A stretch of DNA of 64,000 bases from the NCBI GenBank assembly GCA_011191875.1, contig DUFC01000034.1, forward strand, positions 1 to 64,000, in the 5' to 3' direction. The DNA comes from Dehalococcoidia bacterium. GTDB lineage: Bacteria; Chloroflexota; Dehalococcoidia; Dehalococcoidales; W498. The notes below the pieces were generated by a model, which saw nothing but the letters and a program-made list of their open reading frames with translations, was not told the DNA's origin and did not search any database. The translations under genes were made by a program, and so were the position numbers. The stretch's first letter is position 1, and the number at the start of each line of letters is the position of its first letter. Shown here in pieces: positions 1-64,000 of this stretch.

Positions 1-764
1 GAATAGGTAGAAAGTCGTGTTAGTTGTCCTAGAACCCCCTTCTGTGTTTCCTCAATATAGTGAATAATAGCACCGACAGCTCTTACCGCCAGGGGTAGAT
101 TACCACATCCATAGCCGTCAAGGGTAGTTACGCCAAAATGGTCAAGCACTGTCTTTTGGGCTATCTCCATCTCAAACCAGTAATCATCAAGGCGGGTTAC
201 CGGGGCAGCTAAGTATAAGCCAGATAATTCCGAGCTACTAGAAGCAATAATCTCCGAGGGATTAAGACGCTCCAGTTCGGGAACAGCCCGCTGAAGAGAG
301 ACCTGAGTAGTATCAAATTCGCTGGTTGTTATGTCTACATAGGCTATTCCCACAGCCTCTTCACCCATAACCAGGCTGGCTAAATAATTATTAGTCTTAC
401 TATCAAGGAGGCTAGACTCAACCACTGTGCCCGGTGTTACCAGGCGGATAACTTCACGCTCCACTAGCCCTTTTGTCTCACCAGGCTTGGTCACCTGCTC
501 ACAGATAGCCACCTTATAACTACGACTAATTAGTCTCGCCAGATAGTTATCCAGGGCATGATAGGGGATGCCAGCCATAGGTACACGATGCCCCTTGCCC
601 ATCTCCCTTGAGGTCAAGGTAATCTCTAGCTCACGGGAGGTAAGCTTGGCATCATCATCAAAGGTCTCGTAGAAATCACCCAACCGAAAGAAGACAATAG
701 CCTGAGGATACTTGTGCTTAATCCTGAGATATTGTTGCCGGATAGGGGTTAAGCCTTCTCTCAT
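1..764 (-). CDS. mutS: DNA mismatch repair protein MutS, N-terminal part (gene runs off the left edge)
   Basis: Minus-strand translation from the ATG at 764 reads MREGLTPIRQQYLRIKHKYPQAIVFFRLGDFYETFDDDAKLTSRELEITLTSREMGKGHRVPMAGIPYHALDNYLARLI..., the canonical MutS N-terminus. Absent from the ORF track because it is truncated. Confidence 0.95.
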   Translation of the reverse strand, partial: MREGLTPIRQQYLRIKHKYPQAIVFFRLGDFYETFDDDAKLTSRELEITLTSREMGKGHRVPMAGIPYHALDNYLARLISRSYKVAICEQVTKPGETKGLVEREVIRLVTPGTVVESSLLDSKTNNYLASLVMGEEAVGIAYVDITTSEFDTTQVSLQRAVPELERLNPSEIIASSSSELSGLYLAAPVTRLDDYWFEMEIAQKTVLDHFGVTTLDGYGCGNLPLAVRAVGAIIHYIEETQKGVLGQLTRLSTY

Positions 765-867
765 AGTAGTCTATTCTACTAGAATTTGTGGCTAAAAGAA
801 AAGGGTTAGTATATGAGGTTATTTAAAAGCCAAGCTCCTACGAGTGGAGAGTAGGAACAAAGTGTAG

Positions 868-1041
868 TTATAACTTCGGAGAGGAAACTGTTGGTTCGTC
901 TCTTTGCTTTGCTAACTCCCTCTGGTATGCTTTCCACCCAGGACACCACTTAGTATGCCATCGCCAAATCTTACTGATTATTGAGTTAGGTTTTCTTTCT
1001 GCATAGTTACGGAGTTTACAGCTTTCACAGTTTGAAGTCAT
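868..1041 (-). CDS. Small 57-aa Cys/Trp-rich protein (candidate zinc-binding microprotein)
   Basis: Minus-strand ORF MTSNCESCKLRNYAERKPNSIISKIWRWHTKWCPGWKAYQRELAKQRDEPTVSSPKL* with AAGGAAGGTGG upstream of the ATG. Below the ORF-track length cutoff. Confidence 0.6.
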   Translation of the reverse strand: MTSNCESCKLRNYAERKPNSIISKIWRWHTKWCPGWKAYQRELAKQRDEPTVSSPKL

Positions 1042-1572
1042 CTTCTTACCACCTTCCTTTGTATAATCCAGGGTCGGTGAAATATTTTATTGATTCTAAT
1101 ATTACCACATCAGTATAGAACTGACAATAAAATAGAGATAGACTCCTGTGCGTGTGGCTACTATAGTATTTCGTAGTGGCTATCCATTCAAGATAAACTT
1201 TAGGGGAATAATAATAAAGTCGTTTATCTACCCCGAAATGACTTGTTTCGGGGGCTACCTCAACCCCTTCTTCCGTGAAATCCTGAATACTAATTTTTAA
1301 ATACCAAAAAAACCTTATGGACGGTTGTCCTCCAGCAAATTATTAAAATAGTCTGTCAAGCTGAGTGAGTATAGCAACCGAAGAATCTCTTCGAGCATAT
1401 AAGAGGAGGTTCCACGTCCTTCCACCGAAGGACTCGGAATGACACAATATTAGAAACAGTCTATTTTCGGTGAAAATCAAAAATACAAATCTCTAAAGTT
1501 TAGGATTTATGGTTTTATTGAAGAGGGGCTTTGACCGCCTTAAGCAATCTTAATAATATAGAACTGAGAATT

Positions 1573-2970
1573 CTATCCCTTAAAATACTCATCTATAGAT
1601 ACGGCGGCACGTTTGGCGGCGCCCATAGCACTAATTACGGTAGCGGAACCAGTAGCTATATCACCACCAGCCCAAACACAAGGCTTCTTCGTCTCACCGG
1701 TAACTTCATCGGCTACCACAACACCCCGCTTACCGATTTCCAGACCTTCAGCAGTTTGGGCAATAACAGGATTAGGCGTAGTGCCTAGAGCCACTATCAC
1801 CACATCTACATCAATAATAAACTCACTCCCCGGCTTAGCAATGGGGCGACGCCGGCCACTATCATCAGGCTCCCCCAGTTCCATCTCATAGCACTCCATA
1901 CCAAGTACCCAGTTCTGTTCATCGCCCAAGAACTGCTTGGGATTGGTTAATAGCTTAAACTCAATACCCTCCGCCTTGGCATTCTCTACTTCTTCCCGGC
2001 GGGCTGGCATTTCTACTTCTGAGCGCCGATAGACAATATAAACCTCCTCGGCGCCAAGCCTGAGAGCGCACCTAGCTGAATCCATAGCCACATTACCACC
2101 ACCAATCACCGCCACCCTTTTACCCACCTTCACTGGGGTATCATATTCAGGAAACTTATATGCCTTCATCAGATTAACTCGGGTTAAGAACTCGTTTGCC
2201 GAATAGATGCCATTAAGGTTCTCACCAGGGATATTCATAAACATCGGTAAGCCAGCACCAGTGCCCAGAAAAACAGCCTGGTAACCATTGTTTAGTAACT
2301 CGTCGATAGTAAACAATTTACCTATTAGTGAATCTAATTCAAGTTTCACCCCTAAAGAAGTAACATATTCAACCTCAGCCTGGACAATATTTTTAGGTAA
2401 CCTGAACTCAGGGATACCATACATTAATACCCCACCAGCCACATGTAGCGCTTCAAAAATGGTAACACTGTATCCAAGCTTAGCCAAATCAGCCGCCACT
2501 GTTAGTCCAGCTGGTCCTGAGCCGACCACTGCTACCTGTTTGCCGTTTGGCTTGGGCTGGACTATCGGTGGGTTTAATGACTGCATATGAGCCCGCTCCC
2601 AATCAGCCACATAACGCTCCAAACGACCGATAGCCATAGGCGCTCCCTTCTTAGCCAGAGAGCAAGTAGCTTCACACTGCGTCTCTTGAGGGCAGACCCG
2701 CCCGCAGATACCGGGCAGACTATTTTTATCTTTGAGGATTCTTACTGCGTCAGGCATATCACCATCGCAGATAGCCTTGATAAAACCAGGGATGTCCACC
2801 CATACCGGACAGCCATCAACACAAGAGCGCTTGGGGCATTGGATGCAGCGGCTTGCCTCGGCTTGAGCTTGCTCATCACTATAACCTAAAGCAACCTCAT
2901 TAAAATTATTACTGCGTGTCTTGGGGTCTTGCCTTGGCATCGGCTCTCGGTTCAAGTTAAGTTTTGGCAT
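1573..2970 (-). CDS. NADPH-dependent glutamate synthase small-chain-like / NfnB-like flavoprotein
   Basis: 465 aa. N-terminal Fe-S Cys motifs (CIQCPKRSCVDGCPVWVDIP, CGRVCPQETQCEATC) and two Rossmann motifs (VAVVGSGPAGLTVAADLAKLGYSV, VAVIGGGNVAMDSARCALRLG). Confidence 0.9.
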   Translation of the reverse strand: MPKLNLNREPMPRQDPKTRSNNFNEVALGYSDEQAQAEASRCIQCPKRSCVDGCPVWVDIPGFIKAICDGDMPDAVRILKDKNSLPGICGRVCPQETQCEATCSLAKKGAPMAIGRLERYVADWERAHMQSLNPPIVQPKPNGKQVAVVGSGPAGLTVAADLAKLGYSVTIFEALHVAGGVLMYGIPEFRLPKNIVQAEVEYVTSLGVKLELDSLIGKLFTIDELLNNGYQAVFLGTGAGLPMFMNIPGENLNGIYSANEFLTRVNLMKAYKFPEYDTPVKVGKRVAVIGGGNVAMDSARCALRLGAEEVYIVYRRSEVEMPARREEVENAKAEGIEFKLLTNPKQFLGDEQNWVLGMECYEMELGEPDDSGRRRPIAKPGSEFIIDVDVVIVALGTTPNPVIAQTAEGLEIGKRGVVVADEVTGETKKPCVWAGGDIATGSATVISAMGAAKRAAVSIDEYFKG

Positions 2971-2991
2971 ATACTTACCCCGGACTTCTAT

Positions 2992-3831
2992 TCAGGAAAG
3001 GATGCCATGTTGAGACTGCCACTGCTCAAAGGAACGCTTCTCTTCATCAATGTAGATACGCTGGCGGGCAAAGAGCAAATCCCAGTCTACCTGATGCCCA
3101 TCAAAATCAGGGCCATCAACACAAGTAAATTTGGTCTCATCACCTACAGATACCCGGCAGCATCCACACATACCGGTACCATCAACCATTATCGGATTCA
3201 AGCTAACAATAGTCTTAACCCCAAAAGGCTGTGTGGTTTTGGCACAGAATTTCATCATAATGCTTGGTCCAATAGCAATAACCCGGTCAACTCTTTCGCC
3301 GGTTTCAAGCAACTCCTTCAGCGGCTCAGTTACCATCCCTTTCCGAGCATAAGACCCATCATCAGTAGTAACTATTAGCTGGTCACTGACACGGTGCAAC
3401 TCTTCTTCCCAAAAGATAAGGCTTCTGTTCCGTGCCCCCATGATTGAAATAACCCGGTTCCCTTCTTTCTTCATTGCCCGAGCGATAGGCATTATGGTAG
3501 CAACAGCAAATCCCCCGGCAACACAGACTACCGTTCCAAACTTATCAATATGGGTAGGTAAACCTAGTGGTCCCACTAAATTAGCAATAAAATCGCCGTC
3601 TTCGAGTAAAGCTAGCCGGTGAGTGGTCGTCCCCACTTCCATAAAAACGATGGTGACACTACCCTCTTCCTCATCCCAGTCAGCAATGGTCAATGGAATA
3701 CGCTCACCCTTTTCATCAATCCTAATAACGACGAATTGTCCTGGTTGAGCCTTCTTAGCCACATTCGGTGCCGCAACTTTGAACAGATGGATATTGGGCA
3801 CCAGGTCTTGTTTTAGCAGAATCTTGTACAC
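2992..3831 (-). CDS. Sulfide dehydrogenase / ferredoxin-NADP reductase FAD-NAD binding subunit (NfnA/SudB-like)
   Basis: 279 aa. Ferredoxin reductase-like fold with C-terminal MVDGTGMCGCCRVSVGDETKFTCVDGPDFDGHQVDW typical of the NfnA/SudB family. Paired with the NfnB-like gene. Confidence 0.88.
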   Translation of the reverse strand: MYKILLKQDLVPNIHLFKVAAPNVAKKAQPGQFVVIRIDEKGERIPLTIADWDEEEGSVTIVFMEVGTTTHRLALLEDGDFIANLVGPLGLPTHIDKFGTVVCVAGGFAVATIMPIARAMKKEGNRVISIMGARNRSLIFWEEELHRVSDQLIVTTDDGSYARKGMVTEPLKELLETGERVDRVIAIGPSIMMKFCAKTTQPFGVKTIVSLNPIMVDGTGMCGCCRVSVGDETKFTCVDGPDFDGHQVDWDLLFARQRIYIDEEKRSFEQWQSQHGILS

Positions 3832-3837
3832 CTACTT

Positions 3838-6594
3838 CTAATGAGTCCTCTCAACCCTCACTGCGCATACTTTGAACTCAGGTATCTTTGAAACAGGGTC
3901 AAATACTGGATTAGTAAGCAGGTTAGCCGAGCTTTCGGCGAAATGGAAGGTCAAGAAAACTACCCCCGCCGGTGACACCTCGGTTATCTTGGCTTTAGCC
4001 ACTATTTCTCCCCGTCGAGAAACGACCTTTACCATCTCACCATCAACGATGCCTAAAGCTGAGGCATCACTGGGGTTTATCTCCAGTGGTCCTTCCTCTA
4101 GGAGTATATTAAGCCCCTTTACCTTCCGGGTCATGGTACCAGTGTGAAAGTGAAATAGACTGCGCCCTGTGGTCAGGATAAGGGGATATTCATCATCAGG
4201 GAGTTCCTTAGGCGGCTTATACTCCAGGGGTACAAAGTGTCCCTTCCCCCTTGCGAACCGCTCAGTGTGAAGAATAGGAGTCCCTGGATGCTCTTGAGTA
4301 GGGCAGGGCCACTGTAAACCACCGTTCTCCAAGCGGTTGTAGGAGATACCGCCGTAGCTTGGTGTAAGACTAGCAATCTCATCCATAATTTGAGACGGAG
4401 TCTCAAATTCAAAGCCCTTAGCACTCATTCTCTGGGCAATCTGACAGGTAATCCACCAGTCAGGTTTGGAATCACCTACAGGTTCAATCGCTTTCCTTAC
4501 CCTCTGCACTCTCCGCTCGGTGTTGGTAAAAGTACCGTCCTTTTCAGCAAAGGTTGCCGTTGGCAGGACAACATCAGCCATCTGAGCTGTTTCAGAGAGG
4601 AAAAAATCCTGTACTACCAAGAATTCCAGTGCTTTTATAGACTCCTTAATATGGTTGATGTCAGGATCACTCAACACCGGGTTTTCTCCAATAAGGTAGA
4701 CTGCCTTTATTTGTCCCTTACTGATAGCCTCAAACATATCAGTGAGGGTCAGCCCTGGAGAGGGATTCAGGCTGCATCCCCAGGCAGTCTCAAATTTCTC
4801 TCTGATAGTCGGGTCAGCTACTGCTTGATATCCGGGATATACATTGGGCAGGGCACCAAGGTCGCAGGCACCCTGAACGTTGTTCTGACCTCGTAAAGGA
4901 TTAACGCCCGTCGATGGCTTGCCTATATTCCCGGTGAGCATCGCCAGGTTAGCCGTAGCTATTACATTATCAGTCCCATGGGAGTGCTGAGTAATGCCCA
5001 TAGCATAGAGAAGGGTAGAAGGTTTATTCGTGGCATATATCAGAGCGGCTTCAACTATCTGATTCTTAGGCACCCCGGTAATCCGCTCCACAGTATCCAG
5101 GTCAAAGTCTTTAAGTGACTCTTTAAAGGTATCAAAGTTCTCACAACGTTCCTCTATAAAGGTTGAGTCAAGCAGTCCTTCATCCACTATAACATTCATC
5201 ATCCCCATAAGCAGTGCGACATCGGTACCAGGGTTATGCCGTAACCATAAGTCAGCCCAACGAACCAAGTCAATCTCACGGGGGTTAGCCACAATTAGCT
5301 TTGCCCCTTTATCCACTGCTTTCTTTATCTCCAGCCCAATAACTGGGTGACCCTCGGTAGTGTTGGTACCAATAGCCAGAATACAGCCAGCATCACGAAT
5401 CTCATGCACAGAATTAGTCATGGCTCCGCTGCCAAGCGTTGTGACCAGACCGGCCACAGTGGGAGCATGTCAGAGACGGGCACAGTGGTCTAGATTGTTG
5501 GTACCCAATACTGCTCGGGTAAACTTCTGGGCAACATAGTTATCCTCGTTGGTGCACTTGGCTGATGAGATTACAGCTATCTCATTATTCTCTTTATATT
5601 TGCCTAGTTTGCTGGCAATCATGTCTAGCGCCTCATCCCATGTTGCATCCTCAAAGTTCCCGTTACGCCTTATCATGGGGTTAGTTAAGCGCTCTGGGTG
5701 ATGAACGAATTCAGCAATGCCAAATCGGCCTTTTACGCAAGCTTGCCCCTGATTTATGGTACCATCTCTTTTCGGATTAACCCTGATTACCCTGCCTCTT
5801 TTAACTTCAAGCTCTAACTGACAGCCAACCCCACAGTAGGGACAAGTGGTGACTACCTGATACTCAGCTACGCCCTCCCACCTACTAGTTCGCTCCATCA
5901 GCGCTCCAGTGGGGCAAATATCAACACAGGCTCCACAAAACTGGCATTCCGATTCCTTTAAAGACCAACCAAAGGCAGTTCCAATTAAAGCATCACTACC
6001 TCGGTAGGTAAAAGCTATTGCTCCTCTTCCCCTTACTTCCTGACACACTCTAACACACCGTCCACACAGAATACATAAATTATAATCACGGTCAAAGAAG
6101 GGGTCTCCCCTCTCTATTGGTAGCTCTTTAGAATATGCGTAGGGTAGTGTTACTTCCTCTACCCCTAGGGAGTCGGCTACATCCTGCAACTCACAATGCC
6201 CGTTCCTGGGACAAATTACACAGCGCTCGGTTACTGACACATTGCGTAAACATATATCAAAGGGTTGACATCGCTCTTTGCGATTACAGGTAATACAAAA
6301 ATTGGGGTGCTCAGTTAATATAAGTTCAAAAATGTCTCGTCTTAACTCGTGAATCTGCGGTGTATTCGTCTTTACCACCATCCCATCACTAGCTGGTGTC
6401 GTGCATGAAGTAGGGAAACCCTTAACATTCTCAATCTCTACTATACATAGACGACAGGCACCATAGGGAGTTAAATCAGGGTGGTAACAGAGCGTTGGTA
6501 TGTCTATTCCCGCTTCTTTGGCTGCTTCTAATACCGTCATACCTTCTTTTGCTTTAACTTCTTGACCATCAATGATTAAGGTAATCTCATTCAT
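3838..6594 (-). CDS. fdhA: Formate dehydrogenase alpha subunit, selenoprotein (in-frame TGA = Sec at 5470-5472)
   Basis: Track ORFs 5470-6594 and 3838-5457 are in the same frame and join as ...[30 protein letters not shown]..., matching FDH 'CARxUHxPxVAGL'. The N-terminal part has 2Fe-2S, His-Cys and 4Fe-4S domains (CILCGRCVRVC, CQFCGACVDICPTGAL) and the molybdopterin-site CPYCGVGC. Total length 2757 nt = 919 codons. Confidence 0.93.
5441..5457 (-). promoter_or_regulatory. Candidate bacterial SECIS apical hairpin
   Basis: mRNA sense: UGA-CAUGCUCCCACU-GUGGCC-GGUCU-GGUCAC. A 6-bp stem (one G-U) closes a GGUCU loop, starting 12 nt after the UGA. The loop matches the SelB-recognised GGUCU of E. 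coli fdhF SECIS. Confidence 0.85.
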
Positions 6595-6638
6595 CTGTCT
6601 ATATATCCTTTAGACAATTATTATTCATACCCGTTGCC

Positions 6639-9600
6639 TCAGTGCTCTTCTAAATCACACCTCAGACAGCGTTTTGCTTCCTCAATTGCTTTTTCTTCAT
6701 TAAAGCCAAGCTCTACCTGAGCAAAACCTTTTAACCTTTCATCAAGTGGCAGCATATTCATCGGTGGACGATATTTCTCTCCCTCAACCTCCTCAATATC
6801 AAAGGCTGCCACCTCCTCTTCAGGTGGTGCCAGCACTTCATCTATGTCTCCACCACCACCAAGATACTTGTCTATAGAAATAGCTGCTTGCCGACCGGCA
6901 GCAATTGCCTCTATCACTGATGCCGGTCCTGTTACCACATCACCGCCAGCGTACACCCCCTCCCTTGATGTAACCAGGGTATCAGCATCAACCTCAAGTC
7001 TACCTCCTCTTCCTACTGATAACATATATCTATCAGGCACTTCAGGCTGCTCACCTATAGCCTTTATCATCAGGTCATACTCGTCGGTAAACTCGCTGCC
7101 CTCTATTGGTACAGGTCTCCGTCTACCGCTTGCATCTATCTTACCTAACTCCATCTGTATAAACTCTATCTTTAACTTGCCATTTACACTCATAGCCCTA
7201 ACCGGCGCTGCCAAATAAAGTATTTTTACCCCCTCCCTAAGCGCCTCTTCTATCTCTTCATCACTAGCTGGCATCTCAGCGCGAGTACGACGATAGACAA
7301 TACTTACCTCTTTAGCTCCAAGACGAAGGGCAGTCCGTGACGCATCTATAGCTACATTACCTCCGCCTATCACTACTACCTTGTCCCCCACATCTACCTT
7401 CTTACCCAGGTTGACTTCCCTGAGAAGATCTGTACCATCTACTACACCAACAGTAGTTTCTCCCTCTATACCCATATTCATACCTAAATGGGCACCTACA
7501 CCAACAAAAATAGCACTATAACCTTGCTTAAATAGCTCATCTAATGACTCTACCTTGCTATTTACCTTTATCTCTACCCCAACGTTCTCGATTTCCTTTA
7601 TCTCATTATCCAAGACTTCCCCAGGTAGTCGGTATCGTGGTATTCCTACCCTCATCATACCACCGGCTACTGGTAAAGCTTCAAATACCATTACCTCATG
7701 CCCCAGTTTGGCTAAGTAGTATCCAGCTGTTAGTCCCGCTGGACCTGAACCTACTATGGCTACCTTCTTCCCTGTAGGAGGAGCAATCTTTGAGTTCTGT
7801 TTCCATAATCCAGTATCATGCTCGGCAGCAAAGCATTTTAGTGCCCTTATTCCCAGGGCTTCATCTAATTGATCACGCCGACATCTAGCCTCACAAAGAT
7901 GTAAGCAAACATAGCCAAGCACCGCTGGGAAGGGGACCTTTTCCCGAACTACAGCTAACGCCTCATCATATTTACCGTCAGCAATTAGCCGAATGTAACG
8001 GGGGATTTCTATCCTCGCTGGACAGGTATTCTGACAAGGAGACTTGACCAGCTCCTTGCATGCTGACGCTCGGCAGTAGTGCTTATTTATGTGTTCCTCA
8101 TACTCCTCCCTGAAGTAACGAATTGTAGTTAGAACAGGGTTGGGAGCTGTCTGCCCCAAGGCGCATAAGGAGCCAGATTTAACTACCTGGGCTAATTTCT
8201 CAAGGCGTTCAATATCACCTGACTGCCCCTCTCCCCGGGTAATACGCTCCAGAATGTCTAGCATCTGTCTAGTGCCTACCCGGCAGGGAACACACTTACC
8301 ACAACTCTCTGCCTGAGTGAAGGCTAAGAAATACCTGGCTAAATCAACCATGCAGGTATCTTCATCAGCAACCACCATTCCCCCAGAACCCATTATGGAA
8401 CCAGCCTCGGCTAAGGATTCATAGTCTACCGGCAAGTCTAACATGCTGGCTGGCAGGCAACCACCTGACGGACCCCCGGTTTGCACTGCCTTAAAACGCC
8501 TATCCCTAATAATTCCCCCGCCAATCTCATAAATAATGTCAGCCAATGAAATACCCATAGGCACTTCAATCAAACCAGAATTACGAGTCTTACCGGTTAA
8601 GGCAAATACGACGGTACCCTTACTGGTATCGGTGCCAACACTACTATACCATTCAGCACCCTTAGCAATAATTACCGGCACAGTAGCTAAGCTTTTTACA
8701 TTATTGATATTAGTCGGTTTACCCCATAAGCCGGATACTGCTGGAAAAGGAGGACGAGACCGAGGCATTCCCCTCTTGCCCTCAATAGACATCATCAGGG
8801 CAGTTTCCTCCCCACAAACAAAGGCACCAGCACCTTCCTTTATTTCTATTTGAAAATTAAAGCCAGAACCGAGTATGTTATCACCCAGTAAGCCACGCTC
8901 TACCGTCTGCTTTAAGGCGATCTCTAGTCGCTCTATAGCTAGTGGATATTCTGCTCGACAATAGATGTAGCCATGAGTTGCCCCCATGGCATAGGCGGCA
9001 ACAAGCATACCCTCTAATACCGAATGAGGGTCGGCTTCTAAAATGCTCCTATCCATAAATGCTCCCGGGTCGCCCTCATCAGCATTGCAAATTAGGTACT
9101 TCGCATTGCCCGGCGTCTTCCGACAAAGCTCCCACTTCCGACCAGTGGGGAAACCACCCCCCCCCCTGCCTCTTAATCCAGACTTCTTTACCTCCTCAAT
9201 CACCAGTTCGGGAGTCATCTCAAAGAGAGCTTTCTTCAACGCTTCATAGCCACCCATAGCTAAGTAGTCTTCAATTCTCTCTGGATTAATATGACCACAG
9301 TTGCGGAGAACGATGCGCTTCTGCCTTGCATAGAAAGCGACATCATGGTAGTAAGATATTGCTTCACCTGTCATCGGGTCATGGTAGAACAGCCGCTCTA
9401 CAGGATGCCCATTGACTAGGTGCGATTGGACAATTTCTGGAACATCCTCCACCTGTACCTCAGTATAGAAGAAACCTTCAGGTTCAATATCAACAATGGG
9501 ACCACGCTGGCAAAAACCATGACAGCCAACAAAATCAACCTTTACATCTTTCAATCCTAATGACTCGACTTCCTGCTTCAGAGCATCATAAATCTCATCG

Positions 9601-9701
9601 GAGCCTCCTGCCACACATCCTGTTCCTCTACATACAAGAACAGTCCGAATTTCGGAATTACCAGACGAATTATCTTTATCTACCATACTATCATCCATCA
9701 A
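6639..9701 (-). CDS. NuoF-like NADH-binding subunit fused to a C-terminal GltD-like FAD/NAD(P) oxidoreductase
   Basis: 1020 aa. Thioredoxin-like 2Fe-2S N-terminus (CRGTGC..CHGFCQRGP); NuoF core (GLRGRGGGGFPTGRKWE, SCGKCVPCRVGTRQ); then GltD-type Fe-S and Rossmann motifs (CQNTCPARIEIPRYI, VAIVGSGPAGLTAGYYLAKLGHEV, VVVIGGGNVAIDASRTALRLG). Confidence 0.92.
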   Translation of the reverse strand: MMDDSMVDKDNSSGNSEIRTVLVCRGTGCVAGGSDEIYDALKQEVESLGLKDVKVDFVGCHGFCQRGPIVDIEPEGFFYTEVQVEDVPEIVQSHLVNGHPVERLFYHDPMTGEAISYYHDVAFYARQKRIVLRNCGHINPERIEDYLAMGGYEALKKALFEMTPELVIEEVKKSGLRGRGGGGFPTGRKWELCRKTPGNAKYLICNADEGDPGAFMDRSILEADPHSVLEGMLVAAYAMGATHGYIYCRAEYPLAIERLEIALKQTVERGLLGDNILGSGFNFQIEIKEGAGAFVCGEETALMMSIEGKRGMPRSRPPFPAVSGLWGKPTNINNVKSLATVPVIIAKGAEWYSSVGTDTSKGTVVFALTGKTRNSGLIEVPMGISLADIIYEIGGGIIRDRRFKAVQTGGPSGGCLPASMLDLPVDYESLAEAGSIMGSGGMVVADEDTCMVDLARYFLAFTQAESCGKCVPCRVGTRQMLDILERITRGEGQSGDIERLEKLAQVVKSGSLCALGQTAPNPVLTTIRYFREEYEEHINKHYCRASACKELVKSPCQNTCPARIEIPRYIRLIADGKYDEALAVVREKVPFPAVLGYVCLHLCEARCRRDQLDEALGIRALKCFAAEHDTGLWKQNSKIAPPTGKKVAIVGSGPAGLTAGYYLAKLGHEVMVFEALPVAGGMMRVGIPRYRLPGEVLDNEIKEIENVGVEIKVNSKVESLDELFKQGYSAIFVGVGAHLGMNMGIEGETTVGVVDGTDLLREVNLGKKVDVGDKVVVIGGGNVAIDASRTALRLGAKEVSIVYRRTRAEMPASDEEIEEALREGVKILYLAAPVRAMSVNGKLKIEFIQMELGKIDASGRRRPVPIEGSEFTDEYDLMIKAIGEQPEVPDRYMLSVGRGGRLEVDADTLVTSREGVYAGGDVVTGPASVIEAIAAGRQAAISIDKYLGGGGDIDEVLAPPEEEVAAFDIEEVEGEKYRPPMNMLPLDERLKGFAQVELGFNEEKAIEEAKRCLRCDLEEH

Positions 9702-10161
9702 CTTGCGGTTCCCGTCTATATAAAGCCAATGTTTTTCTTGCTTTAGCTGTGGTCATCCTGCCATAGACAGTTTTATTCACTACCATGACCGGGGCTAAAG
9801 CACACGAACCAAAACAGGCTATTCGCTCCAAGCTAAATCCATAATCCTCGGTTGTTTCCCCAGGTTCAATGCCAAGTTCTCTCTTAACTAGCTCTAAAAT
9901 GCGCCTACCACCTCTAACATAACAGGCGGTACCTTGACAAACCTTTACGGTATGTTCACCTTGCCGTTCAAACCGAAACTGGGCATAAAAACTGGCAACA
10001 CCATAGACCTCACTCTCAGATAAACCCAAAAAAAAGGCTATCTCTGAAACTGCTTCTTCAGGAAGATAGCCTAATTCCTCTTGCACCTTCTGTAGAACGG
10101 GGATTAACGCTCCCCTCTGCCTACGATATGGAGCAAGAATTGGCGATAATCGCTCGCGCAT
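9691..10161 (-). CDS. nuoE: NuoE-like [2Fe-2S] subunit (NADH dehydrogenase 24 kDa family)
   Basis: VKVCQGTACYVRGGRRILE and RIACFGSCALAPVMVVN thioredoxin-like 2Fe-2S motifs. Overlaps the next gene by 11 nt. Confidence 0.9.
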   Translation of the reverse strand: MRERLSPILAPYRRQRGALIPVLQKVQEELGYLPEEAVSEIAFFLGLSESEVYGVASFYAQFRFERQGEHTVKVCQGTACYVRGGRRILELVKRELGIEPGETTEDYGFSLERIACFGSCALAPVMVVNKTVYGRMTTAKARKTLALYRREPQVDG

Positions 10162-10396
10162 ATTTAACCCCCCAAATAGAATTCAATTGCCGAGTCATAA
10201 TTTAGCACAAAGTATAATAAAATTCAAGTCTTTAGTTATTGCCTTATTGCCATTAAGGGTGTTAAGATAATAGGCACCAGAAATAACACATGAAGATGGT
10301 GATAGGTATCGCTAGAATAAGATTGGCAAGACTTGATTAAGCCAATCGGATGATAAGATAACTTTCAGATTTGTCAATAAAAATTAATCTTCCGAG

Positions 10397-10699
10397 GTGA
10401 TAATAATGGACATTGAAATGATTCATATTGGATTTGGCAGTGTTTTAGCAATGAATAAGGTTATCGCTATAGCTTCGCCAAACTCAGCACCCATCAAACG
10501 CATCATCCAAGAAGGAAGAAATAAGGGACTACTAATTGATATGACCAGTGGCAGAAGAACAAAAGCTGTTATCTTTACCGATAGCGGGCATATTGTTTTA
10601 GCTGCCCTTACCCCAGAAACTATTGCTGGCAGGTTGCAGGCAAACCGAGAAAATCCAGTGCTAATACCAGAGCAAAGCGATGAAAAAGGTGAGCCATAA
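10397..10699 (+). CDS. DUF370 / RemA-family regulatory protein
   Basis: [72 protein letters not shown]. Immediately upstream of gmk, as in many bacteria. Confidence 0.88.
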
Positions 10700-11315
10700 A
10701 AGCCAAGTCTCACTCAGCTTGCCGATAAAACCTTTACTCATAATCCTCTCCGGTCCCTCAGGAGCAGGTAAAGATGCGATTTTAACCAGGATGAAAGAAT
10801 TAGACTATCCCCTTGAATATATTACCACCGTAACTACACGGAGTCAGCGAGCCAAGGAAATAAATAATGTAGACTACCATTTCATCTCTATGGAAAGATT
10901 CCAGAAGATGATTTCTAGTAACGAGTTACTAGAATGGGCAAATGTTTATGGTAATTGGTATGGGGTGCCTAAGCAACCAGTTAAACAAGCACTGGACAAA
11001 GGTCAAGATATAATAGCCAAGGTTGATATCCAGGGAGCATCTACCATTAAAAAAATCCTACCACAAGCAGTCTTCATCTTTGTGATGCCCCCGTCAATGA
11101 AAGAACTTACCACCAGGCTCAAGCAGCGTCACACTGAATCACCCTTCAACCTAACCTTACGCTTAAAAACTGCTGAAGAAGAAATAAAGCAACTACCCCT
11201 GTATGACTACGTAGTGTTGAACAAGCGGGATGAAATTGACCAAGCGGTTTCACACATTGCGGCTATTATCACTGCCGAAAAGTGCCGAGTAACTCCCAGG
11301 GATATTACTTTATAA
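10680..11315 (+). CDS. gmk: Guanylate kinase
   Basis: P-loop [35 protein letters not shown]. Confidence 0.95.
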
Positions 11316-11320
11316 ATAAG

Positions 11321-12340
11321 CTAGAATATTGCTCCCAGTAAGCGGGCAAACAAATAACCCAGTCCGCCACAGATAGGGAAGGTTAATATCCAGGCAGTGA
11401 CAATATTGCCAGCTACCCCCCAGCGTACTGCCGACAACCGTCTGGTGGCACCAACTCCCATAATAGACGAACTTACGCAATGGGTGGTGCTTACCGGTAT
11501 ACCAAAGTTCGAAGCTACCTCAATTACCGTAGCCGCTGAGGCTTGAGTGGCGAAGCCATGAACCGGCTGAAGGCTGGTAACTCTTAGCCCTAATGTTCTA
11601 ATGACCCTCCAGCCGCCAATAGCCGTCCCTGAGCTGATAGCTAGTGCCGATATAATGATTATATACCGACCTATAGGGTCCCACAATGAGAGACGATCCC
11701 ACCAGCCAGCATCTCCAGAATAAATTACCAGCGCCATAGTGATGACACCTATAGGCATCTGACCGTCATTCTTACCATGGCTATAAGCCAAAAAGCCAGT
11801 AGTAAGCCATTGCAAACGACTAAAAATAACCCGCATTCTAGTTGGGGCACTTTGCCGGAATACCCAAAGTAGAATAACCATTAGTGCAAAGCCACCGATA
11901 AAGCCCAAGACAGGAGCCGTAACCACTGCTGATAAAACCCGTTGTAATACATTCCATTGTATCGCCTCACTACCTACTAGAGCTACCCCTGCGGCAGCTA
12001 GCCCGGTAATAAAGCTGTGAGTTATACTTACCGGTAGACCCCAGTAAGTAGCGATAGTCCCCCAGACAATAACCGCGGCTAAACCAGAAATAACTGTTAA
12101 ATATGATATTGCTTCTGGGTCTAAAATCCCCTTGCCAATGGTCATGGCAACCGCCGTGCCAGTGGCAGCACCGGCCATATTACATAAGGCAGCCAGTATT
12201 ACGGCTTTTCTAGGGGAAAGAGCACGTGAACCAACTGAGGCAGCGATGGCATTGGCGGCATCATTGAAACCGTTAACAATACCAAAACCAATAGCCAGCG
12301 CGATAATAAAGAAAAGAAGCCACAGGGAGGGGTCAGCCAT
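11321..12340 (-). CDS. Inorganic phosphate transporter, Pit family
   Basis: GFNDAANAIAASVGSRALSPRKAVILAALCN and FGIPVSTTHCVSSSIMGVGATRRLSAVRWG signatures; multiple TM segments. Confidence 0.93.
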   Translation of the reverse strand: MADPSLWLLFFIIALAIGFGIVNGFNDAANAIAASVGSRALSPRKAVILAALCNMAGAATGTAVAMTIGKGILDPEAISYLTVISGLAAVIVWGTIATYWGLPVSITHSFITGLAAAGVALVGSEAIQWNVLQRVLSAVVTAPVLGFIGGFALMVILLWVFRQSAPTRMRVIFSRLQWLTTGFLAYSHGKNDGQMPIGVITMALVIYSGDAGWWDRLSLWDPIGRYIIIISALAISSGTAIGGWRVIRTLGLRVTSLQPVHGFATQASAATVIEVASNFGIPVSTTHCVSSSIMGVGATRRLSAVRWGVAGNIVTAWILTFPICGGLGYLFARLLGAIF

Positions 12341-12962
12341 GCTTGAGGGCTACTCCTTCAAGGACATTTGCCACATCCTCGCACCTGTCGGTTGCCTGCT
12401 CCATATGCTCATAAATCTCACGCCATTTGATAATATAAGCAATATCTGTGGAATCATCAAAAAGCTCAGCCATTGCTGAGCGGAATACCCTGTCAGCCAT
12501 ATTCTCTAACCGGTTAATCTCTACACATCGTGGAAGTATTTGTTTTAACTCAGCATGATGCCGCAACTGTGGCACTGTCCCTTCTACCTCAGTTGCTGCT
12601 TGTACTATGATGTCAGCTAGCTCCCTAGCCCTCTGGCCAGGACAAGCCACCCTGTAGAGAAGCATAGCATCAGCTGCCGCATGAATAAAGTCGGTTACAT
12701 CATCCATGACATGAGCCAGTAGAGCAATATCCTCCCTATCAAAGGGGGTGACAAAGGTGCGGTGCAACTGCGCCATAATCTGATGGGTAGTAGTATCCCC
12801 CTCGTGCTCCAGCTTGGTTATTGCAGCCACTTTTTCCTCAACATTCTCGCAGGTATCAACCAGCTCTTTTAGCTTATGAGCTGCCTTTACCATATTCTGG
12901 GCACTCTGTTCAAAAAGGTCAAAGAACTTCTCCCCCCGGGGGATAAAAGAAAATTTAAACAC
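12333..12962 (-). CDS. DUF47 / PhoU-like protein
   Basis: PhoU-like helical protein (ITKLEHEGDTTTHQIMAQLHRTFVTPFDREDIALLAHVMDDVTDFIHAAAD) overlapping the pit gene. Confidence 0.9.
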   Translation of the reverse strand: MFKFSFIPRGEKFFDLFEQSAQNMVKAAHKLKELVDTCENVEEKVAAITKLEHEGDTTTHQIMAQLHRTFVTPFDREDIALLAHVMDDVTDFIHAAADAMLLYRVACPGQRARELADIIVQAATEVEGTVPQLRHHAELKQILPRCVEINRLENMADRVFRSAMAELFDDSTDIAYIIKWREIYEHMEQATDRCEDVANVLEGVALKHG

Positions 12963-13199
12963 AACTAATCCTCCTTTCCAACAAAATGCGCATTAGTAAC
13001 CAAGAGGTTGGAATTAGGGAGACAGGAAAGAAAAGATTCACCATTTGCTTCCACTGTGAGTTTAGATGAGAGTGGTACAATTGTCAAGCCAACTAATATT
13101 GATAAACAATATTCCAATCAGCAATTGACAACCAGCAGTCAGGTGCGTAGAATTCCTCCGATTGTATGAAATAGTTAAAACCAAGCCACCAAACGAATT

Positions 13200-14639
13200 A
13201 TGAACAATAGTTGGCAACCCAAGCCCGGTGATAAGATTTTCCATCCCCGACGGATTAAGCGTTATCGCTTAAGACGAATACTGGGAGTCCCTGCTCTTTT
13301 TAGTGCTGGCTATGGGAATGTTGGCTCTTCTATCTACTATGCCCTGGGCATTGTTGCTTTAGTAGCTATGGGGGCTACCCCTATAGTCTTAGCTATAGCT
13401 GGCCTTCTTTTTATATTTACTGCTCTTACCTATGCTGAAGGAACAGCCATGCTGCCTGAGGCCGGTGGCTCAGCTAGTTTTGCTCGGCACGGCTTCAATG
13501 ACCTGGCTGGCTTTGTCGCTGGCTGGGCACTAATGCTAAGCTACATTGTCACCATCTCTATATCAGCCTTCACCATCCCCCCCTACCTAGGCTACTTCTG
13601 GGAAGGATTGAAGATAGATCCTATCGCCGGCACAGCAACATCTATAGGAATCGTTATCTTCCTTATGATAATTAATGTCATCGGCGTAAAGGAAACCTCC
13701 TTCCTAAATATAGGAGCCGCCATACTAGATATAACTACCCAGGTCTCGCTGGTGATAATTGGAGTTATATTGATACTCTTACCAAATCCATCAGTCTTAG
13801 TTCAAAATATGTTTGCCCCAGGTAATTGGCCCACTCTACCCAACTTTATTCTTGGTATAGCTTTAGCTTCCATCGCCTATACCGGAATCGAAACTATGTC
13901 GCAACTGGCTGAAGAAACTAAACAACCAGAGAAAAGAGTACCCCGGGCTCTAATTATGATGATATTTACTGTCCTAGTTATCTTCGCTGGCATTTCCCTG
14001 GTATCCCTATCAGCCATGACACCTCAGGAGCTTGCCTCTGAATGGTCTCGAGACCCTGTAGCTGGCATCGCTGCTAGCCTTCCTATAGCGTTGATACGCG
14101 ACATTCTCAAGCCTCTAATAGCTATATTGGCCGGTACCATCTTACTCATAGCTACTAACGCTGGAATTATGGGTATTTCAAGACTTGCCTTCTCACTAGG
14201 TAACCATAAGCTGGTACCACCAATTCTTAGTCGAGTGCATCCCCGATTTAAAACACCCTATATTTCCATAATTCTGTTCAGCATAGTAGCCATTCTCATC
14301 TTGTCTCCAGGACTCTTTGCTGCTAATGTCTTCAAAAATATGGGAACTTTGTATGCCTTCGGTTCCCTGTTAGCCTTTATGTTTGCTCATGCCTCTATCC
14401 TTATCCTGAGAGCTAGAAAGCCAGAACTACCACGCCCCTTTAAAGTTGGTTGGAATATAACCATTAGAGGGCGTGAGTTGCCAATAAGTGCTATTCTAGG
14501 TTTGTTTGCTACTATAATAATATGGATTATTATACTTGTTACCCAACCCTATAGCCGTTGGGTTGGAATTATCTGGATGGTTGTTGGCTTGATTACTTAC
14601 TACCTCTATCGGCGAAAACAGCACATGCCTCTAACCTGA
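13200..14639 (+). CDS. APC-superfamily amino acid permease
   Basis: 479 aa; polytopic; PALFSAGYGNVGSSIYYALGIVALVAMGATP motif in TM1. Confidence 0.88.
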   Translation: MNNSWQPKPGDKIFHPRRIKRYRLRRILGVPALFSAGYGNVGSSIYYALGIVALVAMGATPIVLAIAGLLFIFTALTYAEGTAMLPEAGGSASFARHGFNDLAGFVAGWALMLSYIVTISISAFTIPPYLGYFWEGLKIDPIAGTATSIGIVIFLMIINVIGVKETSFLNIGAAILDITTQVSLVIIGVILILLPNPSVLVQNMFAPGNWPTLPNFILGIALASIAYTGIETMSQLAEETKQPEKRVPRALIMMIFTVLVIFAGISLVSLSAMTPQELASEWSRDPVAGIAASLPIALIRDILKPLIAILAGTILLIATNAGIMGISRLAFSLGNHKLVPPILSRVHPRFKTPYISIILFSIVAILILSPGLFAANVFKNMGTLYAFGSLLAFMFAHASILILRARKPELPRPFKVGWNITIRGRELPISAILGLFATIIIWIIILVTQPYSRWVGIIWMVVGLITYYLYRRKQHMPLT

Positions 14640-14724
14640 GAACAAACAGAAGACAATAAATAAAGAATATTGTAGATTTCTAAAAAGAAGACTATAATAC
14701 CTAAACCAGTTGGAATAGAAAGCA

Positions 14725-15150
14725 ATGGAATTTTACAAGATTCTTGTGCCGGTAATAGGCACCGATGCTGACGAAGAAGCAATGAAGCTAGCCTGTAGGT
14801 TGGCTAAGAAGAATAAGGCTAAAATTTGGGCAGTTTATGTAATTGCAGTGAAACGTGCCCTACCGTTAGATGCCGAAATTGAATCTGAGATTAGAACGGC
14901 AGAAGGTATACTAGACCACATAGAGGCTGTTGCTGAAGAACAAGACTGTGAGGTAGATACTGACCTACTTCAAGCTCGTGAGGTGGCACCAAGCATTGTC
15001 GATGAAGCCGTAGAACGAGAGGTTGACCTAATCTTAATGGGTGTTACCTACGAGAGGCGCTTTGGTCAGTTTAGCCTGGGTAATGTGGTACCTTATGTGC
15101 TGAAAAATGCTCCCTGCCGTGTTATACTATATCACCAACCTACTGCATGA
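14725..15150 (+). CDS. Universal stress protein (UspA family)
   Basis: ILVPVIGTDADEEAMKLACRLAKK...VDLILMGVTYERRFGQFSLGNVVPYVLKNAPCRVILY. Confidence 0.9.
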   Translation: MEFYKILVPVIGTDADEEAMKLACRLAKKNKAKIWAVYVIAVKRALPLDAEIESEIRTAEGILDHIEAVAEEQDCEVDTDLLQAREVAPSIVDEAVEREVDLILMGVTYERRFGQFSLGNVVPYVLKNAPCRVILYHQPTA

Positions 15151-15162
15151 TGAGGTCAATGT

Positions 15163-15561
15163 ATGAAAGTAGTTATTATGGGCTGTGGACGAGTCGGTGC
15201 CCAGCTAGCGGCACTGCTGGATGCCGAGGGGCACCTGGTTACCACTTTAGATACTGATGCCTATAGCTTCCGAAGGCTTCCCCCTGATTTTAATGGTACG
15301 GCACTACTAGGTAATGGCATTGATGAAGAAGCACTTATAAGGGCAGGCATAGAGGAAGCCGACGCCTTTGTCGCTGTAACCCAGGGAGATAACCGCAATG
15401 TAATGGCAGCTCAAATTGCTAAGCATGTCTTCAATGTACCCAGGGTAATCTGCCGTATCTATGACCCCTTGCGACAGGAATTGTACAGCACTCTGGGGCT
15501 AGAAGCCTTCAGTCCAACCACGATATTTGCCCAGTTGTTAAAAGAAAAGCTGGTGAGTTGA
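15163..15561 (+). CDS. TrkA-N (RCK_N) domain protein
   Basis: MKVVIMGCGRVGAQLAALLDAEGHLVTTLDTDAYSFRRLP; NAD-binding Rossmann; no RCK_C domain. Confidence 0.88.
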   Translation: MKVVIMGCGRVGAQLAALLDAEGHLVTTLDTDAYSFRRLPPDFNGTALLGNGIDEEALIRAGIEEADAFVAVTQGDNRNVMAAQIAKHVFNVPRVICRIYDPLRQELYSTLGLEAFSPTTIFAQLLKEKLVS

Positions 15562-15570
15562 GGTGGAAAC

Positions 15571-16233
15571 ATGTATATCATTGTAGTTGGTGGGGGTAAA
15601 GTAGGCTATTATTTAACTAAAGCTCTGCTGGATGAAGGACATGAAGTCCTTCTTGTGGAAAAGAATGTCACCATATGCAAAAACACTGTAGATGAGATGG
15701 GTAGCGTTTGCTTTCGGGGTGATGGATGTGAGGCATCTACCTTGGCTGAAGTAGGCGCTGGGCGGGCTGATATGCTCATCGCTGTAACCGGTGATGACGA
15801 AGACAATTTGGTTGCCTGCCAGGTAGCCAAGCATAAATTTAATGTGCCCCGGACTATATCCCGTATCAGAAACCCAAAGAATGAAACCATCTTCAAGAAA
15901 CTGGGTATTGATGTTACGGTAAGTAGCACTAATATCATCCTTGAGCACATAGAAGAAGAGTTGCCAACACACTCTGTGACCCGCTTGTTAGACATTAGAG
16001 ATAAGGGAATGGAGATTGTAGAGGTAAAAATCCTCCCTGAGTCAACTACAGTGGGCAAAGCAGTCAGAGAGCTTTCACTACCTGAGGAAAGTTCATTGTG
16101 TCTCCTTCTTCGTAAGCAAGAGAAGCCTATCATTCCCAAAGCCGATACTATCCTTCAGTCAGAAGACCGGATAATAGCTATTACCCCCCTTGAGTCAGAA
16201 GAGGTACTACGAGCTACCTTGACGAGCACCTAG
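15571..16233 (+). CDS. TrkA family protein (RCK_N + RCK_C)
   Basis: MYIIVVGGGKVGYYLTKALLDEGHEVLLVEKN... with C-terminal TrkA_C-like domain. Confidence 0.9.
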   Translation: MYIIVVGGGKVGYYLTKALLDEGHEVLLVEKNVTICKNTVDEMGSVCFRGDGCEASTLAEVGAGRADMLIAVTGDDEDNLVACQVAKHKFNVPRTISRIRNPKNETIFKKLGIDVTVSSTNIILEHIEEELPTHSVTRLLDIRDKGMEIVEVKILPESTTVGKAVRELSLPEESSLCLLLRKQEKPIIPKADTILQSEDRIIAITPLESEEVLRATLTST

Positions 16234-16294
16234 AAGCTTTAAACTAATACAAGCCATTTATCAAGGGGAAGCTATGCCAGTGAAAGGTGCTTGC

Positions 16295-16600
16295 TCATTG
16301 GCTGGTATGTGCTAGCCGATAGGGATACAGAGCTAGTAAAGCTACCGCGAAGACAGCATCCAGGATAATTGCCATCCCAACTTGGCTGAAGTCAACGGCA
16401 CCTTGGAATATGTAGTACAACCCGGTTACTGCAGCAAGAATACACCACAATATGGCAAACTTTACCCAGGTAAGGTGCCGTAACGGGTATCGCCCGTCTA
16501 CTATCAACCAGACCCCAGGAGCAATAGAAGAGATGCCTACCATCTCCCTAACATACGTTACTGAGCGAAAGACGTCGGGTATTTCCCCGAAACCCATCAT
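16295..16600 (-). CDS. Hypothetical membrane protein
   Basis: 101-aa ORF with two to three hydrophobic segments. Confidence 0.55.
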   Translation of the reverse strand: MMGFGEIPDVFRSVTYVREMVGISSIAPGVWLIVDGRYPLRHLTWVKFAILWCILAAVTGLYYIFQGAVDFSQVGMAIILDAVFAVALLALYPYRLAHTSQ

Positions 16601-16868
16601 GCTCTATAACTGGTAAGATACAATAATATCCACCAAACCCGCTAAAATACTTATCCCCCAAAGAGAACCAACGCTACCTTTAGACCACGTATCATTACTT
16701 ACCTCCCTTTCTAGCGTTTAATTGAGATTGTATTATTATATGCTGTGCTAATAATATATTAACAAACATATTAATCGGTAGGATTATCCGGCGTTATTTA
16801 ACAACCTCATATTTATTACCCACTATTATTTTGCTATACTAGTCAAAGCTAATATTAGGAGGTGTTCT

Positions 16869-17378
16869 ATGACAGCGAGCAAGCCTAACAAATATTGGAT
16901 GCTGGTTATTATTCTCCTGATAGTTATTATTGCTGCTGGTAGTGTAATAGTTCGGTCAAGATATTGCCCAAGCCAGCCTATAGACATTTCTATACCGCCC
17001 AGCCAGGAGTTAGAAGGTGAGATTTACATCGGCGGTGCTGTCACTAACCCTGGTTTCTATTCTTTAAAAACCGAAGATAGTATAGGAGATATTATTCAAG
17101 CTGCTGGCGGAATTGGTAGTAGTGCCGACTTCCATCAGCTTAAACTCTACATTCCCTGTATAGGAGAGGAATATCAGCTACAAAAAATAGATATTAATCG
17201 AGCCGAAGTGTGGCTACTACAGGCTCTGCCTGGCATTGGTGAAATTAGGGCTCAAGCTATCGTAGACTATCGGCGTCAAAATGGTCCATTTCACAACATC
17301 AATGAATTGATCAAAGTGGAAGGCATAGGGGTAACTACCTACGAGCACGTCAAACACCTTATTACTGTAGCCGACTAA
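16869..17378 (+). CDS. comEA: ComEA-like helix-hairpin-helix DNA-binding protein
   Basis: N-terminal TM; SLBB-like GEIYIGGAVTNPGFYSLKTEDSIGDIIQAAGG; C-terminal INRAEVWLLQALPGIGEIRAQAIVDYRRQNGPFHNINELIKVEGIG. Confidence 0.92.
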   Translation: MTASKPNKYWMLVIILLIVIIAAGSVIVRSRYCPSQPIDISIPPSQELEGEIYIGGAVTNPGFYSLKTEDSIGDIIQAAGGIGSSADFHQLKLYIPCIGEEYQLQKIDINRAEVWLLQALPGIGEIRAQAIVDYRRQNGPFHNINELIKVEGIGVTTYEHVKHLITVAD

Positions 17379-17396
17379 TATTCAGGATGGAGGATA

Positions 17397-19829
17397 GTGA
17401 CTCTTATCTATCTTAGTTGCGCCTGGGTGGTTGGTATTTATTTGGGTTCAAAATTTAATCTACCTTTAGCCTTCCTCTTCACCGGACTTATCCCCCTCTC
17501 CCTACTTCTCTTCCTTCGTCACCGCAGAAAGCTAATAATCCTGAGCAGTCTATGTCTTATTGCCCTCTTTGGTGGAGCCTTTTGCTATCAGTCAAGCTTG
17601 CCCATTGTTAATGAGAACTGCCTCCAATTTTACAACGACCACGGAGCAGTAGAATTCAAGGGTATGGTTAATGTGGACCCTGAGGTCAGAGATAAATCTA
17701 CTCACCTCCGCTTGTCAGCCACAGAAATTAAAGTTGATAAAGAATGGCAAGAGGTTTCAGGAACGGCTCTACTATTTGTACCCCGATACCCTACCTATGA
17801 CTATGGTGATATGCTCCTCGTGACCGGGGAACTGGAAACACCATCCCAGCTTGATGACTTTGATTACAGAGGTTATCTAGCCCACCAAGGAATCTACTCC
17901 ACTATGCTCTACCCTAAGATAGAAATTCTTGAAATGGGGGAGGGCTTTAAGCCTCTGGAATGGATTTACTCACTAAGAAACCGCCTATCCCAAACCCTGT
18001 CTGAAGTTTTACCCGAGCCACAGGCGTCGCTTGCTCAGGGTATTATTCTAGGCATCCGAGGCAATATTCCCTCATCAACCTATGACGCTTTTGTCCATAG
18101 TGGTACTGCTCATATGTTAGCCATATCCGGACTCCACCTCAGCATCGTAGCTGGTATTATGATTAGCCTCGGTATATGGCTCTTTGGCATGAGACGCTAC
18201 ATCTACATCTGGCTAGCGCTTAGTACAATCTGGCTTTTTGCCTTGCTTACTGGTATGCACGCACCGGTGACTAGAGGAGCGATTATGGCTAGCCTGTTCC
18301 TCACTGCTGAGCTTCTGGGTAGACAGCGCAGTGCCATTACCTCCCTTGCCTTTGCTGCAGCTATAATGGTCGGTATTAGCCCCCAGGTATTGTGGACCGC
18401 TTCCTTCCAGCTAAGCTTTCTAGCTATGGCTGGTTTAATCTTTGTATTCCCACCTATCCGAGATTTAGGTAGGAAAACTGTCAATACTACTCTAGGCGAA
18501 AACAGACCAGTAACACCACTAGCCTATTTCATTACCGATAGCTTCAGTGTAGCCCTGGGGGCAATCATAGCTGTCTGGCCACTCATTGCTCATTACTTCA
18601 GCATTATTTCATTTGTTGCTCCCCTAGCCACATTCTTTACTCTACCAGCCTTACCTGGCATCATTATCACTGGCGCTTTAGCTGGTTCCTTAGGACTTGT
18701 TGCCTTACCTATCGCCCAGGTTGTAGCCTGGCTAGCCTGGCTCTTCCTATCATATATGCTCATGGTAGTCAATGGCTTTGCCGCCCTTCCTATATCTTCC
18801 ATTGAGGTAGGCTCGGTTGACACTACCCTGATATGGGTTTATTATCTAGCCCTTGCCTCAGCTATCTGGTTCAACAGCAATAGGAAGAGGTTGACTAATC
18901 TGATGCCTGAAACTACAGCCAGACTAAAGTCAGGGATAAGTAAATCCTCTATCCTCATTTCCGGATTACCCAAGAAGTGGATTATCCCACCACTGCTAGT
19001 GTTAGCTATCTTGGTATCACTCGTCGCTGCCACTATGCCCGATGATAACCTCTATATAAGCTTCCTTAATGTAGGCCAGGGTGACGCCATACTGATTCAA
19101 AAGGGTAATCAGCAGGTTCTGGTTGACGGCGGACCCAGCCCCCAGGCAGTAAGCTTGGAATTAAGTAAAAAGCTTCCCTTCTGGGATAGAACTATTGACC
19201 TGGTAGTATTGACCCACCCCAGTGCTGACCATGTCACCGGTCTAGTAGAGGTTCTACAAAGATATAAGGTTGAGCAAGTACTCTATCCTGATTTAGATTT
19301 TAAGTCCGATATATACGATAAGTGGCTCAGGTTACTCAATGAAAAGAATACTAAATGCACCATAGCTCAAGCCGGACATAAGATTGACTTAGGCGAGGGA
19401 GTAGTAATAGAGGTGCTCAACCCACCGGAAATACTATTCACCGACACCAGTTCCGATATAGACAATAACGGCATGGTATTGCGTTTAAGTATAGGCGAGG
19501 TGAGCTTCCTGCTTACCGCCGATATAAGGCAGGAGGCAGAATTTGAGCTTATTAACCGTAGAGCTGGCCTCTATAGCACTGTACTCAAGGTGGCTCACCA
19601 CGGCTCGAATACTTCTACCTGCCAAGAGTTCCTGGCGGTGGTTAACCCACAACTAGCCGTTATCTCAGTTGGCGCCGATAATAGATTTGGTCATCCCACC
19701 CCTGAGGTAATGGAGAGACTTGAGGATAAGCTAGGCTCAGAAAATATCTACCGCACCGATGAACACGGCACCATAGAATTCATCACCAATGGCGAAAGAC
19801 TGTGGGTGAGTGTGGAGAAGAAACAATAA
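17397..19829 (+). CDS. comEC: ComEC/Rec2 DNA internalization protein
   Basis: 810 aa; DUF4131, competence TM domain (HSGTAHMLAISGLHLSIVAG), C-terminal metallo-beta-lactamase domain (NVGQGDAILI...LTHPSADHVTGL). Confidence 0.95.
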   Translation: MTLIYLSCAWVVGIYLGSKFNLPLAFLFTGLIPLSLLLFLRHRRKLIILSSLCLIALFGGAFCYQSSLPIVNENCLQFYNDHGAVEFKGMVNVDPEVRDKSTHLRLSATEIKVDKEWQEVSGTALLFVPRYPTYDYGDMLLVTGELETPSQLDDFDYRGYLAHQGIYSTMLYPKIEILEMGEGFKPLEWIYSLRNRLSQTLSEVLPEPQASLAQGIILGIRGNIPSSTYDAFVHSGTAHMLAISGLHLSIVAGIMISLGIWLFGMRRYIYIWLALSTIWLFALLTGMHAPVTRGAIMASLFLTAELLGRQRSAITSLAFAAAIMVGISPQVLWTASFQLSFLAMAGLIFVFPPIRDLGRKTVNTTLGENRPVTPLAYFITDSFSVALGAIIAVWPLIAHYFSIISFVAPLATFFTLPALPGIIITGALAGSLGLVALPIAQVVAWLAWLFLSYMLMVVNGFAALPISSIEVGSVDTTLIWVYYLALASAIWFNSNRKRLTNLMPETTARLKSGISKSSILISGLPKKWIIPPLLVLAILVSLVAATMPDDNLYISFLNVGQGDAILIQKGNQQVLVDGGPSPQAVSLELSKKLPFWDRTIDLVVLTHPSADHVTGLVEVLQRYKVEQVLYPDLDFKSDIYDKWLRLLNEKNTKCTIAQAGHKIDLGEGVVIEVLNPPEILFTDTSSDIDNNGMVLRLSIGEVSFLLTADIRQEAEFELINRRAGLYSTVLKVAHHGSNTSTCQEFLAVVNPQLAVISVGADNRFGHPTPEVMERLEDKLGSENIYRTDEHGTIEFITNGERLWVSVEKKQ

Positions 19830-20082
19830 ATCACACTATATCAGCGATTAACTTAAAAATTGAGATTTTGGGTTAAGCCTGAGCAGAGTTTCCTTGTCAT
19901 TGATTATATGAAAGCGAAGAAATCCCTTTTAGAGATTTCTTTATCATCCTTACACCGAATGACTTCTCGCAATAACGTATAAAGTAGCGAAGCCAAACTG
20001 CATTTCATCGGTTTTGTGGGACTAACCTTTTCACCATTCCAGCGTTATAGTATAGTAGTGATAATAAACAGGAGGCTTTCCT

Positions 20083-20898
20083 ATGAAAAAGCTAATAATA
20101 GGAATGATACTGGTAACGTGTCTGTTGGTGCCGGTTTCTTGCGCCAGGACACCTTCAGAAGAGCCCTCAATGTCACCGGGACAGGAAGACATCGACTACA
20201 AGAATACTGGGGCTGGGGATTTACCATCAACAACAGAAGAGCGGATGATAGTCCGCACCGGGGATATGTCACTGGTAGTGGAGAATGTGGTTGAAGCCCG
20301 GGATGAGATAGCCCAGCTGGCGATAAGGTTTGACGGCTATGTGGTATCATCCCACATCTCAGGTGAGGAACAGGATAGGACGGGATGGATTTCTATTCGG
20401 GTGCCTGATGATAAATTTGACCAAGTGCTAGCCGAACTCAGGAACTTAGCCGTAAGAGTAACCTCAGAAAGCACTGATAGCCGGGATGTAACCGAGGAGT
20501 ATGTTGACCTCCAGTCTAGACTCAGGAACGCTGAAGCAACTGAGAACCAATATCTAGCCCTTTTAGAAAAATCCGAGGATGTGGACGATATCCTTAAAAT
20601 TTACGAAAAGCTATCCCAGGTAAGGCGTGAAATAGAGCAAATCCAGGGTCGGATGCAGTATCTGGAACGAACATCATCAATGAGCCTAATTTCAATCTAT
20701 CTGAAGCCGGTTGCTACTGCTAATCCACTGGTTCGTGCTGGCTGGAATGCTCTAGAGATTCTCAAATCTGCTGTTCGTGGGCTCGTTATCTTCGGGCAGT
20801 GGCTAGGCGTCGCCGCCATCTGGTTAATAATCTTTAGCCCTATATGGGGGACTATTCTGGGTATTATCTACTGGCGTCGCCGGAAGAAAAGAACTTAG
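20083..20898 (+). CDS. DUF4349-domain lipoprotein
   Basis: Lipobox LLVPVSCA; RMIVRTGDMSLVVENVVEARDEIAQLAIRFDGYVVSS...; C-terminal TM. Confidence 0.85.
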   Translation: MKKLIIGMILVTCLLVPVSCARTPSEEPSMSPGQEDIDYKNTGAGDLPSTTEERMIVRTGDMSLVVENVVEARDEIAQLAIRFDGYVVSSHISGEEQDRTGWISIRVPDDKFDQVLAELRNLAVRVTSESTDSRDVTEEYVDLQSRLRNAEATENQYLALLEKSEDVDDILKIYEKLSQVRREIEQIQGRMQYLERTSSMSLISIYLKPVATANPLVRAGWNALEILKSAVRGLVIFGQWLGVAAIWLIIFSPIWGTILGIIYWRRRKKRT

Positions 20899-21172
20899 AT
20901 GAAAGCCTTTTCACAACTTCTTCCCGGCTCAAACCATCAATAGCTATAACCTTACTCCTAATAGTATGACCCTTTATAATATTTATACTGCCTTTGCCTA
21001 TTTTCAGAAGCTGGCTTAGTAAAGTTATGAGTTCCCTATTAGCCTTACCTTTGGTTGGTGGCGCTGATACCTTTACCTGCAATACCCCATTCCTGAAGCC
21101 TACCACCTCACTCATATTGGTACTAGGGTAAACATGCATTGCAATATTTACTTTATTCCCCGAAGTAGGCAC
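20864..21172 (-). CDS. DUF167 (YggU) family protein
   Basis: LQVKVSAPPTKGKANRELITLLSQLLKIGKGSINIIKGHTIRSKVIAI. Confidence 0.85.
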   Translation of the reverse strand: MPTSGNKVNIAMHVYPSTNMSEVVGFRNGVLQVKVSAPPTKGKANRELITLLSQLLKIGKGSINIIKGHTIRSKVIAIDGLSREEVVKRLSSKFFSSGDASR

Positions 21173-21187
21173 ATCCAGTAAGCTCAG

Positions 21188-21397
21188 CTATTCACTTCCA
21201 CTGCGCGCAATTAGTGTAGCAATACAGCCCAGAAGTAAAATTACTGCCAGTCCTCCCCAGCCTGCTGCGTTATGAGCAACTGAGGCAGTAGCCAATCCCC
21301 CGGTAATAAATGCTGGGACTACTTCCACCGCAGTAAGGATTCCCATTACTGTGCACAGCCCAGCCAAGATACCAAGAATTAAAGCTAACACTCCCAT
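21188..21397 (-). CDS. Small hydrophobic membrane protein
   Basis: 69-aa ORF with two TM segments; AGGAGG-like RBS upstream. Confidence 0.55.
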   Translation of the reverse strand: MGVLALILGILAGLCTVMGILTAVEVVPAFITGGLATASVAHNAAGWGGLAVILLLGCIATLIARSGSE

Positions 21398-21481
21398 AAT
21401 AGAACCTCCTTGTTTATTAGGTGAGCTACCTTTTGTCTTTATTTTAGCCCATAGTTACTATATAATCAATAGGTTGATAAT

Positions 21482-22144
21482 ATGAAGCTAACAGATAATC
21501 TATACTTATACCCCGAAAAAGGAATATTCGACTGCAACACCTATGTGATTAATGATAACCTCACTGTTGTCATAGACTCCGGCTCAACTCAATTCCTACC
21601 AGCGCTAATAGAAGATTTGGTTAAAGATGGTATTGACCCCAAAGATATTGATATTATCACTAATACCCACCTCCACCCCGACCATTGCTCGGCAAATATA
21701 GCCTTAAAGGAAATCTCTGGAGGCGAAATCCTGTTCCACCCCTTGCACAAAAAGTTCTATGATGCAGCCCTTAAGGATGTACCAAAATTGCTCGGTCTTC
21801 CATCCATTGAATTGAAAGAGGACGGCTACTTGGATAATAACAAATTAAATAGCGGGGAAATGGAATTCGAGCTTATCCACTCCCCGGGACATTCCCCGGA
21901 CAGTATCTGCTTTTATTGCAGGAAAGTGGGAATCCTGATTTGTGGGGATGTCATTTTTAACCAAAATACAGGGAGAGTTGACCTCCCCGGTGGCAATGGT
22001 GAGCAGCTCAAGCACTCCATAGAAGAGCTATCACAGCTAATAATTGAGTATTTGCTTCCCGGTCATATGGATATAATAACTGGTACTGAAAAGGTTAAAA
22101 ACAATTTTGAATTCGTTAAACAGAATATACTCAGATGGCTATAA
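21482..22144 (+). CDS. MBL-fold metallo-hydrolase
   Basis: THLHPDHCSAN, SPGHSPDSICFY and LLPGH motifs. Confidence 0.9.
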   Translation: MKLTDNLYLYPEKGIFDCNTYVINDNLTVVIDSGSTQFLPALIEDLVKDGIDPKDIDIITNTHLHPDHCSANIALKEISGGEILFHPLHKKFYDAALKDVPKLLGLPSIELKEDGYLDNNKLNSGEMEFELIHSPGHSPDSICFYCRKVGILICGDVIFNQNTGRVDLPGGNGEQLKHSIEELSQLIIEYLLPGHMDIITGTEKVKNNFEFVKQNILRWL

Positions 22145-22189
22145 ACAGAAATGGCTACTAATACTTTAATGGAGATGTTTATATAAGTC

Positions 22190-22669
22190 ATGGCTAGCCT
22201 AGAGCAAGAGATAGGAAATTTGCTTCGTCAGAAAGGACTAACTCTGGGAGTAGTCGAATCAGCCACCGGAGGGCTGTTGTCCCATCTGATAACAAATATC
22301 CGTGGCAGCTCAGACTACTATAAAGGTTCAGTTACTGCCTATAGCAATGAGGTCAAGATTAAAGTAATCGGTGTTAATGAGGATACCATTAACCAATATG
22401 GTGCTGTGAGCTATCAGGTGGTTGAGGAGATGGCACGAGGTGGCAGAAAAGCACTAGCCGCAGACATATGCCTAGCTGACACCGGTATTGCCGGTCCCAC
22501 CGGGGCTACCACAGAAAAACCGATAGGGCTATTCTACATTGGCTTAGCCTATCAGGCTGGAACCTATAGTCGGAAACACAACTTCCAGGGAAACCGAGAG
22601 CAAAACAAGCGATACGCTACTAATGCCGCCCTGGGTTGGTTAAAGGAATACCTGACAGGTTTAAAATAG
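22190..22669 (+). CDS. CinA C-terminal domain / nicotinamide-nucleotide amidohydrolase
   Basis: LGVVESATGGLLSHLITNIRGSSDYYKGSVTAYSNEVK...ADTGIAGPTGATTEKPIGLFYIGL. Confidence 0.92.
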   Translation: MASLEQEIGNLLRQKGLTLGVVESATGGLLSHLITNIRGSSDYYKGSVTAYSNEVKIKVIGVNEDTINQYGAVSYQVVEEMARGGRKALAADICLADTGIAGPTGATTEKPIGLFYIGLAYQAGTYSRKHNFQGNREQNKRYATNAALGWLKEYLTGLK

Positions 22670-22806
22670 AGAGGGCAACTATTTTATCTCTTGAGATTGC
22701 AGAGCTTATTCCGAGCGTAAGCAAGGAATCTTTCTCCGAGTTTTCTCCGGCTACGTTTTACAAACGCTGACGCTCCTCACAATTACAAGGGGCTAGTCTA
22801 AAGGGG

Positions 22807-23238
22807 GTGAGGTTGATAAATAAACCCTTACAGGAAAAACATGTCGTTACCTGCTTCCTTGAATATGAAAATGAGATATTGATTTTACGACGTAGTGAGC
22901 AAGTTGGTAGCTATCAAGGAAGGTGGGCCGGAGTTAGCGGCTATATAGAAGCGGAGACAACCGCCGATGAGCAAGCCTTCATAGAGATAGAAGAGGAGAC
23001 CAGCCTATGTCGAAAAGACCTTGAATTAATAAGAAGTGGCAAACCGTTACCGATTGAAGATGAGAAGCTCGGTGTTAAATGGATAGTCCACCCCTATCTT
23101 TTTCATATAAAAGACCGAGACAAAGTCAAGATTGATTGGGAACATAAAGAAACACGGTGGATAAACCCCAGAGATATAGATAACTACCAAACCGTGCCCA
23201 AGCTTAAAGAGACTCTAGCCCAGGTGTATAAATGTTAG
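22807..23238 (+). CDS. NUDIX hydrolase
   Basis: GTG start; Nudix box GYIEAETTADEQAFIEIEEETSL. Confidence 0.85.
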   Translation: MRLINKPLQEKHVVTCFLEYENEILILRRSEQVGSYQGRWAGVSGYIEAETTADEQAFIEIEEETSLCRKDLELIRSGKPLPIEDEKLGVKWIVHPYLFHIKDRDKVKIDWEHKETRWINPRDIDNYQTVPKLKETLAQVYKC

Positions 23239-24221
23239 TTATCACTAACTGATTGCTCTTCCATATAGCTGATAACCCCTTCAGGTGTAAGCAATCCATC
23301 TTCGGTAACTATCCCGGTAATCAGCTCCAGCGGTGTAATATCAAAGCATGGGTTTTTAACTTCTACTTCTGGCGGTAACTTACCCGATTCAACCACCTCA
23401 GATGCCTCTTTCTCCTCCAAATCAACCTCGGTACTCGTTAGCCTGGGGTCAAACTTAAGCGTCTCGCATAATATATAAAACGGTATACCGCTTCTATCCG
23501 CAGCTAAGGCTACCTGATAAGTGCCTATCCCATTAACCGCCTTGCCGTCAGCACATACTCTATCAGCCCCTACCATGACCTTGTTCGCCGTTGATATATA
23601 AAGCCCCATAGCCGCATCATCGATAAAGGTAATCGGTATCTCACAACTACTGAGTTGCTGGACAGTAATCTCGCCACTGCGACCCGGTCCCGACCTGGTA
23701 GTAATAACTCCGATATTCCTGTATTCAGTAAAGGCTTCCTTCAGTGCTGCCACCACTGTTGAACTATAGCTATGAGTTATTATTATGTCGCCGTCATTAA
23801 TTAGCTCAGAGCCATTTTTTGCAATCTGTGCTACAGCCTGTAATGACTCTTTTATTACTTCATCAACCTTATCAATAGTTAGACGTCTAATTGAACTTAA
23901 ATCAATTCCCCTGGCTTTTACCGATACAATGCTAAGTAAACGATTTACGATATTGAATAAGGGTGCCATAGCTGGACGGACTGTTATTAACCTTTCCCCC
24001 ACCGCCTTCTGCTCCTGTAAAAACTGCTCAAGGCTTTCAACCTGGCTCTGCTCAGCAACAACCTTCAATACACCAAGTGCCTGCCTCGCCAACTGGCTGG
24101 CACCATGAGTCTTATCATCCCTGACCTCATCAATCAGGCTAATAATTTCAGGGCTAATGTTCATAGCACTTATTCTATCAACACTTGTTAATGAGGTCAA
24201 AGCTAACAACCTAGATTCCAC
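23235..24221 (-). CDS. eIF-2B alpha/beta/delta-related protein (archaeal ribose-1,5-bisphosphate isomerase-like)
   Basis: DDAAMGLYISTANKVMVGADRVCADGKAVNGIGTYQVALAADRSGIPFYILCETLKFDP. Likely start is an internal ATG near 24164. Confidence 0.85.
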   Translation of the reverse strand: MESRLLALTSLTSVDRISAMNISPEIISLIDEVRDDKTHGASQLARQALGVLKVVAEQSQVESLEQFLQEQKAVGERLITVRPAMAPLFNIVNRLLSIVSVKARGIDLSSIRRLTIDKVDEVIKESLQAVAQIAKNGSELINDGDIIITHSYSSTVVAALKEAFTEYRNIGVITTRSGPGRSGEITVQQLSSCEIPITFIDDAAMGLYISTANKVMVGADRVCADGKAVNGIGTYQVALAADRSGIPFYILCETLKFDPRLTSTEVDLEEKEASEVVESGKLPPEVEVKNPCFDITPLELITGIVTEDGLLTPEGVISYMEEQSVSDN

Positions 24222-24450
24222 CTATATAAATACATGGTATCTAAGAAGTACTCCACCTCTCTTTCTATTTATCTCCTCCTCATTATAGGAATATATATTC
24301 ATTTCATGGAGAAGAGGATTAAATTGGTGTCCCCGAATATCTTGATTTTTAGGGTAAATTAAGGGGGTGAAGTAGATTATAAAAATTGCTATTATCACCT
24401 CTCAATGTTATACTTTGGCGTATATCTCAGAAGCTAGAAGGAAAGGTTAT

Positions 24451-25185
24451 ATGAAAAGGGCTGACGGTCGTTCCTGGGATGAACTGCGACCAATAAGAAT
24501 AATACTGGAATTCCAGAACTTTGCCGAAGGCTCAGCATTGATAGAGCTAGGGAAGACACGAGTACTATGCTCGGCTAGCGTTGAGGATAGGGTGCCAGGT
24601 TTCCTCAAGGGGGAAGGAAGTGGCTGGATTACTGCTGAATACTCTATGCTGCCCCGTGCCACGGTTACTCGCACCCCCCGTGATTCGTCACTGGGTAGGG
24701 TTGCCGGTAGAAGCCATGAAATACAGCGTCTCATTGGACGTTCACTACGAGCGGTCACTAACCTGGATGCATTAGGGGAAAGAACCTTAATCATAGATTG
24801 CGATGTATTACAGGCAGATGGTGGCACTAGGACTGCTGCCATCACCGGCGCCTATGTAGCCCTATATCAAGCCCTCCGAACCCTAGCCTATATGGGGATA
24901 ATATCATCTATACCTTTAAGGAGTGCAATAGCTGCCACCAGCGTTGGCATCGTGCATGGTTACCAGCTATTAGACCTGTGTTACGATGAAGACTGCAATG
25001 CCGATGTTGACTTCAATGTGGTAATGACCAGCCAGGGTAAGTTTGTTGAGGTTCAGGGGACGGCAGAAATCAAGCCCTTCTCCAAGGAGACCATTGATTC
25101 TTTACTCTCCTTAGCAGAAAAGGGCATCACGCAACTGTTTGAAGCTCAGCAAGCCGCCCTGGATGCGTTAAAGACAGGCGTTTAA
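24451..25185 (+). CDS. rph: Ribonuclease PH
   Basis: [16 protein letters not shown]...[40 protein letters not shown]...[20 protein letters not shown]. Track start is 24415; the ATG at 24451 has a better RBS (GAAAGG). Confidence 0.95.
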
Positions 25186-26456
25186 GGTCTTACCTGCCCA
25201 CTGCCGAAGATAATCCACTTATAACTGGTCAATTCCTTTAACCCTAACGGACCCCGGGCATGAAGTTTCTGGGTACTAATGCCTACCTCAGCCCCTAAGC
25301 CGAACTGACCACCATCGGTAAACCTTGTGCTGGCATTGACATAGACACAGGCAGCATCCACTTCATTAAGAAAGCGCATCGCCACCTGATATTCCTCAGT
25401 GATAATAGCCTCAGAGTGCCCTGAGCCACAGTGCTCAATGTGCTCCAGTGCCTCATCCAGAGAATCCACAACCTTAATTGCCGCTACCAGCGACAGGAAC
25501 TCCTTGCCCCAATCCTCATCTACAGACGGCATAAGCTTCAAAGAGGCATTTGACTTAAGGATAGTCATAGCCCGCTTATCGCAGTGCATTTCCACTCCAG
25601 CCTTTGCCCACTCCGCCGCCACCAGGGGCAAGTAGCGCTCTGCAATATCGTCATGTACCAGCAGGGTATCTAAGGCGTTGCAAACAGTTGGTCGTTGCAC
25701 CTTGGCATTAAAAGCTATGGCTACTGCCTTTTCTATATCAGCACTTTTATCCACATAAGTATGACAAACACCAATACCACCGCTGAGCACCGGCATAGTA
25801 GCATTCTCATTAACCATATTTATCAAACCAGCTCCCCCCCGTGGGATAATCAGGTCAATATAATCACGCATTCCGAGTATTTTATCGACTAGCGCCCGGT
25901 CGGCATTCTCAATGAACTGCACTGCTCCATCAGGCACTCCTGCCCTTGTAGCTGCTTCCTGAACCACCTTGGCTAAGGCACTATTGGAGTGAATTGCCTC
26001 TTTACCTCCCCTGAGCATAATGGCATTACCCGACTTCAGGCACAGGGTAGAGATATCTACAGTAACATTGGGTCGGCTCTCATAGATGGCACCGATTACA
26101 CCTAGCGGAACCCGTTTTTTACCTATCTGCAATCCATTAGGCAGGGTGCGCATATCAAATACCTCACCCACTGGGTCAGGTAATTCTGCCACTGCCAGCA
26201 CATCCTGGGCTATAGTATCAAGACGGCTAGATGATAGGAGTAATCGGTCAAGCATGGCAGCATTCATACCTGATGCCTCCGCTTCCTTGTAGTCAATCTG
26301 ATTAGCCTCTAGTATTTCATCTTTCCTGGCTAATAGGTCATCAGCAATATTATGTAAAGCTCTATTCTTGACCTCAGTTGAAAGGTAAGCCATCCGATAG
26401 GAAGCCGCCTTAACCGCCTTACCCTTCGCTTCCAGCCCTTTTAAATCCGATTTCAT
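25182..26456 (-). CDS. proA: Glutamate-5-semialdehyde dehydrogenase
   Basis: [73 protein letters not shown]. Confidence 0.96.
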
Positions 26457-26537
26457 TGTTCACTCCTTTTATATGGTAACTCTATCCCCTTTAAGCATCC
26501 AGAATAATCTTCGATATTCCTGTGTACCAGTTTTACT

Positions 26538-26564
26538 CCTCTTCCCCTTTATAAGGGGAAGAGG
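26538..26564. terminator. Perfect 12-bp hairpin (terminator-like)
   Basis: CCTCTTCCCCTT-TAT-AAGGGGAAGAGG, between the island's last gene and proA. A T-rich tract (TAATATTTTAT) follows on the plus strand only. Confidence 0.6.
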
Positions 26565-26574
26565 TAATATTTTA

Positions 26575-27285
26575 TCAGAGGGACTTCGCCCCTTTAAAAC
26601 TCCCTTGCTCCGGTGCAAGCGAAAAAACTCCACCAGGTAATTCGACTTTTCTCAGCGCATTGGGGTTCCGTTCGTATCCAAACAAGTATTGCCCAGCATT
26701 TTCCTCAAAATACAGAACCCCACTAACATGCCGATACATCTGGAAAAGTCCAGTGCCATTTCGGTAAAGACAAGCACGAAGTTCTTCTATATCCACCACT
26801 ACTTTAAAGTCCAGAAATATGCCTATGATGTAAGGCACACTTAGCTTTTCAATCAAGGCTTGATATTTTTGCATCTTATCCCAAATGCTGTAATAGAGGC
26901 GCTCAATATTATTCTTGTTCTCGTCTTGCCTATATACTGCTATACCTTTAGCCTTAACTTGTTTAGCTATCTCGCCCTCTGTTACCTCATCTATGTGGAA
27001 GTTCAACAACTCAGCGATGCCTACAACCACCGACCTGTTATCCAATATGCACCAATCAGGGGTTTTACTCTCGACCAAATATTCATGCCTTACTTTGAAA
27101 TCGCAAGAGCCAAGATAGGCTCCTAGAATAAGCTCCCTAAAAGTATGCATTATCTGATTGGAATCATGGGGCTGCTCCCGAAACCTCTTTGCAAACCTTT
27201 GTTGGTCTTCTTCGCACAAGTGCTCAAAGCACCGATAGATAGCATAGTTAATTTTCTTGCTCCCAGCTACTTGCCCGTATTTCAT
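26575..27285 (-). CDS. Uncharacterized protein translationally coupled to the methyltransferase (candidate restriction partner)
   Basis: 236 aa, ATGA overlap with the MTase gene; no family recognised. ESKTPDWCILDNRSVVVGIAELLNF and YIIGIFLDFKVVVDIEEL faintly resemble nuclease-fold strands. Confidence 0.7.
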   Translation of the reverse strand: MKYGQVAGSKKINYAIYRCFEHLCEEDQQRFAKRFREQPHDSNQIMHTFRELILGAYLGSCDFKVRHEYLVESKTPDWCILDNRSVVVGIAELLNFHIDEVTEGEIAKQVKAKGIAVYRQDENKNNIERLYYSIWDKMQKYQALIEKLSVPYIIGIFLDFKVVVDIEELRACLYRNGTGLFQMYRHVSGVLYFEENAGQYLFGYERNPNALRKVELPGGVFSLAPEQGSFKGAKSL

Positions 27286-28739
27286 AATTGCCGTAACTGT
27301 TCCCCTTCCTTTTGGGGTATCTTCTGCGCTTTAGGGAAAGGTAAGTTTGCTGGTGGCATCTCAACAGTTTTGCCAGCAAGAAGTTCTTCAATGGTTAATA
27401 TTTGAATTTTTGGATAATCTCGCTCCCAGAGCGGTGAGTTATAATAGCCAGCGCTAACCGCTTCAGTTTGCATCTCTCTGGTGGGTGGCTCAAGAGTAAT
27501 AAAGACGCCCATGGCACTGTGACTGGCAATATCCTTTAACTCCCTGATATCCTTGACATGAACATGACCGCTCTTGACTTGAACTACCGCCCGCTTGGCT
27601 CTGGTGGGACGCTCCTCAGAAAAGGTAATAACCCCATCAATCCCTTTATCATCACCCTTCTTTTTCTCGCCGAGGGGTCGTGCTTCAATGAGGCTCAATG
27701 CCCACCACTGGAACTGATACCTGTCCTGGTGGGCTAAAGCCTTAGCCCCAGCAGAATCCACCGGCTCACCGATAACCTCAAACTCAATTCCGGGGAAGCT
27801 GTCTTTGAGTCGCTTGCTCATAACCCTTATTGCCAGATGAGTTATATCGATACCTATCCATCGCCTATTTAATTTGTGAGCAGCGACAAGTGCAGTACCA
27901 CAACCACAGAAGGAGTCTAGGACAATATCGCTTTCATTGGAGCTTGCTTTAATAATACGCTCCAATAAGGTGAGGGGCTTCTGAGTAGGATAGCCAAGCC
28001 GCTCTTTTGCCGAGGGTGCCACGAAGGGTATTTGGAAAACATCATTTGCTAGAACACCTTCAGCTTGAAGCTCTTTGTCGCTTACTAAAACAGGTTCTTC
28101 TCCTCTTTTGAATCGATGCAATACTCCTTGAGTCTTTCGTTCAACAGAACCTTCAGTGTAAGGAATTAATATCTCATTAAAGGTATAATTATCTTCCTTT
28201 GTGTAGAAGAACACTATGTCATGAAGGCGTTGAAACTTCTTTGATGGTGCTGTCCATCTTCTATAGTGCCACACAATCTCATTCTTAAAATTCCTTGGTC
28301 CAAACACTCGGTCTAGCACTAGCTTTAGATAGTGGCTAGCAGTGGGGTCGCAGTGAAGATAAAGGGAGCCGGTGTCTTTGAGTACCCGGTGTAGTTCAAC
28401 TAGTCTAGGGGTCATCATAACCAGATACGCCATCACATCATTGTTACCCAGAACGCTATGCATGGCATCAATAAGTGTGGCTACCTCTGGCGGCGCAGCT
28501 TGAACAATATCATAGTAAGTTCTCTCAGCAATCTTATCCCAAGTCCAGGTATCAGAGAAAGCCTTTATCTGTGCCTCAGACCGCTCCCCTGTGGCTTCCT
28601 TGAAAATAATGTTATAGTCCTTTTTACTGCTAAATGGTGGATCTAGGTATATCATGTCAATAGAGTTGTCTGGGATATACTTGTGCAAGATTTCTAGATT
28701 ATCTCCAAAGTAAAGAACATTAGTCTTTAATTCATCCAT
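27282..28739 (-). CDS. Site-specific DNA methyltransferase with C-terminal Mrr-like endonuclease domain
   Basis: DMIYLDPPFSSKKDYN (DPPF), SFCGCGTALVAAHKLNRRWIGIDIT (FxGxG-type AdoMet motif); C-terminal KGDDKGIDGVITF...AVVQVKSGHVHVKDIRELK (D-x(n)-QxK PD-(D/E)XK signature). Confidence 0.88.
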   Translation of the reverse strand: MDELKTNVLYFGDNLEILHKYIPDNSIDMIYLDPPFSSKKDYNIIFKEATGERSEAQIKAFSDTWTWDKIAERTYYDIVQAAPPEVATLIDAMHSVLGNNDVMAYLVMMTPRLVELHRVLKDTGSLYLHCDPTASHYLKLVLDRVFGPRNFKNEIVWHYRRWTAPSKKFQRLHDIVFFYTKEDNYTFNEILIPYTEGSVERKTQGVLHRFKRGEEPVLVSDKELQAEGVLANDVFQIPFVAPSAKERLGYPTQKPLTLLERIIKASSNESDIVLDSFCGCGTALVAAHKLNRRWIGIDITHLAIRVMSKRLKDSFPGIEFEVIGEPVDSAGAKALAHQDRYQFQWWALSLIEARPLGEKKKGDDKGIDGVITFSEERPTRAKRAVVQVKSGHVHVKDIRELKDIASHSAMGVFITLEPPTREMQTEAVSAGYYNSPLWERDYPKIQILTIEELLAGKTVEMPPANLPFPKAQKIPQKEGEQLRQL

Positions 28740-28817
28740 AACCCACCTCTTAATATTTCCATCGAGTTGTTGACAAATTATATATTATATACTATAATTT
28801 TATTTACAGTAAGAAAG

Positions 28818-28891
28818 GCTCCTGGAATTCGGTTGGTCATCTGATAAAGATGGCAGCGTCTGTAGAGGCGTGGGATCCTACCGCCGGGAGC
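28818..28891. other. 74-nt nested inverted-repeat element (possible structured RNA)
   Basis: Closing stem GCTCCTGG/CCGGGAGC (8 bp, one G-U) enclosing CATCT-GATAA-AGATG and CGTCT-GTAG-AGGCG hairpins and GTGG-GATC-CTAC. Confidence 0.4.
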
Positions 28892-28896
28892 TATTT

Positions 28897-29637
28897 TTAT
28901 ATACTATTTAGCCATTTATATGTTCCTGATAGTAATTGCGGAATCAGTTTGCTTTTGTGTGGCATAAACTTTATGCCATAGCCGAATACTTTACCGTCTC
29001 GCCTATACATTTTGTCTTTAATTATTAGTAAATATGAGTCTTCAATTACACCATATTTATGCTCTACAGCATTGTAAACTGCACCACAAACACAATCCGC
29101 AAGTTGTACTAAGTTAGATTGCGTCTTGGCTTTGGGTTTTACCCCCAAGATGCAATCTTTTCTAATTTCGCAGTCTGGCTGGCTCTGGATGTAGTTTAGA
29201 TAGGCATTTAACTCCTCATATTTAATTCCACCCTTATTTTCCGCATATATCCTCACTTTGTAGTCTTTATCATCACAGTACCAAGTAATGCGTTCCACCA
29301 ACCGCCTGAATGTGTAAAAATATAACCTTTTACCCTCTAATTTTGGGCTGGTATTAACAATGTCTGGGTGATGTGTATCGACTAACACTGAGCAGATAGA
29401 AAAGTCATTATTGTCTAATTCCTCGACTACAGCCTTTTTCCTTGGATGACTGAGCTCTGACCAATGGAGAACTTTATCGGCACCCAAGTTAATTCGCTGT
29501 TTTATTCGGTGATAAGCATACCCTAACGCAGTAGCCTCTTCCTGGCTAGCAATCAGCGCCGTAACAACAAACCACTTTGTTCCCTTTCCTCCTATACCTT
29601 CGTCCCCGGATTCATCTATATAAGCATACATTTCCAT
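28897..29637 (-). CDS. DUF3800-domain protein
   Basis: MEMYAYIDESGDEGIGGKGTKWFVVTALI... (YIDESG start), later VQLADCVCGAVYNAVEHKYG. Confidence 0.85.
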   Translation of the reverse strand: MEMYAYIDESGDEGIGGKGTKWFVVTALIASQEEATALGYAYHRIKQRINLGADKVLHWSELSHPRKKAVVEELDNNDFSICSVLVDTHHPDIVNTSPKLEGKRLYFYTFRRLVERITWYCDDKDYKVRIYAENKGGIKYEELNAYLNYIQSQPDCEIRKDCILGVKPKAKTQSNLVQLADCVCGAVYNAVEHKYGVIEDSYLLIIKDKMYRRDGKVFGYGIKFMPHKSKLIPQLLSGTYKWLNSI

Positions 29638-29678
29638 TGATTAGTATCCTTAAAGCACCACTAAATTATTCCGGTTTA

Positions 29679-29951
29679 CTATTCAAAAGATTCATGCATT
29701 TTAAAATAATAGTGATAAAGCGGAGGGATTCCGCTCACAGCTTGGTTAATCTTCTTTCTAAGAGAGCATCTACTTCTGAATCCATCCTGTAATTCAATGA
29801 TATATCCATCGCCATCACTTAGACGCCTATATTCCGTAGTTTTAAGCTCCCCCTGCCAGCTTGATTCTGATTCATGGTACAACTTGTAATCAACATTGAC
29901 TATAAATTCCTCGCCCCTAGAACCGTATAGCTTGCCTTTATTTAACTTCAT
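29679..29951 (-). CDS. Hypothetical 90-aa protein (island gene)
   Basis: Complete ORF in the proB-proA interval, same strand as its neighbours; no recognisable family. Confidence 0.5.
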   Translation of the reverse strand: MKLNKGKLYGSRGEEFIVNVDYKLYHESESSWQGELKTTEYRRLSDGDGYIIELQDGFRSRCSLRKKINQAVSGIPPLYHYYFKMHESFE

Positions 29952-29961
29952 AACTTCCTTT

Positions 29962-31104
29962 CTATAATATCACCAAGTTATTCCGGTGCACTATCTCGGA
30001 GCCGTAGTCGTAGCCAAGGAGCATTGTAATTTTTCGGGAGTGTGTTCCCTTAATAACAGAAATATCACCAGAGCTGTAGTTGGTTATACCACAGCCAAGT
30101 CGAGACCCTTCTTTATCATAGATATTCACTATGTCACCGCGCTGAAACTCCCCTTCAACCTGCTTAATACCAGCCGCTAGCAGACTCCGGTTCTGCTTCT
30201 TTAGCGCCACGGCTGCCCCCGAGTCCACTACCAGCTTACCTTTGATAGAAAGACCACTGAGCATCCAGCGTTTACGGCTTTCCAGCTTGCTGGTAGCTGG
30301 TAGGAAACGAGTGCCTATAGTCTCACCGCCGGCTAGCCGTAAAATAATATCCGACTCCTTGCCATCAGCGATAACTACTGTTACTCCAGAAGAAGTAGCC
30401 ACTTTAGCTGCCTCTATCTTGGTAATCATACCTCCAGTGCCAAAGCTGCTGGGCGTCTCAGCCGCCACACGCTCAATCTCTGAATCTATCCTTTCCACCT
30501 GTGAAATAAGGTAGGCATCATGATTGCGGTAAGGGTCGGCGGTATAAAGTCCAGCAGTATCAGTAAGCAGTAGCAGCAGGTCGGCATCAACCAAATTGGC
30601 TACCATAGCTGAAAGATTATCATTATCACCAAATTTAGCCTCTTGAATCTCATCCACGGCCACCACATCATTCTCATTGACAATGCACAACACCCGAAGC
30701 TCCAGTAAAGCCAGCAGGGTATTTCTGGCATTCAGATAACCAGCACGGTCAGATAGGTCAGCTTTGGTAAGCAGGGCTTGAGCCACAGTAATATCATATT
30801 GACTAAATAGCTGCTCATAAGCCTGCATCAGGTGATTCTGTCCCACTGAAGCCAGCACCTGCTTAAAAGGGATACCTCTAAACTCCCTGGTCAACCCTAG
30901 CTTATGTCTGCCCGAGGCTATTGCTCCAGAGGAAACTACAAGCATCTCCAGACCCTGCTGGTGAAGTTGAGCCACCTGGGCGACTAATCTTGACATTATG
31001 CCCTCATCCAAGCGGTCGCTACCGCCAGTGAGCAGAGAAGTGCCAAACTTAGCCACTATTCGGTGATAGTACAGAGACGAGTTAGACTTTCTATCTTTAG
31101 CCAT
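29962..31104 (-). CDS. proB: Glutamate 5-kinase with C-terminal PUA domain
   Basis: [75 protein letters not shown]. Confidence 0.95.
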
Positions 31105-31180
31105 CTAAAGTAAACCTTAATAAATTGGCTTCATTATAGCAAGCAGGGTAAGGTTGAACAAGGAGATTTAATTTCTTATA

Positions 31181-31387
31181 ATGCTACAGTATTCGCTGAT
31201 TAACAAATTAAAGCAACCTCCCGCCCTAAGAGTCTTGCCTATTACAACAGCCATAACCTTCCTCGGCTTTTTGGATACCCACCTGCATATTCCAATCATA
31301 GCTTTTTATGCCCATGAGCTTGGCGCCAGTGTAAGCATTATAATTTTAACTTTAGTGATAGCTTTAACAGCTTTTAGGCGTATCTGA
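31181..31387 (+). pseudogene. Truncated MFS-transporter-like N-terminus
   Basis: 68 aa (TAITFLGFLDTHLHIPIIAFYAHELGASVS...) resembling TM1-2 of an MFS permease, then a stop 86 nt before mfd. No remaining permease body. Confidence 0.5.
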
Positions 31388-31473
31388 GCTTGTTGCACTA
31401 CTAGCGCTGTGTTAGAATTTATCGGGGGGCTAGTCCGTTTTGGCTAGCCCTATAGGCGTTTGGTGAAGAAAAA

Positions 31474-34400
31474 GTGCAACTAGACCTAACTCAACTATTA
31501 CATCTCATTGAGGAGATGTCTGCCTATCGCCAGCTTACAGGTGAACTAAAGCAGCAAAAGAGCAATAACAGAGTGGTAATGCTCAATGCCGCCAAGCCCT
31601 ATCTCATAGCGGCTCTAAACCACAGCCTGCGATTACCGATGCTTGTAGTTACTGCACAACCAGAGAACGGTAAAAAGCTCTATGAACAACTTTCAACCTG
31701 GTCTTTTACTGAGGTAAAACTCTTCCCTGAGCCCGATGCCCTACCCTATCAGCGCATCGCCTCCGATATATCCAGTGAACTGGAAAGAATACAGTTGCTC
31801 ACGACTTTAGCTAATATAACTCATGAGACTGATGTAGCCGCTCCTCTAGTAATCGTCTCCGCCCCAGCACTTATGCAAAAGATGATTCCATTTGGTGATT
31901 TCATCTCTACCTTTCACACTATAAAATTGAGAATGGAGGCCGAGCCATTCAAGCTGCTGAGCCAATGGCAAGCTATCGGCTACAGCTTGGAAAACACAGT
32001 AGAGGTGCCAGGCACAGTAAGTCACCGTGGTGGCATCATTGATATCTTTCCCCCCACCAGTGAGCTACCAGTCAGGCTTGAATTCTTTGGCAATACTATA
32101 GACAATATCCGACTCTTTGACCCAGCAACTCAGCGCTCACTAACGGCAATATCATCAATAGCTATTGGTCCAGCCACAGAACTGCTATTGAATAAGCCGG
32201 AGGAGCTCAAGCCAGTCGTCAATAATATCGACCTATCTAATTGTGCCTCTGAGACACGCCAGCAGTTTAAGCGAGAACTAGCTATGTTACTTAATAAACA
32301 AAGACCCAGCGATATACAATTTTATGCCTCGCTATTTAATAAAGACAGCATCCTGAACTATTTACCTCTGAATAGCCTTCTAATACTAGATGAACCGGTG
32401 AACATTAAACTGGCAGTAGAAGACCTGGATGCTCAAGCTACTGAGTTGCGCACCGAGAAGCTGCGACAGGGCGAACTGCCCCACAATATTCCCAGACCAT
32501 ACCTCACCTGGAAGGAACTGGAGCCGAGAATAGAAGATAGACAGAGCTTAATGCTCACCGCCTGGGGTATTGGCGATAATGAACAACCATACCAGTTGAA
32601 GTTCGCTCCCGCTCCCAGCCATGCTGGACAGCTAGGTCGTTTTATCAAAAAAGCTAAACAGTCCTTAAACCAAAAACACCGGCTCATCCTCGTCACCCAT
32701 CAGGCAAGCCGTTTATCAGAACTGCTTGAGGAAGAAGATATTATTGCTCCACCACTTACCGAAATCAAGCAAATACCACCACCCGGCTCACTAACACTGC
32801 TCCAGGGTTCGCTGGCTGAAGGCTGGGTTATGAATAATGAAACCCACCTCTATACCGACGCTGAAATCTTCGGATTTACCAAGCAGCGGCGGCTGATAAG
32901 AAAACGACCAGTTCCACATCGCAAGCTCTCTATCGACATGACCCCCGGTGACTATGTAGTGCATATTGAGCACGGTATTGCCAAATTTACCGGTGTTACC
33001 ACAATGAGCACCAATAACAGCCAAAAGGAATACCTGGTTTTAGAATATGCTAGCGGTGACAGGCTCTATGTCCCCACGGACCAGATAGACCGTATCAACC
33101 GCTACGTAGGGGCTGGCGAACAACCACCGGCACTGAGCCGACTGGGCACTCAGGAATGGACACGAACTAAGCAAATAGTTAAACAATCAGCCGAAGATAT
33201 TGCTCAGGAACTACTGGCTCTCTATGCTGCCCGGGAGGTCGTGCCCGGCTTTGCTTTTTCTACTGACACCACATGGCAGCAAGAGCTTGAGACCTCTTTC
33301 CCTTATATTGAAACCCCTGACCAGATAGAGACACAGCAGCAGGTAAAAGAAGACATGGAGAAAGCCAAACCTATGGACCGCTTGGTCTGCGGAGATGTAG
33401 GTTATGGTAAGACTGAAGTAGCTATCCGCGCTGCCTTTAAGGCAGTAATGGATGGTAAGCAGGTAGCCGTGCTGGTGCCGACTACTGTGTTAGCCGAGCA
33501 GCACTTCTCTACATTCAGTCAGAGACTGACTGCCTTCCCCATAAGAATTGAGGTATTGAGTAGATTTCGTTCACCAAAAGAACAGCAGATTATCCTCGAC
33601 GGACTGGCTAATGGTAGCGTGGACATCTGCACCGGTACCCACCGGTTACTACAAAAGGATGTCGTCTTCAAAGACTTGGGGCTGTTAATAATTGATGAAG
33701 AGCAACGCTTTGGTGTATCCCACAAGGAACATCTTAAACAGATGCGGCAAGAGTTAGATGTTCTCACTCTCAGCGCTACCCCTATACCTCGTACTCTCCA
33801 TATGTCTCTGGTAAGGGTAAGGGATATGAGCACTATGGAAACTCCCCCAGAAGAACGCCTGCCCATTAAAACCTATGTTGCTGAATACGATGACCACTTA
33901 ATCAGGGAAGCTATACTTAGAGAGCTGGAAAGAAATGGTCAGGTCTTCTTTGTTCACAATCGAGTCCAAAGCATAGTCTACGTGGCTGATAAGCTCCAAG
34001 CTCTGGTGCCTGAGGCTAAGATAGCCATCGCTCACGGTCAGATGTCTGAGGCAGAGCTAGAGATGGTAATGGCAGACTTTACCCAGGGTAAAAGCGACAT
34101 CCTGGTATGCACCACTATTATTGAATCGGGACTGGATATGCCCAATGTTAATACTCTGATTGTCAATAAAGCCAATAAATTTGGGCTGACCCAGCTATAT
34201 CAACTGCGGGGACGGGTGGGTCGCGGCGCCAACTTAGCCTACGCCTATTTTCTTTATGACAAGGGGAATATTCTAACCCCAACCGCCGAGAAGCGGCTTA
34301 GGACTATATTTGAAGCCACCGAGCTGGGAGCTGGTTTTGGCATTGCCATGAAAGACCTGGAAATTCGGGGAGCCGGAACTCTGCTTGGGGTAAAGCAGAG

Positions 34401-34938
34401 TGGTAATATATCTGCAATTGGCTTCAGTCTTTACTGCCGGCTGCTGGCCGAAGCAGTTGAGGAACAAAAAGCCAAACAGGCTGGTATATCTAAGGAAAAG
34501 GTAAAGCCATCACGCCTGCCACCACCAACTATAGACCTACCCCTGGCCACCTACATACCTGAAGAATATGTATCCAACCTTAATACCAGGCTATCTCTCT
34601 ACCATAGTCTGGTAAAGCTGGAAAAAGTTGAGCAAATAGAGGAGTTATCTCATGAATTCAGCGACCGGTTCGGTACTCCGCCTATAGAGGTAAAAAACCT
34701 GCTCTATGCAGTAAAGATTAAGGCTCTAGCAGCTAAGGCTGGTATTGAATCCATCTCTACCGAGGAAGGTCAAATTATACTCATACTGTTTGAAGGCTTG
34801 CGATTTGATAAGCAGAAACTCGAGCCTTTCTTAAAGGACGGCATAAAGATAGGCACCACCCGGCTCCGCCTAAACCCCAAACGCCTCGGTGGGGAGTGGC
34901 AGGGAGTTTTGGAGGAGGTAGTGAAGGGGGTGAGGTAG
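31474..34938 (+). CDS. mfd: Transcription-repair coupling factor
   Basis: 1154 aa. DYVVHIEHGIAKFTGV (RNAP-interaction domain), VCGDVGYGKTEVAIRAAFKAV, DEEQRFGVSHKE, LSATPIPRTLHMSL. GTG start. Confidence 0.97.
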   Translation: MQLDLTQLLHLIEEMSAYRQLTGELKQQKSNNRVVMLNAAKPYLIAALNHSLRLPMLVVTAQPENGKKLYEQLSTWSFTEVKLFPEPDALPYQRIASDISSELERIQLLTTLANITHETDVAAPLVIVSAPALMQKMIPFGDFISTFHTIKLRMEAEPFKLLSQWQAIGYSLENTVEVPGTVSHRGGIIDIFPPTSELPVRLEFFGNTIDNIRLFDPATQRSLTAISSIAIGPATELLLNKPEELKPVVNNIDLSNCASETRQQFKRELAMLLNKQRPSDIQFYASLFNKDSILNYLPLNSLLILDEPVNIKLAVEDLDAQATELRTEKLRQGELPHNIPRPYLTWKELEPRIEDRQSLMLTAWGIGDNEQPYQLKFAPAPSHAGQLGRFIKKAKQSLNQKHRLILVTHQASRLSELLEEEDIIAPPLTEIKQIPPPGSLTLLQGSLAEGWVMNNETHLYTDAEIFGFTKQRRLIRKRPVPHRKLSIDMTPGDYVVHIEHGIAKFTGVTTMSTNNSQKEYLVLEYASGDRLYVPTDQIDRINRYVGAGEQPPALSRLGTQEWTRTKQIVKQSAEDIAQELLALYAAREVVPGFAFSTDTTWQQELETSFPYIETPDQIETQQQVKEDMEKAKPMDRLVCGDVGYGKTEVAIRAAFKAVMDGKQVAVLVPTTVLAEQHFSTFSQRLTAFPIRIEVLSRFRSPKEQQIILDGLANGSVDICTGTHRLLQKDVVFKDLGLLIIDEEQRFGVSHKEHLKQMRQELDVLTLSATPIPRTLHMSLVRVRDMSTMETPPEERLPIKTYVAEYDDHLIREAILRELERNGQVFFVHNRVQSIVYVADKLQALVPEAKIAIAHGQMSEAELEMVMADFTQGKSDILVCTTIIESGLDMPNVNTLIVNKANKFGLTQLYQLRGRVGRGANLAYAYFLYDKGNILTPTAEKRLRTIFEATELGAGFGIAMKDLEIRGAGTLLGVKQSGNISAIGFSLYCRLLAEAVEEQKAKQAGISKEKVKPSRLPPPTIDLPLATYIPEEYVSNLNTRLSLYHSLVKLEKVEQIEELSHEFSDRFGTPPIEVKNLLYAVKIKALAAKAGIESISTEEGQIILILFEGLRFDKQKLEPFLKDGIKIGTTRLRLNPKRLGGEWQGVLEEVVKGVR

Positions 34939-35044
34939 TTTTAAATCTTAAAACTAGCTTAATGCTCTTGTTCAAATAGATGAATGACTTTAAAAATATA
35001 AGATTATCTTCTACTTTTAGTTTGGAACAATCCCTGCAGTTCTT

Positions 35045-35160
35045 TATGTCATTGCGACGACGTAAGCTCCAGAAATACCCCACCACCAGGATTACCACAT
35101 TCTTTATCCTTCACTTGTGAAGGACTCACCAAATGGTGAAGGATGAAACGAAGGATGTGA
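35045..35160. repeat. REP-like dispersed repeat copy
   Basis: GTCATTGCGACGACG...CCCCACCACCAGGATTACCACATT...CCTTCAC..GTGAAGGA. Confidence 0.6.
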
Positions 35161-35260
35161 CATGTCACTAATCATATGAACAACCTCTTGTCCTTTACTT
35201 TACAATAAGGAACCTGTTATAATAGGCAAATTTTTGTCACCATACTAAAAGGAGAATAAC

Positions 35261-36796
35261 TTGAAAATACTTATGGTTTATCCGTATTATCCGGATACCT
35301 TCTGGAGTTTTAGGCACGCCTTAAAATTCATTTCTAAAAAGGCAGCCTTCCCACCGCTGGGTCTATTAACTGTAGCTGCCATGCTCCCCGAAGAGTGGGA
35401 GAAAAAGCTGGTAGATATGAATGTAACCAGCCTAACTGATAAGGACATCAAGTGGGCTGATTATGTATTTATCAGTGCCATGGTGGTGCAAAGGGATTCA
35501 GTGAAGGATATTATTAGCCGATGTAAGAAACTCAGTACCAAGATCATCGCCGGCGGTCCCCTGTTTACTACCGGATATGAAGAGTTTAGTGGGGTAGACC
35601 ACTTTGTCCTCGGCGAGGCTGAAGTTACCCTTTCACCTTTCTTAGAAGACTTAGAGAAGGGGTGTGCCCAATATATCTATAATTCGGATGACCGACCGGA
35701 CATTAATGAAACTCCTGTCCCACTATGGTCGCTTATTAATATGAAAAAATACTCGTCAATGAATATCCAGTATTCTCGGGGCTGCCCTTTCAATTGTGAG
35801 TTCTGTGACATTATTATACTAAATGGGCATAAGCCGCGAACCAAGGATAAAGAACAGATGCTGGTAGAACTGGAGGCATTATACAATCAGGGGTGGCGTG
35901 GTGGTTTATTTATTGTCGACGATAATTTTATCGGCAACAAGAAAAAATTAATGACGGAAATGCTGCCGGCAATAATCAAATGGATGAAGGAGAAAAAATA
36001 CCCCTTTATCTTTCTCACTGAGGCATCTATAAATCTGGCCGATGATGAAGATCTAATGCAATTGATGGTCGAAGCCGGGTTCCAACGAGTATTCGTCGGC
36101 ATTGAAACTCCCAATGAAGACAGTCTGGCTGAATGCCACAAACTACCAAACAAGAATCGTGATTTGGTTGCCTCGGTCAAGAAGATTCAAAACCATGGCT
36201 TGGAGGTGCAGGGAGGGTTTATTGTTGGCTTTGATAGTGACCCGCTATCTATCTTTAAGAGTCAAATCAGCTTCATCCAAAAGAGCGGTATTGTTACCGC
36301 CATGGTCGGTTTATTAAATGCACCTCGTGGTACCAGACTATACCAGCGTCTAAAAAAGGAGAACCGCCTATTAGAGGGTTTTTCTGGTGACAATACCGAC
36401 TGCTCACTCAACTTTATACCTAAGATGAACTATGAGACGCTCATTAATGGCTATACGCATATCCTGAATACAATCTATTCACCCAAGCAGTATTACGAGC
36501 GACTTAAAACATTTCTGAAGGAGTATAAACCCCCGAAAACAAAGATGAAACCCCAGTTTAAGTTTCATTTTGTTGGGGCAGCTTTGAAATCTGTATGGAT
36601 TTTGGGTATTAAAGAAAAAGGAAGACGCTATTTCTGGAAGCTTATTGCTTCGACGCTACTGAGATACCCTCGGTCATTCCCCTTATCTATGAGCCTTGCC
36701 GTCTATGGATTTCATTTCCGCAAGATTGCTAAGAAATTAAGTTGCACACCAATTGGGAATACCCCAGTCTTGGAACAATCAGAGCCTGGCGGATAA
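35261..36796 (+). CDS. B12-binding domain radical SAM protein
   Basis: 511 aa; N-terminal cobalamin-binding-like region; radical SAM motif YSRGCPFNCEFCD; C-terminal DUF4070-like. TTG start. Confidence 0.88.
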   Translation: MKILMVYPYYPDTFWSFRHALKFISKKAAFPPLGLLTVAAMLPEEWEKKLVDMNVTSLTDKDIKWADYVFISAMVVQRDSVKDIISRCKKLSTKIIAGGPLFTTGYEEFSGVDHFVLGEAEVTLSPFLEDLEKGCAQYIYNSDDRPDINETPVPLWSLINMKKYSSMNIQYSRGCPFNCEFCDIIILNGHKPRTKDKEQMLVELEALYNQGWRGGLFIVDDNFIGNKKKLMTEMLPAIIKWMKEKKYPFIFLTEASINLADDEDLMQLMVEAGFQRVFVGIETPNEDSLAECHKLPNKNRDLVASVKKIQNHGLEVQGGFIVGFDSDPLSIFKSQISFIQKSGIVTAMVGLLNAPRGTRLYQRLKKENRLLEGFSGDNTDCSLNFIPKMNYETLINGYTHILNTIYSPKQYYERLKTFLKEYKPPKTKMKPQFKFHFVGAALKSVWILGIKEKGRRYFWKLIASTLLRYPRSFPLSMSLAVYGFHFRKIAKKLSCTPIGNTPVLEQSEPGG

Positions 36797-36809
36797 CCAG
36801 GATTAACGG

Positions 36810-37511
36810 CTAAAGGTATTGAGCTAGCTCAGTTAAGTTACGAATTCGTGGGCAGTCACTAGTATCAAGGTATAAATCGTAGCGGTCTATAAGTACAGGA
36901 CTAATGCCAACCCCTCTGGCACCAACCACATCTAATTTATATTGGTCACCGACATGAACTGCTTCAGAAGCGTTTACCCCAGCTCGCGCTAATGCCGCCA
37001 GAAAAATAGTAGGCTCAGGCTTATCACTTCCCACCTCTCCAGAGGTAACCACAAAGTCAAGGTAGGGTTCCAGACCTAGTTCACGACAAATAGGCTTCAT
37101 ATCGCTAGTTAAATTGGTTATCATGCCCAAAATGAATTTTTGCTCCTTTAATACCTTTAAGGTCGTTAGCACATCATCAAAAAGTACAAAGGTCATCTCC
37201 TTAGACAACTCGCTTACCTTCTTCATAATTTTTAAAATTAGCTCTTTGGGAGCATTAACCCCGGCCTCAGTTAGTACTATCTCCTGATAGCGGTAGTAGA
37301 CCTTAGCCTTTTCCTCAGGGTTTCTCTTCTCCACTGGTGAGAGAGCATTTTCTTCAAAGAAATACTTATCAGCCAGTAATACACCCTCCATTATTTCCTC
37401 AGGGGATACTTCAATACCAAGTTGTTGGCAAGCTTGACTGTGTAATTGGTAATGAGGAGGTTCATAGCAGGCTAGAGTGTTGAACCAATCAAGGAATACT
37501 GCTTTAATCAC
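36810..37511 (-). CDS. HAD-family hydrolase
   Basis: FLDWFNTLA, GMITNLTSD, GSDKPEPTIF, VHVGDQYKLDVVGARGVGI. Confidence 0.9.
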   Translation of the reverse strand: MIKAVFLDWFNTLACYEPPHYQLHSQACQQLGIEVSPEEIMEGVLLADKYFFEENALSPVEKRNPEEKAKVYYRYQEIVLTEAGVNAPKELILKIMKKVSELSKEMTFVLFDDVLTTLKVLKEQKFILGMITNLTSDMKPICRELGLEPYLDFVVTSGEVGSDKPEPTIFLAALARAGVNASEAVHVGDQYKLDVVGARGVGISPVLIDRYDLYLDTSDCPRIRNLTELAQYL

Positions 37512-37525
37512 ATTAACTTACCTAT

Positions 37526-37786
37526 TTAATCACCCTCAACAGCCAGGTCCGTAAGATAATCAATAGCATCCTGAACGGTTACTATCTTCTCAGCATCTTC
37601 ATCTGGTATCTCAATCTTCCGTGAAGGATCACTAAACTCCTCCTCTAAAGACATTATCAGCTCTACCAGATCCAGAGAATCAGCCCCTAAATCATCAACA
37701 AAGCTAGCCGATGGGACTACCTCCTCATCTGTCACACCGAGTTGCTCCACGGCTATCTTTTTTATCCGCTCAAGAATAGTTGCCAT
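37526..37786 (-). CDS. acpP: Acyl carrier protein
   Basis: [24 protein letters not shown] phosphopantetheine site. Confidence 0.96.
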
Positions 37787-37801
37787 TTGCTACCTCCTTT
37801 T

Positions 37802-38212
37802 CTATCTATTGGCAAGAGTGCTAACCGAGCCTAAAACTCCATTAACAAATTTTGGCGAATTATCACTGCCAAATTTCTTGGCTAGTTCAACAGCTTCATT
37901 TATTACTGCTTTAACTGGCACCTTATTATCAAGTAAAATCTCAAATATTGCAAGCCTCAGAATGTTCCTATCAACCATCGGTATCTGTTCCATAGGCCAA
38001 GCTGAAGCCAAGTTTCTAATATTAAGGTCAATCGTCTCTTTATTACGGATAACACCGCTTACCAGTTCCTGGGCAAAGAAAGCATTCCCCCCGGACAATC
38101 CCTCCTCCTCCAGAAGACGTGTCACCACTCCTTCTACCTCATGCCCCACAGAGTTAACCTCATATAATACCTTGAGGGCAAGGGCTCTCGCCCTTCGCCG
38201 TTCCCCTGTCAT
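37802..38212 (-). CDS. nusB: Transcription antitermination factor NusB
   Basis: RRRARALALKVLYEVNS...ERTLIRLAI-like region; VPVKAVINEAVELAKKFGSDNSPKFVNGVLGS. Confidence 0.92.
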   Translation of the reverse strand: MTGERRRARALALKVLYEVNSVGHEVEGVVTRLLEEEGLSGGNAFFAQELVSGVIRNKETIDLNIRNLASAWPMEQIPMVDRNILRLAIFEILLDNKVPVKAVINEAVELAKKFGSDNSPKFVNGVLGSVSTLANR

Positions 38213-38227
38213 AGATTACCCCCAAAT

Positions 38228-38257
38228 ACTAATATGACATTATAATATCATATTAGT
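38228..38257. promoter_or_regulatory. 30-bp near-perfect palindrome upstream of nusB-acpP
   Basis: ACTAATATGA-C-ATTATAAT-A-TCATATTAGT, one mismatched pair, ending 16 nt upstream of the nusB start. Confidence 0.55.
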
Positions 38258-38280
38258 CAAAAATAGTTAATTATAATTAC

Positions 38281-38300
38281 TTACCCGCCTGAGGCGGGTT
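38281..38300. terminator. Short GC-rich hairpin
   Basis: ACCCGCC-TGA-GGCGGGT in the nusB / radical SAM intergenic region; no clear U-tract. Confidence 0.35.
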
Positions 38301-38370
38301 ATCAACCTCTTTAGATTTCCCTCTGGTCTAAAGCCCTTAAGGGCAGAGCCAAACGGTGCCAACCTTAACC

Positions 38371-38494
38371 CCCCCTCCGAGATTGCGTCGGCACTGTGTA
38401 CCTCTTCTTCCCAGTGTCATTGCGAGTCCTTCGACAGAAGGACGTGACAATCTCGGTGGTGGGGCATTCCTAGAGATTGCTTTGTTGCAATGAC
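38371..38494. repeat. REP-like dispersed repeat copy
   Basis: CCCTCCGAGATTGC..GTGTCATTGCGAGTCCTTCGACAGAAGGACGTGACAATCTCGGTGGTGGGGCATTCC. Confidence 0.75.
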
Positions 38495-38570
38495 AAAAAA
38501 GAATGGGGGACAAACCCCATTACGAACTGTAACGGGGTAAAGTTGGAGGGTTACCATAACAATCTCGGTG

Positions 38571-39704
38571 TTAGTGCAATAAGTGAATATTACCTAATCT
38601 TACCCTCTTCAGTCCAGCGGCTCTAGCTGCCTCCAAACACTCATTAGCCTGTTGCCTGAAGGTAGCTGGTAAATCCGTCATCAAAAAATCGGGGCAAAAG
38701 GCAAGAAGAGTGTAAGGAATATCATGGTCAAGTGAGGAGACGAAGGCAGCAATCCCGGCTACTTCCTCCTTGTCAACATAACCGGGGACAAGCAAGGTGC
38801 TGGCGACCAATAAAGGCGGAGACGGTCTTATTTTGGTAAACCCGGCCAGAAACCGAAAATTATCCAGAGTCCGCTGGTTACTAATACCACAAAGAGCTAT
38901 ATGTATTTCGTCACTCCACGCCTTGAGGTCAAACTTTATACAGCCACCCGAGTTTAAGGAGAGCACAACCATTTGCTTTAGTAAAGCTGGGTGCATTGAG
39001 CCATTAGTCTCCCAGCAGATTCTAAGGATGTGCCCCTGGCTTTTCTTCAAGGCTAGTCTGGAGGCATAAATGGCATAAGGCAGTTGAGGTGTAGGGTCTC
39101 CACCAAAAAAGCAGATACAGGACGTAGATTCGACAACCGCCTCAGCCAGTTTTGACGCTGTTACCCAGGGTCTTCTACCGGCTTGTTGACGAAAGTGCCA
39201 ATTCTGACAGAATAAGCAATCAAAGGAGCAAGCCTGAAAAAAGACAGCCAGGTTCTTATAGCCACGTTCTACGCCCCGCCGATAGGCAAAGTCAGGATAG
39301 CCAGCCCCAGTCCCTCCCGGACAAACCCAATCAGCCACACAATTAGTCGGTAATAGGTCGTAATACCAGCTAACATTCGCCAAATTAGCCGTAGCCCCCT
39401 TTAACTTGCCCTCTATATTGGTGCGCAACCCGCAATAGCCTACCCCACCCTCGGCAATAGAGCATTCATTAACACAGATACGGCAGGTCTTTCCTGCCTC
39501 AGCCCTTGGGGGATATGGAGGCAGAGCAAATGGCTCCCTGGCTTTACAATGGGACTGTTTTATAGTGGGTAAGACTTCGTCAAAGTGGTGGCGAATGCAG
39601 TCTGAACACAAGCCCAGGCTACCAGAAATAAGAGGAGATTCCTTGCCGCAGTGCTGGCACTTAGCCGGGGTGCCGGTGGCTAAAGACTGGAGACGAATCC
39701 GCAT
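38571..39704 (-). CDS. Radical SAM protein (PflA / AmmeMemoRadiSam-like)
   Basis: CRICVNECSIAEGGVGYCGLR and FFQACSFDCLFCQNWHFR (CxxxCxxC). Confidence 0.88.
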   Translation of the reverse strand: MRIRLQSLATGTPAKCQHCGKESPLISGSLGLCSDCIRHHFDEVLPTIKQSHCKAREPFALPPYPPRAEAGKTCRICVNECSIAEGGVGYCGLRTNIEGKLKGATANLANVSWYYDLLPTNCVADWVCPGGTGAGYPDFAYRRGVERGYKNLAVFFQACSFDCLFCQNWHFRQQAGRRPWVTASKLAEAVVESTSCICFFGGDPTPQLPYAIYASRLALKKSQGHILRICWETNGSMHPALLKQMVVLSLNSGGCIKFDLKAWSDEIHIALCGISNQRTLDNFRFLAGFTKIRPSPPLLVASTLLVPGYVDKEEVAGIAAFVSSLDHDIPYTLLAFCPDFLMTDLPATFRQQANECLEAARAAGLKRVRLGNIHLLH

Positions 39705-39993
39705 CTTGAATTGATTTTAGCAGATGCTCCAATATGGGTTCAATGTTGGTGTTGTTATCATCTTCTCTCTGAGTTGAACTAGCTTCCTCCTCATTGCCAT
39801 TGCTGGCATTGAGCTCAGCTAGGAATTGAGCAATGTCTTCCCGCCTGAATCTTCGGTCTCCACGACGGGTAATACGGTATGCCCTTATTATCCCCCGGTC
39901 ACTCCACCGTCTTACCGTATTGCTATGAATATGGAGAAGCCGGGCTACTTCTCTTACCGTTAGCAGTGGACCCGTTTCGTTATTTCTTACCAT
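39661..39993 (-). CDS. Helix-turn-helix (MerR/excisionase-type) DNA-binding protein
   Basis: LLTVREVARLLHIHSNTVRRWSDRGIIRAYRITRRGDRRFRREDIAQFLAE. Confidence 0.88.
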   Translation of the reverse strand: MVRNNETGPLLTVREVARLLHIHSNTVRRWSDRGIIRAYRITRRGDRRFRREDIAQFLAELNASNGNEEEASSTQREDDNNTNIEPILEHLLKSIQDADSSPVFSHRHPG

Positions 39994-40439
39994 ATCTTTC
40001 TCTCTCTACCCTTTAATTAACCTATCTTAATGATAGTTTACTTCAATTGACTATACAATCACCCAAACAGGCTAAAATTGACCAGTAGATAGTCATGGTA
40101 AAGAAGTCCTGGATTGGTTAGACGACCCGAAAGCCGCCGTGGGTTTCTTGAGTTTGGTAGAGTGATTATCGACCAGCCATTAGTGGAAGCAGATTGATAA
40201 GTAGAAAGTAATGGGAAGATAGTACCAGATTGGTGGGATAAGTCAGGTCAATACCCTTGATTTCCGCCAATTGTCGAAGTATTCTTGTAATTACAGTGCG
40301 AGATACCTTTTCGCCACTCAGTGACTAATATGGTAGAAGGTCAAAAATGAACTAACACCTTGACCAGTAGCCGGGTAAGCAGGGGGCGTTGAACCGCCAT
40401 CTGTATTTGGTCACTTGGGTGGTGGGAAGCTAATAGTGA

Positions 40440-40462
40440 AACCGACCTTACAAAGGTCGGTT
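40440..40462 (+). terminator. Candidate hairpin terminator of an unannotated transcript
   Basis: AACCGACCTT-ACA-AAGGTCGGTT followed by CTGTGTTTC. Confidence 0.4.
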
Positions 40463-40575
40463 CTGTGTTTCTGAAAAGGGGGTGATAGCTTTAAGAATAA
40501 AAAATTATATTGCAAAAATCAAATGTGTCTATGCCTGAGGTCGAGGGGCGATAAGGCAATCTTAAAGGAAAGGAG

Positions 40576-40731
40576 GTGACTATAGAGGAAGAAAGTAATA
40601 GCCGTAACCCTAGCAGTTGTTTTGGTGCTTACTTCGAGGGCTATATTGGCGATGATTTTATCTGGGGTGACTCTAACTTGATCTACGTTGACGTTGAGGA
40701 TTTCGTAGATAGCAGTTTACCTAGCCGCTAA
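40576..40731 (+). CDS. Possible 51-aa ORF, or remnant of a secreted-protein gene
   Basis: GGAGGTGACT context; frame 1 VTIEEESNSRNPSSCFGAYFEGYIGDDFIWGDSNLIYVDVEDFVDSSLPSR*. Another frame reads KKVIAVTLAVVLVLTSRAILA, signal-peptide-like but lacking a start. Confidence 0.3.
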   Translation: MTIEEESNSRNPSSCFGAYFEGYIGDDFIWGDSNLIYVDVEDFVDSSLPSR

Positions 40732-40825
40732 AGTGCTGCTTCGTTGAATTAGCTAGGACAGGAACTTCACACCAATAGAGGGAGTCCCTTCGAGGAATCC
40801 CTTCCTGTTTCTATGGCATTTTGAC

Positions 40826-41176
40826 TCAGCAGGTGAGGTGGAGTGCGGCTACTACCCTCTGGGAATGGCAAAGCTTATTATATATATTGCACGCCTCGCT
40901 GGTCGGCTCGGCAATAAGCCTAATGCCCTGAGCATCAAGGCTCTGTTTTACCTCAGGCAGCACCTTCACCAAGCCTGATGACCCGGTGCCCACCACCAGC
41001 ACCTCAGGACTTTCAGCTATAACCTCGGCTATATCGTCAAGGCATAGTCGGTGTACGCTCTTTCTCCACCAGCTATCTCTAACCCTGTCGGGGAAAATAA
41101 TTACATCTGAGTAATATCTCTTACCGTTAACTACTATCAGCCCAAACTGGTAGGAATCAATCGTGTTCATAGCCAA
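40826..41176 (-). CDS. Mth938-like (DUF498) domain protein
   Basis: IDSYQFGLIVVNGKRYYSDVIIFPDRVRDSWWR...PEVLVVGTGSSGLVKVLPEV. Confidence 0.85.
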   Translation of the reverse strand: MAMNTIDSYQFGLIVVNGKRYYSDVIIFPDRVRDSWWRKSVHRLCLDDIAEVIAESPEVLVVGTGSSGLVKVLPEVKQSLDAQGIRLIAEPTSEACNIYNKLCHSQRVVAALHLTC

Positions 41177-41264
41177 GCTCCTGCCATGCCTCTACATCAT
41201 TTAGTATTATTTTACCATCTTATCATTTTTTACAACCGCTATGTTTGTGATTACTTCTCATCCT

Positions 41265-41545
41265 CCCCCCTCTCCTCCGAGATTGCTTCGTCGTTACACT
41301 CCTCGCAAAGACAAAAGGGGGGTGTCACGGCGTTTCTCTTTTTCCCTGTCATTGCGAGTCCTTCGGTGGAAGGACGTGGCAATTCCGGTGGCGGGGTATT
41401 CCTGGTAATTGCATCGTCGCTCCACCTCCCCTCTCCTCCGAGATTGCTTCGGGGCTCTGCCCCTCGCAAAGACAAAAGTGGAGTGCCATTGCTCCTTCAC
41501 AGAAGGATAAAGGATGTGGCAATCCCGGTGGTGGGGTAAGGGGGT
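41265..41545. repeat. REP-like dispersed repeat cluster (two units)
   Basis: TCATTGCGAGTCCTTCGGTGGAAGGACGTGGCAATTCCGGTGGCGGGGTATTCC plus flanking CCTCCGAGATTGCTTCG copies. Confidence 0.8.
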
Positions 41546-41572
41546 TAGGGGAATGGTTTGCTTAAAATCTCT

Positions 41573-42517
41573 TCAATCTACCCTTGAAGTCATACTCTTA
41601 ATAGCCTCGGCATCGCCTATATTCAGCGTTTTAACATCTTTGTCTATCCGTTTAATGAGACCACTAAGCACTTTACCCGGTCCTATCTCAATAAATGTGG
41701 ACACACCCTCATTTACCATATATTCAATAGAGCGCTGCCACCGAATGCAATTACACAATTGCCCGAGTAGCTCTCCCTTAATCAATCCAGCAGTAGTTAC
41801 CGGTTGAGCGGTAGTGTTAGCTATAATAGGAATAACCGGGTCACGAAAAGAAAGTGTAGCTATAACCTCAGACATATCATCATAAGCCGGCTGCATCAGT
41901 GGCGTGTGAAAGGCGCCGCTTACCTGTAGCGGTATAACTCGGTGAGCCCCTCTGGACTTAGCCAAATCTGCAGCTTGAGCTAGATTCTCTTTAGCTCCGC
42001 TGATTACTAGCTGACCGGGGCAATTAATATTAGCCACCCGAGTATCAGTCTGACTGCACACCTCGGCCAATAAAGCTTCGTCAAGTCCAATTATTGCCAC
42101 CATGCCCCCGGGTTGGCTAATTCCAGCTTCATGCATTAACCGCCCCCGCTCTCGAGCCAGATAAATGGTATCGGCAAAATCAAGCACTCCAGTGGCGGCT
42201 AATGCCGTATACTCACCAAGACTATGACCAGCAACAAGGGTAGGAGATGGAATAACATCGCTGCCGGCCTCCTCCTTGATAGCCTCCAAACAGGCAAGAC
42301 TAACGGCTACTATCGCCGGTTGGGCATTGATAGTTTGGCGAAGCTCATCTTCCGGTCCGTCAAAGCATAGTCTAGACAGAGGAAATCCCAGAGCTTGGTC
42401 AGCCCGTTCAAAGACTGCTTTAGCCGAGTCAAAAGTATCATAGAGGTCACGACCCATACCTACCCACTGAGAACCCTGCCCGGGAAAAACATAAGCTACT
42501 TTTTCCAGCTCAGCCAC
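41573..42517 (-). CDS. fabD: Malonyl-CoA:ACP transacylase
   Basis: VFPGQGSQWVGMGRDLYD, GHSLGEYTALAATG, SGAFHTPLMQPA. Confidence 0.95.
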   Translation of the reverse strand: MAELEKVAYVFPGQGSQWVGMGRDLYDTFDSAKAVFERADQALGFPLSRLCFDGPEDELRQTINAQPAIVAVSLACLEAIKEEAGSDVIPSPTLVAGHSLGEYTALAATGVLDFADTIYLARERGRLMHEAGISQPGGMVAIIGLDEALLAEVCSQTDTRVANINCPGQLVISGAKENLAQAADLAKSRGAHRVIPLQVSGAFHTPLMQPAYDDMSEVIATLSFRDPVIPIIANTTAQPVTTAGLIKGELLGQLCNCIRWQRSIEYMVNEGVSTFIEIGPGKVLSGLIKRIDKDVKTLNIGDAEAIKSMTSRVD

Positions 42518-42519
42518 AA

Positions 42520-42720
42520 CTACCCAGCTTTCTTTTTCGGGCTCTTAATCTCGATGACTTCCCTGCCGGCATAGGTTCCACAGGTAGGGCAAACATGATG
42601 AGGTAGCTTAGGACTATTACATTGAGGACAATAATCCAGCGGGGGAGGAGTCAATCCAAGATGACTACGCCTCTTACCCTGGCGTGCCTTAGCATATTTT
42701 CGCTTGGGTAAAGCTCCCAT
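42520..42720 (-). CDS. rpmF: 50S ribosomal protein L32
   Basis: MGALPKRKYAKARQGKRRSHLGLTPPPLDYCPQCNSPKLPHHVCPTCGTYAGREVI. Confidence 0.95.
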   Translation of the reverse strand: MGALPKRKYAKARQGKRRSHLGLTPPPLDYCPQCNSPKLPHHVCPTCGTYAGREVIEIKSPKKKAG

Positions 42721-43207
42721 TATTTACACCATTCCTTTCTGATTCCTGAGCTAGACAATCACACGGTCCCTGATTGAGATTGTGACCGCAATAAGGGCAT
42801 AACCCGGCACAATCTTCACTACAAAGTGGCTTCATAGGAATAGCCATTAGTGCATACTGACGTATTGCTTCGTTTAAATCAAGAATATGATGCTCATCAA
42901 TAGTGAAACAGCCGGCTTCATCAGGTAAGGATAGCGAGGCACCACTAATTACATCTGTTGTAGGATAATACTCTTCTTCAATATTTACAGCCAGCGGATA
43001 ATTAAATAAACTCAAGCAGCGGCTGCAGGTAACCTCAACCTCAGTATGTAGTGTACCTTTAACCAAGATGCCCCGGTCAGTACGCATCAACCTAACCTCA
43101 CCCTCGACCATACTGTCAACACCAGTAATATCAACAGTCCCACTTACCTCATAGTTTCGTATATACCCTATGGATGACTTAATCTGCTGAGAAACATTTA
43201 TCTGCAT
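42689..43207 (-). CDS. DUF177 (YceD) family protein
   Basis: VEVTCSRCLSLFNYPLAVNIEEEYYP...LCSEDCAGLCPYCGHNLNQGPCDC; upstream of rpmF as is usual. Confidence 0.88.
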   Translation of the reverse strand: MQINVSQQIKSSIGYIRNYEVSGTVDITGVDSMVEGEVRLMRTDRGILVKGTLHTEVEVTCSRCLSLFNYPLAVNIEEEYYPTTDVISGASLSLPDEAGCFTIDEHHILDLNEAIRQYALMAIPMKPLCSEDCAGLCPYCGHNLNQGPCDCLAQESERNGVNNGSFTQAKIC

Positions 43208-43286
43208 TATATCTCACCCGAAGTGAAGTTAGCTTATTATACTCAGAGTCACATACTTACTGTCAAGCTAATGTGTTCGTAGGAGT

Positions 43287-43395
43287 GTCATTGAGAGTCC
43301 TTCACCCTTTGGTGAAGGATGAAATAGTGGCAATCTCGGTGGTTGGGTATTACTGGTGATTGCTTCCGCTCTCTGCCCCTCGCAATGACAGGATG
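43287..43395. repeat. REP-like dispersed repeat copy
   Basis: GTGTCATTGAGAGTCCTTCACCCTTTGGTGAAGGATGAAATAGTGGCAATCTCGGTGGTTGGGTATTACTGG...CCCCTCGCAATGACA. Confidence 0.75.
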
Positions 43396-43434
43396 GTGAG
43401 TGCCTAAGTTGTGGTTATTTTGTAGCTGGTTCAG

Positions 43435-44403
43435 TTACAAGCTGGCTTTAAGTGTAACCTGAATTTCCTTACCTTCCTTAACTACCTGCTCTACGAATGG
43501 CATTTCTCTCAGGGCACTGACTAAAGGGGTTGGTTTCTCTGCTGATACAACAATCTTGGTTCCTTCCTCAGATGAACCTCCAACTAATACCAGGTGTAGA
43601 TTTTGAACCTGACGCAAATATTCCTCCAATTTCTCTATCTGCTTATGAACCACTGGCGGCGCTATAATTAGTTTCACCGTTCCCTCATAAAGCTCAGCGC
43701 CTACCTTTTCTTCGTCTTCTCTCTTTACCTGTTTGTCGTCTTCCTCGGTTTTCTTAGCCTCTTCATCTTCCCTCTTTGCTCTCTCCTTAGCCTCCTCAGC
43801 TTCTATATTCGCCCTTTCTTTGGCTGCCTCCTCCGTCTCCTTCTTCGCCTGCTTCTCGGCTTCTTCGGCTTTCTTAGCCTCCTCGGCTTCTCTCTTCGCC
43901 CTCTCTTTAGCTGCCTCCTCCGCCTCCTTCTTCGCCTGCTTCTCGGCTTCTTCGGCTTTCTTAGCCTCCTCGGCTTCCCTCTTTGCCTTCTCTTTAGCTG
44001 CCTGCTCCGCTTCCTTCCTCGCCTGTTTCTCAGCTTCCTTGGTTTTCTTAGCCTCCTCGGCTACCCTCTTCGCTCTCTCCTTAGCCTCTTCGGCTTCTCT
44101 CTTCGCTCTCTCCTTAGCCTCTTCGGCTTCTCTCTTTGCCCTTTCCTTAGTTGCCTGTTCGGCTTCCTTCTTCGCCTGTTTCTCAGCTTCCTTGGCTTTC
44201 TTAGCCTCCTCGGCTTCCCTCTTTGCCATCTCTTTAGCTGCCTTAATATCTCTCTTTGCTTTTTCTTTAGCCTCTTTAACTCCTCTCATTGCCCCCTCCT
44301 CGGCTCCACCGTCATATTTCTGTTCTTCCGTGTTAGCTTTATTATTCACTGGCTTCGCCCTCTGCCATCGGAATTCGGGAATATCGCTTTTTAGTATAGT
44401 CAT
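43435..44403 (-). CDS. Low-complexity coiled-coil protein (K/E/A-rich repeats) with unique C-terminal domain
   Basis: ~190 aa of AKREAEEAKKAEEAEKQAKKEAEEAAKER-type repeats, then a globular domain GTVKLIIAPPVVHKQIEKLEEYLRQVQNLHLVLVGGSSEEGTKIVVSAEKPTPLVSALREMPFVEQV. Confidence 0.75.
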   Translation of the reverse strand: MTILKSDIPEFRWQRAKPVNNKANTEEQKYDGGAEEGAMRGVKEAKEKAKRDIKAAKEMAKREAEEAKKAKEAEKQAKKEAEQATKERAKREAEEAKERAKREAEEAKERAKRVAEEAKKTKEAEKQARKEAEQAAKEKAKREAEEAKKAEEAEKQAKKEAEEAAKERAKREAEEAKKAEEAEKQAKKETEEAAKERANIEAEEAKERAKREDEEAKKTEEDDKQVKREDEEKVGAELYEGTVKLIIAPPVVHKQIEKLEEYLRQVQNLHLVLVGGSSEEGTKIVVSAEKPTPLVSALREMPFVEQVVKEGKEIQVTLKASL

Positions 44404-44554
44404 AATTTAAGTTGATGTCAATCTGATAGTCATTTTCAGGGCTTAGCCCCACTCAATGTAATTATGCCATTGACAGAGGACATATTGAAGACTATTATTA
44501 AATATCGCAGAATAAAAAGCTCCTCGTTGATAAATGATCTCTGCAATATCAGAA

Positions 44555-46180
44555 ATGAATGGGAAAAGTAGAGTGAGACATAATAAATTATTCCGTATCC
44601 TGGCATCAGGCATTATCCTTGCCTTAATGGTGGTAGCCATACCGGTCACACCAACCCTAGCCGCCGAGGCTATTCAAGTGGACCCCGATGAGGGTGAAAT
44701 CGGCGACGAAGATATTGAGATTTCTGGCTCCAAATTTGATGCCTACTACACGGTGTACATATACCTTTCTAGTAGTGAAGCTAATCTCGGTGATGATATT
44801 GATGAGCTTGATGCCTATGAGGAGGTGGAAAGAGAGCTCACAACGGCCGATGGTACTTTTAATACCAAATTTGACGTACCCTATGAACTTACCGAGGGTT
44901 CTAACCCGGAAGATGTGCACGGCGGTGACTATTATATTTATGTTACCTATCGCGACAGCCCTATTGAAGCCTCCGCCAAGTTTACTGTAATCAATGGCGA
45001 AATTAAGCTAGACCCTGATAAGGCTGCAGTAGGCACTGAGGTCAGTATTAGCGGTGAAGGTCTTCGCCAGGGTCAAAACATTACCATTGACTATGATGAG
45101 GATTATGTTGATATAGTTAGTGGTGATACGGAAACCGACAGTGAAGGCGAATTTACCTGCACCATTATCGTCCCCGAGAGCACTATCGGCAGCCATACTA
45201 TAACCGTCACTGATGAATCCGGCAATAAGCCCGAGGCTGAGTTCAGCGTTAAACCTAAAATTACTTTGGCCCCAACCCCAGCAGCTCCAGGAAATACGGT
45301 AGAGGTTAGCGGTACCGGGTTTACTGAAAGTGAATATATAACTATCACCTTTGATGAACATAGGGTTTCCACTAATCCGATAGAAATAAAAACTAGTCAC
45401 AAGGGTAGCTTCAGTGGCAGCTTCCTCGTACCTTCCTATACTACTGCCGGCATCAGCGAGGTAAAAGCCAGTGACAGCAGTGCCAATAAAGCCAGGACGA
45501 ATTTGACTATTTCGGCTGGTATTAGTCTCAGTCCTCCGACAAGTCAGACTTCACCGGGTTATGTTGGTATGGAGCTTACGGTCTACGGCGCTGGGTTCAT
45601 AGCCGACAGCACAGTTACCATCACCTATAATGAAGCCACCACTGTAGCTACAGCCCTCACTGGTACTTACGGAAATTTCTTGGCGACCTTTACTGTCCCG
45701 CCCAGTGTTGCCGGTAGCCATATTGTAACCGCTACTGATGATACCAATACGCTAACCGCTGTCTTCACTATGGACGCAAAAGCACCGTCAATACCAGTGC
45801 CACTGTTACCAGAAGTTGCCGGTACAGTAGGGGCAGAGGCATACTTTGACTGGAAGGATGTTGAGGATGTCAGCGGCGTAACTTATACTCTCCAGGTTTC
45901 ACCCGATTCTGATTTCAACACCATAGTGCTGGAGAAGAAGGGATTAATTCACTCGAAATACACTATCACTGAAGAGGATAAGTTAGACCCAACCGGAAAT
46001 AAAACCCCCTACTACTGGAGGGTAAAGGCAGTAGATGGTGCCTCTAATGAGGGTGAGTGGACACCCCCGGGACTATTTTATATTGGCTCCTCTTGGACTC
46101 TCTATATCTGGATAGGGCTTGGTGTGTTGCTACTGGCTATTCTCGGCTTCTGGTTGCGAAGAAGAATTACCCAGCATTAA
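44555..46180 (+). CDS. Surface protein with tandem Ig-like/IPT-TIG-type repeats and C-terminal TM anchor
   Basis: Signal peptide (ILASGIILALMVVAIPVTPTLAAEA), repeats 'GTEVSISGEGLRQGQNITIDYDE', 'GNTVEVSGTGFTESEYITITFDE', 'GMELTVYGAGFIADSTVTITYNE'; C-terminal TM + RRRI. Confidence 0.85.
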   Translation: MNGKSRVRHNKLFRILASGIILALMVVAIPVTPTLAAEAIQVDPDEGEIGDEDIEISGSKFDAYYTVYIYLSSSEANLGDDIDELDAYEEVERELTTADGTFNTKFDVPYELTEGSNPEDVHGGDYYIYVTYRDSPIEASAKFTVINGEIKLDPDKAAVGTEVSISGEGLRQGQNITIDYDEDYVDIVSGDTETDSEGEFTCTIIVPESTIGSHTITVTDESGNKPEAEFSVKPKITLAPTPAAPGNTVEVSGTGFTESEYITITFDEHRVSTNPIEIKTSHKGSFSGSFLVPSYTTAGISEVKASDSSANKARTNLTISAGISLSPPTSQTSPGYVGMELTVYGAGFIADSTVTITYNEATTVATALTGTYGNFLATFTVPPSVAGSHIVTATDDTNTLTAVFTMDAKAPSIPVPLLPEVAGTVGAEAYFDWKDVEDVSGVTYTLQVSPDSDFNTIVLEKKGLIHSKYTITEEDKLDPTGNKTPYYWRVKAVDGASNEGEWTPPGLFYIGSSWTLYIWIGLGVLLLAILGFWLRRRITQH

Positions 46181-46395
46181 GATATTTGGCAGCCTCACCC
46201 CCATAACTGGGAGATAGGGAGATGACAGCTAAGTAACCTGAATACACGCTACTCTCTATGTAACCCAATATTCCTATTACTAATGACTACCATTAATAGC
46301 CCATTTGGGTCATTGTATGTTGATTGTATTAGGAAGTATGATAAACTATAGTGGTAATAGGTTAGTTTAAGGTAGCTTAGAGGAGGAAACCAAGT

Positions 46396-46596
46396 ATGGT
46401 AAGTCCCAAAGAGATGAGCACGATGCTGACAATAAGCGATGTAGCTCGCCTTCTCAATGTACATATTAATACAGTAAGGCGGTGGAGTAATCAGGGAGTA
46501 TTAAAGGCATACCGTATCGGCTCCCGGGGTGACCGGAGATTTCAACAGGCGGATATTGCTATTTTCCTTGCCGAGCAGACCGAAAATAGCAAGTAG
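46396..46596 (+). CDS. Helix-turn-helix (MerR/excisionase-type) protein, paralog of 39661-39993
   Basis: MLTISDVARLLNVHINTVRRWSNQGVLKAYRIGSRGDRRFQQADIAIFLAEQ. Confidence 0.88.
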   Translation: MVSPKEMSTMLTISDVARLLNVHINTVRRWSNQGVLKAYRIGSRGDRRFQQADIAIFLAEQTENSK

Positions 46597-46693
46597 TTAG
46601 AAGAAATCCTTACTTTAACAGGATAGTCTACAGAAAACAATAATAGGTAACCTATTCAGAAAAATAAGATAAAAACTTAGTAGTGAGGTAACA

Positions 46694-47377
46694 ATGAACG
46701 GAATAACGATAATAATAATTGATAAGCAGGCATTTTTCCGGGCTGGTATGCACCAGGCATTGTCTCAACAATCTGAGTTCAAAATATTAGACTGTGACCC
46801 GGCTCAGGAACCATTAGAGTTAATTGAAGCCAATTCCGCTGATGTTGCCCTTCTGGACATTGACTTTCCTGCTCTCAGCGGTCTTGAACTAAGTAGAAGG
46901 ATCGCACGACGCCACCCAAATACTAGAGTTGTGATACTAAGTCCCAATCATAATGACGAGGAGCTTTTTGAGGTTATCAAAACCGGAGCGGTAGCTTACC
47001 TCAATAAGAACACCACTGCTGAAGAGCTAGTTAACATTATAAGCCGAGCCTGTCGTGGTGAATACCCTATAAATGACAGCCTTATAGCTAGACCCAAGGT
47101 GGCTGAACATGTATTAAAGCAATTTCAAGACATAGTATCAATGGGAAAAACTATGGAAACTCTAACCGCCCCCCTAACCCATAGGGAGACACAAATTCTA
47201 AACTACGTAGCCGAGGGTAACTCAAATAAACAAATCGCCCGCATTTTAGAAATCAGTGAGCAAACAATTAAGAATCATGTTAGCTCTATCCTTCGCAAGC
47301 TAAATGCTAATGATAGAGCCCATGCTGTTGCCCTGGCCATGCGCAACGGCTGGATTTTAGTGGAAGAAAAACTATAA
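46694..47377 (+). CDS. NarL/LuxR-family response regulator
   Basis: Receiver domain (DVALLDIDFPALSGLELSRR) + LuxR HTH (LTHRETQILNYVAEGNSNKQIARILEISEQTIKNHVSSILRKL). Confidence 0.92.
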   Translation: MNGITIIIIDKQAFFRAGMHQALSQQSEFKILDCDPAQEPLELIEANSADVALLDIDFPALSGLELSRRIARRHPNTRVVILSPNHNDEELFEVIKTGAVAYLNKNTTAEELVNIISRACRGEYPINDSLIARPKVAEHVLKQFQDIVSMGKTMETLTAPLTHRETQILNYVAEGNSNKQIARILEISEQTIKNHVSSILRKLNANDRAHAVALAMRNGWILVEEKL

Positions 47378-47461
47378 GAGGTATATCAGTAAGATTTTAA
47401 TGAAATTTAAACGCCATTTTTACGGGCAATTAAATCCGATAGCCTAAAATGAGAAAATAAG

Positions 47462-49870
47462 ATGAATCAGCATAATATTTGGAATACGGGCGACAACATT
47501 GACTTTCGTCAATTAGAGAACTACACTTTACTTGATAGGTTAACAGAGGAGGGTGAAGTAGGTCAATTGGAAATCGATCCGGAGCTAAAAGCCCAGATTA
47601 AAGAGTATCTGCGGCAACAGGGCTATGAAACAACCGAGGGAGCTAAACTCCTTGGGAAGTCGGGAATTGAGCATATCTTTGACATGCTGGCTCAAAGAGA
47701 CGATGGTTTTACCAGCCACACCCTTGCTGTCTGCATTGCTGTTGGGGGGAATAGGGAAATGGAGGTGGGCACTATTTTTAGCTTCGCCAATAAAGCCTAT
47801 GATACCAGCATTCATGACCGGGTTCTTATTGCCATCCCTGAACTTAGTCAAGAGGCGAAACAGTTAGCTCAAAAGCAGCGAATAAAGGTTATTGATGCAG
47901 AAAAGCTAAAGTCATTATTAGATTCAAATCCTACGCTACCAGTTAAGCCGAAGGAGCCCTTTAGGTTTGAGACAAAAGAGCAATTAGTGGAATCTTTATC
48001 CAATCTAGGCTATAGAGTTGAGGAGAAAGCCAGAGTTCGAGGCCGGTCAGGAGTTGAATATATCTTTGATATATTGGCTTATATTGACATTGACCATGTT
48101 AGTCACGGTCTAGGTATAGATTTGCTAACCGGTGAGAAGGAAGTAGGTCTAGAGCAAATATCCTTATTTGATACTAAAGCCTTCGAAGTCGGCATTAATG
48201 ATAAAGCCATTGTTGTATCGTCAGGGCTCAGCCCTGAAGCGAGGCAGTTTGCCCAACACCAGCAGATAAAAGTTCTGGAGTTAGGGCAGGAACCCATTTT
48301 TCAGCCCACGGTGACTAAGAAAAAGCCGGCTCCACCAGAGGAGAAGCCAACTAAGTCAGAGACTCCAGATGTTAAGTCCCAGGCTAAATCCTTGAGGCAT
48401 GCGCCTCAGCCCGAGGTACTACAGTTGATTCCTGAGGTTATGGCACGAAGATATAATGCTATACCCTTGAAGATATCTGGCAACACATTACACGTAGCTA
48501 TGGCAGACCCAACCGACATCTTTGCCCTGGAGGCTTTTGCTGCTCTGAGCCGGATGAGGGTTAAGACTATAGCTTCCAGTGCCAAGGAAGTCCGGGAGGC
48601 TATTGACTTTAATTATAAAGGCTATGGTGAAATTGAACAGCAGCTTTCGCGTATCTCTACCCCTGGTGACATAGTCGAAGACAACCTTGTCGTTAGTGCA
48701 TATACCGATGCTCCTCTGGCTCAGGCACTCGACCTCATTGTTGAAGAGGCAGTCAAAGCCCGCTCATCTGATATCCATATTGAGCCTGAAGAGGATAGGG
48801 TGAGGATACGTTACCGTATTGATGGTACCCTTCAGGATATGATGTCGCTACCGCTTAATGTACATTCGGCTCTCATTTCTCGAATTAAAATCCTGTCTGA
48901 TATGAATATTGCTGACCGTCATCGTCCTCAAGACGGTCAGTTCTCTACCGAGGCTAAAGGGCGGCAAATAGATGTTCGAGTAGCTACTGCTCCCACTGTT
49001 AATGGTGAGATGGCAGACCTGCGCCTTCTGGACAAGTCAATGGCTACTCTAGGATTATCTGAGCTTGGTATGCTACCCGATAGCCTAGAAAAGTATGAGA
49101 GTATGCTCAAGGTTCCCTATGGTATGATTCTGACCAGCGGTCCTACCGGTGCTGGTAAGACTACTACCCTATATGCTTCAATCAATTCTCTAGACTGCAA
49201 TGGGAGAAACGTCATTACCATTGAAGACCCTGCCGAGTATCGGTTTAAGGATATTAATCAGATTGAAGTTAATCCTCAAGCTGGCATTACCTTTGCTACC
49301 GGCTTGAAGGCTATGCTTCGTCTTGACCCCGATGTAATAATGGTAGGTGAGATACGCGATGCTGAAACAGCTGGCATAGCGGTTCAGGCAGCCTTGACCG
49401 GGCATATGATGCTATCTTCCGTCCATGCCAACGATGCTGCCGGTGTGCTCTCTCGTCTTGTTGACCTTAATATAGAGCCTTTCCTGATAGCATCAGCGGT
49501 TATTGGTGTCGTCGCTCAGCGGATGCTGCGCCGTATTTGCCCTGATTGCAACCGTCCTATTGAAGCTCCAGTAATAGAGCAGATAGCTTATGAAAAAGAA
49601 ATCGGTGAGAAACGCACTGAATTCCTGTATGGCACCGGCTGCAAGTCGTGCGCTTATACCGGTTATCTGGGTCGAACCGGAATCTTTGAGATTCTAACTA
49701 TGAGTGATGCCATAAGAACAATGCTCCTCAGTCGACCCAGTAGTAGTCAGATACGAGTGCAGGCAGTTGAAGAGGGGATGATAACGATGATGAACGACGG
49801 TATGCGTAAGGTAAAGGAGGGTATCACTACCCCATCCGAAGTGCTGCGTAGTGCTTACTCAGCCGGCTAG
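47462..49870 (+). CDS. pilB: PilB/GspE-type assembly ATPase with two N-terminal copies of a ~110-aa nuclease-fold-like domain
   Basis: ATPase core GPTGAGKTTTLYASI, DPDVIMVGEIRDAETAGIAVQAALTGHMMLSSVHAND, CPDCNRP...GCKSCAYTGYLGRTGIFEIL; unusual duplicated N-terminus (res ~40-150 and ~170-280). Confidence 0.93.
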   Translation: MNQHNIWNTGDNIDFRQLENYTLLDRLTEEGEVGQLEIDPELKAQIKEYLRQQGYETTEGAKLLGKSGIEHIFDMLAQRDDGFTSHTLAVCIAVGGNREMEVGTIFSFANKAYDTSIHDRVLIAIPELSQEAKQLAQKQRIKVIDAEKLKSLLDSNPTLPVKPKEPFRFETKEQLVESLSNLGYRVEEKARVRGRSGVEYIFDILAYIDIDHVSHGLGIDLLTGEKEVGLEQISLFDTKAFEVGINDKAIVVSSGLSPEARQFAQHQQIKVLELGQEPIFQPTVTKKKPAPPEEKPTKSETPDVKSQAKSLRHAPQPEVLQLIPEVMARRYNAIPLKISGNTLHVAMADPTDIFALEAFAALSRMRVKTIASSAKEVREAIDFNYKGYGEIEQQLSRISTPGDIVEDNLVVSAYTDAPLAQALDLIVEEAVKARSSDIHIEPEEDRVRIRYRIDGTLQDMMSLPLNVHSALISRIKILSDMNIADRHRPQDGQFSTEAKGRQIDVRVATAPTVNGEMADLRLLDKSMATLGLSELGMLPDSLEKYESMLKVPYGMILTSGPTGAGKTTTLYASINSLDCNGRNVITIEDPAEYRFKDINQIEVNPQAGITFATGLKAMLRLDPDVIMVGEIRDAETAGIAVQAALTGHMMLSSVHANDAAGVLSRLVDLNIEPFLIASAVIGVVAQRMLRRICPDCNRPIEAPVIEQIAYEKEIGEKRTEFLYGTGCKSCAYTGYLGRTGIFEILTMSDAIRTMLLSRPSSSQIRVQAVEEGMITMMNDGMRKVKEGITTPSEVLRSAYSAG

Positions 49871-49885
49871 TAACTTGGAGGTTCA

Positions 49886-51097
49886 ATGGATTACCATTAT
49901 GTAGCTTATACCGAAGATAAAAGACTGGTTAAAGGCAACCTTTCAGCTACCAGTGAGGAAGCCGCCGTTAATCTCCTCAGTTATGGTGGCTATCAAGTGG
50001 TTAGCCTGAAATCGTTCACTCCTTTTTTTAATATGGAAAAATTAGCCGCCCGCTTTTCCCGGGTAAAGCCGAGGGACATAATAATGTTTTCTCGTCAACT
50101 AGCGTTACTCCTTGAATCTGGCACTGATATTGTTGCCTCTCTAGAGCTATTACAAAGCCAGGTAACCAACCGAACCCTAAAAAAGATAATCGGCGAGATA
50201 GTTGCTGACATTCGTGGCGGCACATCGCTATCAGTAGCTCTAAGTAAACACCCCCGGGCTTTCTCCGCAATCTACTATCGGACAATAGCCGCCGGTGAGC
50301 AGGGCGGTAATCTAGAAATAGTACTGAGACAAATGGCTGATTACTTGGAGAGGGGAGTTGTCACTGAAAAGAAGATTAAAACTGCCCTGACTTATCCCAT
50401 TGTCATTGCCATTGTAGCCATTTTGGTGGTAGGGTTACTGGTTACCTTTGTTATGCCCACCTTTACCAGCCTATACACTGCCTTTGGGGCTGAATTGCCC
50501 ACAGCAACGAAGCTACTTATTATTTTATCTGATTGGCTTCTAAGTAACGGGCTTTATCTTGTGCTAGCCTTAGTAGCGGTGGTTGTGGCCGGCTTGGCTT
50601 ACATCAGAACCCCGGCCGGCAAGTACTGGTGGGACGGTTTACTGCTCAAAGCACCCATAATTGGACCTATTAATCTACTCACCCAGCTTTCCCGCTGCTG
50701 CCGAACCACCTCTCTTCTATTCAGGGTTGGCTTGCCCTTACCTGAAATCATAACTATGACCATTCAGGGTAGTAATAATAAGGTTATGGCTGAGGCTCTG
50801 ACCGATGTTCGGCAGGGATTGGTTAGAGGCGAAGGCTTATCCAAACCTATGTCAAGGAGGAAGGTCTTCCTCCCCTTGATGGTGCAGATGACCGGAGTCG
50901 GTGAGGAAACCGGCAATCTTGACAACACACTAGCCACTGTAGCCGATAGCTATGAGATGGAGGCTGACGACAGGACTAGCACGGCGGTTGGACTTATTCA
51001 ACCAGCTATGATCATTATTATAGCCTTAGTAGTTGGTTTTATTGCTATATCTCTGGTTTCAGCTATGTATTCTATCTATGGTGAGATGGGTATCTAG
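49886..51097 (+). CDS. pilC: Type IV pilus inner membrane platform protein (PilC/GspF)
   Basis: 403 aa with two T2SF domains: RDIIMFSRQLALLLESGTDIVASLELL; LSRCCRTTSLLFRVGLPLPEII. Confidence 0.93.
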   Translation: MDYHYVAYTEDKRLVKGNLSATSEEAAVNLLSYGGYQVVSLKSFTPFFNMEKLAARFSRVKPRDIIMFSRQLALLLESGTDIVASLELLQSQVTNRTLKKIIGEIVADIRGGTSLSVALSKHPRAFSAIYYRTIAAGEQGGNLEIVLRQMADYLERGVVTEKKIKTALTYPIVIAIVAILVVGLLVTFVMPTFTSLYTAFGAELPTATKLLIILSDWLLSNGLYLVLALVAVVVAGLAYIRTPAGKYWWDGLLLKAPIIGPINLLTQLSRCCRTTSLLFRVGLPLPEIITMTIQGSNNKVMAEALTDVRQGLVRGEGLSKPMSRRKVFLPLMVQMTGVGEETGNLDNTLATVADSYEMEADDRTSTAVGLIQPAMIIIIALVVGFIAISLVSAMYSIYGEMGI

Positions 51098-51110
51098 GAG
51101 GTAAGACCGA

Positions 51111-51539
51111 TTGGCTAACCAACGAAAATTTTATAGATTTTTTAGACATAGCTCTAAAGGATTTAGCCTAATCGAGGTGCTGGTAGCTTTGGCTATCCTG
51201 GGTCTAGTTGCTGCTGCCTTTTTAGGCGGTTTAGCTACTGCCAACAAAGCTATGTTCATTGCCGATAAGCGAACTACTGCTGAAAGCCTGGCTAGAACTG
51301 AAATGGAATATGTTAAGAACCAGAATTATAGTACTGCCCTTTGGGATTATGAACTTCCGTCTTCTCCTCCATCATGGGATTTGGGTCATAATCTCCCTGA
51401 AGGTTATTACGGCTATACTGTTAGTGTCGATGCCGTGCCTTTACATGCTACCGATGATGGTATCCAGAAGATAACAGTGACCGTTAGCCTAGATACATCA
51501 GTAGTAATTGAATTAGTGGACTATAAGGTAAACCGATGA
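51111..51539 (+). CDS. Prepilin-type N-terminal cleavage/methylation protein
   Basis: SSKGFSLIEVLVALAILGLVAAAFLGG. Confidence 0.88.
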   Translation: MANQRKFYRFFRHSSKGFSLIEVLVALAILGLVAAAFLGGLATANKAMFIADKRTTAESLARTEMEYVKNQNYSTALWDYELPSSPPSWDLGHNLPEGYYGYTVSVDAVPLHATDDGIQKITVTVSLDTSVVIELVDYKVNR

Positions 51540-52144
51540 TATTTAAAAAGTTAGGCTTGATAAATAAAAACCAGAGGGGTTTTACTGTGATTGAGCTTAT
51601 AGTAGCCGTGGCTATTGCCGGTATTATCGCCGGCGGCACGGCGACGACTATTTACCAGACGGTCAGCGGTAACGCCCGTAACGGCAGTCATATGACGGCT
51701 GTTCGCCAGGTGCAAACCGCTGGTTACTGGATTAGCCGCGATGCTCAGATGGCGCAACCCCCCGTTATTGTTGTTGATGATGGGGCTACTTCAGAAGTGG
51801 AGGTTCTAACCCTGTCCTGGGTAGGCTGGGAATACGACTGCAGTGGTGACACATGCGTTGATTCTCATAAAGTCCGCTATACATATGATGCTGCTAGTGA
51901 GACGCTGTGGCGTCTTGAGACAATAACTTTTGCACAATATGATAGCAATGGTGATCCTGTAGACCCACCTTCCCCACAGGACTCAACAATCTTTATTGCT
52001 GACCACATCACTGCCATATCCATTCCACCAATGGTTGATAACAAACTTACTGTACCCATAACCGCCTCGGTAACATCCTGGGTTGGTGTGGCTATAGAGA
52101 CGAGAATATATGAAATCACACCTAGACCTACTCCCACTGAATAG
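51536..52144 (+). CDS. Prepilin-like minor pseudopilin (PulJ/GspJ-like)
   Basis: NQRGFTVIELIVAVAIAGIIAGG. Confidence 0.85.
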   Translation: MIFKKLGLINKNQRGFTVIELIVAVAIAGIIAGGTATTIYQTVSGNARNGSHMTAVRQVQTAGYWISRDAQMAQPPVIVVDDGATSEVEVLTLSWVGWEYDCSGDTCVDSHKVRYTYDAASETLWRLETITFAQYDSNGDPVDPPSPQDSTIFIADHITAISIPPMVDNKLTVPITASVTSWVGVAIETRIYEITPRPTPTE

Positions 52145-52157
52145 TAACTGAAGGCAG

Positions 52158-53381
52158 GTGGCTAAGATGAATCTTTTAAAAGAAATAAACAAAGAGGAAA
52201 GTGGGCAGACTTTCATTCTAGTCTTAATCCTGTTACTGTTGGGTGGTCTTATAATTGCCTCTCTTCTAGGTTTTATGAGCACCGGGCTTACCGTTGGTCG
52301 AGTCTATGAAGAGAGGATGGATGAGCTTTACGCCGCCGATAGCGGGGTAGAAGATGCTCTTTGGCATATAAAGTATAAGAAACTAGCCACCTTATTCGTC
52401 GGCTATGACCCGAATGACTATGATACAGAATATCATTATCCTGATTCTTTAGAGGTAAACAATAAAGATGTAGATGTTGCTATACAAAATATAAATGAAA
52501 TAACTTACAGAATCGAGTCAACAGCCACCAGCCCTGATACTGGCTCCAGCACTACCATTGAATCCTATATTGAGATTCTTGATATGGATTTCTTCCTTGA
52601 TAACGCTATTACCAGTAGGGGTGCTGTCGGTCTCGGAGGTGGTGGTGAGGCTGAGTCCTACGTCTACGACGGAGATGTTGTATATTGTACAGGCGACCGA
52701 CCTCCCGATGATCAGGTGATAGCAGGACCATTGGGTATAGATGGCGAGGTTATAAATGAGTGCGTAGACTTTCCTAGCCTCCAGCAAATGTCCGCTTTCT
52801 ACCGGGAGCAAGTAAAAGACGAAACACCTTATGATGATCCTACCTGGGACCTGAAGGATGATACTAATATTGGTCCATTGTATAGAAATGGAGACCTAAA
52901 TATAATAAGCACAGGTAATAATACAGGAGTACTTCAAGGGACTGTCTTCGTTAAGGGTAACCTTAATATCGGAAAGACAAATCAAGACTTCACACTGGAC
53001 CTCAATATGAATACTATATTTGTTGAGGGCGTGATTATTAACGGCGAGTTTATTGACGGCGAGATTGACATCGGGGGCAAGTGTACCATCACCGGGACAG
53101 GATGCATTATTGCCTGGGGCGATATTTACTTTTCTCCCAAAATAAATAGCAGTCCTGATCAGTTTGTCTTCATTATGTCTATCAAAGGCACAACTACTTT
53201 TAATCCTGGTGCTCCTAGTAGTGATTTCTATGGTTCAATAGCGGGTGATATTGATGTTGGATTGTGGCCGGGTAAGAATCTCTCCTGGACACACTACCCT
53301 GGCGATTTGAACCTCCCTGGATTCGGCGACGAGCCTAATATAATATCGTCGTTACACACCTGGGAGATTAGTTTAGCGTAG
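52158..53381 (+). CDS. PilX-like pilus-associated protein
   Basis: EESGQTFILVLILLLLGGLIIASLLGFM N-terminal TM; long beta-rich C-terminus; in the pilus operon. Confidence 0.65.
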   Translation: MAKMNLLKEINKEESGQTFILVLILLLLGGLIIASLLGFMSTGLTVGRVYEERMDELYAADSGVEDALWHIKYKKLATLFVGYDPNDYDTEYHYPDSLEVNNKDVDVAIQNINEITYRIESTATSPDTGSSTTIESYIEILDMDFFLDNAITSRGAVGLGGGGEAESYVYDGDVVYCTGDRPPDDQVIAGPLGIDGEVINECVDFPSLQQMSAFYREQVKDETPYDDPTWDLKDDTNIGPLYRNGDLNIISTGNNTGVLQGTVFVKGNLNIGKTNQDFTLDLNMNTIFVEGVIINGEFIDGEIDIGGKCTITGTGCIIAWGDIYFSPKINSSPDQFVFIMSIKGTTTFNPGAPSSDFYGSIAGDIDVGLWPGKNLSWTHYPGDLNLPGFGDEPNIISSLHTWEISLA

Positions 53382-53475
53382 ATTTTTACTAGCAAGCTTA
53401 CCTGTGTAATATTAATATGTTAAGATACTGGTGTTGAAGCCGGTGATAATATGATAAAGAAAGGTAAACTAAGTA

Positions 53476-54087
53476 ATGAATATAAGTAAAACAACCTGGT
53501 TAATCCTGGGTATTGGCATTTTTATAATTGCCATCGGCATCGTTGGCTGGCTCTATCTTGAGCAGAGGAGTGAGCAGAAGACACTAACAGATAGCTTAGC
53601 GCAAGCCAATGTGATCTATCCCTCGGTTGTTTCCCAAAGAGGGGATTTGGAAAGCCAACTGACCCAATCGGAAACCGACCTGGCTGAAGCTGTGTTATTG
53701 CTGGCTGATGTAGAGGTAATATTCCCTGAATCGGTAGAGAGTATTGAATACGACGAGGAATTATTTAATATTGCTGATGATTGTGACCTGGAGATAATCG
53801 AACTCACTGCATCAGAGCCGGGTGCCTTAGAGGTGGAGAGTGTTACCTACTCTGTTACCTCTTTTACAGTAGTAGTTGAGAGTGATTATGGGTATAGTAA
53901 TAAGATAATCGTGAATAACATGCTTGACTTCGTTGACACAATAGCCACCAGCGAGTATTTCACTGACACTACTCACTTCGCCAACGCTACCATAGAGCTG
54001 GTGAATATACAGGTTCCTCAAGGTGAGGAGGAAGGAGAGCCATCGGCTACCATCAATCTGGTTATCTATGGCTATAAAGGTGAATAA
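53476..54087 (+). CDS. PilO-like bitopic membrane protein
   Basis: N-terminal TM, coiled-coil, small alpha/beta domain; position between minor pilins and the PilM-like gene. Confidence 0.6.
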   Translation: MNISKTTWLILGIGIFIIAIGIVGWLYLEQRSEQKTLTDSLAQANVIYPSVVSQRGDLESQLTQSETDLAEAVLLLADVEVIFPESVESIEYDEELFNIADDCDLEIIELTASEPGALEVESVTYSVTSFTVVVESDYGYSNKIIVNNMLDFVDTIATSEYFTDTTHFANATIELVNIQVPQGEEEGEPSATINLVIYGYKGE

Positions 54088-54089
54088 GA

Positions 54090-55550
54090 ATGGCTAAAAA
54101 AGTTACTACCCTATTTATTAGAGATGATACTATTAACCTGCTGGTAGTTGAGGGCAAGCGGGTAAAGCAGTGGGCTAGCTTACCGCTTGAGCCGGAGCTG
54201 GTCAACCAGGGGCTTATCGTTGATGAAGACCAGGTAGCCGGTAAGATCAAAGAGCTATTTAAGCTGGAAAAGGTAAGCACTAGCAATGTCATCACCGGTT
54301 TGAGCGGGCTCAATTCACTATATCGTTTGTTAAGTCTACCCGACTTGCCTGAAGCTGTAATCGCCGAGGCAATATTACGGGAAGCAAGAAGGGTGATACC
54401 AGTACCTTTGGACGAAGTCTATCTTGCCTACCAAATCCTGCCGGCACCCAAGGGAGAAAGGCGTGTTTTCCTGACCGCTTTCCCCCGTAATGTGGCTGAC
54501 ACCCTAATCAGGACGCTGCAGCAGGCAGGCATCGAGCTATATATTATGGACCTGGCCCCGTTAGCCCTGTGCCGGACTCTGGATGAGCCCAGAAGCATCA
54601 TCATAAATGCCAGGTTGGACTATCTTGACATTATAGTTATGGCAGACAGGCTTCCCCAATTAATCCGCAGGCTCGCCATGCCCACCGAGGCTGAATCTTT
54701 AGCCGAACAAATACCAACTATTAGCGAAGAGCTGGACCGAACTGTTACCTTTTATAATTCCAGTCATCAGGAAGAGCCTATAGATTCAACGATGCCTGTA
54801 TTTGTCTGCGGTGACCTGGCAGAAATACCGGATAGCTGGCAATCACTGGTTGGCAGGCTTAACTATTCAGTTTCGCCATTACCATCACCCCTGGAATTCC
54901 TTGAAGGCTTCAACCCAAACGAGTTTATGGTCAATATAGGTCTGGCTCTCAAGGAGTTATCGCTTGAGAAGTGGGGGGCGAACTCTTCATTAGTGAATTT
55001 TAATGCCCTACCTGAGGTTTACCAGGCTAAACCCATGCGTGTGTCAAATATCGCTGTCCCGATAGGCATCACCGTGGGCATTATTTTACTTGCCTGTTTG
55101 GGATTTCTGATTTATAATAGTATGGGTAATAATAACTTATTGCGTTCTGAACTGACAGATATTCAGAACGGCATTAACCAAACTCGTGGGGAAATTGCCA
55201 CATTGCAGGAGCAGATTGGACAGATAGAAGCCGGCATCGAGCCGGTGGAAACCATCACCAACATTCTTAATACCACACTTACCTCTCTTGAAGAGGGTCG
55301 TGAAGTGGTTGATGAAAATTTAAGTGCGATTGTAAATCTGTCGCCTGGAAATATAGACTTGACAAATATTAATCATGAGGGTGATACTGTAACTGTAAAC
55401 GGTATATCGCCCAAGGAGAGTTTCATTTTTAACTATGCCAGAGATTTAAGAAGCTGCGAGAGACACTTTACAGTTATCATATCATCTATTACGGCGCATA
55501 ACGAAGAGGGTGGGTTTGATTTCGTGTTTCTCCTCAAACATGGCGGGTAA
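54090..55550 (+). CDS. PilM-like actin-fold protein fused to a PilN-like TM/coiled-coil domain
   Basis: VTTLFIRDDTINLLVVEGKRVKQWASLPL...; TM IAVPIGITVGIILLACLGFLIY then coiled coil and PilN-like domain. Confidence 0.8.
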   Translation: MAKKVTTLFIRDDTINLLVVEGKRVKQWASLPLEPELVNQGLIVDEDQVAGKIKELFKLEKVSTSNVITGLSGLNSLYRLLSLPDLPEAVIAEAILREARRVIPVPLDEVYLAYQILPAPKGERRVFLTAFPRNVADTLIRTLQQAGIELYIMDLAPLALCRTLDEPRSIIINARLDYLDIIVMADRLPQLIRRLAMPTEAESLAEQIPTISEELDRTVTFYNSSHQEEPIDSTMPVFVCGDLAEIPDSWQSLVGRLNYSVSPLPSPLEFLEGFNPNEFMVNIGLALKELSLEKWGANSSLVNFNALPEVYQAKPMRVSNIAVPIGITVGIILLACLGFLIYNSMGNNNLLRSELTDIQNGINQTRGEIATLQEQIGQIEAGIEPVETITNILNTTLTSLEEGREVVDENLSAIVNLSPGNIDLTNINHEGDTVTVNGISPKESFIFNYARDLRSCERHFTVIISSITAHNEEGGFDFVFLLKHGG

Positions 55551-55561
55551 AGGGGAAAGAT

Positions 55562-56632
55562 ATGGATATTTTATCGCTACTTCATTTAGCTAAATCAAAG
55601 GATGCATCCGATGTGCACCTGGTTGTATCCAGTCCGCCACTATTACGTGTTAGAGGCACTCTTGAGCCAGTGAATGGGTCAACACCGTTAACCGCTGATG
55701 AGATAAGCCAGGCTTTTCTCCAGATAACCACCCCCAGGGAAAGGGAAGACTTCCACCAGCATATGGAGCTTGACTTCGGCTATACCTTACGTGATGTCGG
55801 TCGCCTGCGGTGTAATGCCGCTCAGCAACGTGGCGCTATCAGTCTGGCGGTGCGTCTGCTGCCACCAGTAATTCCTACCATAGATGAGCTTGAGCTACCT
55901 CAGATATTGAAGGAGCTTTCCTTAAAACCAAGAGGGCTAGTTATAATTACCGGACCTACCGGCAGTGGTAAAACGACTAGCCAGGCAGCTATGATTCAAC
56001 ACTTGAACCATAATGAGAGCCGGCATGTAGTTACCATTGAGGACCCTATTGAGTATGTCCACCCCAGCTTAAAGTGTGCCATAACCCAGCGCGAGTTAGG
56101 CAGTGATACCCTATCTTTTTCTGCCGCTCTGAAGCATGTTTTAAGACAGGACCCGGATGTTATTCTGGTAGGTGAGATGAGGGACTTGGACACGGCAGCG
56201 GCAGTGCTTACTATAGCTGAGACCGGGCACTTTATATTGTCTACCGGTCATGCCCCCAGTTGCGCTCAGGCTATGGAAAGAGTAATAGACTTATTTCCAC
56301 CCCATGAGCGCCATCTAGCCCAAGCACGGTTAGCTTCTTTGTTGGTTGCTGTGTTATGTCAAACGCTTGTACCCCGGGCTGATGGCTCGGGGAGGGTAGC
56401 TGCGGTTGAGATTATGCTGGGTAATCCGGCAGTGAAGAACCTTATCCGTGAGGGCAAAACCTACCAGTTACCTAATGTGATCCGCACTCACCGGGAAATA
56501 GGTATGATTTCACTTGACGAAGCCCTGGTTGACCTCTATCTCAAACAAACCATCAGCGGTGAAAGCCTGCTCGCTGTCTGCAATGACCGAGCCGAAGTGG
56601 AGAAGCTCATCGGCAAAATAGCTGTATACTAA
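55562..56632 (+). CDS. pilT: Twitching motility ATPase PilT
   Basis: AKSKDASDVHLVVSSPPLLRVRGTL, GPTGSGKTTSQAAMI, DPDVILVGEMRDLDTAAAVLTIAETGHFILSTGHA. Confidence 0.94.
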   Translation: MDILSLLHLAKSKDASDVHLVVSSPPLLRVRGTLEPVNGSTPLTADEISQAFLQITTPREREDFHQHMELDFGYTLRDVGRLRCNAAQQRGAISLAVRLLPPVIPTIDELELPQILKELSLKPRGLVIITGPTGSGKTTSQAAMIQHLNHNESRHVVTIEDPIEYVHPSLKCAITQRELGSDTLSFSAALKHVLRQDPDVILVGEMRDLDTAAAVLTIAETGHFILSTGHAPSCAQAMERVIDLFPPHERHLAQARLASLLVAVLCQTLVPRADGSGRVAAVEIMLGNPAVKNLIREGKTYQLPNVIRTHREIGMISLDEALVDLYLKQTISGESLLAVCNDRAEVEKLIGKIAVY

Positions 56633-56714
56633 CCTCTCACAACCTTCCCCAAGAGTTTTGTCAATTCCTTTTGTCATTACTATCCAAAGCCCTGGCAATC
56701 CCATGCTTGTTCTC

Positions 56715-56915
56715 TTCCTCCCCTCCGAGATTGCTTCGGGGCTTACGCCCCTCGCAATGACCGTATGGCAAATGCCTGGTAATTACGTAAAGGGGAAGCA
56801 GGGGGATGTCATTGCTCCTTCAAAGAAGGATTCGTTAGAAGGACGTGGCAATCCCGGTGGTGGGGTGAGGGGCACCCTTGGATATTACATCTTCGCAAAG
56901 ACAAAAGGGGAGGAA
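56715..56915. repeat. REP-like dispersed repeat copy
   Basis: CTCCCCTCCGAGATTGCTTCGGGGCTTACGCCCCTCGCAATGACC...GTCATTGCTCC...GAAGGACGTGGCAATCCCGGTGGTGGGGTGAGGGGCACC. Confidence 0.8.
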
Positions 56916-57005
56916 AAACAAAGAAGGGCTAACTCCCCTTTTTGGCACTCTGATGTAGAAGTTGCTTAACAAAAAGCAATCTGTTATTATTCTAAAGGAG
57001 GAATT

Positions 57006-57230
57006 ATGGCAAAGTTCCTAGTTTATTTAGAGCCGTCAGAGGAGGGTGGCTATATAGTGAGTTGCCCACAGTTGCCGGGCTGTGTTACCCAGGGTGAGAC
57101 TATAGACGAAGCTCTAGCAATGATCAAGGATGCAATTCAAGGATATATAACCTCCCTACAAAAACACGGTGAACCTGTCCCATCGAGTCTCGAAGAAAGA
57201 ATAGAAAGGGCAGAAGTCATTAGTATATGA
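57006..57230 (+). CDS. hicB: HicB-family antitoxin
   Basis: FLVYLEPSEEGGYIVSCPQLPGCVTQGETIDEALAMIKDAIQGYI. Confidence 0.9.
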   Translation: MAKFLVYLEPSEEGGYIVSCPQLPGCVTQGETIDEALAMIKDAIQGYITSLQKHGEPVPSSLEERIERAEVISI

Positions 57231-57451
57231 CCCGAATGCCAGCCTTAAAGTCAAAGGAGGTTATATCTATCCTACAAAAGGTTGGTTATTACATTGATCA
57301 TACCACAGGAAGTCATCACATTATGCGCCACCCTGACCGACATCATCGTATTCCAGTTCCTCATCACGCCAAAGACATTAAAAGAGGCGTTCTCCACTCA
57401 ATAATTAAACAGTCTGGGCTGAGTAAGCAAGAGTTCCTGTCTCTGCGCTGA
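57227..57451 (+). CDS. hicA: HicA-family mRNA interferase toxin
   Basis: LKSKEVISILQKVGYYIDHTTGSHHIMRHPDRHHRIPVPHHAKDIKRGVLHSIIKQSGLS. Confidence 0.9.
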   Translation: MTRMPALKSKEVISILQKVGYYIDHTTGSHHIMRHPDRHHRIPVPHHAKDIKRGVLHSIIKQSGLSKQEFLSLR

Positions 57452-57544
57452 TAATCTATTCTTATCGTCATTACAGTAATCCGAAGCCCTGAATATAGCG
57501 AAGGGGCATTGAAGGACGAATGCTCGTCAATCCCACGCTTGTCC

Positions 57545-57885
57545 CCTTCCTCCCCTCCAAGATTGCTTCGGGGCTGACGCCCCTCGCAATGACGAAAAGA
57601 ATATGTCATTGCGAGTCCTTCGTTAGAAGGACGTGGTAATCTCGGTGGTGGGGTAAGGGGCACCCTTGGATATTGTATCTTCACAAAGATAAAGGGGAAT
57701 GTCATTGCGGTGAGCCGAAACCATGGTAATCCCACTTTCTTCTCCCCTCCGGGATTGCTTCGTCGTTACACTCCTCGCAAAGACAAAAGGGGAATGTCAT
57801 TGCGAGCGAAGCGTGGCAATCTCGGTAGTAGGGTGGGGGGCACTCCTGGAGATTGCTCCGTCATCACACTCCTCGCGATGACTAG
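57545..57885. repeat. REP-like dispersed repeat cluster (three units)
   Basis: Repeated GTCATTGCGAG...GAAGGACGTGGTAATCTCGGTGGTGGGGTAAGGGGCACC and CCTCCGGGATTGCTTCGTCGTTACACTCCTCGCAAAGAC. Confidence 0.85.
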
Positions 57886-58041
57886 ATGTTGAGTTCCTGG
57901 CAATGCCAATTGAAGGATAAATAGACAATAGAAAAGCTCAACGGCAGGGTGGAATTAACCAACCTACCGATAAGCCTTTATGAACCAGTTTCCCCAGATT
58001 AGTTCCAGAATACAATACTTACATTATAAGCTGAAAATTGC

Positions 58042-58431
58042 TCAACTAGTCCCTGACACAGTTACTAGGCCATCTATACTAATGTCATAAGCCTGTATCA
58101 GCGGGTATTGTCCACCCAATAGGTAATTATCCAGAGTGTATTCTGTGCCGTTAACTGTAGCCTTAACCCCCTCAACATCAGTCTTTGTCTGAATATCAAA
58201 GTAACTTTGGTCTAATGTGTGTTTCCCCGCATCGGCAAAGAGCGCCAGCACTGCTGTCTGAACATTGTGCTCATCGGTGTCCTTGGACTCTTGCTCGCCC
58301 CTGCCGATGAACTGGATGACATTAGGGACAGCTATTGCGACCAGCAAACCAAGGAGAGCAATCACCACCAGCAGCTCAACCAGGGTAAAGCCTTTTTCGC
58401 CATGACGCCACGGTTTTAATAATTTTCTCAT
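58042..58431 (-). CDS. Type IV major-pilin-like prepilin
   Basis: GEKGFTLVELLVVIALLGLLVAIAVPNV. Confidence 0.9.
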   Translation of the reverse strand: MRKLLKPWRHGEKGFTLVELLVVIALLGLLVAIAVPNVIQFIGRGEQESKDTDEHNVQTAVLALFADAGKHTLDQSYFDIQTKTDVEGVKATVNGTEYTLDNYLLGGQYPLIQAYDISIDGLVTVSGTS

Positions 58432-58694
58432 TACTTAACGACCTGTCAATTACTATGATTAGTTAATGTATTAACTCCAGCCCAGTAATGGTGGTATATT
58501 AGCATACTTATAGCTGTTTCACCAGCCTCAGGGAGACAAAACACCTGATACAGAAAGGCTCATCAGCAGGGTATTTATAAAGTAACCTTGCCGATGAGTC
58601 TCCCTTAGTCGGATTTCACCCATACTGCTCCTGCTTTCTCTAACGGAGCCCGCACTATACCTGTCATCCGCTTACTTATCTTGATTGAGTGGGT

Positions 58695-59075
58695 TTAGGC
58701 CAATGGATGGCCGGTTCCAGGTGTTACGTGTCCTTCAGCATTAACGTTATACTGGTACTCAGTATCATTAATCAAATATGTACCCGTTTCATCAGGATCA
58801 CCACCTGAGCCTAGAGCCTCGATTATTTCATCGGTCTCTACTGCACATACACCGATGGTGCCCTCAGCTACTGCCGCCGTCGCTGCCACCTGCACATTAG
58901 CCAGTTCCGTCAGAGCCGCCTCCGTTTCACCCCGGCCGATGAACTTGGCCACAGCAGGGATAGCTACCGCTGCCAGGACACCCAGAATGGCAACCACTAC
59001 CAGCAGCTCAATCAGGGTGAAGCCCTTCTCGCCATAGCGAAATGACTTCCTGAGCCTCCTCATAAATCTACTCAT
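58695..59075 (-). CDS. Type IV major-pilin-like prepilin
   Basis: GEKGFTLIELLVVVAILGVLAAVAIPAV. Confidence 0.9.
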   Translation of the reverse strand: MSRFMRRLRKSFRYGEKGFTLIELLVVVAILGVLAAVAIPAVAKFIGRGETEAALTELANVQVAATAAVAEGTIGVCAVETDEIIEALGSGGDPDETGTYLINDTEYQYNVNAEGHVTPGTGHPLA

Positions 59076-59454
59076 TCTTCACCTCCTTTCTTTGTTTATT
59101 TAAATTTAATCGTAATAATCCAAATAAGTAAGTTTTAGATAAGTTTGATTAGGTATACTGTAAGTATATCAGGGTCTGCGGGCAGTTCAATAGCCCATTA
59201 GTAACCTGCTTTGGTAGTAAGAAAGTCCTAGCCAGATGGCTCTGGCTGCTGATTTCTATATTTCTCATGGCTCAGGAATGCCCAGGTCACGGTAAATCCT
59301 AATATCTAAGCACGCAATCCTAATAAAACTCCAATTTCAAATTTCAAATTCAAAATCGTTTAGTTCCTTTGGATTTTGGTCATTTGATATTGTTTAGAGT
59401 TTAGTCCTTCTTTGATCCTTCTTCGAAGGATGAAGGATAGTATTTAGAATTTTC

Positions 59455-60852
59455 CTACCTAGATGGCTCTAGCTGCTCAACCTCAAACACCCTGATTCGC
59501 TGCCTTTGAGCAAACTGCCTGGCTTCCTTGATAAGTCCGGGGACGGCAATGAAGACCTTGTCCAAGATACCTATATCGTAGGCTTTATTATCAAAATCAA
59601 ATACTTTATCTAATCCCACCGGCTCTTCCACCACCTCAACACCGATAGCAACATGATGAGTAATAATGCCATCATCCCTGGTTGCCAGTATGTCTATACT
59701 GTGTTCCGCTCCTGACCTCCCCTTCATGGTGGCATTTTCCTGTACTTCATAGCTACGCTGTTGCAAATACTCTATAAGCTGTGGCTTAGACTTGAATTCA
59801 AAGGGCTCTCTTGTTACCTCGCCTGGCAGAGGAACACTGCTAGCCAGGACTGTCTCCAAATCCTTGACCTCAAGTACCCTTATCCTCTGCTGGCCGGCAA
59901 ACTTCTCAGCTTCCTTATTTAAACCGGGGATGACAACCAGGACTTTATCATGAATACCAATATCATAAGCTTTATCATCAAAGTCAAATATCTGCTCCAA
60001 TCCTACCTTATACTCAGCTACGGCAACGCCGATAGCTACATTATAAGCAACAATGCCATCATCCCTGGTAGCCAGTATATCTATACTGTGTTCCGCCCCT
60101 GACCTCCCCTTTGTGGTGGCATTTTCCTGTACTTCGTAGCCGCGCTGTTGTAAAAACTCTGTGAGCTTTGATTTAGGCTCCAGTTCAAACTCAAGCCAGC
60201 CTCTTTTTGCCTCATTTAAACTATAAGAATAGATTTTTACTTCACTAACTCTATCCTCAGCGGTAAGTGCCGAGCATTTCAGACAGCGCCATTTTATTAC
60301 GGGTACGCTAAATACCTCATCGCAATCATGGCACTTACGTAGCAGCCCCAGGCTCTGATAGTCGGTGCCGATAGTCTTCAGCTCCTGTTGGCACTTGGGA
60401 CATATGTATTTACCCCTGGATATAAATTCCTCTTCAAGTCCAACAAATTTACAGGGAAAATGCTCGAATACCCTACCTCGGCCAATATTCCCTGAGCCAC
60501 ATTTAGGACAATGGGTAGTTGGTCTTAAACTTACTGACTGGCACTGGGGACAGCGGAGGAACTTATCAAAGAAGTCCCTTTTCAGCATGCCTTTGTCAGC
60601 CAGGGATTCCAGAACTGATAATACTTCCTCTGTCTCTATCCCCAATACTTTCTCAGCGTCTGGATAGACAAAGCCCAGCTCACTGGTGAAATCAAACGCC
60701 GGTCTAATATCAACAATCTTCCCCGCCAGTATTTCCGCCACCAGTTTCATCGCTTTTTCATTTTCCCCAAGTTCTATGGCCAGTGGTGTACCTGCTACCT
60801 CTGGGGTATCATTTATAGGTTTATTTTCTTTTACCAACTTCTTCCTCCACAC
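59455..60852 (-). CDS. Zinc-ribbon (TackOD1-like) protein with two C-terminal copies of the PilB N-terminal domain
   Basis: Cys pairs CPQCQSVSLRPTTHCPKCGS, ICPKCQQ, KCHDCDE, RCLKCSA; then two near-identical GRSGAEHSIDILATRDDG... domains. Confidence 0.8.
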   Translation of the reverse strand: MWRKKLVKENKPINDTPEVAGTPLAIELGENEKAMKLVAEILAGKIVDIRPAFDFTSELGFVYPDAEKVLGIETEEVLSVLESLADKGMLKRDFFDKFLRCPQCQSVSLRPTTHCPKCGSGNIGRGRVFEHFPCKFVGLEEEFISRGKYICPKCQQELKTIGTDYQSLGLLRKCHDCDEVFSVPVIKWRCLKCSALTAEDRVSEVKIYSYSLNEAKRGWLEFELEPKSKLTEFLQQRGYEVQENATTKGRSGAEHSIDILATRDDGIVAYNVAIGVAVAEYKVGLEQIFDFDDKAYDIGIHDKVLVVIPGLNKEAEKFAGQQRIRVLEVKDLETVLASSVPLPGEVTREPFEFKSKPQLIEYLQQRSYEVQENATMKGRSGAEHSIDILATRDDGIITHHVAIGVEVVEEPVGLDKVFDFDNKAYDIGILDKVFIAVPGLIKEARQFAQRQRIRVFEVEQLEPSR

Positions 60853-60957
60853 AATTTGTTACATAACAGTGAAGCAAGTATAATTCGCTAGATTGTAAAA
60901 GTCAATATTATGTCCTCTTCTATATGATTAGTGACATATCGTTTCCTTACCTTATTA

Positions 60958-61230
60958 CTGCGAGGCTCTTTTTTGTCATTACCTGTCCTTCACCCTTTGG
61001 TGAGTCCTTCACTTGCGAAGGATGAAGGATAAAGGACCTGGTAATCCCACGCTTATCCCCTTCCTCCCCTCCTCCGAGATTGCTTCGTCGCTGTGCTCCT
61101 CGCAATGACCGAATGGTGAGCGCCTGGCAATGACGAAAAGGGAAAGTAGAAGGTGTCATTGCGAGTCCTTCGTTAGAAGGACGTGGTAATCCCAGTGGTG
61201 GGGCATTCCTGGAGGTTTCTTTGGCGCTCC
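60958..61230. repeat. REP-like dispersed repeat cluster
   Basis: CTCCTCCGAGATTGCTTCGTCGCTGTGCTCCTCGCAATGACC...GTGTCATTGCGAGTCCTTCGTTAGAAGGACGTGGTAATCCCAGTGGTGGGGCATTCCTGG. Confidence 0.85.
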
Positions 61231-61322
61231 CCTTTCGCTCCGCTCTAAATCCGTGATGGGTAGAGGCAAATATATAATCCCTATTGACTATACTGCTAGA
61301 AGCATGCAAAATAGAGACCGAT

Positions 61323-62129
61323 ATGGAAGCCGTTTTTATAGTCGTTTTCATTTTATTAGGAATAACTGTGGCTAGCTTCCTAAATGTTTGCATTGACCGT
61401 TTACCCAGTAACGAGTCGCTTCTTTTCCCCGCCTCCCACTGTTCTTCTTGCCATCATCGTCTATCCATAAAAGACCTGATTCCTGTTTTTAGCTACTTAT
61501 GGCTACATGGTCGTTGTCGCTTCTGCCAGGCTCTTATTCCCAGACGCCTACTCTGGGTGGAGATTGGCACCGGGCTCTTGTTTGGTTACCTCTATTGGCA
61601 CTATGGTTTGAGCATTGAATTAGCAGTTGCTGCCTTTTACTGCTGCCTGTTCATCGTTCTTATGGTTATTGATTTGGAGCACGGGCTTATTCTCAATAAG
61701 ATAGTTTATCCGGCGGTATTAGTATGTATAATTATCAGTGTTTTTTCACCCCCGTCTGAGGTGGCTCATATTCATGGGGCAGCAGCCTTACTCCTGAGCA
61801 ACTTACCTCAGTTAGGGATTGTTCAAGCTGCTATCGGTGGCAGCATTGGACTGGTGCTGTTTTTTCTTATAGTTGTCATTTCCAAGGGGGGAATGGGTTG
61901 GGGAGATGTTAAAATGGCAGCCCTAATAGGTATAGTTACCGGCTATTTGATACCTGTTGCTATATTACTATCGGTAATTTTAGGTGGTTTTGTAGCCGTG
62001 ATTCTACTCCTGTTCAAGATAAAGAAGCGTAAGGAGGGCATCCCCTTCGGTCCCTTTCTCTCTCTAGCCACTATAGTTACCTTACTGTTTGGTGGTAACA
62101 TCCTCAACTGGTACCTGGGTCTATTTTAA
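61323..62129 (+). CDS. pilD: Prepilin peptidase (A24 family)
   Basis: SFLNVCIDRLP, CSSCHHRLSIKDLIPVFSYLWLHGRCRFC, MVIDLEHGLILNKIVYP, GGMGWGDVKMAALIG. ATG at 61323 preferred over 61284. Confidence 0.93.
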   Translation: MEAVFIVVFILLGITVASFLNVCIDRLPSNESLLFPASHCSSCHHRLSIKDLIPVFSYLWLHGRCRFCQALIPRRLLWVEIGTGLLFGYLYWHYGLSIELAVAAFYCCLFIVLMVIDLEHGLILNKIVYPAVLVCIIISVFSPPSEVAHIHGAAALLLSNLPQLGIVQAAIGGSIGLVLFFLIVVISKGGMGWGDVKMAALIGIVTGYLIPVAILLSVILGGFVAVILLLFKIKKRKEGIPFGPFLSLATIVTLLFGGNILNWYLGLF

Positions 62130-62236
62130 CCACTATTTAACGGCTAACCTCTATTATTGACTAACCTCTTGACAATAACACTTGACAAAGGTAGTATAAT
62201 AGTAATAGGTTAAAAGTAATAGATAGTAGGTAAATA

Positions 62237-62506
62237 ATGAGTACAGAACGTCGAAGGTCGAGCATTGAAGTAATAGCTGATATGTTACGGCTGGGTGAAG
62301 CGGGCAAGACTGAGATAATGTATAGCGCCAATATGAGCTATTTCCAATTACAGAAGTATCTCAAATTTCTGTTACAACTAGAACTAATAGATAAAGTAAC
62401 TATGGGGAATCCAAGTGTAACCTATAGAGTTACCAAGAAAGGACTCAGGCTACTAAGAAATATAGATAGTATCCTAGAAGTGCTTGAGTTAAGGGAGCAA
62501 TACTGA
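62237..62506 (+). CDS. Winged-helix DNA-binding protein (archaeal HTH_45-like)
   Basis: RSSIEVIADMLRLGEAGKTEIMYSANMSYFQLQKYLKFLLQLELIDKV...YRVTKKGLRLL. Confidence 0.8.
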   Translation: MSTERRRSSIEVIADMLRLGEAGKTEIMYSANMSYFQLQKYLKFLLQLELIDKVTMGNPSVTYRVTKKGLRLLRNIDSILEVLELREQY

Positions 62507-62657
62507 CCTTTAGGCTTTTAGAGTTTTTCAAATAAATATGGAGAGAGACAAGTAGGAGGCGTTACCAATATTTATCAGTAAGGTGGTAGCGCTAAAAATT
62601 ATCCAAAGCCTTAAAATATTACTACCGATAAAGACCAACAGTAGAGGGAGAGACTTC

Positions 62658-63014
62658 ATGAGTGAAAATAGAATGCTAATAGTGCCAACGGAGCTTGTCA
62701 ATAAGATTGATGAGAACCGTGGAGACATGAGTCAAGCTGAATTCATTGAATTTTTAATTGATAGTCAACTAAAACAGAGAGCAAAAGAACATGATGAGAA
62801 GCAGTATGCCACCAAGGACGAGATTCTTTCTTTTGAGCAGGATATAAAGAAACTCCTTAGAACTTTCCTTGACTTTTTTGTTAGCTACGGACTTGAACTG
62901 GGCAAACAATCACCAAAATCTGAGTTTGAAGAGCTAACTAGCCGACTGCATGAGCTTGAAAACGACCTAGCCCCCGAAAGCGAGGGCAAAGAGGCTAAGA
63001 TTAAATGGAAATAG
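62658..63014 (+). CDS. Putative ribbon-helix-helix-like protein with C-terminal helical region
   Basis: SENRMLIVPTELVNKIDENRGDMSQAEFIEFLIDSQL resembles an RHH fold; RBS GAGGGAGAG before the ATG at 62658. Confidence 0.6.
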   Translation: MSENRMLIVPTELVNKIDENRGDMSQAEFIEFLIDSQLKQRAKEHDEKQYATKDEILSFEQDIKKLLRTFLDFFVSYGLELGKQSPKSEFEELTSRLHELENDLAPESEGKEAKIKWK

Positions 63015-63119
63015 CTTACTAATCTTCTTAGCATCCATGAAGATTTCCCCATGAAGTCATCTTGAGCCCCTTCTTCAAAGAAGAAGGGGCTTCTAATTAT
63101 CTACAGGAGTCACCCACCC

Positions 63120-63292
63120 CCTCGTCATTACGAAGGGCATCAGCCCCGAAACAATCCCCAGGAATACCCCTACTTGTCATTGCGAGTAGTCCTTCAGTGG
63201 AAGGACGACGAAGCAATCTCGGAGGGGAGGAGGCCGGGGAATTGACACGCCCTTCATCCTTCACCCAAAGGTGAAGGACAAGCAATGACATA
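63120..63292. repeat. REP-like dispersed repeat copy
   Basis: CCCCTACTTGTCATTGCGAGTAGTCCTTCAGTGGAAGGACGACGAAGCAATCTCGGAGGGGAGGAGG. Confidence 0.8.
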
Positions 63293-63419
63293 AAAAAAGA
63301 GATCCGCAAGGACAGCCCCCTACTGAATAGAACATTGTTCTAGTACATAATACCTTCCCTTTACCGGCAGTACCTGTCATAGTCAAAAAGAATTTACCAG
63401 TTGGAGAAGGCAGGTCTGT

Positions 63420-63992
63420 ATGATTTATATAGTTATAGGCACCCTCGGTTTTCTGGTAATAAAATATTTTGACATTGTTTCCTTAAAAAGGATTCCATGG
63501 GCAAAGCCTTTTACCTGGATTTTAGGCAGCGGCTTACTAGCTTACTCACTTATAATGATATGTCTAGCTCCAGATAAGCTGCCGTTACCTATATGGTCAA
63601 CCTGGCTAGGCTGGACACTGTTTTCAGTATCTCTCTTTCTACTGATATATTCCCTGTTTATTAATCTCCCTTTCCGTAAGACATATATAACCTCTGGTGT
63701 CGGGGACAGGCTAGTAACAACCGGATTATATGCTCTGGTTCGCCACCCCTGGGTTCACGGCTTCACTCTCCTTCTGCTATCCCTAGTCCTGGTTTCAAGC
63801 TCAAGTCTACTACTCGTGGCTGCACCGGTATGGATCTTGTTGTATATCCTGCTGGTGTTTATTCAGGACAAGTTCTTCTTCGGCATGATGTTTGATGGCT
63901 ATGACCACTACCAACAGGAAACACCGATGCTGGTGCCCAATCAACGGAGCATAAATGCCTTCATAAACTCTCTAAAACGGTCTAAGGCCTAA
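63420..63992 (+). CDS. Membrane methyltransferase-family protein (isoprenylcysteine/PEMT-like)
   Basis: TTGLYALVRHPWVHGFTLLLLSLVL...DKFFFGMMFDGYDHYQQETPMLVP. Confidence 0.7.
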   Translation: MIYIVIGTLGFLVIKYFDIVSLKRIPWAKPFTWILGSGLLAYSLIMICLAPDKLPLPIWSTWLGWTLFSVSLFLLIYSLFINLPFRKTYITSGVGDRLVTTGLYALVRHPWVHGFTLLLLSLVLVSSSSLLLVAAPVWILLYILLVFIQDKFFFGMMFDGYDHYQQETPMLVPNQRSINAFINSLKRSKA

Positions 63993-64000
63993 AATTTGGA

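Follow-up and report, generated by a model that had tools for sequence, protein, structure and literature searches.

Paired, apparently inactive restriction-endonuclease-fold domains on a TackOD1 zinc-ribbon protein and on the type IV pilus assembly ATPase of Dehalococcoidia

The type IV pilus locus in a 64,000-nucleotide stretch of Dehalococcoidia DNA (the whole of which is called the window below) encodes two proteins, the assembly ATPase PilB and a TackOD1 zinc-ribbon protein, that each carry a tandem pair of one and the same domain. This repeat is an Mrr-type PD-(D/E)XK restriction endonuclease fold without the ExK catalytic pair, and we call it iRE. We judge the chances to be about even (probability roughly 0.5) that the iRE pair serves the pilus motor as a regulatory input without catalysis, in cis where the pair is part of PilB and in trans where it is part of the TackOD1 protein.

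The TackOD1-iRE-iRE gene (59455–60852, minus strand, read as an open reading frame with a GTG start) encodes 465 amino acids. Residues 31–212 (60217–60762, minus strand) match the Pfam TackOD1 model PF18551 with 146.4 bits against a cut-off of 32 (E-values of 9.6e-43 and 7.7e-44), which upholds the sequence-only reading's description of the N-terminal half as TackOD1-like. That reading counted four Cys-pair zinc motifs; there are in fact five CXXC motifs (at residues 101, 115, 151, 174 and 190) and one HXXC motif (at residue 131), the pattern given for TackOD1 in PMC5847659, and these cysteines suggest that the domain binds zinc. The C-terminal half holds two 105-amino-acid repeats that start at residues 229 and 358. 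Copy 1 (59851–60168, minus strand) was recognized by Mrr_cat, the iRE profile, the PD-(D/E)XK fold and its active-site columns, and copy 2 (59461–59781, minus strand) by the iRE profile and the structure model. The two are identical at 71% of amino acids and 75% of nucleotides over 104 codons, so they are clearly duplicated, yet not near-identical as had been stated.

PilB (47462–49870, plus strand, 802 amino acids) matches T2SSE (E = 3.6e-123), Mrr_cat (2.1e-9) and NA-iREase1 (PF22722; 4.9e-6, at 26.9 bits just under the cut-off of 27). Its own iRE copies, found with the iRE profile and in the model, lie at residues 45–151 (47594–47914, plus strand) and 174–276 (47981–48289, plus strand), ahead of a Pfam-defined core that comprises the C-terminal part of MshEN and the T2SSE ATPase (48392–49861, plus strand). 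These copies are 38–47% identical to the other copies and match the profile with E-values of 1e-49 to 1e-53, a homology far beyond chance. The earlier claims that the repeats are homologous to those of PilB, and that two genes of one pilus locus hold four copies of the domain, two in PilB and two in the TackOD1 protein, were thus both borne out.

That the window PilB is a type IV pilus assembly ATPase is clear from its T2SSE domain and its setting amid PilC, PilT, PilM, prepilins and PilD. Upstream of pilB is a NarL/LuxR-type response regulator gene (46694–47377, plus strand; domain search and synteny), which has the same position in eight other iRE-PilB loci (L088–L093, L097 and L100). Downstream, Pfam identifies pilC, minor pilins, PilX-like, PilO-like and PilM/N genes and pilT (49886–56632, plus strand). 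The TackOD1 gene is on the opposite strand, 9.6 kb from pilB, with two prepilin genes downstream of it on its own strand (58042–59075, minus strand; N_methyl E = 1.5e-8 and 1.4e-9) and the divergent prepilin peptidase gene pilD on its other side (61284–62129, plus strand; A24_N_bact and Peptidase_A24). Three further features of this region were seen. A HicB antitoxin and HicA toxin pair (57006–57451, plus strand; Pfam E = 2.5e-12 and 7.7e-20) lies between pilT and the prepilin genes. The gene at 62237–62506 (plus strand) encodes a bacterial protein above the NCBIfam cut-off for the archaeal Sso10a chromatin protein (63.7 versus 60), and in relatives this gene and the next (62583–63014) repeatedly turn up next to pilD or to the regulator gene of pilB (L088, L089, L090, L104 and L106). 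A dispersed, possibly MITE-like element of about 32 bp (GATTGCTTCG...CCTCGCAATGAC) has six copies in the window where none is expected (plus strand, at 41281, 41442, 43358, 57753, 57851 and 61078), some of them near 41–43 kb and the others in the stretches that surround the TackOD1 and pilin genes.

The sequence-only reading passed over the identity of the repeat as a dead PD-(D/E)XK nuclease. Mrr_cat matches above the Pfam cut-off cover the TackOD1 protein repeats and the PilB N-terminus. AlphaFold2 was run on both; each model averages a pLDDT of 76, with 75–95 in most blocks of the repeats and low confidence at residues 113–146 of the TackOD1 protein, and in each the repeat has a helix-strand-strand-strand-helix-strand core. 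The top Foldseek match in the PDB for both models is AF1548 (1y88, E = 3e-6), and further matches, many of which are PD-(D/E)XK folds, include EndoMS, MspJI/AspBHI, Can2/Cdn1 and RPB5; we discounted some others that extend over hundreds of columns with a large rmsd, for instance that of the PilB model to APOBEC3G. When PDB sequences were searched, the iRE profile matched none of them; the matches came from the fold search.

The active site was compared in an alignment of 97 copies, 96 of them iRE and the last an active-type homologue from the same class (L095). The (D/E/Q)xK motif is present in none of the 96 iRE copies, while L095 has the D, the E and the K; copy 1 of the window's TackOD1 protein, for example, retains the catalytic D and has AIGVA in place of the ExK. 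The catalytic Asp is retained in 89% of bacterial iRE copies, and a KxxD signature on the helix after the lost ExK is conserved in bacteria and archaea (Lys in 86% and Asp in 92% of the bacterial copies; Lys in 10 and Asp in 8 of the 11 archaeal ones). Compared with Mrr_cat and other PD-(D/E)XK nucleases (PF04471; AF1548, 1y88), iRE is alike in fold and sequence family and mostly retains the catalytic Asp, but it is without the ExK pair and has the new conserved KxxD. From its missing catalytic residues iRE appears to be a pseudo-nuclease. An active nuclease, with the TackOD1 protein or PilB processing DNA in uptake or defence, might be read from the above-cut-off Mrr_cat matches, but the loss of ExK from 96 of 96 copies and PADLOC matches that are only weak led us to reject it, the neighbours moreover being pilus genes, and we consider it extremely improbable.

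Dead restriction endonuclease folds joined to NTPases are also found in NA-iREase1 (PF22722) and among the inactive restriction endonucleases of conflict systems (PMC12839542, PMC10853773), and inactive restriction endonucleases so paired have been proposed to be nucleotide sensors (PMC12839542). The NTPase partner differs, however: it is a secretion motor for iRE and a STAND protein, a helicase or Orc/CDC6 in the conflict systems. No association of iRE with a NACHT/STAND NTPase was found, its partners being the T2SSE ATPase or TackOD1.

How iRE is distributed was surveyed in 294 Dehalococcoidia genomes. TackOD1 is above cut-off in 19 of them, and among 400 genomes of the phylum none exceeded the cut-off outside Dehalococcoidia. 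The iRE profile matches 43 of the 294, with two exceptions to what follows, an unrelated active-type nuclease in G205 and, in G101, a decayed remnant of 36 amino acids that precedes the PilB-core match in the frame of pilB. In the remaining 41 genomes iRE occurs only in PilB or TackOD1 proteins and nearly always as a tandem pair, a placement that is confirmed in fully read loci and assigned by frame length and position in the rest. PilB was found in 101 of the 294 genomes; it was matched in 39 of the 41 iRE genomes versus 62 of the 253 others (Fisher p = 1e-18, ignoring relatedness), and a pilB at a contig end in G210 (L097) brings the former figure to 40 of 41. The genomes with iRE-PilB include several complete ones from the order to which the window belongs, so laboratory isolates may carry this form.

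Thus, the earlier proposal of a dedicated system stands insofar as the domain is confined to PilB and TackOD1 proteins in the class, bar one nuclease and one remnant, and tracks genomes that have PilB. An obligatory four-copy partnership does not hold: 13 genomes have both proteins, 22 have iRE-PilB alone and 6 have TackOD1-iRE alone, and strict co-occurrence of the two was dropped on these counts. The same confinement bears on the idea that a common stand-alone module was acquired by chance in two pilus-locus genes. The Mrr_cat family is indeed common (10 of 14 control genomes) and small iRE-like stand-alone proteins exist in archaea, but within the class the subfamily is found nowhere else, apart from the two exceptions above, and all ten strong archaeal matches are TackOD1 fusions (below); chance acquisition was rejected within Dehalococcoidia on the first of these grounds, and overall we hold it to be very improbable.

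MshEN is a c-di-GMP-binding N-terminal module of PilB, GspE and MshE ATPases. The iRE pair stands at the same N-terminal place on the assembly ATPase, although the two folds are unrelated and MshEN motifs are missing from every iRE-PilB examined; in the window PilB no N-terminal MshEN-type motifs precede the core (a tandem LGxxLxxxG...Q was sought). PilB N-termini sampled by frame length, and so not at random, comprised 18 of MshEN type, 19 with the iRE pair and 21 with neither, five of these last being beside a TackOD1-iRE-iRE gene. In this non-random sample the MshEN-type N-terminus is found in 0 of 19 iRE-PilBs, 0 of 5 TackOD1-linked short PilBs and 18 of 34 others. In a tree of PilB cores a single clade (support 100/99) unites every sampled iRE-PilB and every TackOD1-linked short PilB with 7 further short PilBs, and this clade is nested in a 35-row clade without MshEN (100/99). 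By this topology MshEN was lost once or a few times, after which iRE was fused to PilB and was itself lost on several occasions; it does not show many independent replacements, and the replacement of MshEN is largely a property of one PilB clade. The module is evidently dispensable, since the short PilBs of L167–L171 and L173 have neither iRE nor MshEN. We dropped the idea that iRE took the place of MshEN through loss of c-di-GMP, since GGDEF proteins are still encoded in iRE genomes. Some PilBs are larger: a 1098-amino-acid PilB in genome G086 (L081, 1570–4866) has four iRE domains, in two pairs, ahead of the ATPase core (the gene upstream of it has weak Roadblock-type matches, to which we give no weight), and PilBs of 1136–1282 amino acids in L082, L083 and L084 contain a further stretch of several hundred residues that separates the iRE pair from the core.

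In a tree of iRE domains, which is built on a short alignment and has many poorly supported forks, the PilB copies 1 cluster together, as do the PilB copies 2, and PilB copy 2 shares a clade with copy 2 from some of the TackOD1 proteins (99/93). This grouping suggests that the pair is older than its sharing between pilB and the TackOD1 gene. In the remaining TackOD1 proteins, among them that of the window, the two copies are closer to one another, consistent with a duplication or gene conversion at a later time. The supported copy 2 clade also favours a more direct coupling, in which the iRE pairs of TackOD1 proteins bind those of PilB homotypically and so tether a signalling adaptor to the motor, as does the fact that both proteins carry the same domain pair and that iRE-PilB is present in 13 of the 19 TackOD1 genomes (p = 6e-4 within PilB genomes, relatedness ignored). 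However, the 22 genomes with iRE-PilB and no TackOD1 and the 6 with TackOD1-iRE and no iRE-PilB show that each protein often occurs without the iRE of the other, so such a contact cannot be the general function, and we think the direct coupling somewhat unlikely.

The reading of iRE as an input module draws further on gene neighbourhoods. TackOD1 genes adjoin pilB, pilT, pilA or pilD in most genomes with readable surroundings: the TackOD1-iRE-iRE gene is 9–27 bp upstream of a short pilB in five genomes (L036, L038, L039, L040 and L045), right behind pilT in L034, L035, L044, L046 and L050, next to pilA in L032, L033, L037, L104, L105 and L106, and next to pilD in L042, L104 and L106. Response-regulator forms with the architecture REC-linker-TackOD1-iRE-iRE exist in L047 and L048 (Response_reg E = 3.9e-11 in L048), where the neighbours are glycosyltransferase and sugar-nucleotide genes, not pilus genes. 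Together, the restriction of iRE to PilB and TackOD1 proteins, the linkage to pilus genes and the response-regulator forms make plausible the earlier suggestion of a signalling adaptor for the assembly ATPase. In L041 the TackOD1 gene is separated from pilB by three related genes for proteins of about 141–146 amino acids.

Nucleic-acid binding is frequent among zinc ribbons and PD-(D/E)XK folds. The TackOD1 protein could for that reason be a nucleic-acid-binding regulator of pilin expression, with the PilB copies a separate use of the domain, and its gene does adjoin pilin genes and TackOD1 is fused to an HTH/AsnC regulator in L110 and to REC elsewhere. We nevertheless consider this improbable, since a Pfam search found no HTH in the window's TackOD1 protein and such a role leaves unexplained both the same pair on PilB and the position of the TackOD1 gene directly beside pilB or pilT in many genomes.

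Archaeal relatives are already in the literature. TackOD1 (PF18551, arCOG06883) is described in two papers (PMC5847659, PMC4858521) as an archaeal output domain in type IV pilus loci and response regulators, and TackOD1 proteins in thaumarchaeal type IV pilus loci were published there in 2016 and 2018 (PMC4858521 and PMC5847659, respectively). The Dehalococcoidia form shares with these the HMM domain, the five CXXC and HXXC motifs, the linkage to type IV pili and, in its relatives, the REC fusions; it differs in being bacterial and in being joined to a pseudo-nuclease pair that is also on PilB. The available portions of PMC5847659 and PMC4858521 contain no mention that we found of a nuclease-fold partner of TackOD1, and the open-access literature yielded no description of TackOD1 combined with a dead nuclease and pili. 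The sequence-only reading did not recognize a described system here; for the dead-nuclease module we found no report either, but TackOD1 in archaeal pilus loci had already been published.

Among 196 genomes of the archaeal phylum that includes L110 (Ca. Sigynarchaeota), in which TackOD1 is fused to an Lrp/AsnC (HTH) regulator, TackOD1 is above cut-off in 56. Ten archaeal (Asgard-type) TackOD1 proteins carry a single C-terminal iRE, and since the strong archaeal iRE matches are TackOD1 fusions in 10 of 10 cases, TackOD1 and iRE are linked across domains of life. L158 and L162 are archaeal pilus loci with TackOD1-iRE, a T2SSE/PilB3-like ATPase and T2SSF. Archaeal TackOD1-iRE occurs outside pilus loci too; it is directly beside a Ras-like small-GTPase gene in L148, L152 and L157 (checked with Pfam in L148 and L157), and in L141 it is behind a histidine-kinase-looking gene and a gene that resembles the window's LuxR-type regulator.

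The input-module reading would work as follows. The TackOD1-iRE-iRE protein would act in the cytoplasm, not as an enzyme but as a regulator of the type IV pilus machinery, and its iRE pair would be a signal-input module, the same pair being fused to PilB at the usual N-terminal place of MshEN. Through its vestigial active-site face the pair may bind a ligand, at best guess a nucleotide or nucleic acid, or a partner protein, and this binding would set the activity of PilB, in cis when fused to it and in trans from the TackOD1 protein. The exclusive association, the position on PilB, the operon adjacency, the receiver fusions and the published sensor proposal (PMC12839542) all point to such a role. 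When TackOD1 was first described, its functions were said to be obscure (PMC5847659), and the fusion to dead nucleases, with the same domains on PilB, offers a concrete TackOD1 target, the pilus assembly ATPase. It would also give PilB a regulatory input other than MshEN and dead nucleases a use outside defence, and it suggests a mode of pilus control that has not been described. Only tentatively would we go further and suppose that TackOD1 with a dead PD-(D/E)XK domain is common to archaea and bacteria, controls pilus motors by sensing nucleotides or nucleic acid, and was grafted onto PilB in one bacterial class in place of an MshEN-type module, so that pseudo-nucleases would gate one class of pilus motor.

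The archaeal loci L214–L220 encode small stand-alone proteins of about 130–150 amino acids that are distant iRE relatives; ExK is absent from these too, and they have in common a W-(K/N)RAVGVDRL stretch.
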